DNA from: Nitrosospira multiformis
GTDB taxonomy: Bacteria > Pseudomonadota > Gammaproteobacteria > Burkholderiales > Nitrosomonadaceae
Assembly (NCBI RefSeq): GCF_900111585.1
Contig: NZ_FOHI01000001.1
Location: 124,001 to 188,000 of the forward strand
Length of the DNA: 64,000 nt
Reading direction: 5' to 3'
Shown: positions 1 to 64,000 of the stretch, one piece after another
Layout: every line of letters begins with the position of its first letter
How positions within the stretch are numbered: the stretch's first letter is position 1
Notes under the pieces: generated by a model
Told to the model about the DNA's origin: nothing
What the model saw: the letters and a program-made list of their open reading frames with translations, nothing else
The model's database searches: none
Translations under genes and position numbers: made by a program

Positions 1-206
1 CCACGGTCAACTTCCAAATTGTGTCCGCTCTCTGGATTATCAAAGTTGGTCATCTATTCGACGGTGTGATTAAGCCGGCGGTGTCATACGGGAATAGGCT
101 TCGTCGCTCTTACAACGAGTTCGGCGATCCGAGAGTGGATGGACCGGCGATAAATTTGACGACAACAGGTCTCTTCGCTCCCTATTTCTCTGCCTACCGT
201 ACGTAG
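1..206 (+). pseudogene. N-terminal part of the DRT1/UG1 reverse transcriptase, ends at an in-frame amber
   Basis: The frame starting at base 3 is open from the window edge to TAG at 204-206 and is the same frame as the large ORF that follows. It reads ...KPAVSYGNRLRR... and ...GLFAPYFSAYRT, which looks like the fingers region before the catalytic palm of a reverse transcriptase. After the TAG the frame continues REKGLSAMERS without another stop. The simplest reading is one gene whose start is upstream of the window, with a sense codon (TGG to TAG would be one change) turned into a stop. A separate short protein is unlikely. Confidence 0.7.
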
Positions 207-218
207 CGTGAAAAGGGA

Positions 219-2663
219 TTGTCAGCGATGGAAAGGTCGCTGCAAGAAGGGAAAAGTATCTTGGCGATCACAATGGATATAGAACAATTTTACCATCGTG
301 TATCGCCCAAGTTTTTACTAAGGAAGACATTTCTAGACTCAATAAAGCTGTCTCTTTATCGGCAAGAATCCATATTTACGAGAGCACTGTTAGCTGCAAT
401 CGACGTCTGGTACAAATCGACACCCGATTACGTTGATCGTCCAGAGGGAGGAATACCTGTTGGTCTTTCGGCCTCAAAGATCATCGCGAATGTATTGCTT
501 TCAAACTTCGACAATGAGCTTGTTGATCGGTTAAAACCGATATATTACGGCCGTTACGTCGACGATATTTTTCTTGTCTTCGAAAATCTAGAGGGACTTA
601 CGACTGCAAGGCAGGTAACGAAGCGAATAGCTGATGTTTTGGCACCTGAATTAGTTCTTGAAAGCAATGATACGGAAGCACCGTCTCTGAAACTTCGTCT
701 CCCCTATGCAAAAGATTCGGAATTGCTTTTCGTCGGGAAGAAACAAAAGATATTCGCGTTGTCGTCATCGCATGGCCTCGATCTGATACAGCATATTCGA
801 GAGCAGATTCGCATTCAGTCCAGTGAATATCGTCTGCTCCCCGCTGTTCCGACAACCGGTGTCAGAAGGGCGTCCAAGGCATTGCTGGCGACTCCTAATG
901 CAACTCTACAAGTAGACGCGCTTCGGAAAGCGGATGTGGTGTCCGTGAAACGCCTAGGAGTATCTCTCTTACTTAGGGATTTGGAAGCTTATTCGGCTGA
1001 CTTACATCCTGAATCATGGAGTGAAATACGTAAAGAGTTTTACGGACTAGCGAAGCGCCACATCTTAACGCCAATAGGTTTTTTTGAATTTTTCGGCTAT
1101 CTGCCTCGGATTTTTGGTTTGATGCTCACGAGCCGAGATGTGCGCGAGGCTAGTCAACTCATTGAAGACTTGATCGCGGTCGCAAATCTTGTCAAGAGAA
1201 CGACCACAGTTGGCGAGGCTGCTCAGTTGCCGAAATTTAGGCTGTGCTTAGTGCAATATGCACAAGCTTTTCTCCAGGCTGGCTTACAGGCTGCGACTGA
1301 ACGTACCCTAAAGTTGGATCGTCAGTATCTTAAAGTGTTGCACGCGCTGTTAGGGTTGGATAAAGACATCAAAATTCCCACTTCACTGCGCTGCCTAAAG
1401 ACGCGTGCCCATCAAATTCTATTGGCTGATTGGGGAAGACGCCCCTATAAGGACTATTGGTATCTGAGCCAAGAGAACGATGAGAAAGGACCACCCATAC
1501 CTCGCCAGCTGGAAATTCAACGAAAGATTAGATTGGGTGGCATTCGGCGTTTCAGTACACAATCGACCAATCTCAAAATTCCGCATTGGCCAGCCCTTGC
1601 ATTTCCGACAAGGCCCTTACGAATCGACGAAATAGCCTTGGTTGCACCGAATGTTCTTTCGGATCCTGTGCAGTTTAAGCATGCCATTCTGGTTTTACGT
1701 GGAGCGAAGGTGTCAGCAAGGTCGCACCTAGGGTTTGTACTGGGAAGTGAGGCGGGTAACGAGGAACCAGCCATATTTATTGTTCCTGGGCACAGCAAAA
1801 AGTTGATAGGGGTGGCGATCACTAGTCTTGAAACGACTGAAGTACAATGGGCTAAGGCGGCAAAAGGAAAACAAGATCGATCAATAGAGCGATATAGAAA
1901 TCTAAACGGACTGGTAAACCAGATTCTTCGGGAGACTAAGACCCCTGACTATATTGTTTTTCCCGAACTTAGTATTCCCCTTCGATGGGGTTTGAGGATT
2001 GCGAGGAAATTGGCGGCAAATGGTGTTTCACTGCTTGCAGGAGTTGAATATCACAGAGATCGAACTACAGGGCGATTGCGTAATGATAGTTTGATTTCCC
2101 TGGTTACAGATTGGCCAGGCTACGCAAGTCATGTCGCGAGACTTCAGCCAAAATTTTTCCCTGCTCATGGCGAAAAAGTAAACTTAGCTAATTTAAGACT
2201 AGGAAAGCGAGGACACTTTTTCAAACCATCCGGACTCTATGTAAAACCTACGCTTTATGTACATAGAGGGTTTTGCTTTTCTATTCTCATATGTAGCGAC
2301 TTAACCAATATAGCGCACAGGCATCAACTTCGTGGCAAGGTAGATGCTCTGTTTGCCTTGGAGTGGAATCCTGACATTAAGACATTTGCACCGCTGATTG
2401 AGGCGACAGCCAATGATTTGCACGCTTACGTTGCTCAAGTAAACAATCGAACTTACGGGGATAGTCGTCTTCGGGTGCCTGCGGTGGAAGACTATTTGAG
2501 GGACGTGGTACAGGTTAAGGGAGGTATCAGTGACTATTATGTTCTAGGCGAAATCGATTACCTAGCGTTGCGTAAGGAGCAATGCCGCCCTCCGAGGAAA
2601 CGTAAATTCAAGCCAGTACCGATCGGGTACAAATTCTCGCCTCTTAGAAAGAAAGCAAAGTAG
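219..2663 (+). CDS. Reverse transcriptase-nitrilase fusion, UG1/DRT1 defence family (5' part separated by amber)
   Basis: This ORF encodes 814 residues from a weak TTG and is the downstream part of the gene entering from base 1. The RT palm is seen as motif A (AITMDIEQFYHRV, Asp about 20), motif B (GGIPVGLSASKIIANVL) and the catalytic YVDD box at residues 113-116. A long middle region follows without a domain I can name. The C-terminal third is a carbon-nitrogen hydrolase (nitrilase) fold with the expected triad: Glu583 in VFPELS, Lys645 in LQPKFFP and Cys692 in LICSDL. RT plus C-terminal nitrilase is the architecture of the UG1 class, known as anti-phage system DRT type 1. Both active sites look intact, so the only visible lesion is the amber at 204-206. 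The TTG start is probably artificial, because the upstream in-frame sequence belongs to the same protein. Confidence 0.88.
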   Translation: MSAMERSLQEGKSILAITMDIEQFYHRVSPKFLLRKTFLDSIKLSLYRQESIFTRALLAAIDVWYKSTPDYVDRPEGGIPVGLSASKIIANVLLSNFDNELVDRLKPIYYGRYVDDIFLVFENLEGLTTARQVTKRIADVLAPELVLESNDTEAPSLKLRLPYAKDSELLFVGKKQKIFALSSSHGLDLIQHIREQIRIQSSEYRLLPAVPTTGVRRASKALLATPNATLQVDALRKADVVSVKRLGVSLLLRDLEAYSADLHPESWSEIRKEFYGLAKRHILTPIGFFEFFGYLPRIFGLMLTSRDVREASQLIEDLIAVANLVKRTTTVGEAAQLPKFRLCLVQYAQAFLQAGLQAATERTLKLDRQYLKVLHALLGLDKDIKIPTSLRCLKTRAHQILLADWGRRPYKDYWYLSQENDEKGPPIPRQLEIQRKIRLGGIRRFSTQSTNLKIPHWPALAFPTRPLRIDEIALVAPNVLSDPVQFKHAILVLRGAKVSARSHLGFVLGSEAGNEEPAIFIVPGHSKKLIGVAITSLETTEVQWAKAAKGKQDRSIERYRNLNGLVNQILRETKTPDYIVFPELSIPLRWGLRIARKLAANGVSLLAGVEYHRDRTTGRLRNDSLISLVTDWPGYASHVARLQPKFFPAHGEKVNLANLRLGKRGHFFKPSGLYVKPTLYVHRGFCFSILICSDLTNIAHRHQLRGKVDALFALEWNPDIKTFAPLIEATANDLHAYVAQVNNRTYGDSRLRVPAVEDYLRDVVQVKGGISDYYVLGEIDYLALRKEQCRPPRKRKFKPVPIGYKFSPLRKKAK

Positions 2664-2682
2664 AAAGGAAAGCTTTCCTTTC
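2663..2682. repeat. Perfect 20-bp palindrome at the end of the DRT1 gene
   Basis: GAAAGGAAAGCTTTCCTTTC is perfectly self-complementary and begins on the last base of the stop codon. In RNA it could fold into an 8-bp hairpin with a 4-nt loop. The bases after it (GTTACCTT) are not a proper U tract, so it is a weak terminator candidate or a protein-binding palindrome. The 219 bases from here to the next gene hold nothing else recognisable. Confidence 0.5.
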
Positions 2683-2901
2683 GTTACCTTGGGTCGGCAT
2701 GTAAAATGGTAACAACTCTTCTATCTTCTAGGAACTCCAGGGCTGTTTACATTTTCCGCTTGTTTTTTGGAGTCGACCGTTAGTTTAGGCAGCATCGGTT
2801 TGTATTTTCCAGGTTATTAACATCATTAGGTATACACAACCGTTCTGATGCGACTTTCCGACATGACTGCAAGATGCTGCATGACCGAATCTGCTAGAAA
2901 T

Positions 2902-3198
2902 ATGACCAAACTGTTTCTTCTCCTTATTACGCTGTTTGTATTTAGCGGAGCGGTATTCGCGGCTGTCAATATCAATACCGCTAGCCAGGCCGAACTGGAA
3001 AGTCTTCAGGGAATCGGCCCGGCCAAAGCCAAGGCGATCATCGACTATCGCAAGAAGAAGGGGTCTTTCAAATCCGTGGATGATTTGCAGAACGTAAGCG
3101 GCATTGGTCCCGCCACGGTTCAGAAACTGCGCAAGGATATCACTGTCGGTGGCGGCGCGGCAGCCAGGAAGGAGCACAAGCCTGCTGCCAGGGAATAA
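2902..3198 (+). CDS. ComEA-family helix-hairpin-helix DNA-binding protein
   Basis: The 98-residue product starts with a signal peptide (MTKLFLLLITLFVFSGAVFA) and then carries the short ComEA domain: VNINTASQAELESLQGIGPAKAKAIIDYR followed by a second hairpin, VSGIGPATVQKL. The two GIGPA turns are the helix-hairpin-helix DNA-backbone contacts. In naturally competent bacteria periplasmic ComEA binds incoming DNA; stand-alone copies like this are common in betaproteobacteria. The start at 2902 is chosen because it places the hydrophobic segment at the N-terminus; the longer ORF from 2848 would put 18 polar residues before it. It is monocistronic, with cysM following after 160 bases. The tail is basic (KEHKPAARE). 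Confidence 0.88.
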   Translation: MTKLFLLLITLFVFSGAVFAAVNINTASQAELESLQGIGPAKAKAIIDYRKKKGSFKSVDDLQNVSGIGPATVQKLRKDITVGGGAAARKEHKPAARE

Positions 3199-3361
3199 TC
3201 CTCGCATACCGGTTGGTGCCGCAGAATGCGGAATGGGTGAAGGCTTGACCGCACCCATCTACTATCGATAAGTTACGCTTTTACCCCATCTCCTACGATC
3301 ACTACGCGCCACTCCGGCTACTGCGGGAATTCGTTGTGACGTTTCACAAGTCGGACAGGTC

Positions 3362-4249
3362 ATGTTCAAAACCATAGAAGATTTTGTCGGCAATACGCCT
3401 CTGGTCAAGCTTAAACGCCTGCCAGGGAATACTACCAACACTGTCCTCCTGAAGCTGGAAGGCAACAATCCGGCGGGTTCGGTAAAAGACCGTCCCGCTA
3501 TGTCGATGATTACGCGCGCGCAGGAGCGCGGGGAAATCAAGCCAGGCGATACGTTGATAGAGGCCACCAGCGGCAACACCGGCATCGCGCTCGCCATGGC
3601 GGCGGCAATCATGGGTTATCGCATGGTGCTGGTAATGCCCGAGCATCTCAGCGTGGAGCGCCGGCAATCGATGAAGGCGTACGGAGCGGAAATCATACTG
3701 ACTTCCAGAGAGGGCAGCATGGAAGAAGCGCGCGACGTGGCCGAGCGCATGCGCGACGAGGGGCGGGGAATCATCCTCGACCAATTTTCCAGTCCGGATA
3801 ACCCACGCGCCCATTACGAAGGTACTGCTCCCGAAATCTGGCGGGATACCGAAGGAAAAATTACTCATCTGGTGAGCAGCATGGGCACGACCGGAACGAT
3901 CATGGGTTGCTCCCGCTATTTCAAGGAGAAGAAACCCGAGGTCCGGATCATTGGTGTACAGCCGGAAGAAGGCGCCCAAATTCCTGGTATCCGCAAATGG
4001 CCTGAAGCCTATTTGCCAAAAATCTATGACTCGGGCCGGGTAGACCGCATCATGCTGGTTTCCCAGAAGGAAGCCGAAGAAATGACGCGGCGACTTGCGT
4101 CCGAAGAGGGGATCTTTGCCGGAATTTCGTCGGGTGGCGCGCTCGCCGCGGCGCTCAAGGTTTCTGCGGAAACAGAAAATGCAACGATCGTCTCGATCGT
4201 TTGTGACCGAGGGGACCGTTACCTTTCCACCGGTGTTTTCCCTGCGTGA
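3362..4249 (+). CDS. cysM: Cysteine synthase B (O-acetylserine sulfhydrylase B)
   Basis: This 295-residue PLP enzyme of the cysteine synthase family makes L-cysteine from O-acetylserine and sulfide or thiosulfate in the cytoplasm. The PLP lysine lies in PAGSVKDRP (residue about 43), the phosphate-binding loop in EATSGNTGIALAMA and the glycine-rich loop in VSSMGTTGTIMG. The motifs EGIFAGISSGGA and CDRGDRYLSTGVF are typical of the C-terminal half. The length and the sequence around KDRPAMSMI fit CysM rather than the longer CysK. No other sulfur-assimilation gene is adjacent. Confidence 0.93.
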   Translation: MFKTIEDFVGNTPLVKLKRLPGNTTNTVLLKLEGNNPAGSVKDRPAMSMITRAQERGEIKPGDTLIEATSGNTGIALAMAAAIMGYRMVLVMPEHLSVERRQSMKAYGAEIILTSREGSMEEARDVAERMRDEGRGIILDQFSSPDNPRAHYEGTAPEIWRDTEGKITHLVSSMGTTGTIMGCSRYFKEKKPEVRIIGVQPEEGAQIPGIRKWPEAYLPKIYDSGRVDRIMLVSQKEAEEMTRRLASEEGIFAGISSGGALAAALKVSAETENATIVSIVCDRGDRYLSTGVFPA

Positions 4250-4489
4250 TTACTGGTTTCAGGGGGTAGACGGGTCGGAGAGCTGTAGCAGGGGAGCAGC
4301 AATAGGCTGAGGTTAGACACGCATCCCAGCATGGCCAATGGCCACCGGAACATATCGGGCTTCCTTCGTCATCTCCCTATGATAGAAGGGTGCGGGTTGA
4401 AGCTGCAACCCATCACTGGAATTCGATGGTTACGCTTCACTCCATCCATCCTGCAATCCCAACCAGCACAGCTTGTGCCTGGTCTGCAA

Positions 4490-6583
4490 ATGACAAAATT
4501 CCTCATCAGGATACTGGCAGCGTTCTTCCCCGCAGTGGTATCCGCGCAGGCTGCGTCTCTTACCTTTTCTGCAGAGGCTATCCGCGGCCCCTTTTCCAAT
4601 ATCAAGGGGATCCAGATCACCCTCGCTGGTGCTCCTGCGGCGTCCTCGCTGGGGATGAAGCTGTCCGAGGTGGCGATACAGGGAAAGACCTGGCATAACC
4701 TGCATCTTTCATGCGATCGATTTCGTGCCAGCAGGGAGGAGATCAACTGTGATAGCGGTGCGCTGAGGTTGTCGGAGTCCGCGCCACTGCCTGTGTCATT
4801 TCGTTTGTCTGTTCCAGGCAGAACTTCCGACGTAAAAATCCTGGATGTGAGAATCAGAAACAGTGCAGGCAAGACAGGCGAGGGGTGGAAGCTGTCGCTT
4901 CGCATGGGAAGAGCAGGTTGGGAAGGGACGCTTGTCGCGGCTAACGGAGAGGTCGCGCAGATCGTACAATTGCTGCCGGTCAGTGAGAATGCCATCCTGC
5001 CTTCATCCACGAAAGGGAAAATCAATGGTACAGCGAAACTGCAGGCTGACCTCGACGGACCTGCTGACATCGATGCCCATCTGGCGGTGGAGGGCGTGGC
5101 CTTCAGTGATGTCAGCGGTTTGCATGCGGGCGAGAATATCAGTGTTACCGTCGACGCAAGGGCCAAACGCAAGCCTGGACAGATTCCCTCGCAGAACACC
5201 CGGTTATGGGAGTGGCAGGCGGATGCCCAGTGGCCGCAAGGGGAAGTATTCTGGCAACCCCTCTATTTCGCTGCCCAAGGTCATCGTTTCAGCGGGCGGG
5301 GCGAACTCGATGACGGCATCCTTCGTCTCCAGACGGGAAAACTTTCCCTGGCAAAGATTGGGGAGATCGATCTATCCGGCAGTATGGACTGGGGCGCGGG
5401 CACGCTGCATGATTTCGACCTCGACGCGCCTGATCTGGAAATGGCAGGGTTGTACAGCCAGATCGTAAAACCTTTTCTGGTCAATACTTCTTTTTCCGCA
5501 TTGAAGACCGCTGGACAGGCGGGAGTAAAGTGGCGATTCCGGAATGGTGTAAGCGAAATGCTCGATGTCGATTTGCGTGACGTATCGCTGGAGGACGAGA
5601 GCGGGCGTTTTGCGCTGCGCGATATCAATACGCGCATCCCCCTGCGCGCAGATGCGCTGACGCACGCGGCCATTACGATAGGGGGCGGTCACGTAAGTCG
5701 GCTACCCGTAGGGCCAGTTCATATTCCCCTGGAAATAACCGGATTAAATGAACCGGGTTTTCGCATACCCCGAATGGAAGCCCCCTTGCTTGACGGCAAG
5801 CTGACCCTGGAGAATTTCAGTGCCATCAGGCAAGCGCAGGGATCGCTTCCAGGCTGGCGTTGGCAGTTCAGCGGCGACCTCTCGTCCATATCCATGGAGC
5901 AACTCACCCGCGCGCTCGGGATTCAGCCGATGCGCGGCAACCTCTCGGGAAAAATCCCCAAGGTAACATTCGACGGCTCCGCTGTTGAAGTGCAGGGCGC
6001 TCTGCTTCTCAACGTGTTTGATGGCACGGTGCTGGTATGGAACCTGAAAGCGCTGGAGCCATTCAGCTCCGCACCCTCCCTCATGGCGGATGTGGACATG
6101 CGTAATCTCGATCTTGACCTGCTCACCGGCGCATTCTCATTTGGCAATATGGAAGGCCGCATAGATGTGGTCGTGCGTGATCTCGAGCTTTTTGACTGGA
6201 AGCCAGTGAAATTCGATGCCCACCTCATGAGCAGCCCGGGCGATTACAGCCGCCGCATCAGCCAGCGGGCGGTGCAAAGCATTTCATCACTGGGTGGACT
6301 GGGCGCTGCCGCCGCAATCCAGCGCAGTTTCCTGCGTGTCTTCGATGAATTCGGCTATTCGCAAATCGCGTGGAGCTGTACATTGCGCAATGGCGTCTGC
6401 AATATGGGCGGAATAGAATCGGAACCCTTGCCGCACGGATATCTGATCGTCAAGGGGGGCGGAATCCCGGCGATCACCGTGATAGGTTATAATCGCAGGG
6501 TGGACTGGCGGGAATTGGTAAGTCGTCTTCAACGGATTACGGACGGCAATGCCAAGCCTGTCCTTCAACAGGATAAACAATGA
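4490..6583 (+). CDS. ydbH: YdbH-like AsmA-family intermembrane lipid-transport protein
   Basis: The product is about 697 residues and starts with a signal or anchor segment (MTKFLIRILAAFFPAVVSAQAA). The rest is rich in beta-strand-like repeats in AsmA style and has the YdbH C-terminal domain (LMADVDMRNLDLDLLTGAFS, MEGRIDVVVRDLELFDWKPV). In E. coli, YdbH spans the periplasm as a lipid bridge redundant with YhdP and TamB, and pairs with the outer-membrane lipoprotein YnbE. The assignment is supported by gene order: a YnbE-like lipoprotein gene overlaps the end by 4 bases and a YdbL (DUF1318) gene follows. The start at 4490 is preferred over 4331 because it begins the hydrophobic segment. Confidence 0.82.
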   Translation: MTKFLIRILAAFFPAVVSAQAASLTFSAEAIRGPFSNIKGIQITLAGAPAASSLGMKLSEVAIQGKTWHNLHLSCDRFRASREEINCDSGALRLSESAPLPVSFRLSVPGRTSDVKILDVRIRNSAGKTGEGWKLSLRMGRAGWEGTLVAANGEVAQIVQLLPVSENAILPSSTKGKINGTAKLQADLDGPADIDAHLAVEGVAFSDVSGLHAGENISVTVDARAKRKPGQIPSQNTRLWEWQADAQWPQGEVFWQPLYFAAQGHRFSGRGELDDGILRLQTGKLSLAKIGEIDLSGSMDWGAGTLHDFDLDAPDLEMAGLYSQIVKPFLVNTSFSALKTAGQAGVKWRFRNGVSEMLDVDLRDVSLEDESGRFALRDINTRIPLRADALTHAAITIGGGHVSRLPVGPVHIPLEITGLNEPGFRIPRMEAPLLDGKLTLENFSAIRQAQGSLPGWRWQFSGDLSSISMEQLTRALGIQPMRGNLSGKIPKVTFDGSAVEVQGALLLNVFDGTVLVWNLKALEPFSSAPSLMADVDMRNLDLDLLTGAFSFGNMEGRIDVVVRDLELFDWKPVKFDAHLMSSPGDYSRRISQRAVQSISSLGGLGAAAAIQRSFLRVFDEFGYSQIAWSCTLRNGVCNMGGIESEPLPHGYLIVKGGGIPAITVIGYNRRVDWRELVSRLQRITDGNAKPVLQQDKQ

Positions 6584-6801
6584 AGAACCTTTTGTTCCAG
6601 GCAGCTTCGCTGACCCTGGTCGGCGCGGTGTCAACCGCCTGCGTCACCATCAATATTTATTTCCCTGCCGCTGCAGCTGAAAAAGCAGCAGACAAGATAA
6701 TAGAAGAAGTGTGGCAACTCAAGAAACCGGAAGGGGGTGAGAAGACGGAGCCCGTTTTGCCTCCTTCTTCTTCCCAACCTGCGGTAGAGCAGCAGCCATA
6801 A
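6580..6801 (+). CDS. ynbE: YnbE-like outer-membrane lipoprotein
   Basis: This 73-residue protein has a short hydrophobic N-terminus ending in GAVSTAC, a likely lipoprotein cleavage site with Cys at about residue 22, followed by VTINIYFPAAAAEKAADKIIEEVW. The TINIYFP stretch resembles the ITINMNVK strand of E. coli YnbE, which docks on the C-terminus of YdbH at the outer membrane. The ATG overlaps the ydbH stop (ATGA), so translation is probably coupled. The Pro/Ser-rich tail is longer than in the enterobacterial protein. The call rests mostly on the operon context and the TINIxF segment. Confidence 0.78.
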   Translation: MKNLLFQAASLTLVGAVSTACVTINIYFPAAAAEKAADKIIEEVWQLKKPEGGEKTEPVLPPSSSQPAVEQQP

Positions 6802-6818
6802 CAATAAAGGCAGATATC

Positions 6819-7241
6819 ATGGTCAGTTCGATTTTCCGGGCAGCACTGCTGATGTTGCTGTCATTGGCGCCGCTTGCGGGGCATACACAGGTCAATATCG
6901 AAATCGATACCCCCGCAATAGCAAGCATCAAGCGGAGCATGCAGCAACGCCATATCCAACTGGAGCCGTATTATTCAAGTGGAGCAATAGGCCTCACGCG
7001 TGACGGCCTCATTGTCATGCGGGATGCCAACGCGGTGCCGCTGGGGGCACGGCAGTCGGTGAATGGATTGATCGCAGCGGAAAATCAGGACAGAAATGCG
7101 CTTTATCGCGAGATTGCCCGCGCCAATAGTCACCCGGAATGGGAAACGGATATCCATTCCACGTTCGGCCAACGCTGGATCGAACTGGCGCGGAGCGGTT
7201 GGTGGTATCAGGGTGTGGACGGCGGATGGGTCAAGAAGTAA
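6819..7241 (+). CDS. ydbL: YdbL-like DUF1318 periplasmic protein
   Basis: The 140-residue product has a signal peptide (MVSSIFRAALLMLLSLAPLA) and the DUF1318 core: IKRSMQQRHIQLEPYY, then VNGLIAAENQDRNALYREIA, and the conserved end WYQGVDGGWVKK (E. coli YdbL ends in a similar GINGKWLQK). In E. coli, YdbL is the third gene of ydbH-ynbE-ydbL and modulates the YdbH-YnbE bridge; a direct role here is inferred. It lies 17 bases after ynbE and is surely cotranscribed. Confidence 0.85.
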   Translation: MVSSIFRAALLMLLSLAPLAGHTQVNIEIDTPAIASIKRSMQQRHIQLEPYYSSGAIGLTRDGLIVMRDANAVPLGARQSVNGLIAAENQDRNALYREIARANSHPEWETDIHSTFGQRWIELARSGWWYQGVDGGWVKK

Positions 7242-7299
7242 AGTCGGATTGCCGGGCACACTCAAAAACAGATACACAGGATTTATTTGAACGTCTAGC

Positions 7300-8103
7300 G
7301 TGATTCCCGTACTGGTTTTCGACATCGAGACTGTTCCCGATACAGAGGGATTGCGCAGACTCTACAATCTTCCGCACGAGCTTCCAGCCGTCGACATCGC
7401 CGAGATGGGGTTTCAGTCACGCCGCCAGGCGGTCGGAAGCGATTTTCTTCCCCTGCACCTGCAAAGAGTAGTGGCGATTTCCTGTGCGCTGCGCGACAAG
7501 GATGAATTCCGCGTATGGTCTTTGGGGAGCCCGACGGATTCCGAAGCCGAACTCATACAGCGCTTCTTCGACGGCATAGAGAAATATAGTCCGCAACTGG
7601 TCTCCTGGAACGGAGGTGGGTTCGACTTGCCCGTGCTCCACTACCGCAGCCTCATCCACGGCCTGAAGGCCCGGCGCTACTGGGACATGGGCGATGACGA
7701 CCGCGATTTCAAATGGAACAACTATCTCAGCCGCTACCATACGCGCCATCTCGATTTGATGGATATCCTGGCGCTGTATCAGCCACGGGCGAATGTTCCG
7801 CTGGACGAGCTGGCGAAGCTGATGGGTTTTCCAGGGAAGTCGGGGATGGATGGCTCCCAGGTCTGGAGTGCTTTCCAGAAAGGCGAGGTTGTCGCCATTC
7901 GCAACTATTGCGAAACGGACGTGGTGAATACCTACCTTGTGTTCCTGCGCTTTCAGCTTATGCGCGGAACCTTCAACAACGAGCAGTATCAACGTGAATG
8001 CGAGCTGGTTCGCTTCACCCTGAGCAAGTCTTCCGAGCCGCATTGGCAGGAATTTCTCGAACAGTGGTTCTGTTTGAGCGAAGCGTCTTCATTTCTGGAT
8101 TGA
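7300..8103 (+). CDS. Predicted 3'-5' exonuclease, PolB-like (DnaQ superfamily)
   Basis: The protein has 267 residues from GTG and is a DEDD-type exonuclease. Exo I is VLVFDIETVPD at the N-terminus, Exo II is SWNGGGFDLPVL in the middle, and Exo III is NYCETDVVNTYLVF near residue 205. The set matches the stand-alone family related to the proofreading domain of DNA polymerase B. It probably degrades single-stranded nucleic acid with two metal ions; its cellular role is not well defined. It sits 58 bases after ydbL and upstream of rlmD on the same strand. Confidence 0.87.
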   Translation: MIPVLVFDIETVPDTEGLRRLYNLPHELPAVDIAEMGFQSRRQAVGSDFLPLHLQRVVAISCALRDKDEFRVWSLGSPTDSEAELIQRFFDGIEKYSPQLVSWNGGGFDLPVLHYRSLIHGLKARRYWDMGDDDRDFKWNNYLSRYHTRHLDLMDILALYQPRANVPLDELAKLMGFPGKSGMDGSQVWSAFQKGEVVAIRNYCETDVVNTYLVFLRFQLMRGTFNNEQYQRECELVRFTLSKSSEPHWQEFLEQWFCLSEASSFLD

Positions 8104-8220
8104 TCGACAGCTGCTGCGGCTGCTCATTCTCCTGCATGGAGGTGCGGCAGATTCCGGAAAGCATCCGAGGTTGGAATATCCAGTCCTTCTGAACCCGTTC
8201 CCGATTTCGAACCTGCCAGT

Positions 8221-9546
8221 GTGAATATGACTGCTCCCGTTCTTATCGAATCCCTGGATCAGGAAGGCCGGGGCGTTGCGCATGCCGAAGGCAAGGTCAT
8301 TTTCATTGAAGGCGCCCTGCCGGGAGAAGTGGTCACCTATAACCCCTATCGCAGAAAACCGAGCTTCGAGCTTGCCCAGGTCGATCAGATTCTCAAGCCT
8401 GCGTTTTCGCGGGTAACGCCGGAATGCCGTCATTTCGGCATCTGCGGCGGTTGCAGCATGCAGCATATGGACGTTCGCACCCAGGTGGCAGCAAAACAGC
8501 GCGTGCTCGAAGATAATCTCAAGCACATCGGCAAGGTCGCACCCGAACTGATATTGCCGGCGGTTTATGGATCACCTTGGGGTTACCGCTACCGGGCACG
8601 GTTATCCGTCCGCTATGTGGCAAAAAAAGGTGGCGTACTGGTCGGTTTTCATGAAAAGCGCAGCAGCTTCATTGCGGACATGCAGGCCTGTAGGATCATG
8701 CCGCCGCGTATTTCCGCGCTCATCATGCCATTACGAAAGCTGGTGGAAAACTTGTCCATCCGCGAGCGTCTGCCGCAGATTGAAGTTTCACTGGGCGAGG
8801 ACGTGGATGTACTGGTCCTCCGCATTCTCGAACCCCTGACCGTGCAGGATGAAACCTTGCTCAAGGCTTTTGCCGATCGGCATCACGTTCAGCTTTTTCT
8901 GCAAACCGGTGGTCCTCAAACAGCTTATCCTTTCTATCCCGAGGACGCGCCGGAACTGAGTTATACGCTGCCGGAATTCGATGTAACCATTCCATTTCAT
9001 CCGACTGAGTTCACCCAGGTGAACCCGATGGTCAATCGCATCCTGGTGCGGCGAGCGCTCAACCTGCTCGATCCCCGGACCGGAGAACGCATCGCGGACC
9101 TGTTTTGCGGCCTGGGTAATTTCACCTTTCCCATTGCGCGGCGCGGCGCGCAGGTAGTGGGCTATGAAGGCAGCGCGGCGCTCGTCTCCCGCGCCCGTCA
9201 AAATTCACAACGAAATGGGCTGGCGGAGAGTACACGATTCATGGAAGCCAACCTGTTTGAAATCAATGAAAGCTGGATGCATGGGCAGGGGGATTTCGAC
9301 AAGATGCTGATCGATCCGCCGCGGGAGGGCGCTATTGCCATGGTGACCGCCCTCGAAGAGAAACAGCTCAAGCCGTGGCGCATTGTTTACGTCTCCTGCA
9401 ATCCCGCCACACTCGCTCGCGATGCAGGCGTGCTGGTACACAGGAATGGGTACACGTTGAAGGCGGCAGGTGTCATCAACATGTTTCCGCATACCGCGCA
9501 TGTCGAGTCCATCGCGCTGTTCGAGAAAGCCAGCAAGCAAGCTTGA
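8221..9546 (+). CDS. rlmD: 23S rRNA (uracil-1939-C5)-methyltransferase RlmD
   Basis: The 441-residue enzyme starts with a TRAM domain ([20 protein letters not shown]), followed by an Fe-S cluster motif [15 protein letters not shown]. The C-terminal half is a SAM methyltransferase with [16 protein letters not shown] as motif [13 protein letters not shown], and the catalytic cysteine in [12 protein letters not shown]. The cluster cysteines and TRAM domain separate RlmD from TrmA. The start is GTG at 8221 or ATG at 8227; no good ribosome-binding site decides. A 117-base gap separates it from the exonuclease gene, and the next gene converges. Confidence 0.93.
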
Positions 9547-9556
9547 AAGAGGCATG

Positions 9557-9582
9557 AAAAAAGGCGGCTGTTTCCAGCCGCC
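9557..9582 (-). terminator. Rho-independent terminator of the Bax1-I/YccA gene
   Basis: GGCGGCTG (9563-9570) pairs with CAGCCGCC (9575-9582) around a TTTC loop. A run of A precedes it on the plus strand, so minus-strand RNA has an 8-bp GC stem followed by six U. It lies 78 bases past the end of the minus-strand gene and just after rlmD, so it may serve both as a weaker bidirectional stop. Confidence 0.8.
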
Positions 9583-9659
9583 TCGGAGGTATTTCCGGAT
9601 TCCCCTGGTTTGCTTTGCTCCTGGGGTTTATCCAATATTTTTTTCTATGGCGCTTTGCG

Positions 9660-10355
9660 TCAGTCTTTTTCGCCCGACAAAGCCAGCAGCAGGTGCAGCA
9701 AACTGGTGAAGAGGTTGTAGAGGCTGAGGTAGATGCCCATGGTCGCCATCACGTAGTTGGTTTCCCCGCCGTTCACGATGCGGCTTACATCAAACAGAAT
9801 GAAGCCGGAGAACAGCAGTACCGCAACTGCCGAAATGGCAAGCGAAGCTGCCGGTATGGCAAAGAACAGATTGGCGATCGATGCGATCATCAGGAGTATC
9901 AGCCCCACGAACAGGAAGTTCTGCATGAAGCCGAAATCCTTCTTCGTCACCGTGGCGATGGTGGCCAGCGTGAAGAAGATTGCTCCTGTTCCCGCTGCGG
10001 CGGTTGTGATGATTTGCGCGCCATTCTTGAAATGAAGCGCATATTGGAGCATCGGGCCTAGCCACCACCCGGCCACAAAAGTAAACAGAAACAGCAATCC
10101 GATTCCCACCACGCTGTTACGGGTGGCGCTCACGCCAAACAGCAATCCCATCATGATGGCCAGCATCACCAGCGGTCCCATGATAGGCGCTTGCGCGAGG
10201 AACGCGAAGTTGGTGCTCATTCCGATCATCGCGCCGATCACCGTTGGAATCATGGTCAGGCCAAGCATCCAATAGGTATTGCGCAGTACCTTGTTACGAT
10301 CGACTGCAAGTCCGGTTTGCACAGTCGGGCTGGAATATCGAAGTTCAGGTTGCAT
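9660..10355 (-). CDS. Bax inhibitor-1/YccA family membrane protein
   Basis: The 231-residue product is almost entirely hydrophobic, with about seven membrane segments. The family signature appears as LRNTYWMLGLTMIPTVIGAM near the N-terminus and LFSGFILFDVSRIVNGGETN near residue 190, where the Asp lies in a conserved FDVSRI motif. Bacterial members (YccA, YbhL) are inner-membrane proteins; YccA interacts with the protease FtsH, and others act as calcium leak channels. Which role applies here cannot be told. A clear AAGGAG lies 8 bases before the ATG. It is monocistronic and convergent with rlmD. Confidence 0.9.
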   Translation of the reverse strand: MQPELRYSSPTVQTGLAVDRNKVLRNTYWMLGLTMIPTVIGAMIGMSTNFAFLAQAPIMGPLVMLAIMMGLLFGVSATRNSVVGIGLLFLFTFVAGWWLGPMLQYALHFKNGAQIITTAAAGTGAIFFTLATIATVTKKDFGFMQNFLFVGLILLMIASIANLFFAIPAASLAISAVAVLLFSGFILFDVSRIVNGGETNYVMATMGIYLSLYNLFTSLLHLLLALSGEKD

Positions 10356-10488
10356 GACGTCTCCTTGGTTGACGAAACTTTACACGCATAAGACTACTCA
10401 TCTTTATGGAAAGTTGCAATCCTGTCGTCATTGCGGACGCATTGCTGGAAAAACAGGCCCCAAACGAGTATGATTCGCAAGCAGTTTC

Positions 10489-10522
10489 GGAGGCGTGGCC
10501 GAGCGGTTTAAGGCAGCAGTCC
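10489..10522 (+). tRNA. 5' fragment of a tRNA-Ser-like gene
   Basis: GGAGGCGTGGCCGAGCGG followed by TTTAAGGCAGCAGT has the acceptor strand, D arm and start of the anticodon stem of a class II (Ser-type) tRNA. It then stops and runs into unrelated bases 10 nt before the intact tRNA-Ser. No 3' half is present, so it is a truncated copy. It could be a recombination scar at a tRNA integration site. Confidence 0.6.
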
Positions 10523-10532
10523 GAGAGTCAAT

Positions 10533-10620
10533 GGAAGAGTGGCCGAGCGGTTGAAGGCACCGGTCTTGAAAACCGGCAATGGGCAACCATTCGTGGGTTC
10601 GAATCCCACCTCTTCCGCCA
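10533..10620 (+). tRNA. tRNA-Ser(UGA)
   Basis: The 88-nt sequence begins GGAAGAGTGGCCGAGCGG and ends with an acceptor strand complementary to the start (CTCTTCC) followed by GCCA, so CCA is encoded. The anticodon loop is CTTGAAA in a stem CCGGT/ACCGG, giving anticodon TGA. The variable arm (GGGCAACCATTC region) and the T loop GGTTCGAATCC are typical of a class II serine tRNA. The accessory region starts right after it. Confidence 0.95.
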
Positions 10621-11438
10621 TCCATCGCGTAAATACGCGGTTTTAAGGTAAGTTGGAATTTATACCCACCATTAAAACCACCAAGTTTTAGCCGGTTAAT
10701 CAACGCGTTTTGATTTAACTAAGGCCATTTCTCACGTTCTCATGCGGTTTCCGTAGTTTCCCGGTTTTTTCGAAGTTAACTGCTCCACACCTAGCTAAGT
10801 TACCGGTGAGGACACAACGTCCATGAATGCGGGTTTATTCTCACCAGAGAGGACGGGGTTAATCAAAGAGGAGTGATTTACAAGGTAGGTGTTATCTGCT
10901 GAGCCGAACGGAAAGAATGAGAAGAAAGAAGGCAGGCTCGTGTTGAGGGATTTATGGATTAACAGTATTCAATTCATATAATCTGGTTACATCTATATTG
11001 TTGCTAAGACATTGAATTATTAATATTTTAACTGTTAAGTGAAACGGTTCAGTTCTTTTTGATTCTTGTGAATTGTGTAATTTTCGCTGCGCAATTACAC
11101 AGGAATTACACAGATATATGTCATCTCCGATGAGAGTAGTTTGTTGTGGCACATACAACGCTCCCCCTGCTAAAGGTTAAGGGGCGGGGGAGTACGCGAC
11201 GTGACCTAAACCACACCCTGATTTTAAGGCCAAATACCCACGATAAAATACGTTATCATGGGTAAAAGTATACGAACCTGACCAACATCTTTCAAAAAAA
11301 ACCGTCAGAATGGACGTGCCAAAGATGCCTTCTATCGTAATTATGTTGAAATGGAAGATGACCCGAAGTCCCTGGATAGCGCAACCTTGATGTTGACGGG
11401 CATGTTGGGTAGGGATAAAAGCGGCATGGATATGATTC
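10621..11438. other. 818-bp AT-rich stretch after tRNA-Ser without a convincing gene
   Basis: It is AT-rich and has no ORF with coding character on the minus strand. Features: an inverted repeat TGTGTAATT (11074-11082)/AATTACACA (11093-11101) with a further ATTACACA copy just downstream; one copy of a 17-bp repeat at 11242-11258; and from 11258 a plus-strand frame with a stop after seven codons, whose later part (RAKDAFYRNYVEMEDDPKSL around 11308) looks like a decayed coding remnant of unknown family. Confidence 0.5.
11242..11258. repeat. 17-bp direct repeat, left copy
   Basis: GATAAAATACGTTATCA occurs here and at 21356-21372, identical over 17 bases and in the same orientation. Each copy contains an inverted GATAA...TTATC pair. 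The two copies bracket about 10.1 kb of accessory genes. Confidence 0.6.
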
Positions 11439-11903
11439 TTATTTTGTTTTCTCAGCGAGCAATGCATCTCCGGCACGTTTCCACTCCCGTCTTCTAGGAT
11501 CCTCTGCCGGCACATTTGCCAGCCCCAGCAGGGCACCCAGTAGCTCCCCTCGATCGAATGCCGGAGTACGGGTTGCCGGATCCACGAGACCTGCGAGAAT
11601 CAGCAACTCGGCAGCATTGTACAATTCCTGGTCACGCTCTCTGGAGGCCTCCTCCCTGTTGATCGCTTCCAAAATACGTGCCGCTTCCTCGTCCCTGGCC
11701 GCAAGGCGGGCGGCTTCTGCCTTTGCCCTTTGTGCTCGCTCGGCCGCCGCCTCCGCCTTGATTAACGCGGTAAGGATATGGGAGTCTACGTCAGTGCGCT
11801 TGAGCTTGTCCGCCAACAAGAGGAGCTGTTGTTGTTGTTCGCTGGGTGCTTTGAGGCCACCTAGATACGCCAGTCTCGCGGTAAGCCATTTGTCGTGCAA
11901 CAT
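11439..11903 (-). CDS. TraD-like conjugal transfer accessory protein (relic of a mobile element)
   Basis: The 154-residue product has an N-terminal MLHDKWLTARLAYLGGLK, a charged Ala/Glu/Arg-rich helical middle (likely coiled coil, residues 50-90), and a C-terminus ELLGALLGLAN...REWKRAGDALLA. That end resembles small conjugal transfer TraD proteins of the relaxosome (pattern GALL...D...W+..G..). The start at 11903 is preferred to 11921 because GGAGGTG lies at the right distance before it. No relaxase or other transfer gene is nearby. The family call is moderate. Confidence 0.55.
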   Translation of the reverse strand: MLHDKWLTARLAYLGGLKAPSEQQQQLLLLADKLKRTDVDSHILTALIKAEAAAERAQRAKAEAARLAARDEEAARILEAINREEASRERDQELYNAAELLILAGLVDPATRTPAFDRGELLGALLGLANVPAEDPRRREWKRAGDALLAEKTK

Positions 11904-12185
11904 GAACACCTCCTGGTTCATTGATTGACAGCCGTTCTAGCTGCTTCGAGAGAGGTGAGAGTAAGCTGGAGACCGTAAACCCTCATCTTGAGGGGTAGTG
12001 TGATCAGATATCCAGCTCAGAGAGTTAGCGAGCGGACAATAGGTGTTCGACGCCACGCATCCGATCGATGGATGTAAAGTCAACGCACAGGTTCGTCTGC
12101 TTCGCCACTTGCTATTGAGTTATCCTCTCGTCCGATGTTGGAGTAGTCGTATAGCTCTCCGTATCGCTATGTGTTAGTTGCAGTA

Positions 12186-12674
12186 TCAGCTGTCAGCCTC
12201 GATCAAGTTTTTTATATTACGTACCGTTCGCTCAGCTCCATGCTGAGCCGCGATGCGTATTAGTCGTTCGAAGGGTCGCATAAATATCTTCATCTCCAGC
12301 AACTCGAAGGTAAATATCAGTTTGACCAGACCTTCTCTACCTTCATCCTGTATCTCGTACATGCAGTGAAAAGGGTCAGAAATACCCGCAAAAGCCAGGG
12401 ATCGGTTGGGTTCATAAAGCGTAATTCTGAATTTGGATTCAGACCGGTGTCCACCATCAACACGCACTTGCCTTGCGGTAACTCCTGGGCCCATTGGCTG
12501 ATCTCCGATTTGCTTAAGCTCTTTAACTTCGGGAGACCATTTTGGGTAATTCTCAAAGAAATTATCGCCCAGATAGCGAAATACCTTCTCAGTAGAACCC
12601 TTCATAAGAATACTTGCTTTGGAAGCTACCGGTTGGGCCGGTCTCGAATCAAATATCGATCGCAAACTGAACAT
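12186..12674 (-). CDS. SRPBCC-superfamily protein (polyketide cyclase/dehydrase-like)
   Basis: The 162-residue product matches the START/SRPBCC pattern for binding small hydrophobic ligands: ASILMKGSTEKVFRYLGDNF at the start, KWSPEVKELKQIG, and a C-terminal amphipathic helix (MRPFERLIRIAAQHGAERTV). The ligand cannot be predicted. It stands alone between the TraD-like gene and a histidine kinase, with AT-rich gaps of about 280 and 215 bases that hold nothing recognisable. Confidence 0.7.
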   Translation of the reverse strand: MFSLRSIFDSRPAQPVASKASILMKGSTEKVFRYLGDNFFENYPKWSPEVKELKQIGDQPMGPGVTARQVRVDGGHRSESKFRITLYEPNRSLAFAGISDPFHCMYEIQDEGREGLVKLIFTFELLEMKIFMRPFERLIRIAAQHGAERTVRNIKNLIEADS

Positions 12675-12889
12675 ATGGGTATACTCTTTGAAAGGTGATT
12701 CCTTGAGTGAAAGGTAACCCAGGGATTTGAAAATCGGCTCTTTGATCTTGATCTGGTCGCGGGCAGGCGCTATAGATTATTAAAATCATCAAAAGCTGTT
12801 CTCGTTTATTCGAACCGTTGATGATTTCCTAAAGAAAACCGTTCATATTACCGAACCATGCCTCCACGGTCTGTTCGTTGCCCCACTAT

Positions 12890-14131
12890 TCATTGATCTG
12901 GGAGTTGCGGCTGCTCCGCTGAGGGCAGATCAATCCAGAATGTACTGCCGGCCGCGACAACACTTTCAACACCGATTTCTCCTCCCATAAATTCAACCAG
13001 TTTTTTCGTAACGACCAACCCAATACCAGTACCTTCCTCAGAACCGCTCTCACGACCAAGGCGATTGAACGGCTGAAACAGCTTGTCGAGCTGATCTTGT
13101 GTTAACCCAGAGCCAGTGTCACGAATGCGGATGCGAGTCACCCCAAAATTATTTTGAGAATATTCCACCGTTACATCACCCCCCTCACGGTTATATTTGA
13201 TCGCATTGGTGAGAAGATTGATTAGAACCTGCTTCAGTTTGGTCTCGTCAGCCAGTACATGCACGGGAAACGTATGCTCATATCGGGGAAAATTCAGTCT
13301 GATGTTTTTTTTCTGTGCCTGGGATTTAATCATCGTTTGGCACTCTTCCAAGATGGTGAATAGCGATAATGGCGTTTGCAAGAGGGATAACTTCCCCGAT
13401 TCAATCGCTGCCGAATGGAGGATTTGATTAACCAGACTCAATAGGTACCACCCTGATTCCAGAATATATTCAATATTTCCCTTTTGGGATGATGTTGGGG
13501 GTGGATTATCCATTTCCATAAGTTGAGCAAACCCGAGTATGGCATTTAGCGGCGTTCGTAATTCGTGGCCCATACTTGAAATAATTTCCGATTGCTCTAA
13601 GTTGGCTTTTTTCGCGGCATCTTTGTTCCGGATTATCTGGGTCAGTATTCGGCTCAAGTTAAGGCTTGATTCCAGCCGATCCATGATGAGACACGCCAAA
13701 TCCTGTAAGCTGGCAAATTCTTTCTCATTCAATACCCGAGGCTTTCGGTCGATAATCCATAACGATCCCAGATTAAAACCTCCAACTGTAATCAAGGGCG
13801 CTCCCGCATAGAACTCCATACCTGCCACCTCGGTTGCAAGCATTTTTGTAAGCAGGCTGGTATCGATCTTCGTATTTGCAACAATATAGGGAGCGTCACA
13901 TAGCAGAGTGATCGCTGGATATTCCGGGGGAAACCTAATTTCGGTGGCTTCAAGGCCACAGCCGGATACAAGCCGAATATGATCGCTATCGACAATACCG
14001 ATTACTGCAACCGGAACGTCAAACAGTTGTGCTGCGAGTGCGGTAATTCGATCTAGGGTTCGGTCTGGGGTGGGTAACAATATCTCGTATTGCTTCAACA
14101 CGAGCGCCCGTTCTGTTTCATTCGCTGACAT
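12890..14131 (-). CDS. GAF-domain sensor histidine kinase
   Basis: The 413-residue cytoplasmic protein has an N-terminal GAF domain (residues 20-155; DVPVAVIGIVDSDHIRLVSG), then a HisKA domain with the phospho-acceptor His189 in SSMGHELRTPLNAI. The HATPase domain has the N box (LINLLTNAIKYNREGG), G1 (IRDTGSGL) and G2 (GTGIGLVVTKKLVEFMGG). There is no membrane segment and no response regulator next to it, so it is an orphan kinase of unknown signal. Confidence 0.9.
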   Translation of the reverse strand: MSANETERALVLKQYEILLPTPDRTLDRITALAAQLFDVPVAVIGIVDSDHIRLVSGCGLEATEIRFPPEYPAITLLCDAPYIVANTKIDTSLLTKMLATEVAGMEFYAGAPLITVGGFNLGSLWIIDRKPRVLNEKEFASLQDLACLIMDRLESSLNLSRILTQIIRNKDAAKKANLEQSEIISSMGHELRTPLNAILGFAQLMEMDNPPPTSSQKGNIEYILESGWYLLSLVNQILHSAAIESGKLSLLQTPLSLFTILEECQTMIKSQAQKKNIRLNFPRYEHTFPVHVLADETKLKQVLINLLTNAIKYNREGGDVTVEYSQNNFGVTRIRIRDTGSGLTQDQLDKLFQPFNRLGRESGSEEGTGIGLVVTKKLVEFMGGEIGVESVVAAGSTFWIDLPSAEQPQLPDQ

Positions 14132-14578
14132 AAATCAACCGATTAATTTTTGGTATCCATCACTTTATGACGGAACAGACAGAGCGCGGGAACGATTGGG
14201 AGCAACTACTCAGCCTGTGAAATAAGGCTTTTTCTACCGGCAGAATCTATTTGGAACACAGCACGCCTGCTGCCCCAAGGAGTTTACTAAGAAGCTTCAG
14301 AAGATATTCCGCTGCCGTTGAGTCTGGTTCGTTTCGCTTGACTGGAACCTAAACGGAACGTCATATCTATATTTTTAGTGGGATGCGCGGCAGAGGAAAG
14401 CGGATGGCATGGTCTATGCGCAGCAAGACTCATTCACTCCAGCGCGTGCCGCAGCAGGATAACTGTAAATAGTAGGGAGTCCGGGGACTGAGATCTGGCG
14501 CGGGCTAGCCCGCGAGGATGATACAATTTCTCAAACGAAAATCCCAAAACAGGAATTTTCGTTTGTTTTGTTGACTTT
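14132..14578. other. 447-bp gap; inverted repeat after the cold-shock gene
   Basis: No gene is visible. CAAACGAAAAT (14532-14542) pairs perfectly with ATTTTCGTTTG (14555-14565), an 11-bp stem that follows the end of the minus-strand cold-shock gene and is probably its terminator, although the minus-strand bases after it are not a clean U tract. The remainder contains only the upstream region of the histidine kinase. Confidence 0.5.
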
Positions 14579-14788
14579 TTACTGGGGTCTAATATTCGAT
14601 GCCTGTAAACCCTTAGGCCCGCTTATCACATCAAAAGTGACACGCTGGGCCTCTTGCAGCGTTTTGAAACCTTCACCCACAATTGAAGAGAAGTGGGCAA
14701 AAAAATCTTTTCCACCTTCATCTGAGGTAATAAAGCCAAAGCCTTTATCATCGCTAAACCATTTTACAATACCTGTTTCTGTTGCCAT
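14579..14788 (-). CDS. Cold-shock-domain protein, CspA family
   Basis: The 69-residue protein [19 protein letters not shown]... is a single cold-shock domain. RNP1 is KGFGFIT and RNP2 is DFFAHFS, the two RNA/ssDNA-binding motifs, and the usual [10 protein letters not shown] end is present. It acts as a nucleic-acid chaperone. The start at 14788 gives the family length; the upstream extension (to 14830) is not part of the family. Confidence 0.93.
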
Positions 14789-14960
14789 GTCATTTCTCCT
14801 TAATAAGATTCCACTCACAGTGACCTGCAAGTGATCAGTCTGTGAATATCAAGGGAAAGAGTCAACCAAAGGTATCGTTTTACAGCTTGAATCCAAAAGA
14901 CCTACTTCAGGATACACGCTATATGAAGAAGGTCAAACTTTATTTTGCACAACCGCGCTG

Positions 14961-15620
14961 TCAGGCAGCATACCAGAGCACGGCAAAGTAATGGCATGTG
15001 GTGCCTGCTATCACAAAGAGGTGCCAAACGAAGTGACCATACCGCAACCGTGAATCGAGCGCGAAAAAAACCACTCCGAGTGTGTAAGACACGCCCCCCG
15101 CAGTCAACCAGAGCAACCCTTGTATTGGCATTTTAGCCACCAAGGGATCAGCCGCAATCACAACAAGCCACCCCATAAACAGATAGAGGATGGTTGATAG
15201 AATGGGTAAAGAGGCTCTATAAAATACCTTGAGCATTATACCGGCCACCGCAAGACCCCAAATTCCCACGAGAAGGGCACGTCCCCATACTCCATCAAGT
15301 ACTCCGAGAGTGAACGGCGTATATGTGCCCGCGATAAGAACAAAGATGGCAGAATGCTCGACAACTTTAAACACGCGCTTGGCCTTGCCTGTCGGCAACG
15401 CGTGGTATATGGTCGAGGCAAGATAAAGAAATATGACAGTCGCGGAGAAGAGACTCGTGCCTACAAGGAATCTGGTGTCGCCGGAGCGGGCAGCATGAGT
15501 GATGAGAAATGGAGTCCCTACGAGTGCGGCGACCAAGGCTATACCATGGCTAATGCTGTTTGCAATTTCTTCCGCTTGCGACTGCTCACGCTTTAGCGGC
15601 AACTGATTGAAGTACGGCAT
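14961..15620 (-). CDS. Hemolysin III family (PAQR-like) membrane protein
   Basis: The 219-residue product has about seven membrane segments. The family's conserved metal-site residues are visible: EEIANSISHGIALVAALVG (Glu and His), a Ser/His pair in LASTIYHALP, VVEHSAIFVLIAGTYTPF, and the C-terminal HFVWHLFVIAGTTCHYFAV. These match bacterial relatives of PAQR receptors (YqfA/TrhA). The enzymatic role is not established. It has its own promoter region, which holds nothing recognisable to 15952. Confidence 0.9.
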   Translation of the reverse strand: MPYFNQLPLKREQSQAEEIANSISHGIALVAALVGTPFLITHAARSGDTRFLVGTSLFSATVIFLYLASTIYHALPTGKAKRVFKVVEHSAIFVLIAGTYTPFTLGVLDGVWGRALLVGIWGLAVAGIMLKVFYRASLPILSTILYLFMGWLVVIAADPLVAKMPIQGLLWLTAGGVSYTLGVVFFALDSRLRYGHFVWHLFVIAGTTCHYFAVLWYAA

Positions 15621-15952
15621 GATACTTGAGCTAATCTTGGCGCCTCTCTAACAACCCACCTTGAACGTTTGACTATCTGCCGGTCAGCTCTTGTTCCATA
15701 AAGGAAAGGCGAAAGGACTAACTGAGTATAAGCTTGATGGCTTATCGAACATTTCGTGGACCCAAGCATTCAGACTTTGTCGCCTTGTTTATAACGCTCT
15801 AGCTTTCTTTTTTATCCATGTTAGGTCCTATTATTTTTCTTGTTCAGAACAATTTCAGTATAGCTAACCTTGGGCTTACATATCTCTCTTGCTAGGGAGA
15901 TGGTTTGATGTGCCCCCGGTAGTAGTGCCAGGGCGTTCTAGCAAAGTCCCAG
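15621..15952. other. 332-bp AT-rich gap before the IS3 remnant
   Basis: No gene or RNA is recognised. It contains the upstream region of the minus-strand hemolysin III gene, and near 15910-15950 probably the outer end of the truncated IS3 element, but I could not identify a matching terminal repeat. Confidence 0.4.
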
Positions 15953-16363
15953 TTAAAAATCAGTTTTTGTTTCTTTCACAGCTTTTATTTCTTTATTTAT
16001 GCGGCAGTTGGCGGCGAATTCTGCCGGAGTTTGATAATTCAATGCGCTGTGCGGTCGATGCTCGTTGTAGTCGCGCCGCCAGACTGATATTCGAATCCGT
16101 GCCTCAGCCAGGCTGGTAAACCAGTGATCGTTCAAGCACTCATCCCGAAACCGACCGTTGAAGCTCTCAATGTACGCATTTTGCGTTGGCTTACCCGCCT
16201 CAATCAATTTGAGTTGGACGCCATTCTTATAAGCCCACTGATCCAGTGCCTTGCTGGTGAACTCCGGTCCCTGATCGGTGCGAATGGCCAAGGGCAACCC
16301 ACGAAACTGTGCCGCCCGCTCCAGGACACGCACGACATCTATCACAGCTTTAGTGAATCGTGT
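15953..16363 (-). mobile_element. IS3-family transposase (OrfB) 3' fragment
   Basis: About 130 residues of an rve/DDE integrase core are present: IRTDQGPEFTSKALDQWAYK carries the second Asp and ESFNGRFRDECLNDHWF the catalytic Glu, followed by the usual WRRDYNEHRPHSALNYQTP end. The first Asp and the N-terminal half are missing: the frame runs out near 16363, where it abuts the plus-strand resolvase pseudogene. OrfA is absent, so the element is dead. Confidence 0.85.
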
Positions 16364-16371
16364 GAGAGTAA

Positions 16372-16910
16372 ATGATCATTGGTTACGCGACAATTTCAAC
16401 GATCGATCAGACGGCGGGTTTCGAGTCCCAGTTGAGAGAACTTGAAGGCGTCAAGTGCCAAAAAATCTTCCGGGAACAAACCTCATCGGTTGGTATTCGT
16501 CTACAGCTTGAAACGGCGCTGGAGTTTGTGCGGCAAGATGATGTTCTCGTGGTCATCAAGCTTGACCGGCTTGCCAGATTCGTCGCCGACCTTATGAGAA
16601 TCATCCAGGCCCTGGAACGAAGGGCGCTGCCTTGCGGGTTCTGAACCTCCGGATGGATACAAGCACGCCCACCGGAAAGCTGATGTTGACCGTACTGGGA
16701 GGCATCGCTCAATTCGAGCGGGAAATGATGCTGGAGAGGCAAAGGGAAGGTGTGGCCAAGGCCAAGGCCGCGGGAAAATACAAGGGACGAAAACCAATCT
16801 CGGACGCGATCAGGCAGGAAGTAATCCGCCTTGCAGGAGAGGGGACGACCAAGCCGCCATCGCTAGCCAATTAAGAATTGGTGAAGCAACCATCATGTAT
16901 CGGATTCTCG
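16372..16910 (+). pseudogene. Serine recombinase (resolvase/invertase), frameshifted
   Basis: The first frame (16372-16644) gives MIIGYATISTIDQTAGFESQ ... IKLDRLAR, the N-terminal catalytic domain, although the normally conserved serine region reads YATIST. After a shift near 16630 the second frame continues LRVLNLRMDTSTPTGKLMLT and IAQFEREMMLERQREGVAKA up to 16874. A further shift is needed to read the helix-turn-helix (AAIASQLRIGEAT). At least two indels make it inactive. It adjoins the IS3 fragment head-on. Confidence 0.85.
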
Positions 16911-16957
16911 CTGGTTCCTCAAAGCTAGAAGTTCTCTCACTAAAAAGGGTTTAACGA

Positions 16958-17107
16958 ATGGCTGCGCGTGCACGTTGGGAAACGGCGCAGCGTTGGTATG
17001 AGGTTGAGCCTGTTTGTGATTTGGTAGGCGACTGGATCCTTATGTGTAACGGCTCGCAATGGAAAACGGTTGTGCTCGCATTTAACGCCGTTTTCGGCTC
17101 AGAATAA
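16958..17107 (+). pseudogene. WGR-domain protein fragment, copy 1
   Basis: MAARARWETAQRWYEVEPV is followed by DLVGDWILM, the start of a WGR domain, and then unrelated bases end the frame at 49 residues without the WGR core. A second copy of the same region lies at 18984-19174, about 80% identical by eye. The shared part ends at the ILM/VLM codons. WGR domains occur in PARP-like and DNA-damage-linked proteins, but the function of these short bacterial proteins is unknown. Confidence 0.55.
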
Positions 17108-17246
17108 CTGCAACTGGCAGAGCCTGCCGGCTCACACATATGAATTGAGCCAAGTCCGATACCGTTAGAAATACCGGCAATAATCGATGCACAGCATCGA
17201 TAGCTGTCGATAAATAATGAGATTATTATTTGTTATAAATAGATGC

Positions 17247-18863
17247 TTACGCCAAGTGTTCAAACAGTCGCGCGACCGCCTCAGCACCTGGATCAGCGTG
17301 ACCGACCAAATGCTTGGCATTGATATAGGAAGCGCGGCCCGCATTCGCCTTGCTCATGTGGGCAGTGCGGTCGGCACCCGCACGCGCGGCTTTCGCCGCC
17401 TCGGGCAGGCTCTCTTCCAGGGCATCAAGGGCCGGCGCAAGAGCATCGACCATGGTGCGGTCACCCGGACGTGCCCCGCCGATCTCCTGCATTCTCCGCA
17501 ACCCGGCCTGCAACGCTTCGCGCATTGGCAAGCCGCTTGAGGCGGCATCGCCCGCTGCGGCGAAGAAGATCGCGAGGAGGACACCGCACGAGCCTCCCAT
17601 GGTTTGGGAAAGCTCCAAGCCAATGGCTCGATAGAGCTGGGTATGGTCGGCAAGCGGCAATCGGTCCACGGCGCCGATCAGGGCGCGTGCCGCGCCAGCT
17701 AGCGTGCTGCCGGTGTCGCCATCGCCTGACTTCGCGTCGAGCGCGTTGAGGTCGTTCTCGGCGGCGATCAGAACCTCGCAGCAACTGGTCAGGAACTCCC
17801 TGGTCGGCTTGTGCATCGAGGGCATCGGAACGACAGCCGTCAGGCCGTCCGGAAGCGCCTGAATCGCGACTTGGCCTAGCCGGGAGACCCGTGGCCATGT
17901 CGCCAGGGGCGTGTGCTGCTTGAGCAGGGCGATCTCGGCATCGTCGGCAGGATAGGCCGAAATCGAGAAGCCATGCATGTCGAGCGATGTCATCATGGTC
18001 GCCGGCCCGATGACGTGGGTTATCCGCTCGCCAATCGCTGACCGCCGGATTTCGTTGAGGATGATCGACATCTCGATGACCGACGTGCCGCCGAGATTGT
18101 TGACCATAGCGACATGCGGCTTTTCTTCCATTGCAGCTGACAGGCGCTCGACCATGGCAGCGACAGCTTCGCTCGCGTCCTTGAACTCGACCTGCTCAAC
18201 CCCAGCTTCACCGTGGATGCCAAGCCCAAGCTCGGACATTCCGGGCGGGATGCGATCCTCCTTTGGCGAACCTGGGATGGTGCAGGTGTTTAGCGACATG
18301 CCGATGCTTTTTGTCTTTGACACGACCTTGCGCGCGGCCGCGGCGACGTGCGCCAAGTCGGCCCCATTCTCGGCCAACGCGCCGGCTATCTTGTGCACGA
18401 AAAGCGTGCCGGCGACGCCGCGGGCTTGGGGCAAGTCGGGCAACGCCACATCATCGTCGACGATCACTATCTCGACATTCAAGCCAAACTGGCGAGCGCG
18501 TTCGGCCGCCAGCCCGAAATTCAATCGGTCACCGGTATAATTCTTGACGATGAGCAGGCAGCCGGACAATCCCGTCACGGCAAGGATGCCTGCCAGTACC
18601 GCGTCGACTGTCGGCGAGGCGAAGATGTCGCCGCACACCGCGGCCGTCAGCATCCCTTCCCCGACGAAACCCGCATGTGCCGGTTCGTGGCCCGATCCGC
18701 CTCCCGAAATCAACGCGACCTTGGACTTGTCCCAGTCATTGCGTACGACCACCCGTATATGCGGATAGCCGTCGAGCCGCGCCAGCTTACCGCCAGACGC
18801 CGCGACCAGACCATCGACGGCTTCGGTGACGATGCTTTCTTTGGTGTTGATGAACTGGGCCAT
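17247..18863 (-). CDS. Dihydroxyacetone kinase, fused DhaK-DhaL
   Basis: The 538-residue ATP-dependent kinase phosphorylates dihydroxyacetone (or a related ketose). The DhaK part (1-330) has the substrate loop LISGGGSGHEPAHAGFVGEG and His217 in LGLGIHGEAGVE, which forms the hemiaminal bond with substrate. The DhaL part (345-538) has the ATP/Mg loop NALDAKSGDGDTGSTL and QTMGGSCGVLLAIFF. The fusion is the ATP-using type, not the PTS type. GC content and codon use are clearly higher than in the neighbouring accessory genes, and the sequence looks alphaproteobacterial; that origin is inference. An IS6-like terminal repeat begins 7 bases before the ATG, and no ribosome-binding site is visible. Confidence 0.92.
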   Translation of the reverse strand: MAQFINTKESIVTEAVDGLVAASGGKLARLDGYPHIRVVVRNDWDKSKVALISGGGSGHEPAHAGFVGEGMLTAAVCGDIFASPTVDAVLAGILAVTGLSGCLLIVKNYTGDRLNFGLAAERARQFGLNVEIVIVDDDVALPDLPQARGVAGTLFVHKIAGALAENGADLAHVAAAARKVVSKTKSIGMSLNTCTIPGSPKEDRIPPGMSELGLGIHGEAGVEQVEFKDASEAVAAMVERLSAAMEEKPHVAMVNNLGGTSVIEMSIILNEIRRSAIGERITHVIGPATMMTSLDMHGFSISAYPADDAEIALLKQHTPLATWPRVSRLGQVAIQALPDGLTAVVPMPSMHKPTREFLTSCCEVLIAAENDLNALDAKSGDGDTGSTLAGAARALIGAVDRLPLADHTQLYRAIGLELSQTMGGSCGVLLAIFFAAAGDAASSGLPMREALQAGLRRMQEIGGARPGDRTMVDALAPALDALEESLPEAAKAARAGADRTAHMSKANAGRASYINAKHLVGHADPGAEAVARLFEHLA

Positions 18864-18869
18864 GTTTTC

Positions 18870-18976
18870 GGCTCTGTTGCAAAAAATGATTTTTGATAAA
18901 AAGTGAATTTAAAAGTTATTAAAAATATTTAATTAAAAATTAAAATATAGCTGTTTCTTATTTCTTGCAACAGAGC
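18870..18976. mobile_element. IS6-like miniature element (MITE) with inverted ends
   Basis: GGCTCTGTTGCAAAAAA (from 18870) and its inverse TTTCTTGCAACAGAGC (18961-18976) flank about 75 bases of very AT-rich, non-coding DNA. GGCTCTGTTGCAAA is the terminal repeat of IS6-family elements such as IS6100 (IS26 has GGCACTGTTGCAAA). There is no transposase, so it is either a MITE or two IS ends left by deletion. It separates the dhaKL start codon from the second WGR fragment. Confidence 0.75.
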
Positions 18977-18983
18977 TGGATTT

Positions 18984-19174
18984 TTGGCCACGGGTCTTGT
19001 CCGTGCCCGCTGGAAACGGCGCAGCGTTGGTATGAAGTTGAGCTTGTTCTTGATCTATTGGGCGATTGGGTTCTTATGCGTCGATGGGGCAAGGCCTCCC
19101 GGAGATACGGAGAACTGTCCCATGTGGTAGCGGGAGAGGCCGAGGGAAGGCAATTATTGAACGAATCCATTTAG
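18984..19174 (+). pseudogene. WGR-domain protein, copy 2, 5' end disrupted and frameshifted
   Basis: From 19014 the frame reads ETAQRWYEVELVLDLLGDWVL, then MRRWGKASRRYGELSHVV and AEGRQLLNESI, which includes the WGR core (RRWGKASRR). The sequence before it matches copy 1 (VRARW) but one G is missing at the junction, so the intended start frame does not connect, and the expected ATG is replaced by TTG directly after the IS6-like end. It probably was an intact small WGR gene before insertion. Confidence 0.6.
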
Positions 19175-19459
19175 TGAGACTACGGCTCAAGCCAGCGTAC
19201 TGGCGGGTCTATTAATCGCTTTCCCTTTTGCCTTGTGGAAAGCTGTGGACTGCCCAAGTAGCGGATTGCGTGCCGGGAGGGGCTTCCACAACCTAAGTAT
19301 CTGACTACTGCGATTCCAGATAAATTGAAAGCGATCTCGTTGAAAGAGGAAGTATTGAAAAAATTGAAAGGACAGGGTGTAAAGATATAGCAAAAGGAAG
19401 CCTTTGCTACTTATCGGCTCGCCCAAAAAGGACAATATTGCAGAACAAGAGACGAGAGC
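19175..19459 (+). other. Gap with a decayed coding remnant
   Basis: At 19292-19390 a plus-strand frame reads PKYLTTAIPDKLKAISLKEE and continues VLKKLKGQGVKI before a stop. It looks like the C-terminus of a lost protein, but I do not recognise the family and there is no start. Nothing else is seen. Confidence 0.35.
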
Positions 19460-20473
19460 TCAATAACGTTTTAAATTTTCCATCTTCTTCCGTCTCGCCA
19501 TAAACCCGATCAAACCCAACCCGGCGAGCATTAAGGCATAGGCTTCAGGTTCGGGATAGTAGTAGGAATAGCAATAGCAATGACTTGGCCCCTGTTATTG
19601 ATATCCATTGCCTTGACTAGAACCATCCCTTGAGGGAGGTCAACCAACGAATTGAGGTCCGTCATTCCTTCACCATCAGGACCGGTGATGAAGGCATGGT
19701 AATAACCTTCAGCCGTGTAAGAGTATCCCACTACCTGTCCGATATCGTTGATGTCGTTAGCCTGGCTCCCGTTCCCACCTAATAAAGTGCCCAGGTCTCT
19801 CATCTCCACCCCATCAGGACCGGTGATGAAGGCATGAAGACTACCTTCAGCCGTGGAAGAGTTTCCAACCACTTGTCCGGCATCGTTGATACCGTACGCA
19901 TAGCTCTCACCCCCCCCCCAAACTGCCCAGGTCTCTCATCTCCACCCCATCAGGACCGGTGATGAAGGCATGACGATTACTATCAGCCGTGAGAGAGTAT
20001 CCAGCTACCTGTCTGGCATCGTTGATGCCGAAGGCATAGCTCCAGCGCCCGCCCAGAGTCCCTAGGTCTCTCATCCCCATGCCATTCGGATCAGTGATGA
20101 AAGCATGGGCATAGCCTCCAACAGTGCCAAAGCCTCCCACTACCTGTCCGGCATCGTTGATACCGTACGCATAGCTCTCACCCCCCCTCAAAGTGCCCAG
20201 GTCTCTCATCTCCACCCCATCAGGACCGGTGATGAAGGCATGCTGACCACCTTCAGCCGTGAGAGAGTATCCAGCCACCTGCCCGGCATCGTTGATGCCG
20301 GAGGCATTGCTCCAGTTCCCGCCCAAAGTGCCCAGGCTAATTGCTGTCCTGCTGTTAAGGTCAACAAGGAGGACTATTTCGGCGTTTGCAGGATTGACAA
20401 AACCAAGGCCGGTAGTTAAGGCTGCGGCCAGGATAAGGTGGCAAGCTTTGAAGGAAGGGCTGAGTAGTGTCAT
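19460..20473 (-). pseudogene. HAF-repeat PEP-CTERM protein, frameshifted at a G10 tract
   Basis: A signal peptide (FKACHLILAAALTTGLGF...ANA) is followed by at least five HAF repeats of the form GINDAGQVAGYS...HAFITGPDGVEMRDLGTLGG. The frame breaks at ten G (coding strand; 19910-19919): the equivalent repeat at 20191-20201 has seven C and a T, so one base is extra here. Repeats continue in another frame to NNRGQVIAIAI, then a second shift near 19560 is needed to reach the PEP-CTERM sorting tail (PEPEAYALMLAGLGLIGFMA + RRKK, ending 19460). The start at 20473 has GGAGA before the ATG. PEP-CTERM tails are recognised by an exosortase, not encoded here. The poly-G could allow phase variation, but the second shift argues for decay. 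Confidence 0.8.
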
Positions 20474-20606
20474 GATATCTCCGGCAAGGCGATGTTTGGC
20501 AATCCATTGCTTCAATGTAGATAATGGAGTTCATGCTGTCAAAGCAGCTTCTCTCGGTTTTTGGTCTGATTTTGAAACTTCCCCACAACTCGCCTGATCT
20601 TTCTTC

Positions 20607-21161
20607 TTATCGGATGTATTGATAAAGGGTCTCGCGGCTTATCCCAAACTCCTTCGCCAGCTTTGTCCGGTTTGCTCCGGCTGCGGCCTCCTCTCGCAAC
20701 CGGGCAATCCTCTCTGCGTTGAGTGCAGGCTTCCTGCCCTTGTAGACGCCCTTGGCCTTTGCCAGGGCTATCCCTTCCCGCTGCCTCTCCTTGATCAGAG
20801 AACGTTCAAACTGAGCAAACGCGCTAAGCATCGTAAACATCAACGTAGAGCGTGGATCATCATTACCGACAGTGAAGTTCATATTCTCTTTAATGAATTG
20901 AACCGATACTCCCCGGCTATTCATTTCCCTCACCAGCCTGAGCATGTCTTCCACATTACGGGCGAGCCTGTCCATTGAGTGAACGATGAGCGTATCTCCT
21001 GCACGAACATGATCGAGCGCCGCCTGGAGCTGAGGCCTGTTTGTATCCTTGGCTGATGCCTTGTCAGTAAATACCTTGTCTAGCGTAATACCATCGAGCT
21101 GGCGCTCATGATTTTGATCCAGCGAACTCACCCGCACATATCCGATTCTTTGACTGGACAC
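20607..21161 (-). CDS. Serine recombinase (resolvase/DNA invertase family)
   Basis: The 184-residue protein reads RIGYVRVSSLDQNHERQL (nucleophile Ser in VRVSS), then SMDRLARNVEDMLRLV and AQFERSLIKERQREGIALAK. It ends with the helix-turn-helix NRTKLAKEFGISRETLYQYI. All parts of a Tn3-resolvase/Hin-size enzyme are present and it appears intact. GTG at 21161 with GGGGAG before it is preferred over the longer frame from 21209, since it gives the family N-terminus. Its site is unknown; the transposon it served is not visible. Confidence 0.9.
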   Translation of the reverse strand: MSSQRIGYVRVSSLDQNHERQLDGITLDKVFTDKASAKDTNRPQLQAALDHVRAGDTLIVHSMDRLARNVEDMLRLVREMNSRGVSVQFIKENMNFTVGNDDPRSTLMFTMLSAFAQFERSLIKERQREGIALAKAKGVYKGRKPALNAERIARLREEAAAGANRTKLAKEFGISRETLYQYIR

Positions 21162-21657
21162 GACGCTCTCCCCATAAATCGTCAGGATAGAATCTATAGC
21201 TCTTACCAAGGAATGTCAATTAATAATAATTAAAAGTCTATTTTGACAAAAAACAGTAGGAAAAGTGTCAGGCAGATTTGTCAGGATGGGGTGTCCCACA
21301 AATTGACACAATCGATACCTAAGGGGTTACAAAAATGGGGAGATTAGAAGCAGCTGATAAAATACGTTATCAAGGTCATAACGGCCCTTTAACGACTCGC
21401 AAGTAGCTTCTCCTGATGGTGGTTCTGGACGGTAAGATAAATATAAAATTGCATGCATAGCGGCAGTACTGCTATATCTAAAGATGCAGTTAAAACGCTC
21501 ATAACGGTAGTTGTCTTAATGCCGCAGGGCTGATCAGAAGCATCCAGAAGGGTCCTTTCTATGTCCTTCCTGAGGAGATGCTTAAAGAAATTCAGGCGCG
21601 AACCACTGATGAGTAATCCCTCTATATGCCGGCAGGTGTACCAGGAGGCACAACTCG
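21162..21657. other. 496-bp gap with the right 17-bp repeat and a coding remnant
   Basis: No intact gene is seen. TGTCAG occurs twice near 21267-21283. The second copy of the 17-bp repeat is at 21356-21372. At about 21497-21616 an open frame without a start reads AAGLIRSIQKGPFYVLPEEM and ends KEIQARTTDE, which looks like the C-terminus of a lost protein. The palindrome GCAGTACTGC lies near 21462. Confidence 0.45.
21356..21372. repeat. 17-bp direct repeat, right copy
   Basis: Identical in sequence and orientation to 11242-11258. Here the inverted pair extends to TGATAA...TTATCA. It lies between the resolvase and the hybrid histidine kinase. Confidence 0.6.
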
Positions 21658-24606
21658 ATGGATGTAGCTGAGAACGATAATGATGCATTACGCCGCTTGC
21701 GGCGAACAATGCGGGATTTAGTAGCTCTCTCGACCTTGTCGGAGGCGTGGGCTGGTTTAGAACCGGAGGATATTGCCAAGAGACTCGCTAAAGTTCTCTT
21801 GAGTACTCTTGATCTTGACTTGGTCTACATCCGCCTTGCCCAGCCCAACAGCTCTGGCTTCACGGAGGCTATATGCGACAAGCATCGTCCTGATGCGGAC
21901 CCCTGCATTTACGAAGTGCGGGACTGGCTCACTTCGCTCTTGACCGATGCTGCTTCAATCCCGGTTGCTATAGTGCCTGATCCGTTTGGCACGGGCACTC
22001 TGCGAATGACTCTCACTCGGTTCGGCTTGGAAGAGCGTGATGTGTTAGTCACTGGTTCGCAGCGCGCAGGCTTTCCAACTGAGGATGATCGGCTGCTGCT
22101 GGAGCTCGCTGCCAACCAAGTTGCTGTCATTGCCCAGCAGCAGCGGGCCGAGCAGGCCCTCCAGCAAAGCGAAGAGCGGTTTCGCGGCTTTGCCAACGCC
22201 GCTCCAGCCATGCTCTGGGCGACCGAGCCGGACGGTTTCTGCTCATTCCTCTCTCAAGGGTGGTACGAGTTTACTGGCCAAGACGAGGACGAAGGACTGG
22301 GCTTTGGGTGGCTCAATGCCGTGCATCCGGAAGATCGGGAAGAAGCAAGCAAAAATTTCCTTTTCGCAAACGAGCGGAAAGAAGAATTTTTCATCGAGTA
22401 TCGGCTGCAGCGGGCCGATGGTGTGTACCGGTGGATCATCGACGCAGGCCGCCCTCGCTTCTCCCTCGAAGGCCAATTTCTCGGATATGCCGGAAACCTG
22501 CTCGATATCACGGATCGCAAGCAGGTCGAGAAGGATCTTCAGGAAAGCCGAGAGTATTTGCGGGCTATCTTTGAATCCGTCGGTGATGGTCTTTACGTAA
22601 TGGGACCAGATTTCCGCTGCACCTACCTGAATCCAGCTGGGGCAGCGATACTTGGCTACCAGGCCCGAGAGCTCGTCGGTCGGCACCTGCACGACATCAT
22701 TCACCACACACACCCGGGCGGCGGTCATCGCGCTGTCAGCGAGTCCCCTGTGGCCTTAGCTGTGCGCGAGGGTGTGCCAGCCCGTGTGGACGACGATGTC
22801 TTCTGGCGAAAGGATGGCAGGCCAGTACCGGTTACCTACTCTGTTTCTCCGATAATGGTCGATGGGCGGCCCGCCGGAGCAGTCGTCGCATACCGGGACG
22901 TCACGGAGCAGAAGCAATCCGAAGAAAAGATGGCCGCTCTCTTGGGAACAGAGAAGTGCCGTGCTGCACTTCTGGCACGGGTAGCCAATGCAAGCAAGTC
23001 GATGAACGTGGAGTGGTCGGTGGACAGCATTGCCCGGATTTTGACTGAAGAAGCCCGCTCTATGCTTGGAGCTCACCAAGCAGTCACTTCCGTGACTATT
23101 TCAGCAAACTGGGCACAGGCGATTAGAGCGGTATCACTGTCGGACAAGTATGCCCACTATCATGCCTATTCCGAGAAGCCGGACGGGTCTGGCATTTACA
23201 TGGAAGTATGCCGTACCAATCGTCCGATGCGGATGACTCAACAAGAGATGGAAGCCCATCCAGCATGGAAAGGGTTTGGAAAACATGCCAAAGATCATCC
23301 ACCCATGAGAGGCTGGCTTGCCGTACCGCTGATCGGCCACGGGGGGAAAAACCTCGGCTTGGTCCAGCTCACGGACAAGACTCAAGGCGAATTCACCGAA
23401 GAGGACGAGGCGATTCTGGTGCAGCTTGCTGCGATTGCCTCTGCTGGGATCGAAAACGCCTATCTTTATGAGCAAGTGCGGGAGCAGGATCGACGCAAGG
23501 ATGAATTCCTCGCCACGCTGGCTCATGAACTGAGAAATCCTCTTGCCCCCGTTCGTAACGGACTTGCCGTGCTCAAGCTGGCGCCTTCAATGGAGGCCAC
23601 GGTGAGGACGCGAGAGATCATGGAGCGACAGGTGGAACATATGGTCCATCTAATCGACGATCTGCTTGACGTTTCCCGCATTACCAGCGGAAAGGTCCAA
23701 CTCAAGAAGGAGTGGGTAGATATTCGCACGGTACTGGATGCAGCTCTTGAACTGAGTCGGCCTCTTATTAAGGAAAACCAGCACAGGCTGTTCATTTCGA
23801 ATCCTAAAGAGTCGCTCCTGCTTGACGCCGATCCAACGCGTATGACCCAGGTAGTGAGTAACCTCCTGAATAACGCGGCGAAGTACACTTCCAAAGGAGG
23901 ACAAATCGAGCTGTCTGCCGAGAGAGATGGCAGCGAAGTAATCATCAGGGTGCGGGATAACGGAGTCGGCCTTACGTCAGAGGCTCTGCCAGAGGTATTT
24001 GAATTATTTAGTCAGGTCGGGAAAACCCTGGATCGCTCACAGGGAGGATTAGGCATCGGGTTAGCCCTCGTCAAGCGACTTGTAGAAATGCACAACGGAT
24101 CCATCACAGCGGAAAGCCAAGGCCTCGGGCAAGGCAGCACGTTCGTTGTCCATCTTCCCCTCCCCCCAACGCAAATAATCAAGAGGCAAGTTGCTGGGGC
24201 AGGTGACTCCTGTACCCTATCTATTCCCCGCCGCATCCTTGTGGTGGACGACAATGTGGATGGTGCTGAAACACTCGCCATGCTCCTCATGATGTCCGGA
24301 CATACGGTAGAGACGATTCACACTGGCCCGGATGCTCTTAAGGCCGCTCAGACCTTTCAACCTGACGTAATGTTCCTCGACATTGGCCTTCCTGGTCTGA
24401 GCGGGTATGAAGTTGCACAACAACTCCGTTCTGATTCGAACATAAATGGCTTGATCCTGGTAGCTTTGACCGGATGGGGATCCGAAGATGACCGCCGACG
24501 AGCGCGAACTGCTGGATTCGATTATCACCTTACCAAGCCAGTCGAGATAGAAAAGCTGCAGCGGTTACTCAGCGAAATAGATCAGGAATTAACCACCAAG
24601 AGTTGA
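21658..24606 (+). CDS. Hybrid sensor histidine kinase (GAF-PAS-PAS-GAF-HisKA-HATPase-REC)
   Basis: The 982-residue soluble protein has an N-terminal GAF-like region (20-170), two PAS domains (175-295, FRGFANAAPAMLWATEPDGF; 298-420, VGDGLYVMGPDFRCTYLNPA) and a second GAF domain (440-600). The kinase core has His623 in TLAHELRNPLAPVRNG, N box VVSNLLNNAAKYTSKGG, and G boxes RVRDNGVGL and GGLGIGLALVKRLVEMHNG. A receiver domain closes the protein (ILVVDDNVDGAETLAMLL) with phospho-acceptor Asp908 in MFLDIGLPGLSGYEV and the conserved Lys in HLTKPVE. AGGAGG lies 9 bases before the ATG. No DNA-binding regulator is adjacent, so its output is unknown. The next 244 bases hold nothing recognisable. Confidence 0.92.
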   Translation: MDVAENDNDALRRLRRTMRDLVALSTLSEAWAGLEPEDIAKRLAKVLLSTLDLDLVYIRLAQPNSSGFTEAICDKHRPDADPCIYEVRDWLTSLLTDAASIPVAIVPDPFGTGTLRMTLTRFGLEERDVLVTGSQRAGFPTEDDRLLLELAANQVAVIAQQQRAEQALQQSEERFRGFANAAPAMLWATEPDGFCSFLSQGWYEFTGQDEDEGLGFGWLNAVHPEDREEASKNFLFANERKEEFFIEYRLQRADGVYRWIIDAGRPRFSLEGQFLGYAGNLLDITDRKQVEKDLQESREYLRAIFESVGDGLYVMGPDFRCTYLNPAGAAILGYQARELVGRHLHDIIHHTHPGGGHRAVSESPVALAVREGVPARVDDDVFWRKDGRPVPVTYSVSPIMVDGRPAGAVVAYRDVTEQKQSEEKMAALLGTEKCRAALLARVANASKSMNVEWSVDSIARILTEEARSMLGAHQAVTSVTISANWAQAIRAVSLSDKYAHYHAYSEKPDGSGIYMEVCRTNRPMRMTQQEMEAHPAWKGFGKHAKDHPPMRGWLAVPLIGHGGKNLGLVQLTDKTQGEFTEEDEAILVQLAAIASAGIENAYLYEQVREQDRRKDEFLATLAHELRNPLAPVRNGLAVLKLAPSMEATVRTREIMERQVEHMVHLIDDLLDVSRITSGKVQLKKEWVDIRTVLDAALELSRPLIKENQHRLFISNPKESLLLDADPTRMTQVVSNLLNNAAKYTSKGGQIELSAERDGSEVIIRVRDNGVGLTSEALPEVFELFSQVGKTLDRSQGGLGIGLALVKRLVEMHNGSITAESQGLGQGSTFVVHLPLPPTQIIKRQVAGAGDSCTLSIPRRILVVDDNVDGAETLAMLLMMSGHTVETIHTGPDALKAAQTFQPDVMFLDIGLPGLSGYEVAQQLRSDSNINGLILVALTGWGSEDDRRRARTAGFDYHLTKPVEIEKLQRLLSEIDQELTTKS

Positions 24607-24850
24607 GGAATACGTTCGTAGTGCAGGTAATTGTTTGGGACCTACTGATCATCTCAAATCAGGAAGGATGAAGCCCTTCTATCCTTGCTTAAACCCTTCT
24701 ACGTCCGAACCTTTTTTCACGGTGGAGAATTTATCGATAGCTCGCCCCGGTTGACAATTGCTTTTGATGCAGGAAAGGGTGGAGGATGCACCCCAAGAGA
24801 GGATAAAAGGAGATAAAGTAGAGGTTGAGATATTTTTTCCGAGGGAATAT

Positions 24851-25438
24851 ATGCAGAACCTGAATTTGAAGTTATTGGTGGTTGTTTTTTTCCTGTTTCC
24901 GCTTTCATTTCTCTCCGGTTGCGCGGCGGTGGCGGTAACGGGGGCGGCTGCGGGCAGTGGATATGCGGTAGCTGAGGACAGGCGTACAAGCGGCACCATG
25001 ATGCAGGATGAGAGCATCGAGTTCAAGAGCAATGGGAGAATCAAGGACAAATTTGGCCGCAAGGTTCACGTGGAGGCCACGAGCTTCAATGGTAAGGTAC
25101 TGCTGACTGGCCAGGCAGCATCCGCGAAGGTTAAAAATGAGGTTGGAGACATCGTGCAGGCCGTGGAAGGCGTGCGTGACGTCACCAATGAAATTGCCGT
25201 AGGAGAGATCAAGCCGCTTACCGCGCGCAGTTATGATGCCTGGATTACATCCAAGGTCAAGGCGAAGTTTGTGAATGAGGGGCTATTCCAGGCTAACCAC
25301 GTCAAAGTCGTGACCGAGGATGGGGTGGTTTATCTGATGGGAATGGTGGATCGGGAGGAAGCGCAAAGCGCGGTGAAGATTGCGAGATCTACGGATGGCG
25401 TTCGCAAGGTTGTCGAAGTGTTCGAGTATCAGGAGTGA
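24851..25438 (+). CDS. dolP: DolP/YraP-like BON-domain outer-membrane lipoprotein
   Basis: The 195-residue product starts with a lipoprotein signal peptide ending in LSFLSGC, then AAVAVTGAAAGSGYAVAEDR, which resembles the E. coli DolP N-terminus, and two BON domains (IKDKFGRKVHVEATSFNGKV and AWITSKVKAKFVNEGLFQAN). The motifs YDAWITSKVKA and VYLMGMVDREEA match DolP closely. DolP binds anionic phospholipids and supports outer-membrane integrity and BAM activity. The start at 24851 is chosen because it gives a proper signal peptide. The gene stands alone and converges on the NYN gene. Confidence 0.87.
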   Translation: MQNLNLKLLVVVFFLFPLSFLSGCAAVAVTGAAAGSGYAVAEDRRTSGTMMQDESIEFKSNGRIKDKFGRKVHVEATSFNGKVLLTGQAASAKVKNEVGDIVQAVEGVRDVTNEIAVGEIKPLTARSYDAWITSKVKAKFVNEGLFQANHVKVVTEDGVVYLMGMVDREEAQSAVKIARSTDGVRKVVEVFEYQE

Positions 25439-25555
25439 CATTTGAATTTTTTAATCTACCTGGAATACTGTCCGACACGATCCGATCCCTTTGAGCGGGC
25501 GCTCAATGCATCATGGCGATGAATTCATAGCTTCCGTAGCGGGGAGGCGAAAAGG

Positions 25556-26707
25556 CTAACCAGGCTTCTTGTCGAGCTTGTCTGTTCCGGCTTCCGGTTT
25601 GCGTAGCCGGCGTGCGGCGGGTTTTTTCCTTCCCTTGGTTCCTGGTTTTTCTGACACTGTTTGATCTGCCGGATTGCCGGCAGTCTGTGCAGTTTCTGCC
25701 CCGGGCACAGGAGTTGCTGGCAGCAAATCTGCTTTCTTTTCCCCGGTCTTTCGACGGCTTTTTCTCTGCTGATGAGTTTCATCCAGGGAGCTGACGCCGT
25801 CGAGCGGCACTGATGGGGCCGCAATCTCAAGCGAAGCAGGAACAGGCGGCGATGCTTCCACTGCTGTGCCGCTATCGGCCGCCGCACTGCTGCTGCGATA
25901 AACATACGTGCCCGATTTCTCATCACGCCCCAATTCCAGCAGGCCTCGGGCTTGCGCCTCTTCAAGCAAATTACCGAAAGCACGAAAGCCATAATAAGAC
26001 TCGTTAAAACCGGGTTTACGGCGCTTGATCGCTTGTTTGAGCGTCGATGCCCAGATTTTTCCGCTGTCGCCCCGCTCGGATACCAGGGCGTCGAAAGTCT
26101 CTACCGCCATGTTGATTGCCTGGCCCTTGCGTGCTTCGAGTTCTTCTCCTGGGCGTTTTTCCTCCGCAGGCGCATGCTTCACCACAGGCGGTGCTTCTGC
26201 TGTATCGTGTTTCGCGGCAGTCCGCTGGATTTCCCGTACCAGATCGTCATAAAAAATGAATTCGTCGCAGTTGGCTATCAGCAGGTCGGAAGTTGATTTT
26301 TTGACTCCAACACCGATTACTTGTTTCGCGTTCTCGCGCAACTTGGAGACGAGTGGCGAGAAATCGGAATCGCCACTGATAATGACGAACGTGTTCACAT
26401 GCGATTTCGTATAACAAAGATCGAGCGCATCCACGACCAGGCGGATGTCGGCTGAGTTTTTACCGGACTGACGAATGTGCGGAATCTCGATCAATTCGAA
26501 ATTTGCTTCGTGCAGCGCAGTTTTAAAGGTCTTATAACGATCCCAGTCGCAATAAGCCTTTTTTATGACGATGCTGCCTTTGAGCAACAATCGCTCCAGC
26601 ACCGGCTTGATATCGAACTTCTCGTATTTCGCATCACGCACGCCAAGAGCGACATTTTCGAAGTCACAAAATACCGCCATGCTGACATTTTCCTGAAGTG
26701 TGGCCAT
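25556..26707 (-). CDS. NYN-domain (PIN-like) RNase with OST-HTH/LOTUS domain
   Basis: The 383-residue protein has an N-terminal NYN/LabA domain (1-150) with acidic residues in MAVFCDFENVALGV, SGKNSADIRLVVDALDL and VIISGDSDFSPLV, which form the metal-dependent nuclease site. A LOTUS/OST-HTH domain (about 185-265; GDSGKIWASTLKQAIKRRKP, YYGFRAFGNLLEEAQARGLL) is an RNA-binding fold. The Lys/Arg/Pro-rich C-terminus (KKPAARRLRK) is probably disordered and may bind nucleic acid. Such NYN-LOTUS proteins are common in bacteria but their target RNAs are unknown. A 35-base gap separates it from the polysaccharide operon, so it may be the last gene of that transcript. Confidence 0.88.
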   Translation of the reverse strand: MATLQENVSMAVFCDFENVALGVRDAKYEKFDIKPVLERLLLKGSIVIKKAYCDWDRYKTFKTALHEANFELIEIPHIRQSGKNSADIRLVVDALDLCYTKSHVNTFVIISGDSDFSPLVSKLRENAKQVIGVGVKKSTSDLLIANCDEFIFYDDLVREIQRTAAKHDTAEAPPVVKHAPAEEKRPGEELEARKGQAINMAVETFDALVSERGDSGKIWASTLKQAIKRRKPGFNESYYGFRAFGNLLEEAQARGLLELGRDEKSGTYVYRSSSAAADSGTAVEASPPVPASLEIAAPSVPLDGVSSLDETHQQRKSRRKTGEKKADLLPATPVPGAETAQTAGNPADQTVSEKPGTKGRKKPAARRLRKPEAGTDKLDKKPG

Positions 26708-26742
26708 AAGGTTTATTTCCTATCAATAATGGGGGGTCAGGG

Positions 26743-27867
26743 TCAGGGTGATTTCCCCTTCCCGTGTTCGACGTGTTCGAAATCCTGTATCAATTTCCCG
26801 ATATGCCTTACCGCTTCGGGAGGCAGGGTGGGGTAGATAGGCAGGGCCAGCACTTGATCGGCAAGACGTTCCGCCAGCGGCAGTGAGACACCGGCGTGCG
26901 ATTCCGAGAAGGCTGACTGCCGATGGCAGGGGAGAGGATAGAAAACGGCAGTTGAAATATTATGCTCTGCCAGAAACAGTTGCAGCGCATCGCGCTGCGG
27001 ATGGGTAACTACGAACTGATGGTGGACGGGAACAGTGCCTTCAAGGACTGTCGGCCAGTTGCATTCCGTATTTTGGAGAGCTTGCTGGTAGAGCGCGGCA
27101 AGCTGGTGGCGCTGCGTGTTCCAGTTATCCAGATAGGGAAGCTTGACTCTCAATATTGCTGCCTGGAGTTCGTCGAGGCGGCTGTTGAAGCCGATCTCGG
27201 CGTGCTGGTAGCGGTCCTGTCGCCCGTGATTTCGAAGGCGTCGCAATCGCGACGCGAGATCGGGATCGCTACAGGCAATCGCTCCACCGTCGCCATAAGC
27301 GCCCAGGTTTTTTGTCGGGTAGAAGCTGAAGGCGCCGGTGATACCGAAGGATCCGATACCCCGGTCGTGATAGCGCGCGCCGATTGCTTGCGCCGCATCT
27401 TCGATCAGCCACAGATTGTGGCTTGCGCAGAATTCCTGTAACGGCGCGAGGTCGACCGGCTGCCCGAAAAGATGGACGGCGATGACGGCTCTTGTCCGCG
27501 GCGTTAACGCCTGCCCCACGCTGCTCGCATCGATATTGTATTGGCCGGGTGCACAGTCGGCAAAACAGGGGCGCGCTCCCGCAAGGCTTACCGCCTCTGC
27601 CGTCGCAAAAAAGGTGAAGGCGGGCACGATTACGTCATCTCCCGCACCTATTCCCAATGCCTTGAGGGAGAGTAACAGCGCGTCGGTACCGGAATTGACG
27701 CAGATGACTTCAGCAGCTCCGATGTATTCCGCAAGCTCGTATTCCAGTGCCGCGTTTTCTGCACCGTCGATAAATGTGCCTTTCAAAAACACCTGCTGCA
27801 CAGCAGCGTCGATTTCTGCACGCAGTTGCTGATACTCCTGAGCTAGGTCGAGTTGCGGGACGATCAC
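26743..27867 (-). CDS. DegT/DnrJ/EryC1/StrS family sugar aminotransferase
   Basis: The 374-residue PLP enzyme adds an amino group to a keto-sugar nucleotide for a surface polysaccharide. Family motifs are EVICVNSGTDALLLSLKALG, VIVPAFTFFATAEAV, LIEDAAQAIGARY and the PLP lysine in SFYPTKNLGAYGDGGAI. The homology starts at IVPQLDLAQEY, so GTG at 27867 is chosen; it overlaps the stop of the oxidoreductase gene as GTGA. The longer frame (to 28119) only reads across that gene. Together with the Gfo/Idh protein it probably makes an amino sugar. Confidence 0.9.
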   Translation of the reverse strand: MIVPQLDLAQEYQQLRAEIDAAVQQVFLKGTFIDGAENAALEYELAEYIGAAEVICVNSGTDALLLSLKALGIGAGDDVIVPAFTFFATAEAVSLAGARPCFADCAPGQYNIDASSVGQALTPRTRAVIAVHLFGQPVDLAPLQEFCASHNLWLIEDAAQAIGARYHDRGIGSFGITGAFSFYPTKNLGAYGDGGAIACSDPDLASRLRRLRNHGRQDRYQHAEIGFNSRLDELQAAILRVKLPYLDNWNTQRHQLAALYQQALQNTECNWPTVLEGTVPVHHQFVVTHPQRDALQLFLAEHNISTAVFYPLPCHRQSAFSESHAGVSLPLAERLADQVLALPIYPTLPPEAVRHIGKLIQDFEHVEHGKGKSP

Positions 27868-28865
27868 GGGCAGGGCCTGAGTATCTGCTGGCGGATGTGG
27901 TGCGCCAGCTCCAGGGCAGCATTGCCTTCCGCTGGCGTAACCTGGGGTAATGAACGGTTGCGGCAGGCATCGAGGAAGGCTGCGAGTTGCAGGCTCAACG
28001 TATCTTCCTGTATCCGTTGCGTGGGAAACGCAAGCGTGTGGCCGTTCACAGGCAAAGGACCCGTTGAGCTGTTGGGTGCCTTGCGATAGGTTATCCGGCG
28101 CCTGAAATCGATGACCCATGTTTCATCGTTTTCCAGTTCCGCAACCATGCGACGTTCTTCCTGCTTCGTACCCCGCCCCCAGTATGCGTCCAGGAATGCC
28201 CGGCACCCATTGGAGAAAGCCAGTTCAACTTCTGCTTCATCTATGGCTGTTAAACCGCAGCTTCTACCGGAGGCATGCAGCTCCACCACGGAGGAATCCA
28301 GGCTATGCAGAACCAGGTCAAGATCATGGATCATCAGATCGATGACCACGTCCAGTGCGCTCGGTCGCGGGGGATGTAGTGTGGTACGCACCGATCGGAT
28401 GGTACGGGCGAACGGGAGGAGTGTTCTGCCAGCGGTAAAGGCCGGATTGAAGCGTTCGATATGTCCGATTTGCAGGATGCATTGATTTGCCTCCGCTACC
28501 ATTCGCAGTTCCATCGCCTGTACCGCGGTTTCCGCAATCGGCTTTTCCAGCAGCACGTCCAGCCCCTGCTGGAGCAAGGATCTGGTCAGCCCGAAATGCG
28601 TGGCAACCGGTGTCGCAACCGATACGGCGCGGATTGTGGGCGGAAGTTCTGCAACACATGTAAACCAGGGAACATCCAGATGCTCAGCCAGGAATTGCGT
28701 AATCGGATCGGGGTCGATCAATGCCTGGAGGCGGCTTCCCGGCAAGCGGGAGTAGCACAATGCATGCAAGCTGCCGAAATACCCCACGCCGACGACAGCG
28801 GTATCAACAGGCAACGCCGGTTCGAGGACAGGGGATAGCGGCACGAGTGCATTCATCAGATTCAT
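27864..28865 (-). CDS. Gfo/Idh/MocA family NAD(P)-dependent oxidoreductase
   Basis: The approximately 333-residue protein has an N-terminal Rossmann fold (TAVVGVGYFGSLHALCYSRL), the conserved LLEKPIAETAVQA (the EKP lysine of the family) and the active-site region IGHIERFNPAF...VVIDLMIHDLDLVL. It likely oxidises a UDP-sugar hydroxyl to a ketone, the substrate for the aminotransferase encoded next. This WlbA-like partnership is inferred from gene order. ATG at 28865 overlaps the TGA of the upstream gene by one base; 28856 is an alternative. Confidence 0.87.
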   Translation of the reverse strand: MNLMNALVPLSPVLEPALPVDTAVVGVGYFGSLHALCYSRLPGSRLQALIDPDPITQFLAEHLDVPWFTCVAELPPTIRAVSVATPVATHFGLTRSLLQQGLDVLLEKPIAETAVQAMELRMVAEANQCILQIGHIERFNPAFTAGRTLLPFARTIRSVRTTLHPPRPSALDVVIDLMIHDLDLVLHSLDSSVVELHASGRSCGLTAIDEAEVELAFSNGCRAFLDAYWGRGTKQEERRMVAELENDETWVIDFRRRITYRKAPNSSTGPLPVNGHTLAFPTQRIQEDTLSLQLAAFLDACRNRSLPQVTPAEGNAALELAHHIRQQILRPCP

Positions 28866-30754
28866 CAGGAGAGCGGCATCTCTGCCAGCATCCATAGACC
28901 CAGTATCTTTCCGGTTTGCGGATTTTCGACGATACGGTCCAACGGAGGGGGAAGGTTGAAAGGCGCCAGCGTCAGGTTCACGGAACGCCATCCGCCCGTG
29001 GCGATGTCTGTGTTGGCGCTGGTCATTTCATGGCTGGTTGCCAGCAGGTACTTTGCTCCGGAGCGACGGATATTGGAAAGCGCCCGCAGAATGTCCGCCA
29101 GTGACAGGTGGATCAGGGCATCGCGGCAGAGCACTGCATCACCGCGCGGCAGGCTATCTTCTACCAAGTCGGCAACCTCGAATCTCCAGTTGGGATGGGG
29201 AAAGCGCTGCCGGTTTTCCTCTATCAGCGCAGGAACGATATCGACACCGATGTATGCATCGAGATCGATTGCAGTATGCTGCCGCCAGTTGCAATCCCCG
29301 CAGGGTGCATCCACCAGTGTGCGAACGCCGAGGCGGGTTAGCAGAGGGGGAAGTTCACGCCGCAGTATCCCAGTTCGTTCCAGCGTGGAGCCCGGCCCCG
29401 AACGGGATTCAGAACTCTGCCAGGCGTTGCAGGTATAGATTTGCTCGAATACGCTGACACGATCGCCCGGATGGCTGTTTTCTCCAGCCTTGCTCTCGTT
29501 CTGATCATTTCGATTCTCCCGGCATCGATTTTCTCGACGTGCCCGAAGGACGGCAATGGGACGATTCCATAACCTATACTTGAGCCGATAAAGCGACATG
29601 ACAAGTGGCCAGAGACGCGAATTGTGGATTTTCGCCAGCTCGAACCCGGCCTGCTCAGCACGTGTGCGCTCCGCTGCGGCTTCAGCCACAGCAAGATGTT
29701 TCTCCTGCTCCACCTGATGGCGCCTTTTGGTGAAATCGGCGATCTCGCGGAGATATCTGCTTGCCGCCTGAAGGCGGGAGTCGGAGGAGCTTTCCTGCTT
29801 CGGTTTCCTCTCCGTGGATTCGCGGACGTGCGCTTCGATTGCCTCCTGGTAAACCTGGAGAATCCGCTCGATCGCCGGATCGATACCCGCTTCTGATCGC
29901 ACGCGCCGGGTAACCTCACGCGCTCCGGCCACCTCATACCGGTCGAGTTCCCGCGTGATGGTATCCAGAGTAATGGGATTGCGCAAACTCCGTATACCGA
30001 AATTGAGCGCGCGAAAGGTTTCATAGTTGTCCGGAGTGATCATGCCCCCGAGTCCGGCTGCGTCGCAGGCTATTACAGCCGTTCCGCTGGCAAGGGCTTC
30101 AAGCGCGCAACGTGCTTTCGCAAAGACAATATCATAGCGGCCAAGAATCTGTTCAGGCCGGGCTTCACTGTGCCCGACAGAAAGGCCGATGGCATCGAGT
30201 TCGATGCCGTGGCCGGCACAGGCTCGGCGCAGGATTTCCAGGCGACCGTCCTCACCGATGTAATTACTGAAAACCAGGGCCTTGCGCGGTATGGCAGGTA
30301 AATCCGCGCGCAGGCCGAATCGCTCCAGATCGACAAAATTGCGTATTACACAAATGCGCGCGGGAGGGATGCCATCGAGGCATTGCAGTCGTTCCTGGCA
30401 GAGATCGTCCACAGCAACATAGCGCTGGATTGTGGGGAAGCGTGGCGCCATTTCTTCCCACGGCAGCCAGCCATGGCAGAAGTAGACCGCAGGCGTATCG
30501 GGAAAATGCAACATGGCCGTCATTGCATCGAGATGATGCTGGCCATGAATAATGTCGGGCGGAACCGTCAGCAGATTGAGATCGTCGATGACAGGAATGG
30601 CCGCCGAATGTAACTCCTCTGCAACCGCTCCAAGTCGAGTGCTATAGGCCACAGGGTTATGGCCGCGCCGCAGCAGCGCCGAGGCCAGGTCGCGGACATA
30701 CAGTTCAGAGCCGGCGCGGGTGTCGAGCGTGTTATTGGTTATGAGTACCCTCAT
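28865..30754 (-). CDS. Glycosyltransferase-methyltransferase fusion protein
   Basis: The 629-residue product joins two enzymes. Residues 1-310 form a GT-B glycosyltransferase (MRVLITNNTLDTRAGSELYV, NFVDLERFGLR, CALEALASGTAVIACDAAGL). Residues 330-420 are Glu/Arg/Ala-rich and probably coiled coil, ending in basic RRENRCRENRN. Residues 440-629 form a class I SAM methyltransferase (LVDAPCGDCNWRQHTAIDLD, YIGVDIVPALIEENR, LCRDALIHLSLADIL). It probably adds a sugar to a surface glycan and methylates it or its neighbour, a chain-capping arrangement known from other export systems. It overlaps the preceding gene by ATGA. Confidence 0.84.
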   Translation of the reverse strand: MRVLITNNTLDTRAGSELYVRDLASALLRRGHNPVAYSTRLGAVAEELHSAAIPVIDDLNLLTVPPDIIHGQHHLDAMTAMLHFPDTPAVYFCHGWLPWEEMAPRFPTIQRYVAVDDLCQERLQCLDGIPPARICVIRNFVDLERFGLRADLPAIPRKALVFSNYIGEDGRLEILRRACAGHGIELDAIGLSVGHSEARPEQILGRYDIVFAKARCALEALASGTAVIACDAAGLGGMITPDNYETFRALNFGIRSLRNPITLDTITRELDRYEVAGAREVTRRVRSEAGIDPAIERILQVYQEAIEAHVRESTERKPKQESSSDSRLQAASRYLREIADFTKRRHQVEQEKHLAVAEAAAERTRAEQAGFELAKIHNSRLWPLVMSLYRLKYRLWNRPIAVLRARRENRCRENRNDQNESKAGENSHPGDRVSVFEQIYTCNAWQSSESRSGPGSTLERTGILRRELPPLLTRLGVRTLVDAPCGDCNWRQHTAIDLDAYIGVDIVPALIEENRQRFPHPNWRFEVADLVEDSLPRGDAVLCRDALIHLSLADILRALSNIRRSGAKYLLATSHEMTSANTDIATGGWRSVNLTLAPFNLPPPLDRIVENPQTGKILGLWMLAEMPLS

Positions 30755-31683
30755 GGCGCTTTTCTGTTTTTCCCTGCTCTATCCGCCCCAGCCGATATCT
30801 TTGTATTCAGCCGGTTCATGATTGGCAGAACATGCTCATGAAACCGGATGACGTCCCGGTAACGCCCGTCCGCCACACGTTGTTCCCCGCGGATTTCATA
30901 AAAAGGTTTCTGTTGCAGGAAATTTCGTTCCGGCTCTTTCCCCGGTAAGACAGCCGCATACAGGTATTCACGGCCAAAAGCCTCTTCACCATACGAGCGG
31001 AACGCATCCTCCACCTCCTGCTGAAGGATTCCACCTGCTCGACTGGCATACTCGCGCATGGTTTCCAGCTTGTGCGCCAGTTCACGCTCGTTCAATTCGA
31101 TAATGCACTGCTCGCTCTCCTGCTGGATGACAGGATTCGCGCTTTCTGCACGACATGCAGTTGGCTGCACAGTGGGTCGCGGATCCCCCATGAGGGGGAT
31201 AGTGTAATGCCGGACAAGGTATTCTTTTCCATCCGCAACCCTGGCGATATTGGGGACGTTGTTGGTAATAGCCACCGCAGTCCGGACAAGTACCTCGCAT
31301 AAGTCATGTGTCGGGTTGTAACCCTCGATGCCGTCGCTTACCACCGTGCGAATATCCCGCGCAGCGATAAGTGCAGTCAACCGCTCGCAGAGGTCATCGA
31401 ACATATCGTATTCGCCATGCAGCATCTTCCTGTAGATTTGCCGGTCGGTAAGTTCACCGCACACCGGCGCGATTTCAGCCCCCAGCCCCTGCAGGATATT
31501 CAAGGTAGCCGACAGCCGGGGCTTATCATCGCTTCCTGAACCGTCGGTAAGAATGCAAACCAGAGGTTTCGTCTGCGCGATCCAGCCGTAGAGGCGCAGT
31601 TCATGCCCCGGATGGGCGATGACCAGCAAATTGCGCCTCCCGGAAAGATTGCCGGAAAGATTGTTCCGCCGGGCGTCGTTCAT
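30751..31683 (-). CDS. PIG-L-like deacetylase family protein
   Basis: The 310-residue protein begins with a variant of the family's metal motif: LLVIAHPGHELRLYGW in place of the usual AHPDDE, so the first Asp is Gly and His/Glu remain. A second conserved segment is DGIEGYNPTHDLCEVLVRTA, with the HD pair where other members have the third zinc ligand. LmbE/PIG-L enzymes remove acetyl groups from N-acetyl sugars. The substitution makes activity uncertain, but the same form occurs in polysaccharide clusters. Overlaps on both sides (ATGA) place it firmly in the operon. Confidence 0.72.
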   Translation of the reverse strand: MNDARRNNLSGNLSGRRNLLVIAHPGHELRLYGWIAQTKPLVCILTDGSGSDDKPRLSATLNILQGLGAEIAPVCGELTDRQIYRKMLHGEYDMFDDLCERLTALIAARDIRTVVSDGIEGYNPTHDLCEVLVRTAVAITNNVPNIARVADGKEYLVRHYTIPLMGDPRPTVQPTACRAESANPVIQQESEQCIIELNERELAHKLETMREYASRAGGILQQEVEDAFRSYGEEAFGREYLYAAVLPGKEPERNFLQQKPFYEIRGEQRVADGRYRDVIRFHEHVLPIMNRLNTKISAGADRAGKNRKAP

Positions 31684-33260
31684 TCCAGAACCCTTACATC
31701 GAGCGTATTCGGCAGATAAACCTGTGTCCAGAACTTTGCAGTCTGGTTAGGCAGCACTTCGAATACGTGGGCGATCTCCACGATATCGAAGAACAATGCC
31801 TGTTGATGGGCGTTGACGGGATGTGTGAGCGAAATTCTCAAGCTGTATCTGCCGTCAGTCAGCGGGAGCGATGTCCGGTAAAGCACCTCGGCCTGCTGCG
31901 ATGGCTCCAAGGTCAGCAGCGTCTGTCTTTGCATGAGGAAGTCCGCTCCTATTACCGGCGTCCGATTCTTATCGCAAATTTTGTAGTTGACTGAAAAAGT
32001 ACAGGGGCGGGCGGCTTCAACGATGATACGTATGAGGACTGATTGTCCGAATTCTGCCGAGCGTACCAGCAGTCCTTTATCATCTGTCATTTCCGCGTAA
32101 ATTACACGCACATCGCCAGTCCCCGAGCGGCAGTGATTTGCATTTTCAGCAAAGCGTGCAAGATGCTCCTTCTCCACGCTCTGGAACGGGCTTGCTGCCG
32201 TAAAGGATCCAGACGCGGAGGATCCAGACGCGACTCCAGACACCGCCCTCGAGCTGGTGGGGGAAGCAGTACGGTGAGGGGGAGTGATCCCGGTCTCAGA
32301 AGCGTCGGATGTGCTCGCGATTCTCGAATCGTTGTTTCCAGAAACGGCTACGTTTATTTTCCGGTTATTTGCTTCCTGTACTTCACGAATATAGCGTGCA
32401 ACGATATCCGGAGTGGGACCGATTTCCAGTGCCCGACCATGCTTGAGGTAAAGGGTGTGCTCACATAAGGCGCTCACCACTCCCACATCATGACTGACAA
32501 AGAGGATGGTGGTACCGCGTTCCTGCATCTGCTTCAATGTCACCATGCACTTCGCCTGGAATTCCATATCTCCCACCGCCAGTGCTTCATCTATGATCAG
32601 TACCTCCGGCTCGACCGAGATGGCGACGGCGAATGCAAGGCGTACATACATGCCGCTTGAGTACGTCTTTACCGGTTGATCGAGGAAATCGCCAATGTCG
32701 GCATAAGCAGCGATGCGCTCGTAGCGCTGTCCGATCTCGTCAGGATTCAATCCCGCAATCGATGCCGCCATATGGATATTCTCGCGGCCGGTAAATTCCC
32801 CGTTGAAGCCGGCTCCCAGTTCAAGCAAAGCCGAGACCTTGCCTTTGATATATATTTCACCCTGGGTGGGTGTCAGCGTTCCCGCGATCAGTTGCAGCAG
32901 CGTGCTTTTCCCGGATCCGTTCGGACCGACGATCCCGAAGGTTTCTCCACGACGAATCTCAAAGGAAATGCTATCCAGCGCCCGGAATTCCCGATACAGT
33001 TGCTTTCGGTTACCCCACAGGCCTTGCAGCAGCCGGTCCTGCGAACGGCCATAAATGCGATAGGTCTTTGACAGCCCCGATACGCGAAGCGCAATATCTG
33101 CGCTATTGATATCATCGGTTGCCGTTGGCGGAGAGGAGGCCATGGAGGAGTCGCATCTTGTTTCGGCTGTGAGTTCTCTCGGGACTGTCATTACAAAGTC
33201 GCGTCGAGGCCTCGTTCTGGCACGATCAAACGCTTCGGATGGAATGGGGAAGTATGGCAT
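31680..33260 (-). CDS. wzt: Polysaccharide ABC exporter ATPase, Wzt-like, with C-terminal carbohydrate-binding domain
   Basis: The ATPase core (about 55-290) has Walker A GIVGPNGSGKSTLLQLIAG, the signature VKTYSSGMYVRLAFAVA, Walker B EVLIIDEALAVGD and switch His in ILFVSHDVGVV. The C-terminal 150 residues form a Wzt-C type beta-sandwich that reads the modified end of an O-antigen or similar glycan before export. A Ser/Thr-rich linker (about 320-370) joins them. Family homology starts near residue 56 (ALRVSGLSKTYRIYG), so the true start may be 33191 or 33143; no ribosome-binding site decides. No permease (Wzm) gene lies beside it in the window. Confidence 0.87.
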   Translation of the reverse strand: MPYFPIPSEAFDRARTRPRRDFVMTVPRELTAETRCDSSMASSPPTATDDINSADIALRVSGLSKTYRIYGRSQDRLLQGLWGNRKQLYREFRALDSISFEIRRGETFGIVGPNGSGKSTLLQLIAGTLTPTQGEIYIKGKVSALLELGAGFNGEFTGRENIHMAASIAGLNPDEIGQRYERIAAYADIGDFLDQPVKTYSSGMYVRLAFAVAISVEPEVLIIDEALAVGDMEFQAKCMVTLKQMQERGTTILFVSHDVGVVSALCEHTLYLKHGRALEIGPTPDIVARYIREVQEANNRKINVAVSGNNDSRIASTSDASETGITPPHRTASPTSSRAVSGVASGSSASGSFTAASPFQSVEKEHLARFAENANHCRSGTGDVRVIYAEMTDDKGLLVRSAEFGQSVLIRIIVEAARPCTFSVNYKICDKNRTPVIGADFLMQRQTLLTLEPSQQAEVLYRTSLPLTDGRYSLRISLTHPVNAHQQALFFDIVEIAHVFEVLPNQTAKFWTQVYLPNTLDVRVLE

Positions 33261-33379
33261 GTATGTAATGTATGCCGAGAATTATCTTAGCCGAGAACCG
33301 GGGTTCCTGCTACTGGTGCCTGAAGTATCCGGAGTATCAGCGATTACGCAGTTCAAGTTTATCAATGCGGGACTGACTC

Positions 33380-34162
33380 ATGAAGGAAGCCAGTATCCAC
33401 CCAACAGCCATTGTCCATCCCGGTGCGCAACTTGGCTCGGGCGTTATCATCGGGGCTTATTCCATCGTGGAAGAGCATGTTGCGATTGGCGACGATACCT
33501 GGATCGGGCCGCATGTTGTCATAAAGGGGCATACGCGCATCGGGGACAATAACCGGATTTTCCAGTTCTGCTCGCTAGGGGATGAGCCGCAGGACAAGAA
33601 ATATAAGGGCGAACCTACCCGATTGGAAATAGGCGATCGAAATACGGTTCGCGAGTTTTGCACTTTCAACCGGGGTACCATCCAAGGCGCGGATGTTACT
33701 CGCCTCGGGAATGACAATTTCGTGATGGCTTACGTCCATCTGGCGCATGATTGCCAAGTGGGTAACTTCACGACCTTTATCAATAACGCTTCCCTGGCGG
33801 GCCATGTACAGGTGGGCGATTACGCGGGACTCGGGGGATTCACCTCCGTCCATCAGTTCGTTCGCGTGGGCGCCTACAGCTTCACCGGCTTAGGCACCGT
33901 GCTGACTCAGGACCTGCCGCCTTATCTCCTGGCGGCAGGAAATCCCGCCATGCCTTACGGTCTCAACTGGAGAGAACTCAAGCGCCGGGGTTTTTCCGAT
34001 TCCACTATCGGGGCATTGAAACGCGCCTACAAGCTGGTATACCGGTCCGGCCTTGCATTGAAAGAAGCGGAAGCGCAGCTCATGCAGCTTGCTGGCGATA
34101 CGCCGTCTGTCCAACGCTTTCTTGATTTTATTTCCGTACGAGGACGTGGAATTATCCGATGA
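33380..34162 (+). CDS. lpxA: UDP-N-acetylglucosamine acyltransferase LpxA
   Basis: The 260-residue protein has the left-handed beta-helix hexapeptide repeats (IHPTAIVHPGAQLGSGVIIG and following) and the LpxA landmarks FCSLGDEPQDKKYKGEPTRL, the catalytic histidine in VHLAHDCQVGN, GGFTSVHQFVRVGAYSFTG, and the C-terminal helix domain (LNWRELKRRGFSDSTIGALK, AYKLVYRSG). It acylates UDP-GlcNAc in the first step of lipid A synthesis. The usual neighbours lpxD, fabZ and lpxB are absent, so this may be a second copy. It diverges from the ABC ATPase gene with 120 bases between them. Confidence 0.9.
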   Translation: MKEASIHPTAIVHPGAQLGSGVIIGAYSIVEEHVAIGDDTWIGPHVVIKGHTRIGDNNRIFQFCSLGDEPQDKKYKGEPTRLEIGDRNTVREFCTFNRGTIQGADVTRLGNDNFVMAYVHLAHDCQVGNFTTFINNASLAGHVQVGDYAGLGGFTSVHQFVRVGAYSFTGLGTVLTQDLPPYLLAAGNPAMPYGLNWRELKRRGFSDSTIGALKRAYKLVYRSGLALKEAEAQLMQLAGDTPSVQRFLDFISVRGRGIIR

Positions 34163-34517
34163 TGGGTTAGCAGGGCTGATCTTTTCGGCGCGGTAAGCAT
34201 TTGGAAAGTTGCAATCAAGACTTCACTTGGTAAAATAAGCTTTCAGTACTCAGCGGAAAGATCGTACAAGTAGCTTTGGAAGGCAGCTTTGGAATCAGGT
34301 TTTATCGAATTACCTGTTACTTCAAAGGATGCAGCCCGGGTTATAACCTTTACACCACCACGATCCTTTCGATCGACTGCTGATTGCAGATGCTTCTGAT
34401 GCTTGCGCGGCTTATAAGCGCGCCGACTCCGCGTTGATGCCCGTTGCGTTATTCGTTTTTATTGATGAGGTAGGACGTGGGTTTACTGAATCACAATCTG
34501 AGCGGGAGAATCGTCAT
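34163..34517. other. 355-bp gap without a recognised gene
   Basis: Only the upstream region of the PEP-CTERM protease is seen. The words GTAGCTTTGGAAGGCA and CAGCTTTGGAATCAG repeat in tandem near 34269-34298. No RNA or terminator is evident. Confidence 0.4.
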
Positions 34518-35546
34518 ATGAAGAATCAAAAACAGAAAGCGATTGCACAGGCAACGCGGGCGGTAGTTAACGGAGGGTTGTTTGCAAGTTGCCTGTCGTT
34601 CAGTCTCATTGCAAATGCGGGCATCGATTTCCAGTTTGTATACAAGGATGCGCCGGGTACGGGATTTCTCGATCCCGTAAACGGTGCCAGTCGACAAGCT
34701 GCGCTCAACACTGCTGCCACGGAATTCTCCAGAATGTTTGGCAGCCACTTTGCCAACTCAGGGACCATTGTGCTGGAAGCGACGGCCACGAATGATCCCC
34801 AGAGCAGTACACTGGCAGGGGCCGGCAGTGAATATGTCGTTCCCCAGGTACCGGGATTCAATCTCAACGAGGTCGTGCGCGAGAAACTCCAGACAGGGAT
34901 TGATCCCAACGGAAGCAGACCCGATGGCTCTCTCGACATCAACTTTGGGAACAAATGGGAGCTGGGCTTCAACACGCCGGTTCCGAAAGAACGCTACGAC
35001 TTCTACTCCACGATGTTCCACGAATTTACGCATACGCTTGGTTTTTCTTCATCCATAGGGCAATTCGGTGATCCGCTCGGGGGTACAAAGGATGCGGGAA
35101 GCTGGAGCACCTTCGACAGCTATCTAGCAAACAAGAATGGTACTCCGGTCATTGATCCCACGACTTTCGCGCTCAATCAGACTGTCTGGGATGCGGGCAG
35201 CGTGGGAGGCACCAGTCCCTCGGGAGGCCTGTTCTTCGATGGACCTCACGCCATGGCGGCAAACGGAGACAATCCGGTGGGTCTGTACACACCGTTTCCG
35301 TGGGAGGAGGGGAGCAGCGTTTCCCACCTGGATGATAATAATAGCGCTTATGCGGGAATGATGATGCTGGCCGCCTCGGATACGGGACCTTATGCCCGGG
35401 ACTACAGCGCGGTCGAAATCGGCATGCTCCAGGATATTGGATATACGGTAACGGCTGTGCCAGAGCCGGAGGCCTACGCAATGATGCTGGCCGGCCTGGG
35501 CTTGCTGGGCTGGGGAACACGGCGCAAAAAGCGCCATGACCAGTAA
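34518..35546 (+). CDS. PEP-CTERM secreted metalloprotease-like protein
   Basis: The 342-residue product has a long signal peptide (ending SFSLIANAGIDFQFV), a zinc-protease motif in FHEFTHTLGFSSSIG (HEFTH = HExxH) and the sorting tail VPEPEAYAMMLAGLGLLGWG followed by TRRKKRHDQ. The tail places it on the outer surface via an exosortase. The catalytic domain resembles the NF038122-type PEP-CTERM metalloproteases. Start 34518 is used because GGGAG precedes it and the signal peptide begins there. Confidence 0.83.
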   Translation: MKNQKQKAIAQATRAVVNGGLFASCLSFSLIANAGIDFQFVYKDAPGTGFLDPVNGASRQAALNTAATEFSRMFGSHFANSGTIVLEATATNDPQSSTLAGAGSEYVVPQVPGFNLNEVVREKLQTGIDPNGSRPDGSLDINFGNKWELGFNTPVPKERYDFYSTMFHEFTHTLGFSSSIGQFGDPLGGTKDAGSWSTFDSYLANKNGTPVIDPTTFALNQTVWDAGSVGGTSPSGGLFFDGPHAMAANGDNPVGLYTPFPWEEGSSVSHLDDNNSAYAGMMMLAASDTGPYARDYSAVEIGMLQDIGYTVTAVPEPEAYAMMLAGLGLLGWGTRRKKRHDQ

Positions 35547-36159
35547 TGCTGGGGAGATAATCTTTCTTGCCGCCGCCTTATCCTTATGGCGGCGGCGCAG
35601 TCTGACTTGCTGGGCACTGTTACCGAGGTCTCGGACTTATCGAACTTTTCTTGCCAGGCTGTTCCCTGTTTTCATCTTGCTCCTTGTGGGGTCAGCGTCC
35701 ATGGCAGCCGAACGCACCTTGGGGCCTGAGGGTCCTCCACTCACCTATCCCATCCAGGAAGTCGATCTCCATCTGATCCGACAGGCAGGCAATGCGGCCT
35801 TTCCTGTACAGCGGATCAGCCTGTCAGGCAAGGAAAGCGCTACTTTCGAACGGGGTGATAAACTTCTGCAAGTTTTCTATCCAACCAGCGCACTGGTTGC
35901 TCTTCTGAACGAGCTTTACAGAATTCGTTTCTTCGAATTTCCTTCGCAATATACCCCACGCTATTCTGTCTTTCTCAAGGATGATGGGATGATTGCGACT
36001 TCTGCATTGCGCATGATGGATACAGGGAGCACGCGCATCTGTTTTGCGGTGACCGGTTATGAAAAATGTGTTACGTATGGACGTGATGGTCCGCATGACC
36101 TGGAGAATATCGTCAATCGCGTTTTTGACGATATTGAGAAGCAGGTGAAGCGGAAATAG
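35536..36159 (+). CDS. Secreted hypothetical protein
   Basis: The 207-residue frame has a hydrophobic segment at residues 40-58 (LARLFPVFILLLVGSASMAA) that looks like a signal peptide, so the real start may be downstream of 35536. The mature part includes YPIQEVDLHLIRQAGNAAF and LYRIRFFEFPSQYTPRYSVF, with two cysteines (ICFAVTGYEKCV) that could form a disulfide. I do not recognise the family. It follows the PEP-CTERM gene directly, with overlap if the long start is used. Confidence 0.6.
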   Translation: MTSNAGEIIFLAAALSLWRRRSLTCWALLPRSRTYRTFLARLFPVFILLLVGSASMAAERTLGPEGPPLTYPIQEVDLHLIRQAGNAAFPVQRISLSGKESATFERGDKLLQVFYPTSALVALLNELYRIRFFEFPSQYTPRYSVFLKDDGMIATSALRMMDTGSTRICFAVTGYEKCVTYGRDGPHDLENIVNRVFDDIEKQVKRK

Positions 36160-36391
36160 CGCGGAAAGCATCAGTGGGGGCTCGATGCTCTGCCCTGTAT
36201 ATTAGAGAAGCCGGCGCTTGTGGAACTCACTCGATAAGGTTGGTTGTTGCTCGTATCTATTTTATGGATTCGTTGCGAAAAGAAGAGCACTCTGCATCCT
36301 TTCAGAATCGTGCTCAATCGTCTTGCACAGGTTTTTTGCTTGGTAAACAATAAGAAGTTGATCCTGACATTTTTTTGAAAGAGGAGGTAGT

Positions 36392-36682
36392 ATGGCCAAT
36401 GAGGGTTACCACGAACCCATTGAGGAACTCTCCGACGAAACCCGGGATATGCACAAGGCGATCGTTTCGCTGATGGAAGAACTGGAAGCGATAGACTGGT
36501 ATAACCAGCGTGTGGATTCCTGCAAGGATAAGGAACTCAAGGCAATCCTCGTGCATAACCGCGATGAGGAAAAGGAGCACGCAGCAATGGTGCTCGAATG
36601 GATTCGCCGTAAGGACCCCGTCTTTTCGATGGAAATGAGAGACTATCTATTCACTGACAAGCCCATCGCCCACAAATCATAA
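36392..36682 (+). CDS. Encapsulin-type ferritin (EncFtn) without targeting peptide
   Basis: The 96-residue protein is a two-helix half-ferritin. HKAIVSLMEELEAIDWYNQR and AILVHNRDEEKEHAAMVLEW carry the diiron ligands of the EncFtn ferroxidase site (Glu32 region, Glu62 and His63 in EKEH), and Trp36-Tyr37 is also conserved. Family members assemble as ring decamers and oxidise Fe(II) inside an encapsulin nanocompartment, to which they are sent by a short C-terminal peptide. Here the chain ends at YLFTDKPIAHKS, without that extension, and no encapsulin gene is adjacent. GAGGAGGT lies just before the ATG. The upstream 230 bases probably hold its promoter. Confidence 0.88.
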   Translation: MANEGYHEPIEELSDETRDMHKAIVSLMEELEAIDWYNQRVDSCKDKELKAILVHNRDEEKEHAAMVLEWIRRKDPVFSMEMRDYLFTDKPIAHKS

Positions 36683-36703
36683 TCAATGGGGTGACCCATC
36701 GGT

Positions 36704-37606
36704 TTATCCGGGCAAGCTTTTCAGCCAGCGTTCCCTCGCGTTACGCGCCTTGGCGAAAAGTCTTTCGAGGGCATTCCCATCGCCAACCGAGAGCATTTCG
36801 CGCACCGCTGTCAATTCCTTCTGATACGCATCGATCTGGTTTAGCAACGCCTTCCGATTGCCAAGACATATGTCGCGCCACATTTCGGGAGAGCTGCCGG
36901 CGATACGCGTAGAATCGCGAAAGCCGCTCCCGGCAAAGCGCAGCAGATCGTTGTCGTGGGTGTCGTCGCTTCCATTGACTTCGGCAGAGACGACATGATT
37001 CATCAGCGCAAAGGCAAGAACATGGGGGAGATGACTGACAGCGGCCAGTATCTCGTCGTGCCGGTTCGCACTCATCCGGGAAATCCGCGCCCCGCAAACC
37101 TCCCATAATTCCGTTACTTTTTGCGTTGCCTCCCGGCTGGTTTCCTCAAGGGGGGTCAGTACAACATTTTTGCCGCGAAACAGATCTGCATTGGCTGCGC
37201 CTGCTCCACTCCTTTCCGCACCGGCAACGGGGTGTCCGGGAACAAAATTTTTCAGATGAGGGGCGAGATGGGAGCGTGCCGCCTCTACTACATCCTGCTT
37301 GGTGCTGCCCGCATCTGTCACGATGGTGGAGGGCGCAAGGTATGCGGATATCTGCGCCATGATTTCGCTGGTTTGTCCGACAGGTACGGCAAGGAACACC
37401 AGTTCCGCATCCTTCAAGGCGGACTCAACGTCGTCGGCAATCTCATCTATCTCACCCAGCGCAAGGGCTCGCCGCATATTTTCCCTGCTGCGACCAATGC
37501 CGGTGATATGCTGCACCATCCCAGCCTCGCGCAACGCAAGCGCGAATGAACCGCCGATCAAACCTACCCCGATAACCACCAGTTTTTGGATCACAGTAGT
37601 AGTCAT
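36704..37606 (-). CDS. tyrA: Prephenate/arogenate dehydrogenase
   Basis: The approximately 300-residue enzyme makes 4-hydroxyphenylpyruvate (or tyrosine from arogenate). The NAD-binding fold is KLVVIGVGLIGGSFALAL, followed by VFLAVPVGQ, TDAGSTKQDVV and the substrate-site motif FVPGHPVAGAERSG. The C-terminal helical part includes HLPHVLAFALMNHV and FRDSTRIAGSSPEMW. It lacks a fused chorismate mutase, which is in PheA here. The start at 37606 (MTTTVIQKLV) is closest to the family start; 37615 is also possible. It is the last gene of the aromatic operon and converges with the EncFtn gene. Confidence 0.92.
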   Translation of the reverse strand: MTTTVIQKLVVIGVGLIGGSFALALREAGMVQHITGIGRSRENMRRALALGEIDEIADDVESALKDAELVFLAVPVGQTSEIMAQISAYLAPSTIVTDAGSTKQDVVEAARSHLAPHLKNFVPGHPVAGAERSGAGAANADLFRGKNVVLTPLEETSREATQKVTELWEVCGARISRMSANRHDEILAAVSHLPHVLAFALMNHVVSAEVNGSDDTHDNDLLRFAGSGFRDSTRIAGSSPEMWRDICLGNRKALLNQIDAYQKELTAVREMLSVGDGNALERLFAKARNARERWLKSLPG

Positions 37607-37688
37607 TGTCGGCATCGGTTTATATGAGCGGTTGATATGAGCGGTTGATATCACGCCTCGCATGGCTATCAGGTGCAGCGGCTATTCA

Positions 37689-38705
37689 TCACAGACTCCG
37701 TCCGATTACTGCCGCTATCCCTTGCAGCGACCCCATCAGATCGCGGAATTCCTCGGGATTCAATGCCTGGTCTGCATCGCACCAGGCTTCGCATGGGTTG
37801 GGATGCATCTCCACCAGCAGCCCATCCGCTCCCGCTGCAACTGCCGCGCGCGCCAGGGCGGGCACCATCCATGCCTTTCCCCCCGCATGGGAGGGATCGA
37901 CGATTACCGGCAAGTGCGTTTCTTTTTTCAGCACGGGGATGCAGGTTACATCCATTACGTTGCGATAAGCAGTTTCAAAGGTGCGTATGCCGCGTTCGCA
38001 GAAAATGATGTTATGGTTGCCGCCCGCGGCGATGTATTCCGCCGCCATGAGCCACTCGGAAACGGTTGCGGACATGCCGCGCTTCAGTATCACGGGCTTG
38101 TTGATTCGCCCCACTTCTTTCAAAAGTTCGAAGTTCTGCATGCTGCGTGTCCCGATCTGGATCACATCCACGTCATACTCAAGGAAAGTGTCCAGCATGC
38201 GCGCATCCATCAATTCCGTGACGATTCGGAGGTTGTGCTTATCCGCAGCCTTGCGGAACATTTTCAATCCTTCTTCGCCATTGCCCTGAAAGGTATAGGG
38301 ACTGGTACGGGGCTTGAAGGCCCCGCCGCGCATCAGTCGGCAGCCCGCATCCGAAACATGTTGCGCCGCCGAATCCATTTGCTCTTGCGTTTCCACCGAA
38401 CAGGGACCTCCGATCACCTGCACCTGATCGCCGCCAATCGCCACACCTCCCACATTGATTATCGAGTTATCCTTGTGCCATTCGCGCGACACGATCTTGT
38501 ACTGCTTGACGATATGCATGGAATATTCGACGCCGCTCAGGGTATCGAACATTTCAGGACTGAGCTTGCGCTCATCGCCAACTGCGCCGATTACGGTGCG
38601 CTCGGTGCCGCGCGAAACGTTCGCGTCGAGGTCGAAGCTTCGAATTTTTGCAACCACCGTTTCGATCTGCTCTTCGGTGGCGCCGTTATTCATGACAATG
38701 ATCAC
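37689..38705 (-). CDS. aroF: 3-deoxy-7-phosphoheptulonate (DAHP) synthase, type I-beta
   Basis: The 338-residue protein has an N-terminal regulatory FL/ACT-like domain (1-70; [20 protein letters not shown]) and a TIM barrel with [58 protein letters not shown] and [17 protein letters not shown]. These mark the Thermotoga/Bacillus-type DAHP synthase, catalysing the first shikimate step from PEP and erythrose 4-phosphate. Feedback control probably acts through the N-terminal domain. Its ATG overlaps the hisC stop by 4 bases. Confidence 0.93.
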
Positions 38706-39880
38706 GCTGATCCCCCCGATGCAACTTTGTGGATGCTCACCATCATCTCCGGTATTGTGTCTGCTGCTGCCCCTCCCGCCGTCTCCAGCGCTATCGCCAG
38801 CGATTTCAGGAATTTCTCATTTTCAGATTCGAGCCCGACAGTCACCCGGAGATGTTCCGGCATTTCATAGATGCTGATGGGGCGGACAATCACGCCCTGC
38901 TTCAGCAAACTCTCGTTTATTGCCTTGACATTGCCTGGCACCCGAAAGCTCAGGAAGTTTCCGTAGGATGGAATGTACTCGATTCCCATCCTACGCAGTC
39001 CGGTGACAATCTGCAGCATGCCCGCCTGATTGAGCGCATAAGAACGCTTTACGAATTCCTCATCCTGCAGCGCAGCCACCGCTCCGGCGAGACCGATATT
39101 GTTGACGTTGAATGGCTGGCGCACGCGGTTCATCAGACCGGCGACGTCAGGATGCGCAAGACCGAAACCGACGCGCACGCCTGCCATACCGTAAGCTTTG
39201 GAGAAAGTGCGGGTAATGAGGAGATTGGGGAACTGCTTCAGCCAGGCAATGCTATCTCCCTTGAGGGCGGGTGGCAGATACTCGTTGTATGCTTCATCGA
39301 GTACAACCAGCACATCCGGGGACACACGCTCGAGAAAGCGCAGTACATCATCGGCAGGCAGCAACGTGCCGGTGGGATTGTTGGGATTGGCAATAAATAC
39401 AACCCGTGTTTCAGGCGCGACAGCATCCAACATGGCGTCAAGATCATGTCCATAGTTCCTGGCGGGAACGGAAATGCCAATTCCACCTACCGCTTTCGTC
39501 ACCAGTGGATAAACCGCAAAGGCATGCTGCGAATAAACGGTCGAGGCCCCCGGCTTCAGAAATACGCGGGCGGCCAACTCCAGAACGTCGTTGGAGCCGT
39601 TGCCCAGCACAATCTGATCGCTGGTCACGCCATAGCGCTCGGATAGAGCTGCTTTCAGTTCAAATCCGCTTCCGTCCGGATACAACGAAACTTCGTCGAG
39701 TGCCTTGCTCATTGCGCTCAGAGCCATTGGACTGGTTCCCAGAGGGTTTTCATTGGACGCAAGCTTGATGATGGACTGTTCATCCATCCCCATCTCCCGG
39801 GCCAGTTCAGAAATAGGCTTGCCGGGCTGATAGGGACTGATGGCACGGATATACGCAGGAGCGAGATCGCAAATATTCAT
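38702..39880 (-). CDS. hisC: Histidinol-phosphate aminotransferase (HisC2-type)
   Basis: This 392-residue class I PLP aminotransferase has [15 protein letters not shown] near the N-terminus, [38 protein letters not shown] and the PLP lysine in [20 protein letters not shown]. Located between pheA and aroF/tyrA, it may act mainly as an aromatic aminotransferase on phenylpyruvate or prephenate, as suggested for such second HisC copies; the specificity cannot be decided from sequence. The 280 bases upstream, to pheA, show no clear gene or hairpin. Confidence 0.92.
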
Positions 39881-40160
39881 AAGATGGTATCGTGATTTGC
39901 AGAGGGAAGAAAAAGCAGAAAATAATAACCGTCAACAAGACAGGCAATTCCACAAAAAGCATGGATTCATGCTTGCAATAACCCGTTTCCCGGCTGTAGG
40001 CAAAATCTTCGTCATGGCCGCACCATCGAGGATTCCGGGATGCGGAGCCGCAATGATATGACGCTGAATTTTTCGCAGGGTAACAGGATCATCGCACGGA
40101 TTCACTTTACGGCATTTCGTGGTAGTGCATGGAGGTTTGTGAGAAAACAGAGGAGGAGGG

Positions 40161-41228
40161 TCAGGCTGCGGGATATGAGCCGAGCACTTTGAGAAACGCC
40201 GCTTTTTCCACCAGCTCGCGCAGCGCCTGAGAGACTTTCGGCTCCTGCTGGTGGCCTTCGACATCCACGAAAAACACGTATTCCCATAAACCCGCGCGGG
40301 ACGGGCGCGATTCAAGCCGGGTCATGCTGACTCCATAATGGGCGAACGGGGCCAGTAACTCATGTATGGCGCCCGGCCGATTCCTGACCGACGTTACCAG
40401 CGACGTCTTATCCCTGCCGGAAGGTGCAACTTCCTGCTCGCCTATTACCAGGAAGCGCGTCGTATTGTTGGAATCATCCTCGATGTTCTCGGCACAGACA
40501 GTGAGACCATATACTTCTCCTGCCTTTTTTCCCGCCACTGCCGCGGCGCTTTCATCTTCCGCCGCCAGCCTCGCGGCATCCGCATTGCTTGCGGCGTTGA
40601 TTCTTGCCGACGCGGGTAAATGGGGCAGATTGGCATTGAGCCACGCGTGACATTGAGAAAACGATTGAGGATGAGAGTAAATCCTGCGAATGCGTGCAAG
40701 GTCGGTATGATGCGCCAGCAGAAGCTGATGTATGGCCAGCGCCACTTCGCCGCATACCTTCAACCGGGTTTGCAGCAACAGATCGAGCGATCTGCCCACT
40801 GCGCCTTCGGTTGAATTCTCTACCGGTACAACTCCATAGTTTGCCTTGCCGGCTTCCACCTTGCTAAATACGTCATCTATCGAATTGCACGGCAGTGCGG
40901 TCACCACGCTACCGAAGCGCTTGAGGGCGGCCTCTTCGGAAAACGTGCCTCTCGGCCCAAGATATGCCACTGTCAGAGGTTCTTCCATGGATCGGCAGAG
41001 AGACATGATCTCCGTAAATAACCGCGCAACCTGTTCATTCTCCAGCGGCCCCGGGTTCAGTTCGCGCATCCGCGCCAGCACCTGAGCTTCACGCTCGGGC
41101 CTATACGCAGTGCCATTCTTGATTTCTCCGATTTCGCGTGCGAGATCTGCACGCGCGCTCACCAGTTTCAGGAGCTCGCTGTCGATTGCATCTATCTTGT
41201 CGCGCAGCTGTTTGAGTTGAGCGGTCAT
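40161..41228 (-). CDS. pheA: Bifunctional chorismate mutase/prephenate dehydratase (P-protein)
   Basis: The 355-residue enzyme has an AroQ chorismate mutase domain (1-85; LRDKIDAIDSELLKLVSARA), a prephenate dehydratase domain (95-270; VAYLGPRGTFSEEAALKRFG and the catalytic TRFLVIGEQE region) and a C-terminal ACT domain (280-355; SVRNRPGAIHELLAPFAHYG and ESRPSR) that binds phenylalanine for feedback inhibition. It converts chorismate to phenylpyruvate. It lies 57 bases after serA in the same direction. Confidence 0.95.
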   Translation of the reverse strand: MTAQLKQLRDKIDAIDSELLKLVSARADLAREIGEIKNGTAYRPEREAQVLARMRELNPGPLENEQVARLFTEIMSLCRSMEEPLTVAYLGPRGTFSEEAALKRFGSVVTALPCNSIDDVFSKVEAGKANYGVVPVENSTEGAVGRSLDLLLQTRLKVCGEVALAIHQLLLAHHTDLARIRRIYSHPQSFSQCHAWLNANLPHLPASARINAASNADAARLAAEDESAAAVAGKKAGEVYGLTVCAENIEDDSNNTTRFLVIGEQEVAPSGRDKTSLVTSVRNRPGAIHELLAPFAHYGVSMTRLESRPSRAGLWEYVFFVDVEGHQQEPKVSQALRELVEKAAFLKVLGSYPAA

Positions 41229-41285
41229 CGCGGGATAATTTCTGTTTTGAACCGTACCTGCCAGAGCTATAGCATAAGATGGCAG

Positions 41286-42485
41286 CTATTTGGCTGGTAT
41301 GGGCAGGTAGCGCACATTCAGCACACCCTTTATCGCCGCAATCTCGTCGATCGTTTCTTGTGGTACCGGACTATCGACATCTACCAGAGTGTAGGCCATT
41401 TCGCCGCGCGACTTGTTACCCATGGTGTGGATATTGAGACCGGCTTTCGCCATGGCGGTGGAAATTTGTCCCACCATGTTCGGGACGTTGGCATTCGCAA
41501 CGGCCAGTCGATAAGGGGATTCCCGTTCCATTGTTATGTTGGGGAAGTTGACTGCATTGGTAATGCCGCCGTTCTCCAGATAATCGATTATCTGCTTCGT
41601 CACCATCACTGCGCAATTCTCTTCCGCTTCCTGGGTGGATGCGCCCAGGTGCGGCAGGGTGATCACCCTTGCATGATGTTGAAGTTTTTCGCTGGGGAAA
41701 TCGCTTACGTAATATTTTATCTTCCCCATCTCGATTCCTTCGAGCACGGCATTTTCATCCACGATGCCGTCACGCGAAAAATTGAGCAGAATTGTACTGT
41801 TTCTCATGCTTTGCACAACCTTCCGGTTGACGAGGTGACGGGTCGAATCCAGCAGGGGTACGTGCAATGTTACAAACTCGCTGTTGCGCAATAAATCTTC
41901 GATACTTTCCGCGCGTTTGACCTCCGAGGACAGGTTCCAGGCTGCATCCACGGTGATATTGGGGTCATATCCCATCACCTTCATGCCAAGCCGAAGCGCT
42001 GCATCAGCCACCAGGCGTCCTATTGCACCCAGACCAATAATGCCCAGCGTACGTCTTGGCAACTCGATGCCCGCAAACTGTTTTTTGCCGCCCTCAGCCA
42101 GCCTGCTGAGGGTCTCGTTATCGCCTTCCAGTTTTTCGGTGAAATGAATCGCCGGAATCAGGTTACGGGAAGCGAGCAGCAGGCCTGCCAGCACCAATTC
42201 CTTGACTGCGTTGGCATTGGCTCCCGGCGCATTGAAAACGGGCACCCCGCGCAGGTTCATGGCGCTGACCGGTACGTTGTTCGTGCCTGCCCCAGCCCGG
42301 CCTATTGCTTTCACACTGGAAGGAATATCCATGTCCAGCATATTATGGGAGCGCACCAGAATCGCATCGGGCTCGGTTGTATCGCTGCCCACCTTATAAT
42401 GGCCGGAATTGAAAAGCTTGAGGCCCAGCGACGAAATCTGGTTGAGGGTCAGTATCCGGAAAATTTTATGTGCACGTTCAGGCAT
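41286..42485 (-). CDS. serA: D-3-phosphoglycerate dehydrogenase
   Basis: The approximately 399-residue protein has the D-2-hydroxyacid dehydrogenase folds: VKAIGRAGAGTNNVPV, the NAD loop LGIIGLGAIGRLVADAA, NFSRDGIVDE (usual Arg site), and the catalytic His in VITLPHLGASTQEAEENCA. A C-terminal ACT domain (from about 325; ANVPNMVGQISTAMAKAGLN) could sense serine. It starts serine synthesis. ATG at 42485 overlaps the end of serC by 8 bases and has AAGGAA upstream. Confidence 0.94.
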   Translation of the reverse strand: MPERAHKIFRILTLNQISSLGLKLFNSGHYKVGSDTTEPDAILVRSHNMLDMDIPSSVKAIGRAGAGTNNVPVSAMNLRGVPVFNAPGANANAVKELVLAGLLLASRNLIPAIHFTEKLEGDNETLSRLAEGGKKQFAGIELPRRTLGIIGLGAIGRLVADAALRLGMKVMGYDPNITVDAAWNLSSEVKRAESIEDLLRNSEFVTLHVPLLDSTRHLVNRKVVQSMRNSTILLNFSRDGIVDENAVLEGIEMGKIKYYVSDFPSEKLQHHARVITLPHLGASTQEAEENCAVMVTKQIIDYLENGGITNAVNFPNITMERESPYRLAVANANVPNMVGQISTAMAKAGLNIHTMGNKSRGEMAYTLVDVDSPVPQETIDEIAAIKGVLNVRYLPIPAK

Positions 42486-43566
42486 GATTGTTTGCAAATT
42501 CCTTCATGAATTCCACCAGGACCTTTACGCCTTCAAGCGGCATCGCGTTGTATATCGAAGCGCGCATTCCGCCGACAGAACGATGGCCTTTCAACTGGAT
42601 GAGGCCGTGGGTTCGCGCCTGTTTCAGAAACCCTTCATCGAGCGCCGGATCTTTTAAAGTAAACGGCACATTCATGCGCGACCGGTCGGGTTTCGCCACG
42701 GGGCAATGATAAAAATCAGTAGTGTCCAGGAAGTCGTACAGCAGACGCGCCTTGGCAAGGTTGATTTTCTCCATTGCCTGAAGTCCACCCTTCTGTTTCA
42801 GCCATTCCACCACCAGCCCCGTAATATACATCGCATAAGTCGGCGGCGTGTTGTACATGGAGTCGTTGTCGGCGTGAATCTTGTAATCGAACATGGTCGG
42901 TGTGCCCGACACGGTTGTTCCTATCAAATCCTCGCGCACGATGACAATACACAGACCTGCGGGACCTACGTTTTTCTGAGTGCCTGCATAAATCAGCCCA
43001 AACCGGCTTACATCCAGGGGGCGTGACATAAAGGCGGAAGAAATGTCCGCCACCAGGGGCATATCGGTACCCGACAAGTCCGGAATCCAGTTGAACTCCA
43101 CTCCGCCAATCGTCTCATTGGGCGTGTAATGCAGATAAGCTCCATCCGGATCGATGTTCCATTTATCCTGGGTGGGAGCGTACGTAAAATTTGCATCTTC
43201 CGAGGAAGCTGCAACGTGAACGGCGCAATATTTTTTCGCTTCCTTGATCGCTTTCGTGGACCACTGGCCAGTGTTGATATAGTTGGCGCTTTTCTTTCCG
43301 CGCACCAGGTTCATCGGCACCATCGCGAACTGGCTGGAAGCGCCGCCGGATAAAAAGAGTACCTTGTAGTTGGCAGGGATGCCGGCCAATTCCCGCAAAT
43401 CCGCCTCGAGCCTGGCCGCGATGGACATGAATTCCTTGCCGCGGTGGCTCATCTCCATCACCGACATACCGCTGCCGTGCCAGTCGAGCATTTCGTCGCG
43501 CGCCTGCTGCAAAACTTCCTTTGGTAATACCGCTGGACCTGCGCTGAAGTTATAGATGGGTTCCAT
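42478..43566 (-). CDS. serC: Phosphoserine aminotransferase
   Basis: The 362-residue PLP enzyme converts 3-phosphohydroxypyruvate to phosphoserine and also serves pyridoxal synthesis. It starts with YNFSAGPAVLPKEVLQQA and has FLSGGASSQFAMVPMNL, VADISSAFMSRPLDVSRFGL and the PLP lysine in IYAGTQKNVGPAGL. The end carries the GLIQLKGHRSVGGMRASIYN motif. AAGGAACT precedes the ATG. It lies 45 bases after gyrA. Confidence 0.96.
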   Translation of the reverse strand: MEPIYNFSAGPAVLPKEVLQQARDEMLDWHGSGMSVMEMSHRGKEFMSIAARLEADLRELAGIPANYKVLFLSGGASSQFAMVPMNLVRGKKSANYINTGQWSTKAIKEAKKYCAVHVAASSEDANFTYAPTQDKWNIDPDGAYLHYTPNETIGGVEFNWIPDLSGTDMPLVADISSAFMSRPLDVSRFGLIYAGTQKNVGPAGLCIVIVREDLIGTTVSGTPTMFDYKIHADNDSMYNTPPTYAMYITGLVVEWLKQKGGLQAMEKINLAKARLLYDFLDTTDFYHCPVAKPDRSRMNVPFTLKDPALDEGFLKQARTHGLIQLKGHRSVGGMRASIYNAMPLEGVKVLVEFMKEFANNHA

Positions 43567-43611
43567 CGGAGTTCCTTATGAATTCCTCATGAGTTCCTTA
43601 CTCTGGCTGTT

Positions 43612-46197
43612 TCACGGCAAATCCGTGGACAAGCCTTCCTCTAATCCTGGCGCTTCGTCAGTTTCCACGACTCTTTCCAGCCCGGCAAGTTTCTCACCCT
43701 CATCCAGGTTGATCAGTATCACGCCCTGTGTTGCCCGGCTCATCTCGCGCACCTCTTTCACGCGTGTGCGAATCAGCACGCCACCGGTCGTAATGAGCAT
43801 GATTTCGTCATCCTCGCGCACAAGCCGCGCCCCGACGACCTTGCCGTTGCGCTGAGTCGTCTTGATCGCAATCATGCCCTGCGAACCGCGGCCATGACGA
43901 GTGTATTCGCTGATGGGAGTACGTTTGCCATAACCATTCTCGGTTGCGGTCAGCACCGCCTGCTCCTCGCTCTCGGCCACCACCAGCGAAATCACCTTTT
44001 GCCCCTTGCCCAGCGTCATCCCGCGCACACCACGCGCGCCCCGTCCCATCGGGCGTACGTCATTCTCGTCGAAACGCACGGCTTTCCCTCCATCGGAGAA
44101 GAGCATCACATCATGCTTGCCCTCGGTCAACGCTACACCGATCAGAAAATCATCTTCGTCGAGACCTACCGCTATGATGCCACTCGCGCGCGGCCGCGAA
44201 AACTCCGACAGCGGTGTTTTTTTCACCGTGCCCAGGGAAGTTGCCATGAATACATAACGGTTGTCATCGAATGTCTTTACCGGAAGAACGGCATTGATCT
44301 TCTCGCCGTATTCCAGTTGCATCAGATTGACGATAGGCCTGCCACGGGAAGTGCGCCCTCCCTGCGGCACGGAGTACACCTTGATCCAGTAGACCCTCCC
44401 TCGGCTGGAAAAGCAAAGGATATAGTCGTGCGTATTGGCGATAAACAGGTTATCGATGAAATCATCATCTTTGGTGCCTGTTGCCTGCTTCCCGCGGCCG
44501 CCCCGTTTCTGCGCGCGGTAGTCGTCGAGCGGCTGGGACTTGATGTACCCATTGTGCGATAGCGTCACGACCACATCCTCCGATGCGATCAGATCCTCCA
44601 TGCTCAGATCCTGCGTATTGATGACGATCTCGCTGCGGCGTTTATCACCAAACTGTTGCTTCATCGCAACAAGCTCCTCGGTGATGATGGCCGTGATGCG
44701 CTCCGGGCGGGCAAGAATGTCGAGAAGGTCGGCTATTCTTTCCATTACATCCCTATACTCGCTGACAATCTTGTCCTGCTCGAGCCCTGTCAGGCGTTGC
44801 AGGCGCAATTCCAGTATAGCTTGCGCCTGCGCATCGGAAAGATGATAGCCGTCATCAAATAACCCGTATTCGGGCGCCAGGCCCGCGGGACGGAATTGTT
44901 TCGCATTCACTGCAGCGCGCCCCAGCATTTGCTCCACCAGTTGCGAGCGCCATACCCGCGACATCAATGCTTCCTTGGCTGCTGCAGGCGTCTGCGCCGC
45001 CTTGATCAGGGCAATCACTTCATCCACGTTGGATAAGGCGACAGCGAGCCCCTCCAGCACGTGGCCGCGTTCACGCGCCTTTTTCAACTCGAACACGCTG
45101 CGCCGCGTAACAACCTCGCGCCGGTGGCGCAAGAACGCCTCCAGCATCTGCTTCAAATTCAGCAGGCGCGGCTGCCCGTCAAGCAGGGCCACCATGTTCA
45201 TGCCGAAGGTGTCCTGCATTTGCGTTTCTTTATACAGATTGTTCAGCACCACCTCGGGTACTTCGTTGCGGCGCAGTTCGATAACCACACGCATCCCCGA
45301 TTTATCCGATTCGTCGCGCAAATCGGAAATGCCTTCGATTTTCTTGTCCCGCACCAACTCGCCGATACGGACAAGCAGATTGGCCTTGTTTACCTGGTAG
45401 GGCAGCTCGTCGATAACGATGCTCTGGCGTCCGCCCCCTTTTTCCATATCCTCGAAGTGAGTGCGCGCGCGCATGATCACGCGCCCGCGGCCCGTGCGGT
45501 AGCCTTCTTTTACACCAGTCACGCCATAGATCAGGGCGGCGGTGGGAAAATCCGGGCCGGGTATCAGTTCGATCAGATCCTCGATGGCGATTTCGGGGTC
45601 CTTCAGCAGGGCGAGGCAGGCATCCGTCACTTCATTCAGGTTATGCGGCGGAATATTGGTTGCCATGCCCACCGCAATGCCAGACGAACCATTGATAAGC
45701 AGGTTCGGGATTTTGGTCGGCAGGATCAGCGGTTCTTTCTCCGTCCCGTCGTAGTTAGGGCCGAAATCAACCGTTTCCTTATCCAGATCGGCCAACATTT
45801 CATGCGCGATGCGCGACATGCGGATTTCGGTATAACGCATTGCTGCCGGGTTGTCGCCATCCACGGAGCCGAAGTTGCCCTGTCCATCCACGAGCATGTA
45901 GCGCAGCGAGAAATTCTGCGCCATCCGTACTATAGTGTCATATACGGCGGTATCGCCGTGCGGGTGGTATTTACCGATGACATCACCGACGATGCGCGCC
46001 GATTTTTTGTAGGGACGGTTCCAGTCGTTGGAGAGTTCATGCATAGCGAATAGAGCCCGGCGGTGCACCGGTTTCAGGCCGTCGCGCACGTCAGGTAATG
46101 CGCGTCCCACGATGACGCTCATGGCGTAGTCGAGATAGGAGCGGCGCATTTCCTCTTCGAGGCTGATCTGCAGGGTTTCTTTCGCGAATTGATCCAT
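43612..46197 (-). CDS. gyrA: DNA gyrase subunit A
   Basis: The 861-residue type II topoisomerase subunit has the catalytic Tyr122 in [11 protein letters not shown] and the quinolone-resistance region [20 protein letters not shown], where position 83 (E. coli numbering) is Thr and 87 is Asp. The C-terminal half has the DNA-wrapping blades with the GyrA box [14 protein letters not shown]. The start [10 protein letters not shown] at 46197 matches the family; the longer frame to 46293 does not. It heads the serine/aromatic gene cluster. Confidence 0.97.
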
Positions 46198-46353
46198 TAC
46201 TTTTGAAGGGGGACAAGAACTTGCGGGAACGGGAACATATCGAGGATATATTTCTTTCCTGATATCGGCGCATAAAGCCCCCCATTTTAGCATGCCACCC
46301 GTATGGGAGTCACCCGGAAAGCCCAGTTTTCATGCCGATTGCAACACCCCTAT

Positions 46354-46383
46354 TTGACAAGGACAAATATATGAATACATAAT
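46354..46383 (+). promoter_or_regulatory. Candidate sigma-70 promoter of ompA
   Basis: TTGACA (46354-46359) and CATAAT (46378-46383) are separated by 18 bases, leaving a 5' leader of about 110 nt before the ompA start. The -35 box is perfect; the -10 has two mismatches from consensus. It lies in the divergent gap between gyrA and ompA. Confidence 0.5.
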
Positions 46384-46501
46384 CGAAGCGCGATTATGCG
46401 ATGATGAGCCATGCTACAATGAGGTGGCTTAGTCTTTCATTTGCATGACTTACAGGGATGATCTGATCTTGAATCTTAGTTTTTCTAAAAAGGGGCATAG
46501 C

Positions 46502-47179
46502 ATGAAAAATACAGTAACGAAAAAACTCTTGCTTGGAGCAGCTGTTTTGCCAGTGCTGTTTTCAGGCGTCGCTATGGCTCAGGAGGTACCTGAGGCCTAC
46601 GCGGTCGATAGCGTTGGCGAAGTAGTCAGAGATTCTTCCGGAGACTGTTGGCGCACCGGTTATTGGACACCTGCAATGGCAACCTACGAGTGCGATCCTG
46701 ACCTGCTGCCAAAACCCGAGAAAAAAGTCGAAGCGCCCGCTCCAGAGCCCATTCCTGCCCCTGCTCCTGCTCCTGCTTATACCGAACCTGAGAAAATCTC
46801 CCTCTCCGCCGATCAACTGTTCGATTTCGACAAGGCCAACCTGAGGCCCGAAGGCAAACAGACCCTGGATGATCTCGTGGCCAAGCTCGGTGGCGTCAAG
46901 TACGACACCGTGGTTGCCATCGGTTATGCCGACCGTCTCGGCAGCGATGCGTATAACAAGAAACTCTCCATGCGTCGTGCTGAAGCCGTCAAGGCTTATC
47001 TGGTCAACGAAAAAGGCATTCCGGCTGATCGCATCTTTGTCGATGGCAAGGGCGAAGCCGACCCTGTGACGGGCGATACCTGCAAGGGTAACAAGAAGAC
47101 GAAGGCACTGATTGCGTGTCTGCAACCCGACCGTCGCGTCGAAGTTGAAGTCGCCGGTACGAAGGAAACAGTACAATAA
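46502..47179 (+). CDS. ompA: OmpA-family outer-membrane/peptidoglycan-binding protein
   Basis: The 225-residue protein has a signal peptide (KKLLLGAAVLPVLFSGVAMA), a short N-terminal region with a Cys pair (GDCWRTGYWTPAMATYEC), a Pro/Ala-rich linker of about 25 residues, and a C-terminal OmpA domain (SADQLFDFDKANLRPEGKQT; DRLGSDAYNKKLSMRRAEAV; end QPDRRVEVEVAGT) that binds diaminopimelate in peptidoglycan. There is no full eight-strand barrel, so it probably acts as a wall anchor. AGGGG precedes ATG 46502. It is monocistronic with its own terminator. Confidence 0.92.
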   Translation: MKNTVTKKLLLGAAVLPVLFSGVAMAQEVPEAYAVDSVGEVVRDSSGDCWRTGYWTPAMATYECDPDLLPKPEKKVEAPAPEPIPAPAPAPAYTEPEKISLSADQLFDFDKANLRPEGKQTLDDLVAKLGGVKYDTVVAIGYADRLGSDAYNKKLSMRRAEAVKAYLVNEKGIPADRIFVDGKGEADPVTGDTCKGNKKTKALIACLQPDRRVEVEVAGTKETVQ

Positions 47180-47213
47180 TTCGATTCACATACAAAAAAC
47201 ATAAAAAAATCAG

Positions 47214-47242
47214 ACCCTGCCATTGCGGCAGGGTTTTTTTTT
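47214..47242 (+). terminator. Rho-independent terminator of ompA
   Basis: ACCCTGCC (47214-47221) pairs with GGCAGGGT (47227-47234) around ATTGC, followed by a run of T to 47242. It lies 35 bases after the ompA stop and just before mtaD. Confidence 0.9.
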
Positions 47243-47256
47243 GCTAAGCTTTGGCG

Positions 47257-48606
47257 ATGATGATGGATCCGGTAAAAATCGATACGCTGCTGGAGGCGCG
47301 CTGGATAATCCCGGTTGAGCCCGCGGGTACAGTGCTTCATGATCATGCCATTGCAATTGACGAGGGCATGATTCGCGCAATCCTGCCCCGCGACGAGGCA
47401 CGCGTGCAATTTGAGCCACGCGAACGCGTCGTGATGAACAGGCACGCGCTCATTCCCGGCCTGATAAATCTCCACACGCATGCGGCCATGTCGCTGATGC
47501 GAGGAATGGCAGATGACCTGCCCTTGATGGAGTGGCTAACCAATCATATCTGGCCGGCGGAAGCGAAGCACGTGGACCAGGGTTTTGTTTTCGATGGTAC
47601 GCGCCTGGCATGCGCCGAGATGTTGCAGGGCGGAGTCACCTGTTTCAATGACATGTACCTGTTTCCGGAAGCAACTGCGCGTGCTGCCTTGGCCTCGGGC
47701 ATGCGCGCCAGCATCGGCATGATCGCAATCGACTTTCCCACCGCCTACGCCAGCGATCCTGACGACTATCTGACCAAGGGCCTGGCGCTGCGGGATGATT
47801 ACAATTCGCATCCCCTCCTGTCATTCTGTTTTGCCCCGCATGCACCTTACACGGTAGGTGACAAGAATTTGTCCCGGGTTCTCACTTATGCAGAGCAGCT
47901 GGATGTGCCCATTCACATTCATTTGCACGAAACCGGGGATGAAATCAACAACAGCCTGAAAAGCTACGGAATGCGTCCGCTTGAGCGCATGCACAAGCTC
48001 GGGCTGCTCGGTCCCAATCTGATTGCGGTACACATGGTGCATCTTACCGAGGGGGAAATCGAACTGCTGGCGCAGCAAGGCTGTTCCGTAGCCCATTGCC
48101 CTTCTTCCAACCTGAAACATGCCAGTGGACTCGCGCCCGTTGCCGCTCTTATAGAAGCAGGCGTCAACGTGGGATTAGGGACGGATAGCGCCGCAAGTAA
48201 CAGCCGCCTCAAGATGTTCGAGGAAATGCGGCTTGCGGCACTCCTGGCAAAAGGACAAAGCGGCAGGGCAGAAGTATTGCCTGCGTGGCAGGGGCTGCAA
48301 ATGGCCACGCTCAACGGGGCCAGGGCTTTAGGGCTGGGAGACCGTATCGGCTCCCTTGTTCCAGGCAAGGCTGCGGATATTGCCGCAGTGGATTTCTCCA
48401 GTCTTGATCTGGCGCCCTGCTATGACCCTGTTTCCCATCTTGTCTATGCTGCCGGACGTGAACATGTGAGTCATGTGTGGGTAAATGGTAAAATGCTGCT
48501 GCGTGACGGGGAATTGACTACGCTGGACCGGGAAGAATTAGTGCACAGGGCTGAATTCTGGCGGGAACAAATGACAACAGGCGTGATAGCAGTTCACGAA
48601 AAATGA
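47257..48606 (+). CDS. mtaD: 5-methylthioadenosine/S-adenosylhomocysteine deaminase (amidohydrolase)
   Basis: The approximately 449-residue TRZ/ATZ-family metal hydrolase has [20 protein letters not shown] (HxH zinc site), [36 protein letters not shown] and the catalytic Asp in [15 protein letters not shown]. It deaminates methylthioadenosine or adenosylhomocysteine. In many betaproteobacteria it precedes ubiG and gph as here, linking recycling of the SAM by-product to UbiG. Several ATGs cluster at 47257-47263; the first is used. Confidence 0.88.
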
Positions 48607-49322
48607 TGGATAAAGAAATCGAAAATAGCAGTGTCAATGTTGATCTGCTGGAACTGGAAAAATTCAACCAACTCGCGCATCGCTGGTGGGATCCCAACAG
48701 CGAGTTCAAGCCGCTGCACGAGATCAATCCACTGCGGCTGGGTTACATAGAACGCCATGCCCGCCTGGCGGGTAAAGTCGTCCTGGATGTCGGCTGTGGC
48801 GGAGGTATCCTGTCTGAAAGCATGGCGGAGAGTGGCGCTCAGGTAACCGGTATCGATCTGGGCGACAAGGCGCTGAAGGTGGCAAAGCTGCACCTGCTGG
48901 AAAGCGGGAATAAAGTCAATTACCGTAAGATCTCGGTGGAAGCGCTCGCCGCGGAGCAGCCTCATCATTACGATGTGGTTACCTGCATGGAAATGCTGGA
49001 GCATGTGCCGGATCCTGTCAGTACGGTGAGAGCCTGCGCGGAGCTCGCCAAGCCCGGTGGCTGGGTGTTCTTCTCGACCATCAATCGCAACCCCAAATCG
49101 TACCTGTTTGCCGTGATCGGCGCGGAATACGTGTTGAACCTGCTGCCGCGCGGGACGCACGACTATGCCAAATTCATCAAACCTTCGGAGCTTGGGCGCA
49201 TGGCGCGCGAAGCAGGGCTGGATGTGCAGGAAGTGATCGGCATGAGCTACAATCCCATCACCAAAGTGTACTCCCTGGGACAGGATACCGACGTCAACTA
49301 CATCATGGCATTCCGTGCCTGA
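48603..49322 (+). CDS. ubiG: Ubiquinone biosynthesis O-methyltransferase
   Basis: The 239-residue SAM methyltransferase has the UbiG N-terminus ([35 protein letters not shown]), motif [15 protein letters not shown], and [22 protein letters not shown] and the membrane-interacting [12 protein letters not shown] segment. It performs two O-methylations in ubiquinone synthesis. Its start overlaps the mtaD stop by 4 bases (ATGA), so the two are coupled. Confidence 0.95.
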
Positions 49323-49443
49323 AACCCTCACGCTCCAAGGCCAGACTCAAGCGATCATTTTCTGCCTGTCCGATCACCGGTGACATCGTCAATCTGGATT
49401 GGCGTCCATCTTTATTCCTTCGGTTCGTATCCATCCTTCTTCC

Positions 49444-50091
49444 ATGATTAACGCCGTTCTCTTCGATCTCGACGGAACGCTTGCCGATACCGCACCCGAT
49501 CTCGGGTACGCCCTGAATCGGCAGCGCATTGCCCGCGGGCTGCTGCCCCTGCCATTGGAACTTATCCGCACCGAGGCTTCAGCGGGCGCGCGCGGCCTGT
49601 TGGGCCTGGGATTCAACATCAAGCCGGGGGACGCAGGATATGACGCCATGCGCGCCGAATTCCTCGACTTCTATGCGGAGCACCTCTGCCGTGAGACATT
49701 CTTATTCGCAGGTGTCGCGGATCTCCTCGATCAGCTCGATGACCGGGGCCTGATCTGGGGTATCGTCACCAACAAACCCGCCCGTTTTTCCGTCCCGCTC
49801 ATGGAGGCGCTGGGTTTGGGCAACCGTGCTTCCTGCCTTATCAGCGGGGGCGATACCACGCACTCCAAACCCCATCCCGAGCCCCTGCTGACTGCAAGCG
49901 GAGCAATAGCCGTTCCGCCGGAAGAATGCATTTATCTGGGCGACGACCTGCGCGACGTCCAGGCCAGCCTCGCCGCCGGCATGGAACCCATCATCGCGAG
50001 ATACGGCTATCTCGGCAATGTAGGCGCCCCCGAAACCTGGGGCGCAAGATACCTCATAGACCGGCCCGAAGAACTGCTCGGTTATTTGTAA
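49444..50091 (+). CDS. gph: Phosphoglycolate phosphatase, HAD family
   Basis: The 215-residue HAD hydrolase has motif I AVLFDLDGTLADTAPDLG (Asp8, Asp10), motif II GIVTNKPARF, Lys in SKPHPEPLL and motif IV YLGDDLRDVQASLAAG. It likely dephosphorylates 2-phosphoglycolate from DNA repair or from RuBisCO oxygenation, relevant if the organism is an autotroph. In betaproteobacteria it usually follows ubiG. The start at 49444 (MINAVLFDLDG) matches the family; the longer frame from 49399 does not. Confidence 0.9.
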   Translation: MINAVLFDLDGTLADTAPDLGYALNRQRIARGLLPLPLELIRTEASAGARGLLGLGFNIKPGDAGYDAMRAEFLDFYAEHLCRETFLFAGVADLLDQLDDRGLIWGIVTNKPARFSVPLMEALGLGNRASCLISGGDTTHSKPHPEPLLTASGAIAVPPEECIYLGDDLRDVQASLAAGMEPIIARYGYLGNVGAPETWGARYLIDRPEELLGYL

Positions 50092-50134
50092 AAACCGTTC
50101 GCACGATCCTTTCATACTTGTTTGTCTGGAAAAA

Positions 50135-50241
50135 CCCCCTCTCTGGCAGGGAGAGGAACGGGGAAAGAGAAGTGCCGGCCCTTCGCCCGACGTTCGTCCA
50201 AAGACCCCCTCTCCCTGCCAGGGAGAGGGCAGGGGAGAGGG
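50135..50241. repeat. Extragenic palindromic repeats (REP-like) after gph
   Basis: CCCCTCTCTGGCAGGGAGAGG (50135-50157 region) and CCCTCTCCCTGCCAGGGAGA...(50207-50229) are related near-palindromes 70 bases apart, followed by GCAGGGGAGAGGG. A second type of repeat, CCTGAGCTTGCCAAAGGATCG, lies at about 50281. Such elements recur between genes in many proteobacterial genomes. The rest of the 50092-50508 gap holds nothing recognisable. Confidence 0.6.
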
Positions 50242-50508
50242 TGGCTTCACTTCAATCTCTCGACTCCCGTTCCCCCTGATCCTGAGCTTGCCAAAGGATC
50301 GAAGGACCAACGATGAAGAAGATGCTAATAGACGACTTACTATTGGTATCACTCCAGTAATGACAAAATTCAGGATATGATGCGGTCTACCCCAGTAGTT
50401 AAAAAAATATCGGGTATAATCCCAGCCAGTATTGCTGCAAATCAAGGGAATCTTTGGGCAGACGTGCCGAGGGACTAATGCGTAGCACTCTCCATTGAAC
50501 TCTTTCGG

Positions 50509-50536
50509 TTCACAGTCATCTAATTAACCGTAATAC
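50509..50536 (+). promoter_or_regulatory. Candidate promoter of ssrA
   Basis: TTCACA (50509-50514) and TAATAC (50531-50536) are 16 bases apart, and the -10 box ends 8 bases before the mature tmRNA 5' end at 50545, the expected distance for initiation. Confidence 0.45.
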
Positions 50537-50544
50537 AGAATGCC

Positions 50545-50906
50545 GGGGGCGACCTGGCTTCGACGTGGGTTGCAAAGCAGAGCAGGGCATACCGAGGACC
50601 AGTTACCTCGTAAATACATCTGGAAACCAATAGTCGCAAACGACGAAAACTACGCTTTAGCCGCTTAAATCCGGCTAGACTCCGCACCGGTGGGCCTCAA
50701 CGCCGGGTCTGGCAACAGGCAGCGGAGCCATTAACGAGGATCGCGCTTTGTAGGGTTACTTTATAGAGCGCTAAACAATAGGTAACTCGCCTGCCATTAG
50801 TTCGCCGGTTGACGGATGCCAGGTTAAATTAAAAAACATGGCTAAGTATGTAGAACTGCCTGTAGAGGACTTGCGGACGCGGGTTCAATTCCCGCCGCCT
50901 CCACCA
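50545..50906 (+). ncRNA. ssrA: Transfer-messenger RNA (tmRNA)
   Basis: The 362-nt RNA begins GGGGGCGACCTGGCTTCGAC and ends in a tRNA-like half with GGGTTCAATTCCCGCCGCCT + CCACCA; the 5' GGGGGCG pairs with CGCCTCC. The open frame at 50636-50668 encodes the tag ANDENYALAA and then TAA. tmRNA with SmpB rescues stalled ribosomes and marks the incomplete protein for proteolysis. The 3' end is the apparent integration site of the following island. Confidence 0.97.
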
Positions 50907-50940
50907 ATTGAAAGTCCAAAATAATCCAAAGAAATCCAGA

Positions 50941-50974
50941 AAACCCGCATGAATTAAGGCGTGCGGGTTTTTTG
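50941..50974 (+). terminator. Terminator after ssrA
   Basis: AAACCCGCA (50941-50949) pairs with TGCGGGTTT (50962-50970) across a 12-nt loop and is followed by more T. It lies between the tmRNA 3' end and the integrase and is probably island DNA. Confidence 0.75.
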
Positions 50975-51010
50975 TTGCCCAAACAAATCCAAACTCATCT
51001 ATTGTAATCC

Positions 51011-51069
51011 GACGGTAACTGACGGTAAACTTGACGGTAATAGAGTTACCGCCAACTGGAGTTACCGTC
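51011..51069. promoter_or_regulatory. Five-copy GACGGTAA array abutting the integrase start
   Basis: Three direct copies of GACGGTAA start at 51011, 51021 and 51033; two inverted copies follow at 51046-51053 (TTACCGCC, one mismatch) and 51062-51069 (TTACCGTC), the last ending on the base before the ATG. Spacing of the first pair is 10 bases, one helical turn. It may be an integrase arm-site cluster or an operator that controls integrase. Confidence 0.6.
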
Positions 51070-52290
51070 ATGGCACTTACCGACACCGCCATTCGCAATA
51101 GCAAGCCTGCTGACAAGCCCCTGAAGCTAACAGATGAGCGCGGCCTCTATCTGTTATTAAAACCGAATGGCTCCCGCTGGTGGCGCTTTGATTACCGCTA
51201 TGGCGGCAAACGCAAAACCCTTTCCATGGGCGTCTACCCCGACGTGAGCCTGAAGGAAGCTCGCAATCGGCGTGATGAAGCGCGTAAGCTGCTTGCTTCC
51301 GAGGTCGATCCTGGCGAAAACCGTAAAGCGGTCAAAGCTGCCAAGCTGGAGAAGGCTGCAAATAGTTTCGAAGTTGTCGCTAGGGAGTGGTATGCGAAGT
51401 ATTCCCCGACCTGGAATGAAAGCCATGGCGAGCGCATCATTCGCCGCTTTGAGCGTGACATATTCCCCTGGATAGGCAGCAAGCCCATTGCCGAGATAGC
51501 CGCACCTGAACTGCTGACAACAGTGCGGCGCATCGAAGACAGGGGCGCAGTGGAAACCGCGCATAGGGCATTGGGTAACTGTGGACAAGTTTTTCGCTAT
51601 GCCATAGCAACCGGACGTGCTACCCGAGATATTTCCACTGATTTGAGAGGCGCCCTTCCCCCGGTTAAGGGAGAACATTTTGCTGCTATTACTGAACCTA
51701 AGCAGGTAGGAGCGTTGCTCCGGGCAATCGATGGCTATACAGGTTCTCACGTTGTACGTTGTGCCTTGCGTCTTGCTCCGCTGGTATTCGTGCGTCCTGG
51801 CGAGCTACGTAAAGCTGAGTGGAAAGATATAGACCTAGATGCGGCGGAATGGCGCTATACCGTCACCAAAACCAATACTCCGCACGTTGTTCCGCTTTCA
51901 ACACAAGCGGTAGAAATATTCAAGGAACTGCAAGCCTTAACCGGCAGAAGTCGCTTTGTTTTCCCTGGCGCACGCACCAATGGCAGACCAATGAGCGATA
52001 ACGCGATTCTTGCTGCACTTCGGCGCATGGGCATAGACAAGGAAGAAATGAGCGGACATGGCTTTCGCGCCATGGCACGAACCATTCTTGATGAAGTGCT
52101 AGGTGTTCGCCCCGACTTTATTGAACACCAGCTAGCCCATGCTGTTAGGGACCCGAACGGACGCGCTTACAACAGAACTGCACACCTTCCGGAACGGCGG
52201 AAAATGATGCAGCAATGGGCGGATTACCTCGACAAATTGAAGGCGGGAGCAGAAATAATTCCTTTAAATAGTGCTCTAGCTCAAGGCTGA
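51070..52290 (+). CDS. int: Tyrosine integrase, P4-like, next to ssrA
   Basis: The 406-residue site-specific recombinase has the DUF4102 arm-binding N-terminus (LTDTAIRNSKPADKPLKLTD, GLYLLLKPNGSRWWRFDYRY), a core-binding domain and the catalytic domain: Arg in VFVRPGELRKAEWKDID, SGHGFRAMARTIL (H-x-x-R), HQLAHAVRDPNGRAYNR with the last His region and nucleophile Tyr. It integrates the island into the 3' end of ssrA and reads away from it. ATG 51070 is chosen since it starts the family N-terminus; the longer frame crosses the repeat array. Confidence 0.94.
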   Translation: MALTDTAIRNSKPADKPLKLTDERGLYLLLKPNGSRWWRFDYRYGGKRKTLSMGVYPDVSLKEARNRRDEARKLLASEVDPGENRKAVKAAKLEKAANSFEVVAREWYAKYSPTWNESHGERIIRRFERDIFPWIGSKPIAEIAAPELLTTVRRIEDRGAVETAHRALGNCGQVFRYAIATGRATRDISTDLRGALPPVKGEHFAAITEPKQVGALLRAIDGYTGSHVVRCALRLAPLVFVRPGELRKAEWKDIDLDAAEWRYTVTKTNTPHVVPLSTQAVEIFKELQALTGRSRFVFPGARTNGRPMSDNAILAALRRMGIDKEEMSGHGFRAMARTILDEVLGVRPDFIEHQLAHAVRDPNGRAYNRTAHLPERRKMMQQWADYLDKLKAGAEIIPLNSALAQG

Positions 52291-52645
52291 GGCATTTTCG
52301 ATTAGAATTTAATCTGGGTGCATAAAGACACCGAAGACCTCACGGCAGAAATTTGTGCGACGCGGCGATATATGCAAATAGCATCTCAGAAGGTCTTCAA
52401 ATAATACTCTCTCTAATGACTAGGTCGGGCCGAAGGTTGCGTCGGGAAGGTTTTTTTGTTTTTGGTGACGAGGTGTGAGGCTGTCCCGGGACTAGACGAA
52501 CAGCTAGATTTAATGGAAGCAGGACGAGGATTATCTGGGCGGAAATATGCCTCTCGTACTTGCTACAACTCTTAAGGTGATCCGCAAAGGCAATCTCGCA
52601 ATGATCCCACTATCTTAACTTTAGAAGCGTACACCGAATAAGACT
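52291..52645. other. 355-bp gap without a recognised gene
   Basis: No ORF with coding character and no clear hairpin is seen between integrase and the next gene. It presumably contains the promoter of the following hypothetical gene. Confidence 0.4.
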
Positions 52646-53668
52646 ATGGGCAAAAACGTTTCCAAGCTGAATAAGCTGAAAGAGAAGCTGACTATCTTAG
52701 ATACTGCGCGTGATCTGGCAAATTTTTTCGATGAAGAAGTAACCGAAGCTGATGTTCTCCAGCTGGCACTTGACAAGAAATTACAGTTATCTGTTTATTT
52801 CCCGAGTCTTGCGATAGTTCGTCCGGAAAAAATTGTGGAATACAACGACGCAGAGTTGCGAGCCGCAACAGAAAAAGGGATTTTCCCCGAAGAATTGGAC
52901 TGGCTTACATTGAATCCAGCAATAATTGAGGTGCTTCCGAGTTCGCTTCGTGAAGCAGGGGAGATCAAACATCTCTTAAGTGTGCCGCTCGGAGATAATC
53001 GATACCTCAGTTGGAGCAGTGAAGTGAAAACTGCTGTTGGAGTGTGTGATCTGCCCTTGCTAGGTGATGAGTTGTTCGACATTGAACGGAAATACCAAAT
53101 ACTTATTGGTGAGCAGCCTACCAATAAGAGAACGTTTACAGGTGCAATAGTTAAACTACCTAGTGGGGAATTTGCTCAGCTTCAAGCAAAATACGATGAC
53201 AACGAAGATCATCCAGGATCACTCGCCGAATTAGAACAAATTCATGAGATATTAGCTGAGCAAGATCTGAGTCCAGCAGACAAAAAACGACTGCTGGATG
53301 AATTCAAGCAAAACCAAATTAAGTTCTTTACAGAGAGAAGCTCCCGACCACCCCCAGTTGACTATTACTGCTGTAACTTGCCTGAGGATAGCGTATTTGT
53401 GGTGCGTCCTGCTGCGCTGGAGGAATTTAAACAAACAATAAACGGAGCATCAGTCTCTGATAAGAAACTGGGAACAAATGAGCGCAATACCTTGCTTATC
53501 ACGATTGCAGCTCTTTGCAGGGAGCACTCAGGAATAAACATTAAAGAGCGTGGTGCTGCGGGCAAGATTGCAAGGATGACGGAGGAACTCGGAGCAGGAA
53601 TTACTGAAGAAACAATTCGTAAGATCCTGGAAAAAATCTCTGAGGCCCTGGAAAGCCGTATGAAATAA
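52646..53668 (+). CDS. Conserved mobile-element hypothetical protein
   Basis: The 340-residue acidic cytoplasmic protein starts MGKNVSKLNKLKEKLTIL and ends with a region seen in integrative-element proteins: KKLGTNERNTLLITIAALCR and AGITEETIRKILEKI, a helical domain that resembles a DNA-binding or oligomerisation module. The N-terminal part (ARDLANFFDEEVTEADVLQL) may be a small winged-helix or docking domain. No enzymatic motif is visible. I cannot assign a function. Position between integrase and AlpA is typical of island accessory genes. Confidence 0.7.
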   Translation: MGKNVSKLNKLKEKLTILDTARDLANFFDEEVTEADVLQLALDKKLQLSVYFPSLAIVRPEKIVEYNDAELRAATEKGIFPEELDWLTLNPAIIEVLPSSLREAGEIKHLLSVPLGDNRYLSWSSEVKTAVGVCDLPLLGDELFDIERKYQILIGEQPTNKRTFTGAIVKLPSGEFAQLQAKYDDNEDHPGSLAELEQIHEILAEQDLSPADKKRLLDEFKQNQIKFFTERSSRPPPVDYYCCNLPEDSVFVVRPAALEEFKQTINGASVSDKKLGTNERNTLLITIAALCREHSGINIKERGAAGKIARMTEELGAGITEETIRKILEKISEALESRMK

Positions 53669-53678
53669 ATAGCTATTC

Positions 53679-53708
53679 CCAAATTTGGTTTTAATTTCCC
53701 AAATTTGG
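53679..53708. promoter_or_regulatory. Twin palindromic operator CCAAATTTGG
   Basis: The palindrome CCAAATTTGG occurs at 53679-53688 and again at 53699-53708, within a tandem repeat of TTCCCAAATTTGGTTTT. The centres are 20 bases apart, about two helical turns, which suits two dimers on one face. It lies just downstream of the preceding gene and about 63 bases before the AlpA-type gene, so it is a good operator candidate for that regulator. Confidence 0.6.
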
Positions 53709-53770
53709 TTTTTCCCCCTACTTAGAGAATTAGGATGCAATCGTCTTATCTTGGACGGAGGCAATTCCTA

Positions 53771-54040
53771 ATGAACCAAATCCCTGAAATAGGCTTTCTT
53801 CGCCTGTCGCAAATCATCGGCAATCCCAAAGCCGTACCACCTATCCCTCCTATTATTCCTGTCAAAAAATCCACATGGTGGGCCGGGGTCAAATCTGGCC
53901 GTTATCCAAAATCGCTGAAACTCGGCCCGCGAGTTACTGTTTGGCGGGTTGAAGATATCCGCGCCCTCATTGCTTCAAAAGGAAGTGAGATGGTCATAAA
54001 AACGAAGGGTCACAACCGCCCAACTGAGCCACCCCGGTAA
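53771..54040 (+). CDS. AlpA-family transcriptional regulator/excisionase-like protein
   Basis: The 89-residue protein has the pattern of phage AlpA/Xis-like winged-helix proteins: FLRLSQIIGNP, then KSTWWAGVKSGRYPKSLKLG with the recognition helix, and TVWRVEDIRALIA. Members switch on integrase or help excision. Start 53771 follows GGAGG by 10 bases; an upstream in-frame start at 53735 is less likely. An operator-like twin palindrome lies before it. Confidence 0.85.
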   Translation: MNQIPEIGFLRLSQIIGNPKAVPPIPPIIPVKKSTWWAGVKSGRYPKSLKLGPRVTVWRVEDIRALIASKGSEMVIKTKGHNRPTEPPR

Positions 54041-54257
54041 CTTCCTGCAAGCTGATTTATTCGCCCACCTGCTGCCCATCTTTTGGCAGAGGGAGAGGAA
54101 CTGATTATCCAACGTTGGCTTGCGCATAGTTAAGAGACTGATGAAAAGTCATTACCTGTGCTTGAACAATGCAATACCGATTCCGATGGGAAGGATTATT
54201 TCATGCCCAAAGCAAACATCATACTGAAACAACTCCGGAAAGACGAGGAGAACCATT

Positions 54258-55001
54258 ATGGTAAAACGAACAGAGAATTCCGCAGCGAAGGGTGAGGTAA
54301 AACCCGAACCTGTTTACAACCCCCGCAAATCAGTAGTGCTCGACTGCGGAAAAACAGAGGCGGAAATACGGGAAGGATATGCGGCGTTGGTCACGTCACC
54401 CGAGCTCGCGGGATACCGGATTATCCATATAGCCGAGCAAGGAGTAGGGATCGGGACACAGATAGACGTGCCAGCATTGATGGAACGATTACGCGATGAG
54501 GCAGCCGCCGTGAACCGCGGAGATCTCACACAGGCTGAGGCGATGCTAATGAATCAGGCAACCGCGTTGCAAAGCTTGTTTGCGAGACTTACTGAGCGAA
54601 GCATAGGTTGCGACAGCATCTCATCATTTGAGGTTCACATGAGAATGGCGCTGCGAGCACAAAGCCAATGTCGGACCACGCTGGAAACTTTGGCAATGAT
54701 CAAAAACCCTCCAATGGTTTATGCGCAACAAGCCAATATCGCCCATGGTAATCAGCAAGTAAACAATAATTCTGCTGGTCCAATATCACCGGAGGAGAAA
54801 GACCGCGATATTTGCGCAGATATCCCGGAAAAGACCCACCAGCTCACGCGCGCGGAAATAAAAAGTGAGCAAAACAAAGTATTAATGGAGGTGCAACGTG
54901 GCCAGACAGTGGACGCTCGAGGAACGGATGAGGCAAGCGAAACTGATTCAGCAGTGGAGGCCGTGGAGAAAGTCAACAGGACCGCGAACACCCGAAGGTA
55001 A
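54258..55001 (+). CDS. Mobile-element hypothetical protein
   Basis: The 247-residue soluble protein contains TEAEIREGYAALVTSPELAG and a helical centre (LTQAEAMLMNQATALQSLFA, MRMALRAQSQCRTTLETLAM) followed by QQANIAHGNQQVNN, a pattern common in hypothetical genes of betaproteobacterial islands next to primases. The C-terminus is acidic and polar. I know no function. GAGGAGAACC precedes the ATG. It overlaps the next gene by 104 bases in another frame. The gap 54041-54257 has nothing except a possible 31-codon ORF at about 54203. Confidence 0.65.
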   Translation: MVKRTENSAAKGEVKPEPVYNPRKSVVLDCGKTEAEIREGYAALVTSPELAGYRIIHIAEQGVGIGTQIDVPALMERLRDEAAAVNRGDLTQAEAMLMNQATALQSLFARLTERSIGCDSISSFEVHMRMALRAQSQCRTTLETLAMIKNPPMVYAQQANIAHGNQQVNNNSAGPISPEEKDRDICADIPEKTHQLTRAEIKSEQNKVLMEVQRGQTVDARGTDEASETDSAVEAVEKVNRTANTRR

Positions 55002-55116
55002 GGCGGCCACGGCACGAAATGCATACAAAGGAGGAACGCGAAAGCTGATGCGGAATCTGTCCCGGCTATTAAAGGAGCAATCTAATCAGCTTTCAAGCTA
55101 TCGAAAGGGGCAATAG
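54898..55116 (+). CDS. Small basic hypothetical protein overlapping the previous gene
   Basis: The 72-residue protein starts at GTG 54898, preceded by GGAGG at good spacing, inside the end of the previous gene in a different frame. It contains RMRQAKLIQQWRPWRKSTGP and RTPEGKAATARNAYKGGTRK, the STGPxTxEGKA...RNA motif that recurs in short island and phage proteins. It is strongly basic and may bind nucleic acid. Function is unknown. Confidence 0.65.
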   Translation: MARQWTLEERMRQAKLIQQWRPWRKSTGPRTPEGKAATARNAYKGGTRKLMRNLSRLLKEQSNQLSSYRKGQ

Positions 55117-55118
55117 AT

Positions 55119-55260
55119 ATGAGCAAAGAAAAGCCAGAATCACCCCGAAACGCAACGTAACCAATTCATCCAATATTTAGAGGAAGTCCAGGATTCTGTT
55201 CTGAGAGATGGTCACGAGCAACAGGAGATCCTAGACAAAGATCATAGGAGAGGAGAATGA
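55119..55260 (+). pseudogene. Short frameshifted ORF before the primase
   Basis: ATG 55119 reads MSKEKPESPRNAT and stops, but the +1 frame from the same place continues NQFIQYLEEVQDSVLRDG and EQQEILDKDHRRGE to a TGA at 55258-55260 that overlaps the next start codon (ATGA). The two parts look like one 47-residue acidic protein with a single-base indel near 55155. The family is unknown. Confidence 0.4.
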
Positions 55261-55568
55261 AGCGAACCAACCAGCTCAGGCGTGGGAGTTGCATCTCTTT
55301 GTTTAAACGTAACCGCCTTCCCTCACCCTTTCAATACTATAAGGGTCAGGGGCTTAAATTCATCGGAGGAGGCGAATGGAAGAGCGCTTGCTGCCCATTC
55401 CATGACGACAAGAGGCCGAGCCTACGCGTACGTCTGGACACGGGTGGCTTTCGCTGCATGGCATGCGGAGCCTACGGCGGTGATGTGCTCGCCTTCCACA
55501 TGCAGCGACACCGATTGAGCTTTATTGAAGCCGCAAAGCAACTGGGAGCATGGGAGGCCGAGCGATGA
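55257..55568 (+). CDS. CHC2 zinc-finger primase domain protein
   Basis: The 103-residue protein holds a DnaG-type CHC2 zinc finger: CCPFHDDKRPSLRV, then GGFRCMACGAYGGDVLAF, giving Cys, His and the CxxC ligands, followed by SFIEAAKQLGAWE. It lacks the RNA-polymerase domain, which lies in the next gene, so the primase is split. The end overlaps the next ATG by 4 bases. It probably recognises the primer start site for island replication. Confidence 0.87.
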   Translation: MKRTNQLRRGSCISLFKRNRLPSPFQYYKGQGLKFIGGGEWKSACCPFHDDKRPSLRVRLDTGGFRCMACGAYGGDVLAFHMQRHRLSFIEAAKQLGAWEAER

Positions 55569-57730
55569 TTCCAACACCAGAGCGAGTACGTGAAGCCGCG
55601 GGCAAGTTCGCCCGCAATGCCGAAATAGCAAATGCGGATGAAAAGGTACTCCATACCTACACGGATGAATCGGGTAATTCCCTGTACTGGCGCATTCGCC
55701 TTAAAAATACAGCAACCGGCGAAAAATGGATCAGGCCATTTCATTTTGACGGGCAAAAATTCGTTTTGGGCGAGCTGCCTGCTCCAGCAGCAGGCAAACC
55801 CTTATACGCCCTCCATTTGCTGGCGCTTCATCTGAATGCGCTGGTTTTGATCGTAGAAGGAGAGAAAGCAGCGGATGCTCTCAATCAGGCGTTCAAGGAA
55901 TGGAACGTGGAATCGCAGTACGTGGCCATCACGTCTGGAGGAGCAGGCAGTGCAGGATCAGCGGACTGGGCACGACTCACAGGGCGACGCGCTCTCATAT
56001 GGGGCGACAACGACGATATAGGTACGAAGTACGCGCTGGAAGTGGCGGCTGCATTGAGGGACCGAGCGGCTTCCGTAAGGTTGTTCAATGTTGCTACCCT
56101 GAATCTACCAAAAGGGGGTGATGCATTCGACTGGTTGCAGCGGGACGATGCCAGCGCATCCTCACTGATGTTACTGCTCGATTCCAACTGCCTGGATCCA
56201 TATAAGTCTGTTCCAGGAGATTCTCAAAGCCCTGATTCCATTCTCCCCGGTGCAACCCAAAAAAACGTGGAGGAAGAACTCCAGGATGAGATAGACAAAC
56301 TCCTCGCCATGCCGTCACTCGAGTATGAGCGTACCTATAAGGACGTGGCTAAAAAACTAGGTATGAGGGCAACGAAGCTCGAGCAGGAGGTCAAGGCAGC
56401 GAGATCCAGAATAATTGAAGAGCAAGGCAGTGGCGAGATGTTTCCCGAAGTGGAGCCGTGGGAGTCGCCAGTCGACGCAGGTGAGATTCTGTCCGAGTTG
56501 GCAGAAGCCTTCCGACGCTATGCCGTATTGCCTCCCCATGCCTCTGAGGTTCTGGCTTTATGGTGTGCTTTCACATGGTTTTGTGAGGCATCGCATATCG
56601 CCCCATTGATGGTCCTGCGCTCTCCTGAAAAAGGATGTGGTAAATCCACTGTTCTTGGCATTATCGCCCGCCTGGTTTGCAGGCCCCTGCCGCTGTCCGG
56701 AATAACCGCTGCTGTATTGTTTCGTATGGCAGATAGATATCGCCCGACAGTCTTAATCGACGAAGGCGACACCTTCCTGAACAACAAGAATCAGGAAATG
56801 CACGGTATTCTCAATTGCGGACATAGCCGGCACGCACCCTATATCTGGAGGTGCGTGGGCGATGACCATGAACTTCAGTGTTTTAACGTGTTTGGCCCCA
56901 AGGCGATCGCGCTTATCGGACACACCCGTGACACCTTGCACGATCGGGCGGTGGAAGTTGAACTCATGCGCAAGTTGCCGCACGAGAAAGTATCACGCTT
57001 GCGTAATGGTGATGGCAGGGAACTGGAAGAATTGGCCCACAAGCTCGCTCGATTAGCAAGGGATCGCCTTGATGACTTTGCCGAGATGAAGCCCAACTTA
57101 CCCGAGAGCCTGCCTGACAGACAGGCAGACAACTGGGAGCCCCTGCTAGCCGTAGCCATGCTGGCCGGTGATGAATGGCTAGAAAAAGCAACAAGGGCGG
57201 CATTGGTCCTGACCAAAAGCAAGGAGCAGTCAGCCCCGATGTCAGTGGGCGTGGAATTGCTGAGAGACTGTTATGAGATTATCAAGACCAAAGGATGGCG
57301 CAGATTCTGGGACGAAGAATTGTTGGAAGAACTTCGTGATCATCCGGAAGCAGACTGGGGGATTTACAACCGAGGCAAGCCCATAACCCGCAAACAACTT
57401 CGCGACTTGCTGGGTAAGTTTGGAATTACCAAGAAATCAGTTCGAGGGAGTAAGGTATGCAGGGGCTTCAAGATAGAAGAGTTTGAGGAGGCCTTTTCCC
57501 GCTATTGCACTTCAGTTTCCGAAGACACCGTAGAAAACGTTACAACGTTACAACCCAATATTGATGCGACTCCTCATGTAACAGATCGCGAAGTTGTAAC
57601 AGTTACAAAGATACCATTTGTTACATCAACAGCCAGTATTGATGAGGGTTGTAACAATGTAACAGAAATTTCCGAGGGTGCAGTCGCACCAACTCTAAAT
57701 CCCTCTAAAGGTTCAAGCTTGAGGATTTGA
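55565..57730 (+). CDS. TOPRIM-DUF3631 primase/helicase of the island
   Basis: The 721-residue protein has a TOPRIM-like domain (90-175; NALVLIVEGEKAADAL, RRALIWGDNDDIGTKYA), a linker, and a DUF3631/AAA-type helicase (from about 315): Walker A in VLRSPEKGCGKSTVLGI, Walker B in PTVLIDEGDTFLNN, then IWRCVGDDHELQCF and IALIGHTRDTLHDRA. Residues 560-670 contain a winged-helix-like DNA-binding part (KPITRKQLRDLLGKFGITKK). It likely primes and unwinds the excised element. Start 55565 is coupled to the zinc-finger gene; its Thr/Val-rich tail follows. Confidence 0.85.
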   Translation: MIPTPERVREAAGKFARNAEIANADEKVLHTYTDESGNSLYWRIRLKNTATGEKWIRPFHFDGQKFVLGELPAPAAGKPLYALHLLALHLNALVLIVEGEKAADALNQAFKEWNVESQYVAITSGGAGSAGSADWARLTGRRALIWGDNDDIGTKYALEVAAALRDRAASVRLFNVATLNLPKGGDAFDWLQRDDASASSLMLLLDSNCLDPYKSVPGDSQSPDSILPGATQKNVEEELQDEIDKLLAMPSLEYERTYKDVAKKLGMRATKLEQEVKAARSRIIEEQGSGEMFPEVEPWESPVDAGEILSELAEAFRRYAVLPPHASEVLALWCAFTWFCEASHIAPLMVLRSPEKGCGKSTVLGIIARLVCRPLPLSGITAAVLFRMADRYRPTVLIDEGDTFLNNKNQEMHGILNCGHSRHAPYIWRCVGDDHELQCFNVFGPKAIALIGHTRDTLHDRAVEVELMRKLPHEKVSRLRNGDGRELEELAHKLARLARDRLDDFAEMKPNLPESLPDRQADNWEPLLAVAMLAGDEWLEKATRAALVLTKSKEQSAPMSVGVELLRDCYEIIKTKGWRRFWDEELLEELRDHPEADWGIYNRGKPITRKQLRDLLGKFGITKKSVRGSKVCRGFKIEEFEEAFSRYCTSVSEDTVENVTTLQPNIDATPHVTDREVVTVTKIPFVTSTASIDEGCNNVTEISEGAVAPTLNPSKGSSLRI

Positions 57731-57733
57731 TTA

Positions 57734-58120
57734 ATGGGTGCGCCTGATCTGATACTTCAACTGCGACAAGCCGGATACTCGATCAGTGCCGATGACAATT
57801 ATCTAGATATTTCACCAGCTGATAATTTGTCCCCTGATTTATTGCAGCAGCTCAAGCAGCACAAACCCGAAATACTAGCCGCTTTGCGTCTTGAGCAGCA
57901 GCGGGAAGCGAGGCGAGAGAAGGTTCTGGCCATGCTGGCGGCTGATCCCGACATGAAGCGCGCGACCTATGTTGATACCGATAGCGACCCCGAGAATGCG
58001 ATTCTTGCGATAGCAATCAGACATGCCGCTACATTCGAAATGCAAGTACCGAGGGCGAACTTTGACCCGTGGCAACTGCTCGCACTCATTGATAAAACGG
58101 GGGTGGACGATGTTCATTAA
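57734..58120 (+). CDS. TubC N-terminal docking-domain-like protein
   Basis: The 128-residue protein begins APDLILQLRQAGYSISADDN and LSPDLLQQLKQHKPEILAAL, the pattern of the TubC-N docking fold, known from polyketide synthases but also frequent beside primases in mobile elements, where the role is unknown. A charged linker and a C-terminal YVDTDSDPENAILAIAIRHA follow. It starts 3 bases after the primase and belongs to its operon. The last 24 bases recur at 60862-60885. Confidence 0.72.
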   Translation: MGAPDLILQLRQAGYSISADDNYLDISPADNLSPDLLQQLKQHKPEILAALRLEQQREARREKVLAMLAADPDMKRATYVDTDSDPENAILAIAIRHAATFEMQVPRANFDPWQLLALIDKTGVDDVH

Positions 58121-58122
58121 TC

Positions 58123-58184
58123 GCCTATGTTCTTGACCGATCTAGAAGGCGTTCGAAACCGAGGATATAAAGAGACGCATCGAG
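58123..58184. repeat. 62-bp imperfect direct repeat, copy 1
   Basis: GCCTATGTTCTTGACCGATC... to ...AGAGACGCATCGAG matches 61088-61150 with about seven differences, including a single-base indel. It sits right after the TubC-like gene. The end of that gene (58097-58120) also has a near copy at 60862-60885, so the two duplicated pieces are in the same order. Confidence 0.6.
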
Positions 58185-58289
58185 GGTGCGTGGCTTCGCT
58201 TTGCTGGAAGTGTACTTCAGTCCAATGGTAGAAAGGTTGGTAAAAAGAAACAATACCCCTCACAGAGCAAACAACAGCAAGGGAGGGAA

Positions 58290-58616
58290 ATGAAGAAAAT
58301 AATGATTGCATTACTGCCTGTTGCGGGACTCCTTATACCCGCCTTATTCGCCTTTTTACTCTCAGGTATTGCCCAAGCAGAGCCGCCACATCTCCGAGAC
58401 CGCGAAACGGGTAAATATTTGGGTAATTTGAGTGCTAATCCGTACGATCCCGACTCGGTTAACAATCCCTACGGCAGGTATGGCAATCCATATAGCGCAG
58501 ACTCTATCAATAATCCCTACGGACAATATGGGAGCCGTTATAGCCCAGATAGCGCCAATAATCCCTACGCTACCAATCCTCCTGCAGTCTATGGCGACGA
58601 CAACTATAGGTACTAA
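58290..58616 (+). CDS. Secreted Tyr/Asn-rich repeat protein
   Basis: The 108-residue protein has a signal peptide (ALLPVAGLLIPALFAFLLSG, cut near AQA) and a mature part built of a short repeat: NPYDPDSVNNPYGRYG, NPYSADSINNPYGQYG, SRYSPDSANNPYA. The DSxNNPYGxYG unit occurs three times. Similar small proteins with this repeat are found widely in proteobacteria without known role. AGGGAGG precedes the ATG. Confidence 0.75.
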   Translation: MKKIMIALLPVAGLLIPALFAFLLSGIAQAEPPHLRDRETGKYLGNLSANPYDPDSVNNPYGRYGNPYSADSINNPYGQYGSRYSPDSANNPYATNPPAVYGDDNYRY

Positions 58617-58690
58617 ATTTCATTAATTTCAGAGTGAACAGTTGAAAGTTCGAGACAACTACAACAGTAGTCCGTATAGGTAATCACGAC

Positions 58691-59527
58691 ATGAATAATA
58701 TTGTGAAAGCGGTTCTTGTTTTCTTCTTGGCTCTGTTGCCCCCAGTGGCATGGGGGTATGGCGGAATAGGCGCATTTGCTGATGGGTTAACACGTGGAAT
58801 GCAGCAAGGAATGCAATTACGGTTGCAGCAACAGCAACTGGAAATGATGGAGCGGGCTAATAAGCGGGAAGAAGATCTCCGTCAACAGCAACGGAAAAAA
58901 GAAGAAGCTAGATTTGAGGAAATTAAGCGCGATTTTTTTGCGTTTAGAGATCAACATCCTGAATATGATGACAAAGACCGTCTGGCTGAGCTGCAATCAG
59001 AAATTAAACGTCTGAGAGAAACGCCCGGTAATGAGGGACGTAGTATGCGATGGTTTCTTGAAACTGGGCATGCTGCAATTATCGGGCGCGAAGAAGCAAA
59101 CGCAGCCAATATTTCAGTTTCAGCAGCAACCCAAGGTCTGCAAATACCCTACGATGACCCAAAAAAACTTGTACAGATGGCAGAAGTATTTAGTAAGAAC
59201 GGGTTTGCAGATGTTGGATTCGAATTTATTGATCTTGCCGAGAAAGCAAAAAGAAAGGCTGAGTTGAATGTCTTCCAAAGTCTTTTGCTGAGTGACGTTG
59301 ATAGCGCTATTGATGCAGCTAAACTCAGTGGTCGACCTTTTGCAGATCGTCCCGTGAAGTTGAAGCCGAATGACCCGAATGACAACGGGTGGAAGATTCA
59401 GTATGAGGGATCTCCCGAAACAGTGGTCAACGTAAAGACATTGTTCGAGATTCATGCACAAATTGCCGAAGCCACGCCCAAAAGTCCTTATGCAGGGTCA
59501 TTTGAGAAGCTTATGAAGGAACGGTGA
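58691..59527 (+). CDS. Secreted coiled-coil hypothetical protein
   Basis: The 278-residue product has a signal peptide (AVLVFFLALLPPVAWG) and a Gln/Glu/Arg-rich coiled coil (residues 35-110; LRLQQQQLEMMERANKREED). A more globular second half contains YDDPKKLVQMAEVFSKNGFA. The protein is probably periplasmic. I do not recognise the family. It follows the repeat protein gene and may be cotranscribed. Confidence 0.7.
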   Translation: MNNIVKAVLVFFLALLPPVAWGYGGIGAFADGLTRGMQQGMQLRLQQQQLEMMERANKREEDLRQQQRKKEEARFEEIKRDFFAFRDQHPEYDDKDRLAELQSEIKRLRETPGNEGRSMRWFLETGHAAIIGREEANAANISVSAATQGLQIPYDDPKKLVQMAEVFSKNGFADVGFEFIDLAEKAKRKAELNVFQSLLLSDVDSAIDAAKLSGRPFADRPVKLKPNDPNDNGWKIQYEGSPETVVNVKTLFEIHAQIAEATPKSPYAGSFEKLMKER

Positions 59528-59553
59528 TAGGCCTTGCGAGTACAGGAGCAACA

Positions 59554-59735
59554 ATGAGTAATAAGTTGCTCTATATCTTGCCACTCATCACGCTACTTTT
59601 TTTACCCTAGCACATGCAGCTGGAAACCTTGGCAGCCAATTTGTAACAGCCAAACTGAGCAGATGTAAATCATCGAATCCTAGATTATGCGTAGGAAGAT
59701 CAAATGTCACTTGCAAACTGCAACGAGTGCCATAA
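59554..59735 (+). pseudogene. Small secreted cysteine-rich protein broken at a T7 run
   Basis: ATG 59554 (AGGAG before it) reads MSNKLLYILPLITLLFLP and stops. With one extra T in the T7 run near 59597 it would continue ...LAHAAGNLGSQFVTAKLSRC and KSSNPRLCVGRSNVTCKLQR + VP, a 60-residue secreted protein with three cysteines. The correct continuation of the signal peptide (LAHAA) supports a true frameshift or a homopolymer error. Confidence 0.5.
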
Positions 59736-59928
59736 ACAAATTTCAACTCTTGCAAAAGCCTGCCGACACTGCGGATGTCCAGTGACGACTCTAGAAGGGC
59801 CTTTAAGATTTAACGCCCTTAATGGAGAGATCACAAAACAGCGTGAATTTAGAGTTGCCTATGAACTGGGCGAGCTGGCTGTCATTGAAAAGACGCATGC
59901 CTCCTATATTAAGAATGCATTGAAGTAG
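59704..59928 (+). CDS. Zinc-ribbon protein
   Basis: The 74-residue protein has NCNECHKQISTLAKACRHCG, a CxxC...CxxC zinc ribbon, followed by VAYELGELAVIEK. Small ribbons of this kind occur in many bacterial proteins, and no specific role can be given. It overlaps the end of the broken secreted gene by 32 bases. Confidence 0.65.
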   Translation: MSLANCNECHKQISTLAKACRHCGCPVTTLEGPLRFNALNGEITKQREFRVAYELGELAVIEKTHASYIKNALK

Positions 59929-59978
59929 ATCGGGGCACAGCCACCCTAACTAATCGCAGAATTGTTTCTTGTGGGACC

Positions 59979-60234
59979 ATGGGTCAGTTAATGATGTTAG
60001 CTGCAGTACCGGTGCTGGCCGTAATGACGGCAAAAGTTTTCCCGAAAATCCACCTTCAAGTCCTGTTTCCTGTCAGAAGACATATTGCACACTGAAATTA
60101 AGAAACATGGATTTTCGAAAAAACTTGTTATCCATACAAAGCAAGGGAGGTCATATTCATTAGGCTTAGGAGCTGATGATTTATTGGCGTGGCAAGAACA
60201 ATTAAAACAGGCACAAATCCCAGTAGAAGCTTGA
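59979..60234 (+). pseudogene. Possible frameshifted small gene
   Basis: ATG 59979 gives a hydrophobic start (MGQLMMLAAVPVLAVMTAKV) that ends at TGA about 60094. Another frame in the same stretch reads SEDILHTEIKKHGFSKKLVI and ADDLLAWQEQLKQAQIPVEA to TGA 60232. The second part has the look of a real C-terminus. One indel near 60070 would join them. No family is recognised. Confidence 0.35.
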
Positions 60235-60313
60235 TATCTTGCTGTGGGTAATAGGTTCATTGGAGCAGAGTGAATTTGACTCTTAGCTAAACCTTCTCAG
60301 TAACAAACAGGAT

Positions 60314-60814
60314 ATGCGATATAAGAACTTGGTAAGTACTGTTGTAGCTATTTCCATCAGTGTATTCATGGGAGAGGCTAATGCAGACGAAAAGGTTTTT
60401 AGTCCACCATATTGCGAATTTTCTGTTGTATTTCCGAATGGCTACAAGCCTAAAGAGATAATTTCAAAAACTGCTACTGGCGCTGCAGCTACGGGCCGAG
60501 CAGGTTCAACTGGATTAAGCGCCGAGTGCTGGCCCTGTGAGGAGCGAGTCGAGATTCAGGCTTATGCACGTGAATTGGCTTCTGAAATGCGTCGGAGAGG
60601 GGGAATCGTTGATAGTGTCATCATAGATAGAAACAACAAGATAGGAGAGCAAATTATCCTTACAAGCCGAATTAAGTCTGGCAGCGATTCATATCATATA
60701 AAAATTGTCTCATTCAGGGGAACTCGGACAAGGCTTGATCTGGCGATTGTCGACCAAGAGATGGCGAGCTCTGCCCAAATCAATTTTCGTAACAGCGTAA
60801 AGAGAAATAGGTAA
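60314..60814 (+). CDS. Secreted hypothetical protein
   Basis: The 166-residue protein has a signal peptide (MRYKNLVSTVVAISISVFMG, cleaved near ANA). The mature part carries three cysteines (PPYCEFSVVFPNGY; ECWPCEERVEIQAYARELA) and ends with INFRNSVKRNR. The style suggests a periplasmic lipocalin-like or DUF protein of unknown role. It is in the same orientation as the other secreted genes of the island. Confidence 0.65.
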   Translation: MRYKNLVSTVVAISISVFMGEANADEKVFSPPYCEFSVVFPNGYKPKEIISKTATGAAATGRAGSTGLSAECWPCEERVEIQAYARELASEMRRRGGIVDSVIIDRNNKIGEQIILTSRIKSGSDSYHIKIVSFRGTRTRLDLAIVDQEMASSAQINFRNSVKRNR

Positions 60815-61686
60815 TCGCAGGTTCAAGCGCGTCTGCGGAATCTCTGTGGGAACTTGCGGTAAACGGGAGTGGACGAGGTTCATTAAGATCGGAAAATAGA
60901 ATTGGAATGCAAAATGACGATGAGGCCAGCGTAAATTATTCGCTGGAAGCTTTTGATGCACAGGGAAAACTGCTTGCCCCTATCCCCCTAAAATCGACTT
61001 TCGCGATACCGATGTCGTAAGACGGGAGCTTGCTTCTGTTTACGAGATATGCGAACTGGAAGGATAGAGACACAGGAGGGGACCCGTGCCTATGTTCTTA
61101 ACCCGATCCGGAAGGCGTTCGAAACCAGGGATATAAAGAGACGCATCGAGCTCATTCCATCTCCTCTTTTGTTGGCCTCTCGATTAGCATGTCGGTCAAT
61201 TCTTGGTTTGTCTTGTCGAATAAGTGAACACTCGAATGAGTAGCATTTCTTAACTCTTTGCCATTTCAACACTTTTGCAGTAGGCATACATTTTGCTTGA
61301 AACATTCTTAAGCCAGAAAAGAAACGACACATGTGCCATTCATTGGCTTTTGTTAATAGCCTGAAGTGTGCCTCTTGGCTGTGTTTTCGTTCCCTCTGGT
61401 CCCGTTCAATTTAACCTGAAGCGTTGTTTATGGCGCTTCTCCATAAAGTTTGATGTAGCAAGCCCGCTCGGGGGTAACCACAACGTCTGCCTCACAAGCA
61501 GAAATGGGGGTTGTGGCTGGCGGGACCCATCCCCCACCGGTTTACTATCTGGCGACGCCCATAGAAAAAAACACTCGTCTCTTGGCTGCTCCAGTACTTT
61601 CTCCAGCCTGCAAACTCTCGAGCATCCGCGAAAACCTCCCTTCCTACAGAGGTTGGCGAAGTGAAAACTATTGACCAGGATATGAA
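60815..61686. other. 872-bp gap with decayed coding fragments and a duplicated segment
   Basis: No intact gene. Open but startless plus-strand frames: to 61020, reading SLWELAVNGSGRGSLRSENR...SLEAFDAQGKLLAPIPL; and to about 61678, reading VAGGTHPPPVYYLATPIEKN. The segment 60862-60885 resembles the end of the TubC-like gene, and 61088-61150 is copy 2 of the 62-bp repeat. It appears to be old, shuffled island DNA. Confidence 0.45.
61088..61150. repeat. 63-bp imperfect direct repeat, copy 2
   Basis: Matches 58123-58184 in the same orientation. Here a frame across it reads AYVLNPIRKAFETRDIKRRI, which looks more like protein than the first copy, so this may be the better preserved one. Confidence 0.6.
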
Positions 61687-62562
61687 ATGCCTCGCACCCT
61701 TTCTTACTGTCGGCCGGACCATATTGAGGCTCGGTTCCACCATGCTGACGAGTTCGACTTCATCGATCTCGACATACGTTTGGTAGGAGACATCACCCTA
61801 GCTCTCGAATGCGAAGATCAAGGCGAAGACGTGGAGCCGGTCAGGCACGAAAGGGAGACAATCGATTTCACGGTTTACATGTCATCCGTGTTTTGTACAT
61901 TCAGAGACTTCATCCGATTTCTTGAAGCTATCACTCTTGAAGTAAAAGAATGTGCCTTTGAATGGGAGGCCGAAGGTCCGGATGGGAGGCTGCGTTGGAA
62001 ACGACGCTATGTCCAGGATGTGGGGTTTCTTACCATCGAATGGGATTCATATAAGGAGAAATTCAGCCATCGAATGATGCTGAATACACGGCAAGCAGTA
62101 AAGATGCTTTATTCAGCCTTCAGAATGTTTGTTGATTCGCCCGAATACGATCCGTTACGGTACGAGAGGCTCTCTTACGGCGAAAGTTTTGCTTTGATAC
62201 TTTCCAACGCCTCACTCGATGATCTAGCTGCCACTCTTGTCCGGATGAATGCTGACGCAGCAAAAACCTTCCTTCAAGCCCTTGATGAGGCCATTTATGA
62301 CCGACATATGAAGGGGCCGAAGCCGAGCTGGCCAATTGAGTACTTTCATAGAGCAACGGAACCCGTCGAACCTTCGAACCAGTATAACGCCTGGATTGAT
62401 CCTGAGTGGGACAACTGGGATATAGAACAACGAATGAATCAATTGAAAGAGTTGTTCAGTTGGAGTGTCAGGAGCTGGCATGGGGAAAATTTGCGTGAAA
62501 TGCGATCGAAGTTGATTGAAGATTGGCTGTCGTTACCTGAAGCTGTAGCTGTCCACGATTAA
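61687..62562 (+). CDS. Unrecognised island cargo protein
   Basis: The 291-residue acidic cytoplasmic protein has no signal peptide or membrane segment. Segments such as FDFIDLDIRLVGDITLALEC, FCTFRDFIRFLEAITLEVKE and CAFEWEAEGPDGRLRWKR suggest a beta-rich N-terminal domain and a helical C-terminus with many Trp (EWDNWDIEQRMNQLKELFSW). The composition resembles immunity or anti-phage accessory proteins, but that is only impression. It is monocistronic. Confidence 0.65.
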   Translation: MPRTLSYCRPDHIEARFHHADEFDFIDLDIRLVGDITLALECEDQGEDVEPVRHERETIDFTVYMSSVFCTFRDFIRFLEAITLEVKECAFEWEAEGPDGRLRWKRRYVQDVGFLTIEWDSYKEKFSHRMMLNTRQAVKMLYSAFRMFVDSPEYDPLRYERLSYGESFALILSNASLDDLAATLVRMNADAAKTFLQALDEAIYDRHMKGPKPSWPIEYFHRATEPVEPSNQYNAWIDPEWDNWDIEQRMNQLKELFSWSVRSWHGENLREMRSKLIEDWLSLPEAVAVHD

Positions 62563-62757
62563 TGTTATTTGAGGGCGCTAATAATGGAATTGCGGACTGT
62601 AGTCCACCTGTACCGCAGGACCTCAATTATTTTTTCATGGAACCGAGACTGACACCGAAGTTTTCGATCTCTACCAGCCCACAGAAAGACGTAGGCTCGC
62701 TTTTGGGGATAGGAGGATAGGCTGGCGAGGGGATACTGAATTTTCTGGAGATGTTGA

Positions 62758-63267
62758 ATGGTCTTTGATGAGGAAGATTGGAAGAGAAGATTGGGAAAGG
62801 CCCAGACGCAGGAAGAATTATCAGCGCTGATAATGGAGTTGCCGGAAAGAGGGTCTCCTGAGACACAAAAAGAATTCGAAGAAGACGGCAGAGAGTTTTA
62901 CTTGCTCGAAGGGAGAACGCCAGTTCGCTGTTATGACGAACGGGAGGTCGATTTCTTCGTTCCAATCTACGACAAGATAGGAAAAGACTGCATACAAGGG
63001 ATACAGATTACAACAATGTTTGTTTTCATGGACCAGCGATATAACGGAAGGACGCATTGGCTTGGAAAAGATGGACCTTTACTTTTTGCGTCGATAATCC
63101 GCCCTACGGTTCTCTCTAGGGGAACGAAGTCGCTTAGCATGCTGTGCGGTACTTACGAGGAAGCCGAACAAATGCATCAGATAGCAGTAGAGCGTGTACG
63201 CACCACCCCGTTTGAGGAACTGGCAAACGTCTATCCGAATATGCATGTGGGTGCAACGATTCGGTGA
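62758..63267 (+). CDS. Unrecognised island cargo protein
   Basis: The 169-residue cytoplasmic protein has an acidic helical N-terminus (FDEEDWKRRLGKAQTQEELS, ALIMELPERGSPETQKEFEE) and a beta-rich second half (DFFVPIYDKIGKD, GIQITTMFVFMDQRYNGRTH) that ends with a helix EEAEQMHQIAVERV. No known motif is seen. GGAGATG lies before the ATG. It follows the 291-residue gene after 195 bases in the same direction. Confidence 0.6.
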   Translation: MVFDEEDWKRRLGKAQTQEELSALIMELPERGSPETQKEFEEDGREFYLLEGRTPVRCYDEREVDFFVPIYDKIGKDCIQGIQITTMFVFMDQRYNGRTHWLGKDGPLLFASIIRPTVLSRGTKSLSMLCGTYEEAEQMHQIAVERVRTTPFEELANVYPNMHVGATIR

Positions 63268-63897
63268 CTATTAAGTGAGGCTATCAGGAACAGTTCACGG
63301 AACCTTGTTTCTACTCCCGAACGTTACGCTGGTCGCGCACTCAGGCTTGTTGAATTTAACAAATAGAGGGCGCAATAAATCTTAACTCGAAATCTTTGGG
63401 GATAACTTGATGATCCCCATCGCTCTAGATTCCCACCTATTACTTGAGCAACAGGGCCGCTTACTGTCGGGGAAATTGCCCGCCATCGAGTACCTGATTT
63501 ACCTTCACTACGATGATTTCCATCGCCTTTTCTTGATTGCATAGAACGTGGTAAGTAGACGCATATATTACGAGCGCGACAAGCAAAAGGAACTGTTTTA
63601 CAGGGACAAGTAATCAGTGTTTCAAAAACGCGGGGGACTAAGGCTGCTTACTGACCTCGTGGAAATATCCATACTCGCTGTTCGGTGTACCTAAGTCCAA
63701 TTGCTGGCTCAAAAATACGCACTTAGAATGACTGCGACCGCGAACACAGGTTCTTTTCCCAATCTGTTCATGGCAAAAGAGTGTGTTTTTTAAGTGTACC
63801 TGCTACTTGCCTTACTTGTTACCACCGATCGAGTATTTGCGAGCGGAATGGATTACAGGTCGACAAGCTGCTCGATTTAAATAGAGAAAAAAAGCAA
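63268..63897. other. 630-bp stretch with only an amber-split small ORF
   Basis: Apart from the interrupted ORF at 63410-63613 no gene or RNA is recognised. The sequence is AT-rich and typical of the island. Confidence 0.4.
63410..63613 (+). pseudogene. Small ORF split by an in-frame amber
   Basis: ATG 63410, with GGGG 9 bases upstream, reads MIPIALDSHLLLEQQGRLLS and IEYLIYLHYDDFHRLFLIA up to TAG 63542-63544. The same frame continues NVVSRRIYYERDKQKELFYR + DK to TAA 63611-63613. The hydrophilic continuation with many charged residues looks coding. It may be a 67-residue gene with a stop mutation. The family is unknown. Confidence 0.4.
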
Positions 63898-64000
63898 ATG
63901 ACCTGGCTAGCCAACTATCTAGGACATCCCTCTCTTGGCAACATGAGCGGTGTCCCGTTATGGATGTTCATCTTAGTTTTATTTCTGACCATCGTTTTCA
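63898..64000 (+). CDS. Start of a membrane protein, cut by the window edge
   Basis: ATG 63898 opens a frame that is still open at 64000: MTWLANYLGHPSLGNMSGVP, then LWMFILVLFLTIVF, one hydrophobic membrane segment. Only a weak purine stretch precedes the start. The partial length does not allow a family call. Confidence 0.4.
   Translation, partial: MTWLANYLGHPSLGNMSGVPLWMFILVLFLTIVF

Follow-up and report, generated by a model that had tools for sequence, protein, structure and literature searches.

The window analysed here is a stretch of 64,000 nucleotides (G000:C14:124001–188000) from a 3.2-Mb draft genome of Nitrosospira multiformis in 21 contigs (completeness 99.62%, contamination 0.04%). 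A reverse transcriptase (RT)–nitrilase gene enters it from the left on the forward strand. The start codon, ATG at L003:11619, lies outside the window, 382 bases upstream of window base 1 (i.e. window coordinate -381 when the base preceding the window counts as 0), and the gene runs for 1014 codons to its final stop, ending at window position 2663. After 195 codons it is interrupted by an in-frame TAG (codon 196, positions 204-206, + strand); elsewhere frame 3 has no stop between the window edge and the terminal TAG at 2661-2663, as a preliminary description of this DNA had reported and as we found again in the sequence. There is no second stop or indel over the 3 kb of the gene, and comparison with a homologue from Nitrosomonas ureae is gap-free.

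Positions 1-206 (+) hold the 3' part of the N-terminal piece (the end of codon 128, codons 129-195 and the TAG), as placed by profile and by the N. ureae alignment; it includes NRLRR, which we take to be RT motif 2. This piece is not a chance ORF, since it is recognised by the UG5 RT-nitrilase model (1.7e-44) and shares 85% identity with the N. ureae N-terminus. The C-terminal piece (219-2663, +), delimited as an ORF and by profiles, comprises the RT palm, a helical middle and a nitrilase domain, and ends in TAG. Both active sites are intact in it, in agreement with the preliminary description: YVDD of the RT lies at 555-566, and the nitrilase Glu, Lys and Cys, presumably the catalytic triad (roles assigned from nitrilases in general rather than from UG5 data), lie on the same strand in the motifs FPELS (1959-1973), LQPKF (2142-2156) and LICSD (2286-2300). 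The numbering Glu583/Lys645/Cys692 given earlier was reproduced by counting from TTG 219. An internal ATG at 228-230 (+), preceded by AAAAGGGA, is a candidate restart site. No RNA family reached its gathering score in L003:11100–15300, which covers the gene and its surroundings, scans for promoters (1 site versus 4.9 expected) and terminators (6 versus 3.9) gave no signal, and a repeat scan of the locus returned nothing striking.

The preliminary description holds in calling the gene a defence-type RT-nitrilase that has kept its two active sites and carries one amber codon; it does not hold in naming it UG1 (DRT1). Among PADLOC models, RT_UG5-nitrilase (PDLC03780) scores best on each of the two pieces; it matches the N-terminal piece over profile positions 21-167 of 907 (1.7e-44) and the C-terminal piece over positions 175-898 of 907 (1.8e-220). 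The Drt1a model is not listed for the N-terminal piece and reaches 1.3e-25 on the C-terminal piece, where its best-matching stretch falls within the nitrilase half. UG1/DRT1 membership is thereby ruled out by profile. The sequence match to the solved DRT1 structure 9yfd is likewise confined to the nitrilase part (1.7e-7). Because the UG5 model is best for both pieces and DRT1 matches the nitrilase part only, the gene is, by its profile matches, a UG5 RT-nitrilase. The profile is matched along its length and the RT Asp pair and nitrilase Glu, Lys and Cys are present; the single uninterrupted polypeptide of the fusion form is broken by the TAG at codon 196. Among Pfam models (E up to 1) RVT_1 in the C-terminal piece was the sole match. 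A Foldseek search with the modelled N. ureae protein returned RT matches of a general kind; 9yfd was not among the 50 matches listed, from a library that may lack it.

Excerpts of the literature describe UG5 RTs as fused to or near a nitrilase (PMC8934634), and an RT–nitrilase of this family together with a transmembrane partner as anti-phage in E. coli, reminiscent of type I DRT yet in a separate clade (PMC9122126). In the accessible text of the latter, the system is the 'RT-nitrilase + 1TM' of a P4-like satellite; the gene studied here differs by the codon 196 stop, and among the short ORFs of its insert no gene for a small membrane protein was recognised. DRT1, for which the available text reports an RT acting together with a nitrilase as effector in abortive infection (PMC13275509), shares with our gene the architecture of an RT with a C-terminal nitrilase and a matching nitrilase region, and differs by the far weaker Drt1a match and, according to the excerpt of PMC9122126, by its separate clade.

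The nearest relative found was that of N. ureae Nm13, to which the upstream piece is 85% identical (160/189, no gaps) and the downstream piece 83%, also gap-free. As the preliminary description had proposed, the residue at the TAG position was read from aligned homologues: it is Trp in all 19 aligned relatives, with identity down to about 31% (one of these rows, L129, is just the piece before its own stop). None of the 19 shares the TAG, and a conserved or programmed stop is thus unsupported. It had also been considered that homologues might lack the upstream segment, so that the downstream ORF would be a natural start. This is excluded, as relatives possess the segment apart from L012, which is cut by a contig end, L074, whose stretch is incomplete and whose start is shown by L076, and L017, which carries the segment in another frame. 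AlphaFold2 modelling of the intact N. ureae protein places the stop-column Trp (residue 191) in a predicted helix (184-204) that precedes the strand (209-216) bearing the first Asp we take to be catalytic. Model confidence is 83-85 for residues 191-210 and 54 just before them, and the RT is well modelled from this point onward; with a moderate whole-model mean of 65 and a pTM of 0.48, only the RT part was used.

Relatives were also sought in other settings. None was found in viral contigs and phage records at the limits used. A UG5 RT-nitrilase gene, for which RT_UG5-nitrilase is again the best model, is present at at least 99% identity in 253 of 5426 complete E. coli genomes, and 253 of its 254 places are chromosomal (the plasmid copy is L139). 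The N. ureae copy lies directly behind an HsdR gene, and by our reading of the sequence the two genes ahead of HsdR are presumably HsdM and HsdS.

The gene is the cargo of an insert of ∼3.6 kb (L003:11235-14839, window -765..2839, of which 1-2839 (+) falls inside the window) between ssb and comEA. The insert is absent from the close relatives G003, G008 and G012, where ssb adjoins comEA; the right flank of the insertion site is comEA (2848-3198, +). The order MFS transporter–ssb–comEA–cysM, gene names that we assign from the sequences, is kept in 21/21 relatives examined (a set that excludes G017, for which no comEA match was obtained). The gap separating the ssb match from the comEA match was at least 2 kb in seven of 22 genomes including our own, 746 bases in one and at most 265 in 14. 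The occupied junctions (7 of 22 genomes of the genus; the others are L110, L114, L115, L117, L120 and L126) hold differing inserts of about 2-6 kb, mostly with defence-type genes. In G007, which is among the four closest relatives by comEA, the junction is occupied; its four genes (L110:2601-7941) encode a CARF-model protein, an ORC-CDC6-like ATPase, PRTase-CE and a DNA methyltransferase, and matched no single named system. The other cargoes are a deaminase matching the dCTPase model (G022), SIR2 and pAgo (G015), LmuA/LmuB (G001), a methyltransferase with HEPN and a GmrSD/NsnA-like protein (G006) and an ORC-CDC6-like ATPase (G005), the weakest case. Judged from this gene content, the ssb–comEA junction is a hotspot in the genus, and it offers a defined place for seeking defence genes in ammonia oxidisers. 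The sequence at the right end of our insert (L003:14840-14848) is CCGTTCTGA, the ssb tail of relatives, and a diverged copy of it, CCATTTTGA, stands at the left end (L003:11226-11234), as if the insertion had brought its own ssb end.

Selection on the gene was assessed against N. ureae. Ka/Ks was 0.08 for the whole gene, 0.11 before the stop and 0.07 after it, with Ks high (1.4) and near saturation. Low values in both pieces indicate long purifying selection, so the stop is probably late. Tests for relaxed selection on our copy conflicted, and it is not established. At columns invariant in five outgroups, 12 changes were private to our copy, none to N. ureae and 13 were shared; looser column rules gave 13 to 1, and three-outgroup subsets 14–18 to 1–6. 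At the 109 columns invariant family-wide, our copy differed at 2 and N. ureae at 1, and 18 of 27 polarised nucleotide changes on our branch were G>A or C>T. When private changes were scaled by branch length, our copy (82) fell within the range of the outgroups (34, 57, 58, 69 and 122) and N. ureae (0) was the outlier, so loss of constraint is unproven. This per-branch comparison, together with the count of all amino-acid changes on the two branches (65 to 47, P 0.11), is why the pairwise excess was not used as proof of relaxed selection. Neutral drift, if that were what the excess reflects, should have left several indels at the indel rate assumed; the gene has no frameshift, which counts against inactivation.

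The preliminary description argued that a useless protein would carry more lesions in a gene of this length. The argument is weak: a random substitution in this gene creates a stop in about 4% of cases (3.8–4.6% across the models tried), and other UG5 genes also carry single lesions. A single stop is therefore the normal look of a first lesion, and a lone stop without frameshifts is no argument for read-through. A rough base rate for broken copies was obtained from 26 UG5 RT-nitrilase fusion genes not cut by contig ends: four carry one lesion each and 22 are open, which makes broken copies no rarity. The lesions are the TAG studied here, a TGA in L129 (G223) and frameshifts in L017 (Geotalea toluenoxydans) and L138 (G725), so that the other three differ from the codon 196 TAG in position and kind. 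Left out of the 26 were the contig-end rows (L012, G459), G143, regarded as a duplicate of L011, the two-gene forms (G033, G326), a nitrilase-only match (G170), weak RT-only matches (G043, G024, G006), the plasmid matches H2, H4 and H5, and the E. coli population. In draft genomes such lesions could in turn be errors.

As a control, HsdR genes of the same bacterial family showed an in-frame stop in 4/150 and frames of <850 aa, contig ends included, in 23/150 among the matches listed; this control is crude, with rows counted by eye, stops seen only inside a 674-position match and a limit of 850 aa that we chose ourselves. Among the matches listed, in-frame stops (2/26 in UG5 versus 4/150, P 0.22) and lesions of any kind set against short HsdR frames (4/26 versus 23/150, P 1.0) did not differ significantly, and at these numbers the data do not support lesions being more frequent in UG5 than in HsdR. 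It could be imagined that costly UG5 RT-nitrilase genes repeatedly pass through single reversible lesions (stops or short frameshifts) that silence or dampen them with the remaining frame preserved, giving dormant defence alleles in places such as ssb–comEA, but we regard such a cycle as quite unlikely.

We consider it likely that a UG5-type anti-phage gene was inserted between ssb and comEA, where it is one among several alternative cargoes, and later lost its function to a single nonsense mutation at codon 196, in the Trp column. Translation would end there, and the resulting 195-residue fragment would lack both active sites; the allele would then presumably give no defence. In intact relatives the RT and the nitrilase probably act together in abortive infection, the nitrilase being the effector, by analogy to the separate family DRT1 as described in the available text of PMC13275509. 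The locus would most likely hold, as far as its sequence can tell, a fairly ordinary, recently broken accessory defence gene. In the literature searched on UG5, on Nitrosospira defence or RTs and on stops or pseudogenes in defence, nothing on this particular locus was recognised.

The preliminary description had listed a recent stop, a sequencing error or read-through as explanations. The list is a fair one, and the possible rivals to a recent nonsense mutation rank, in our view, as error, translational restart and read-through. That the TAG is a sequencing or assembly error, with the gene intact in the living strain, is unlikely. The lesion stands alone in 3 kb, the catalytic motifs are intact and the genome is a draft in 21 contigs, all of which favour an error; the high completeness and low contamination speak for a fair assembly, though they are no guarantee of single bases.

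Split expression, with a translational restart at ATG 228 (or TTG 219) followed either by reassembly of the 195-aa and ∼811-aa pieces or by activity of the large piece by itself, appears very unlikely. The ATG lies 21 nt past the stop with AAAAGGGA ahead of it, but this purine run encodes Glu-Lys-Gly, whose Glu and Gly are mostly retained among relatives, and it may thus be there by chance. UG5 does occur naturally as two genes in G033 and G326 (an RT of ∼650 aa and a nitrilase of ∼320 aa, both matching the same UG5 RT-nitrilase model); that split, however, separates the RT from the nitrilase, whereas the gene studied here is interrupted inside the RT, where in the N. ureae model the cut would fall within the predicted helix ahead of the catalytic strand.

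Least probable among these readings is low-level amber read-through by a near-cognate tRNA, or by a suppressor that went unrecognised, acting as a brake on a costly protein. Purifying selection over the whole frame and a second UG5 gene with an in-frame TGA (G223) are compatible with it, but the other UG5 lesions differ in place and kind, and every aligned relative has Trp at this column, a residue that amber read-through would seldom supply. A suppressor tRNA, suggested earlier as a check, was not found: none of the 43 tRNA genes detected with Rfam and ARAGORN (anticodons from ARAGORN) has a CUA anticodon, and RF1 is present, which makes read-through the least supported of the three explanations. 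UAG also looks like an ordinary stop, as 4 of the 28 window ORFs of at least 250 aa, the last piece of the studied gene included, end in TAG. An amber-suppressing or recoded genome is unsupported by the same tRNA and RF1 results, and the suppressor idea is weakened for this genome as far as its sequence allows, though an atypical tRNA could have escaped both Rfam and ARAGORN. In-frame stops in bacterial genes under selection have been reported, with lowered expression proposed, in the accessible part of PMC7918605.

A second defence-type RT is encoded in the genome at G000:C15:30218-30823 (L066:3014-4573), where 520 codons are open and the best model is Drt8 (2.5e-136).
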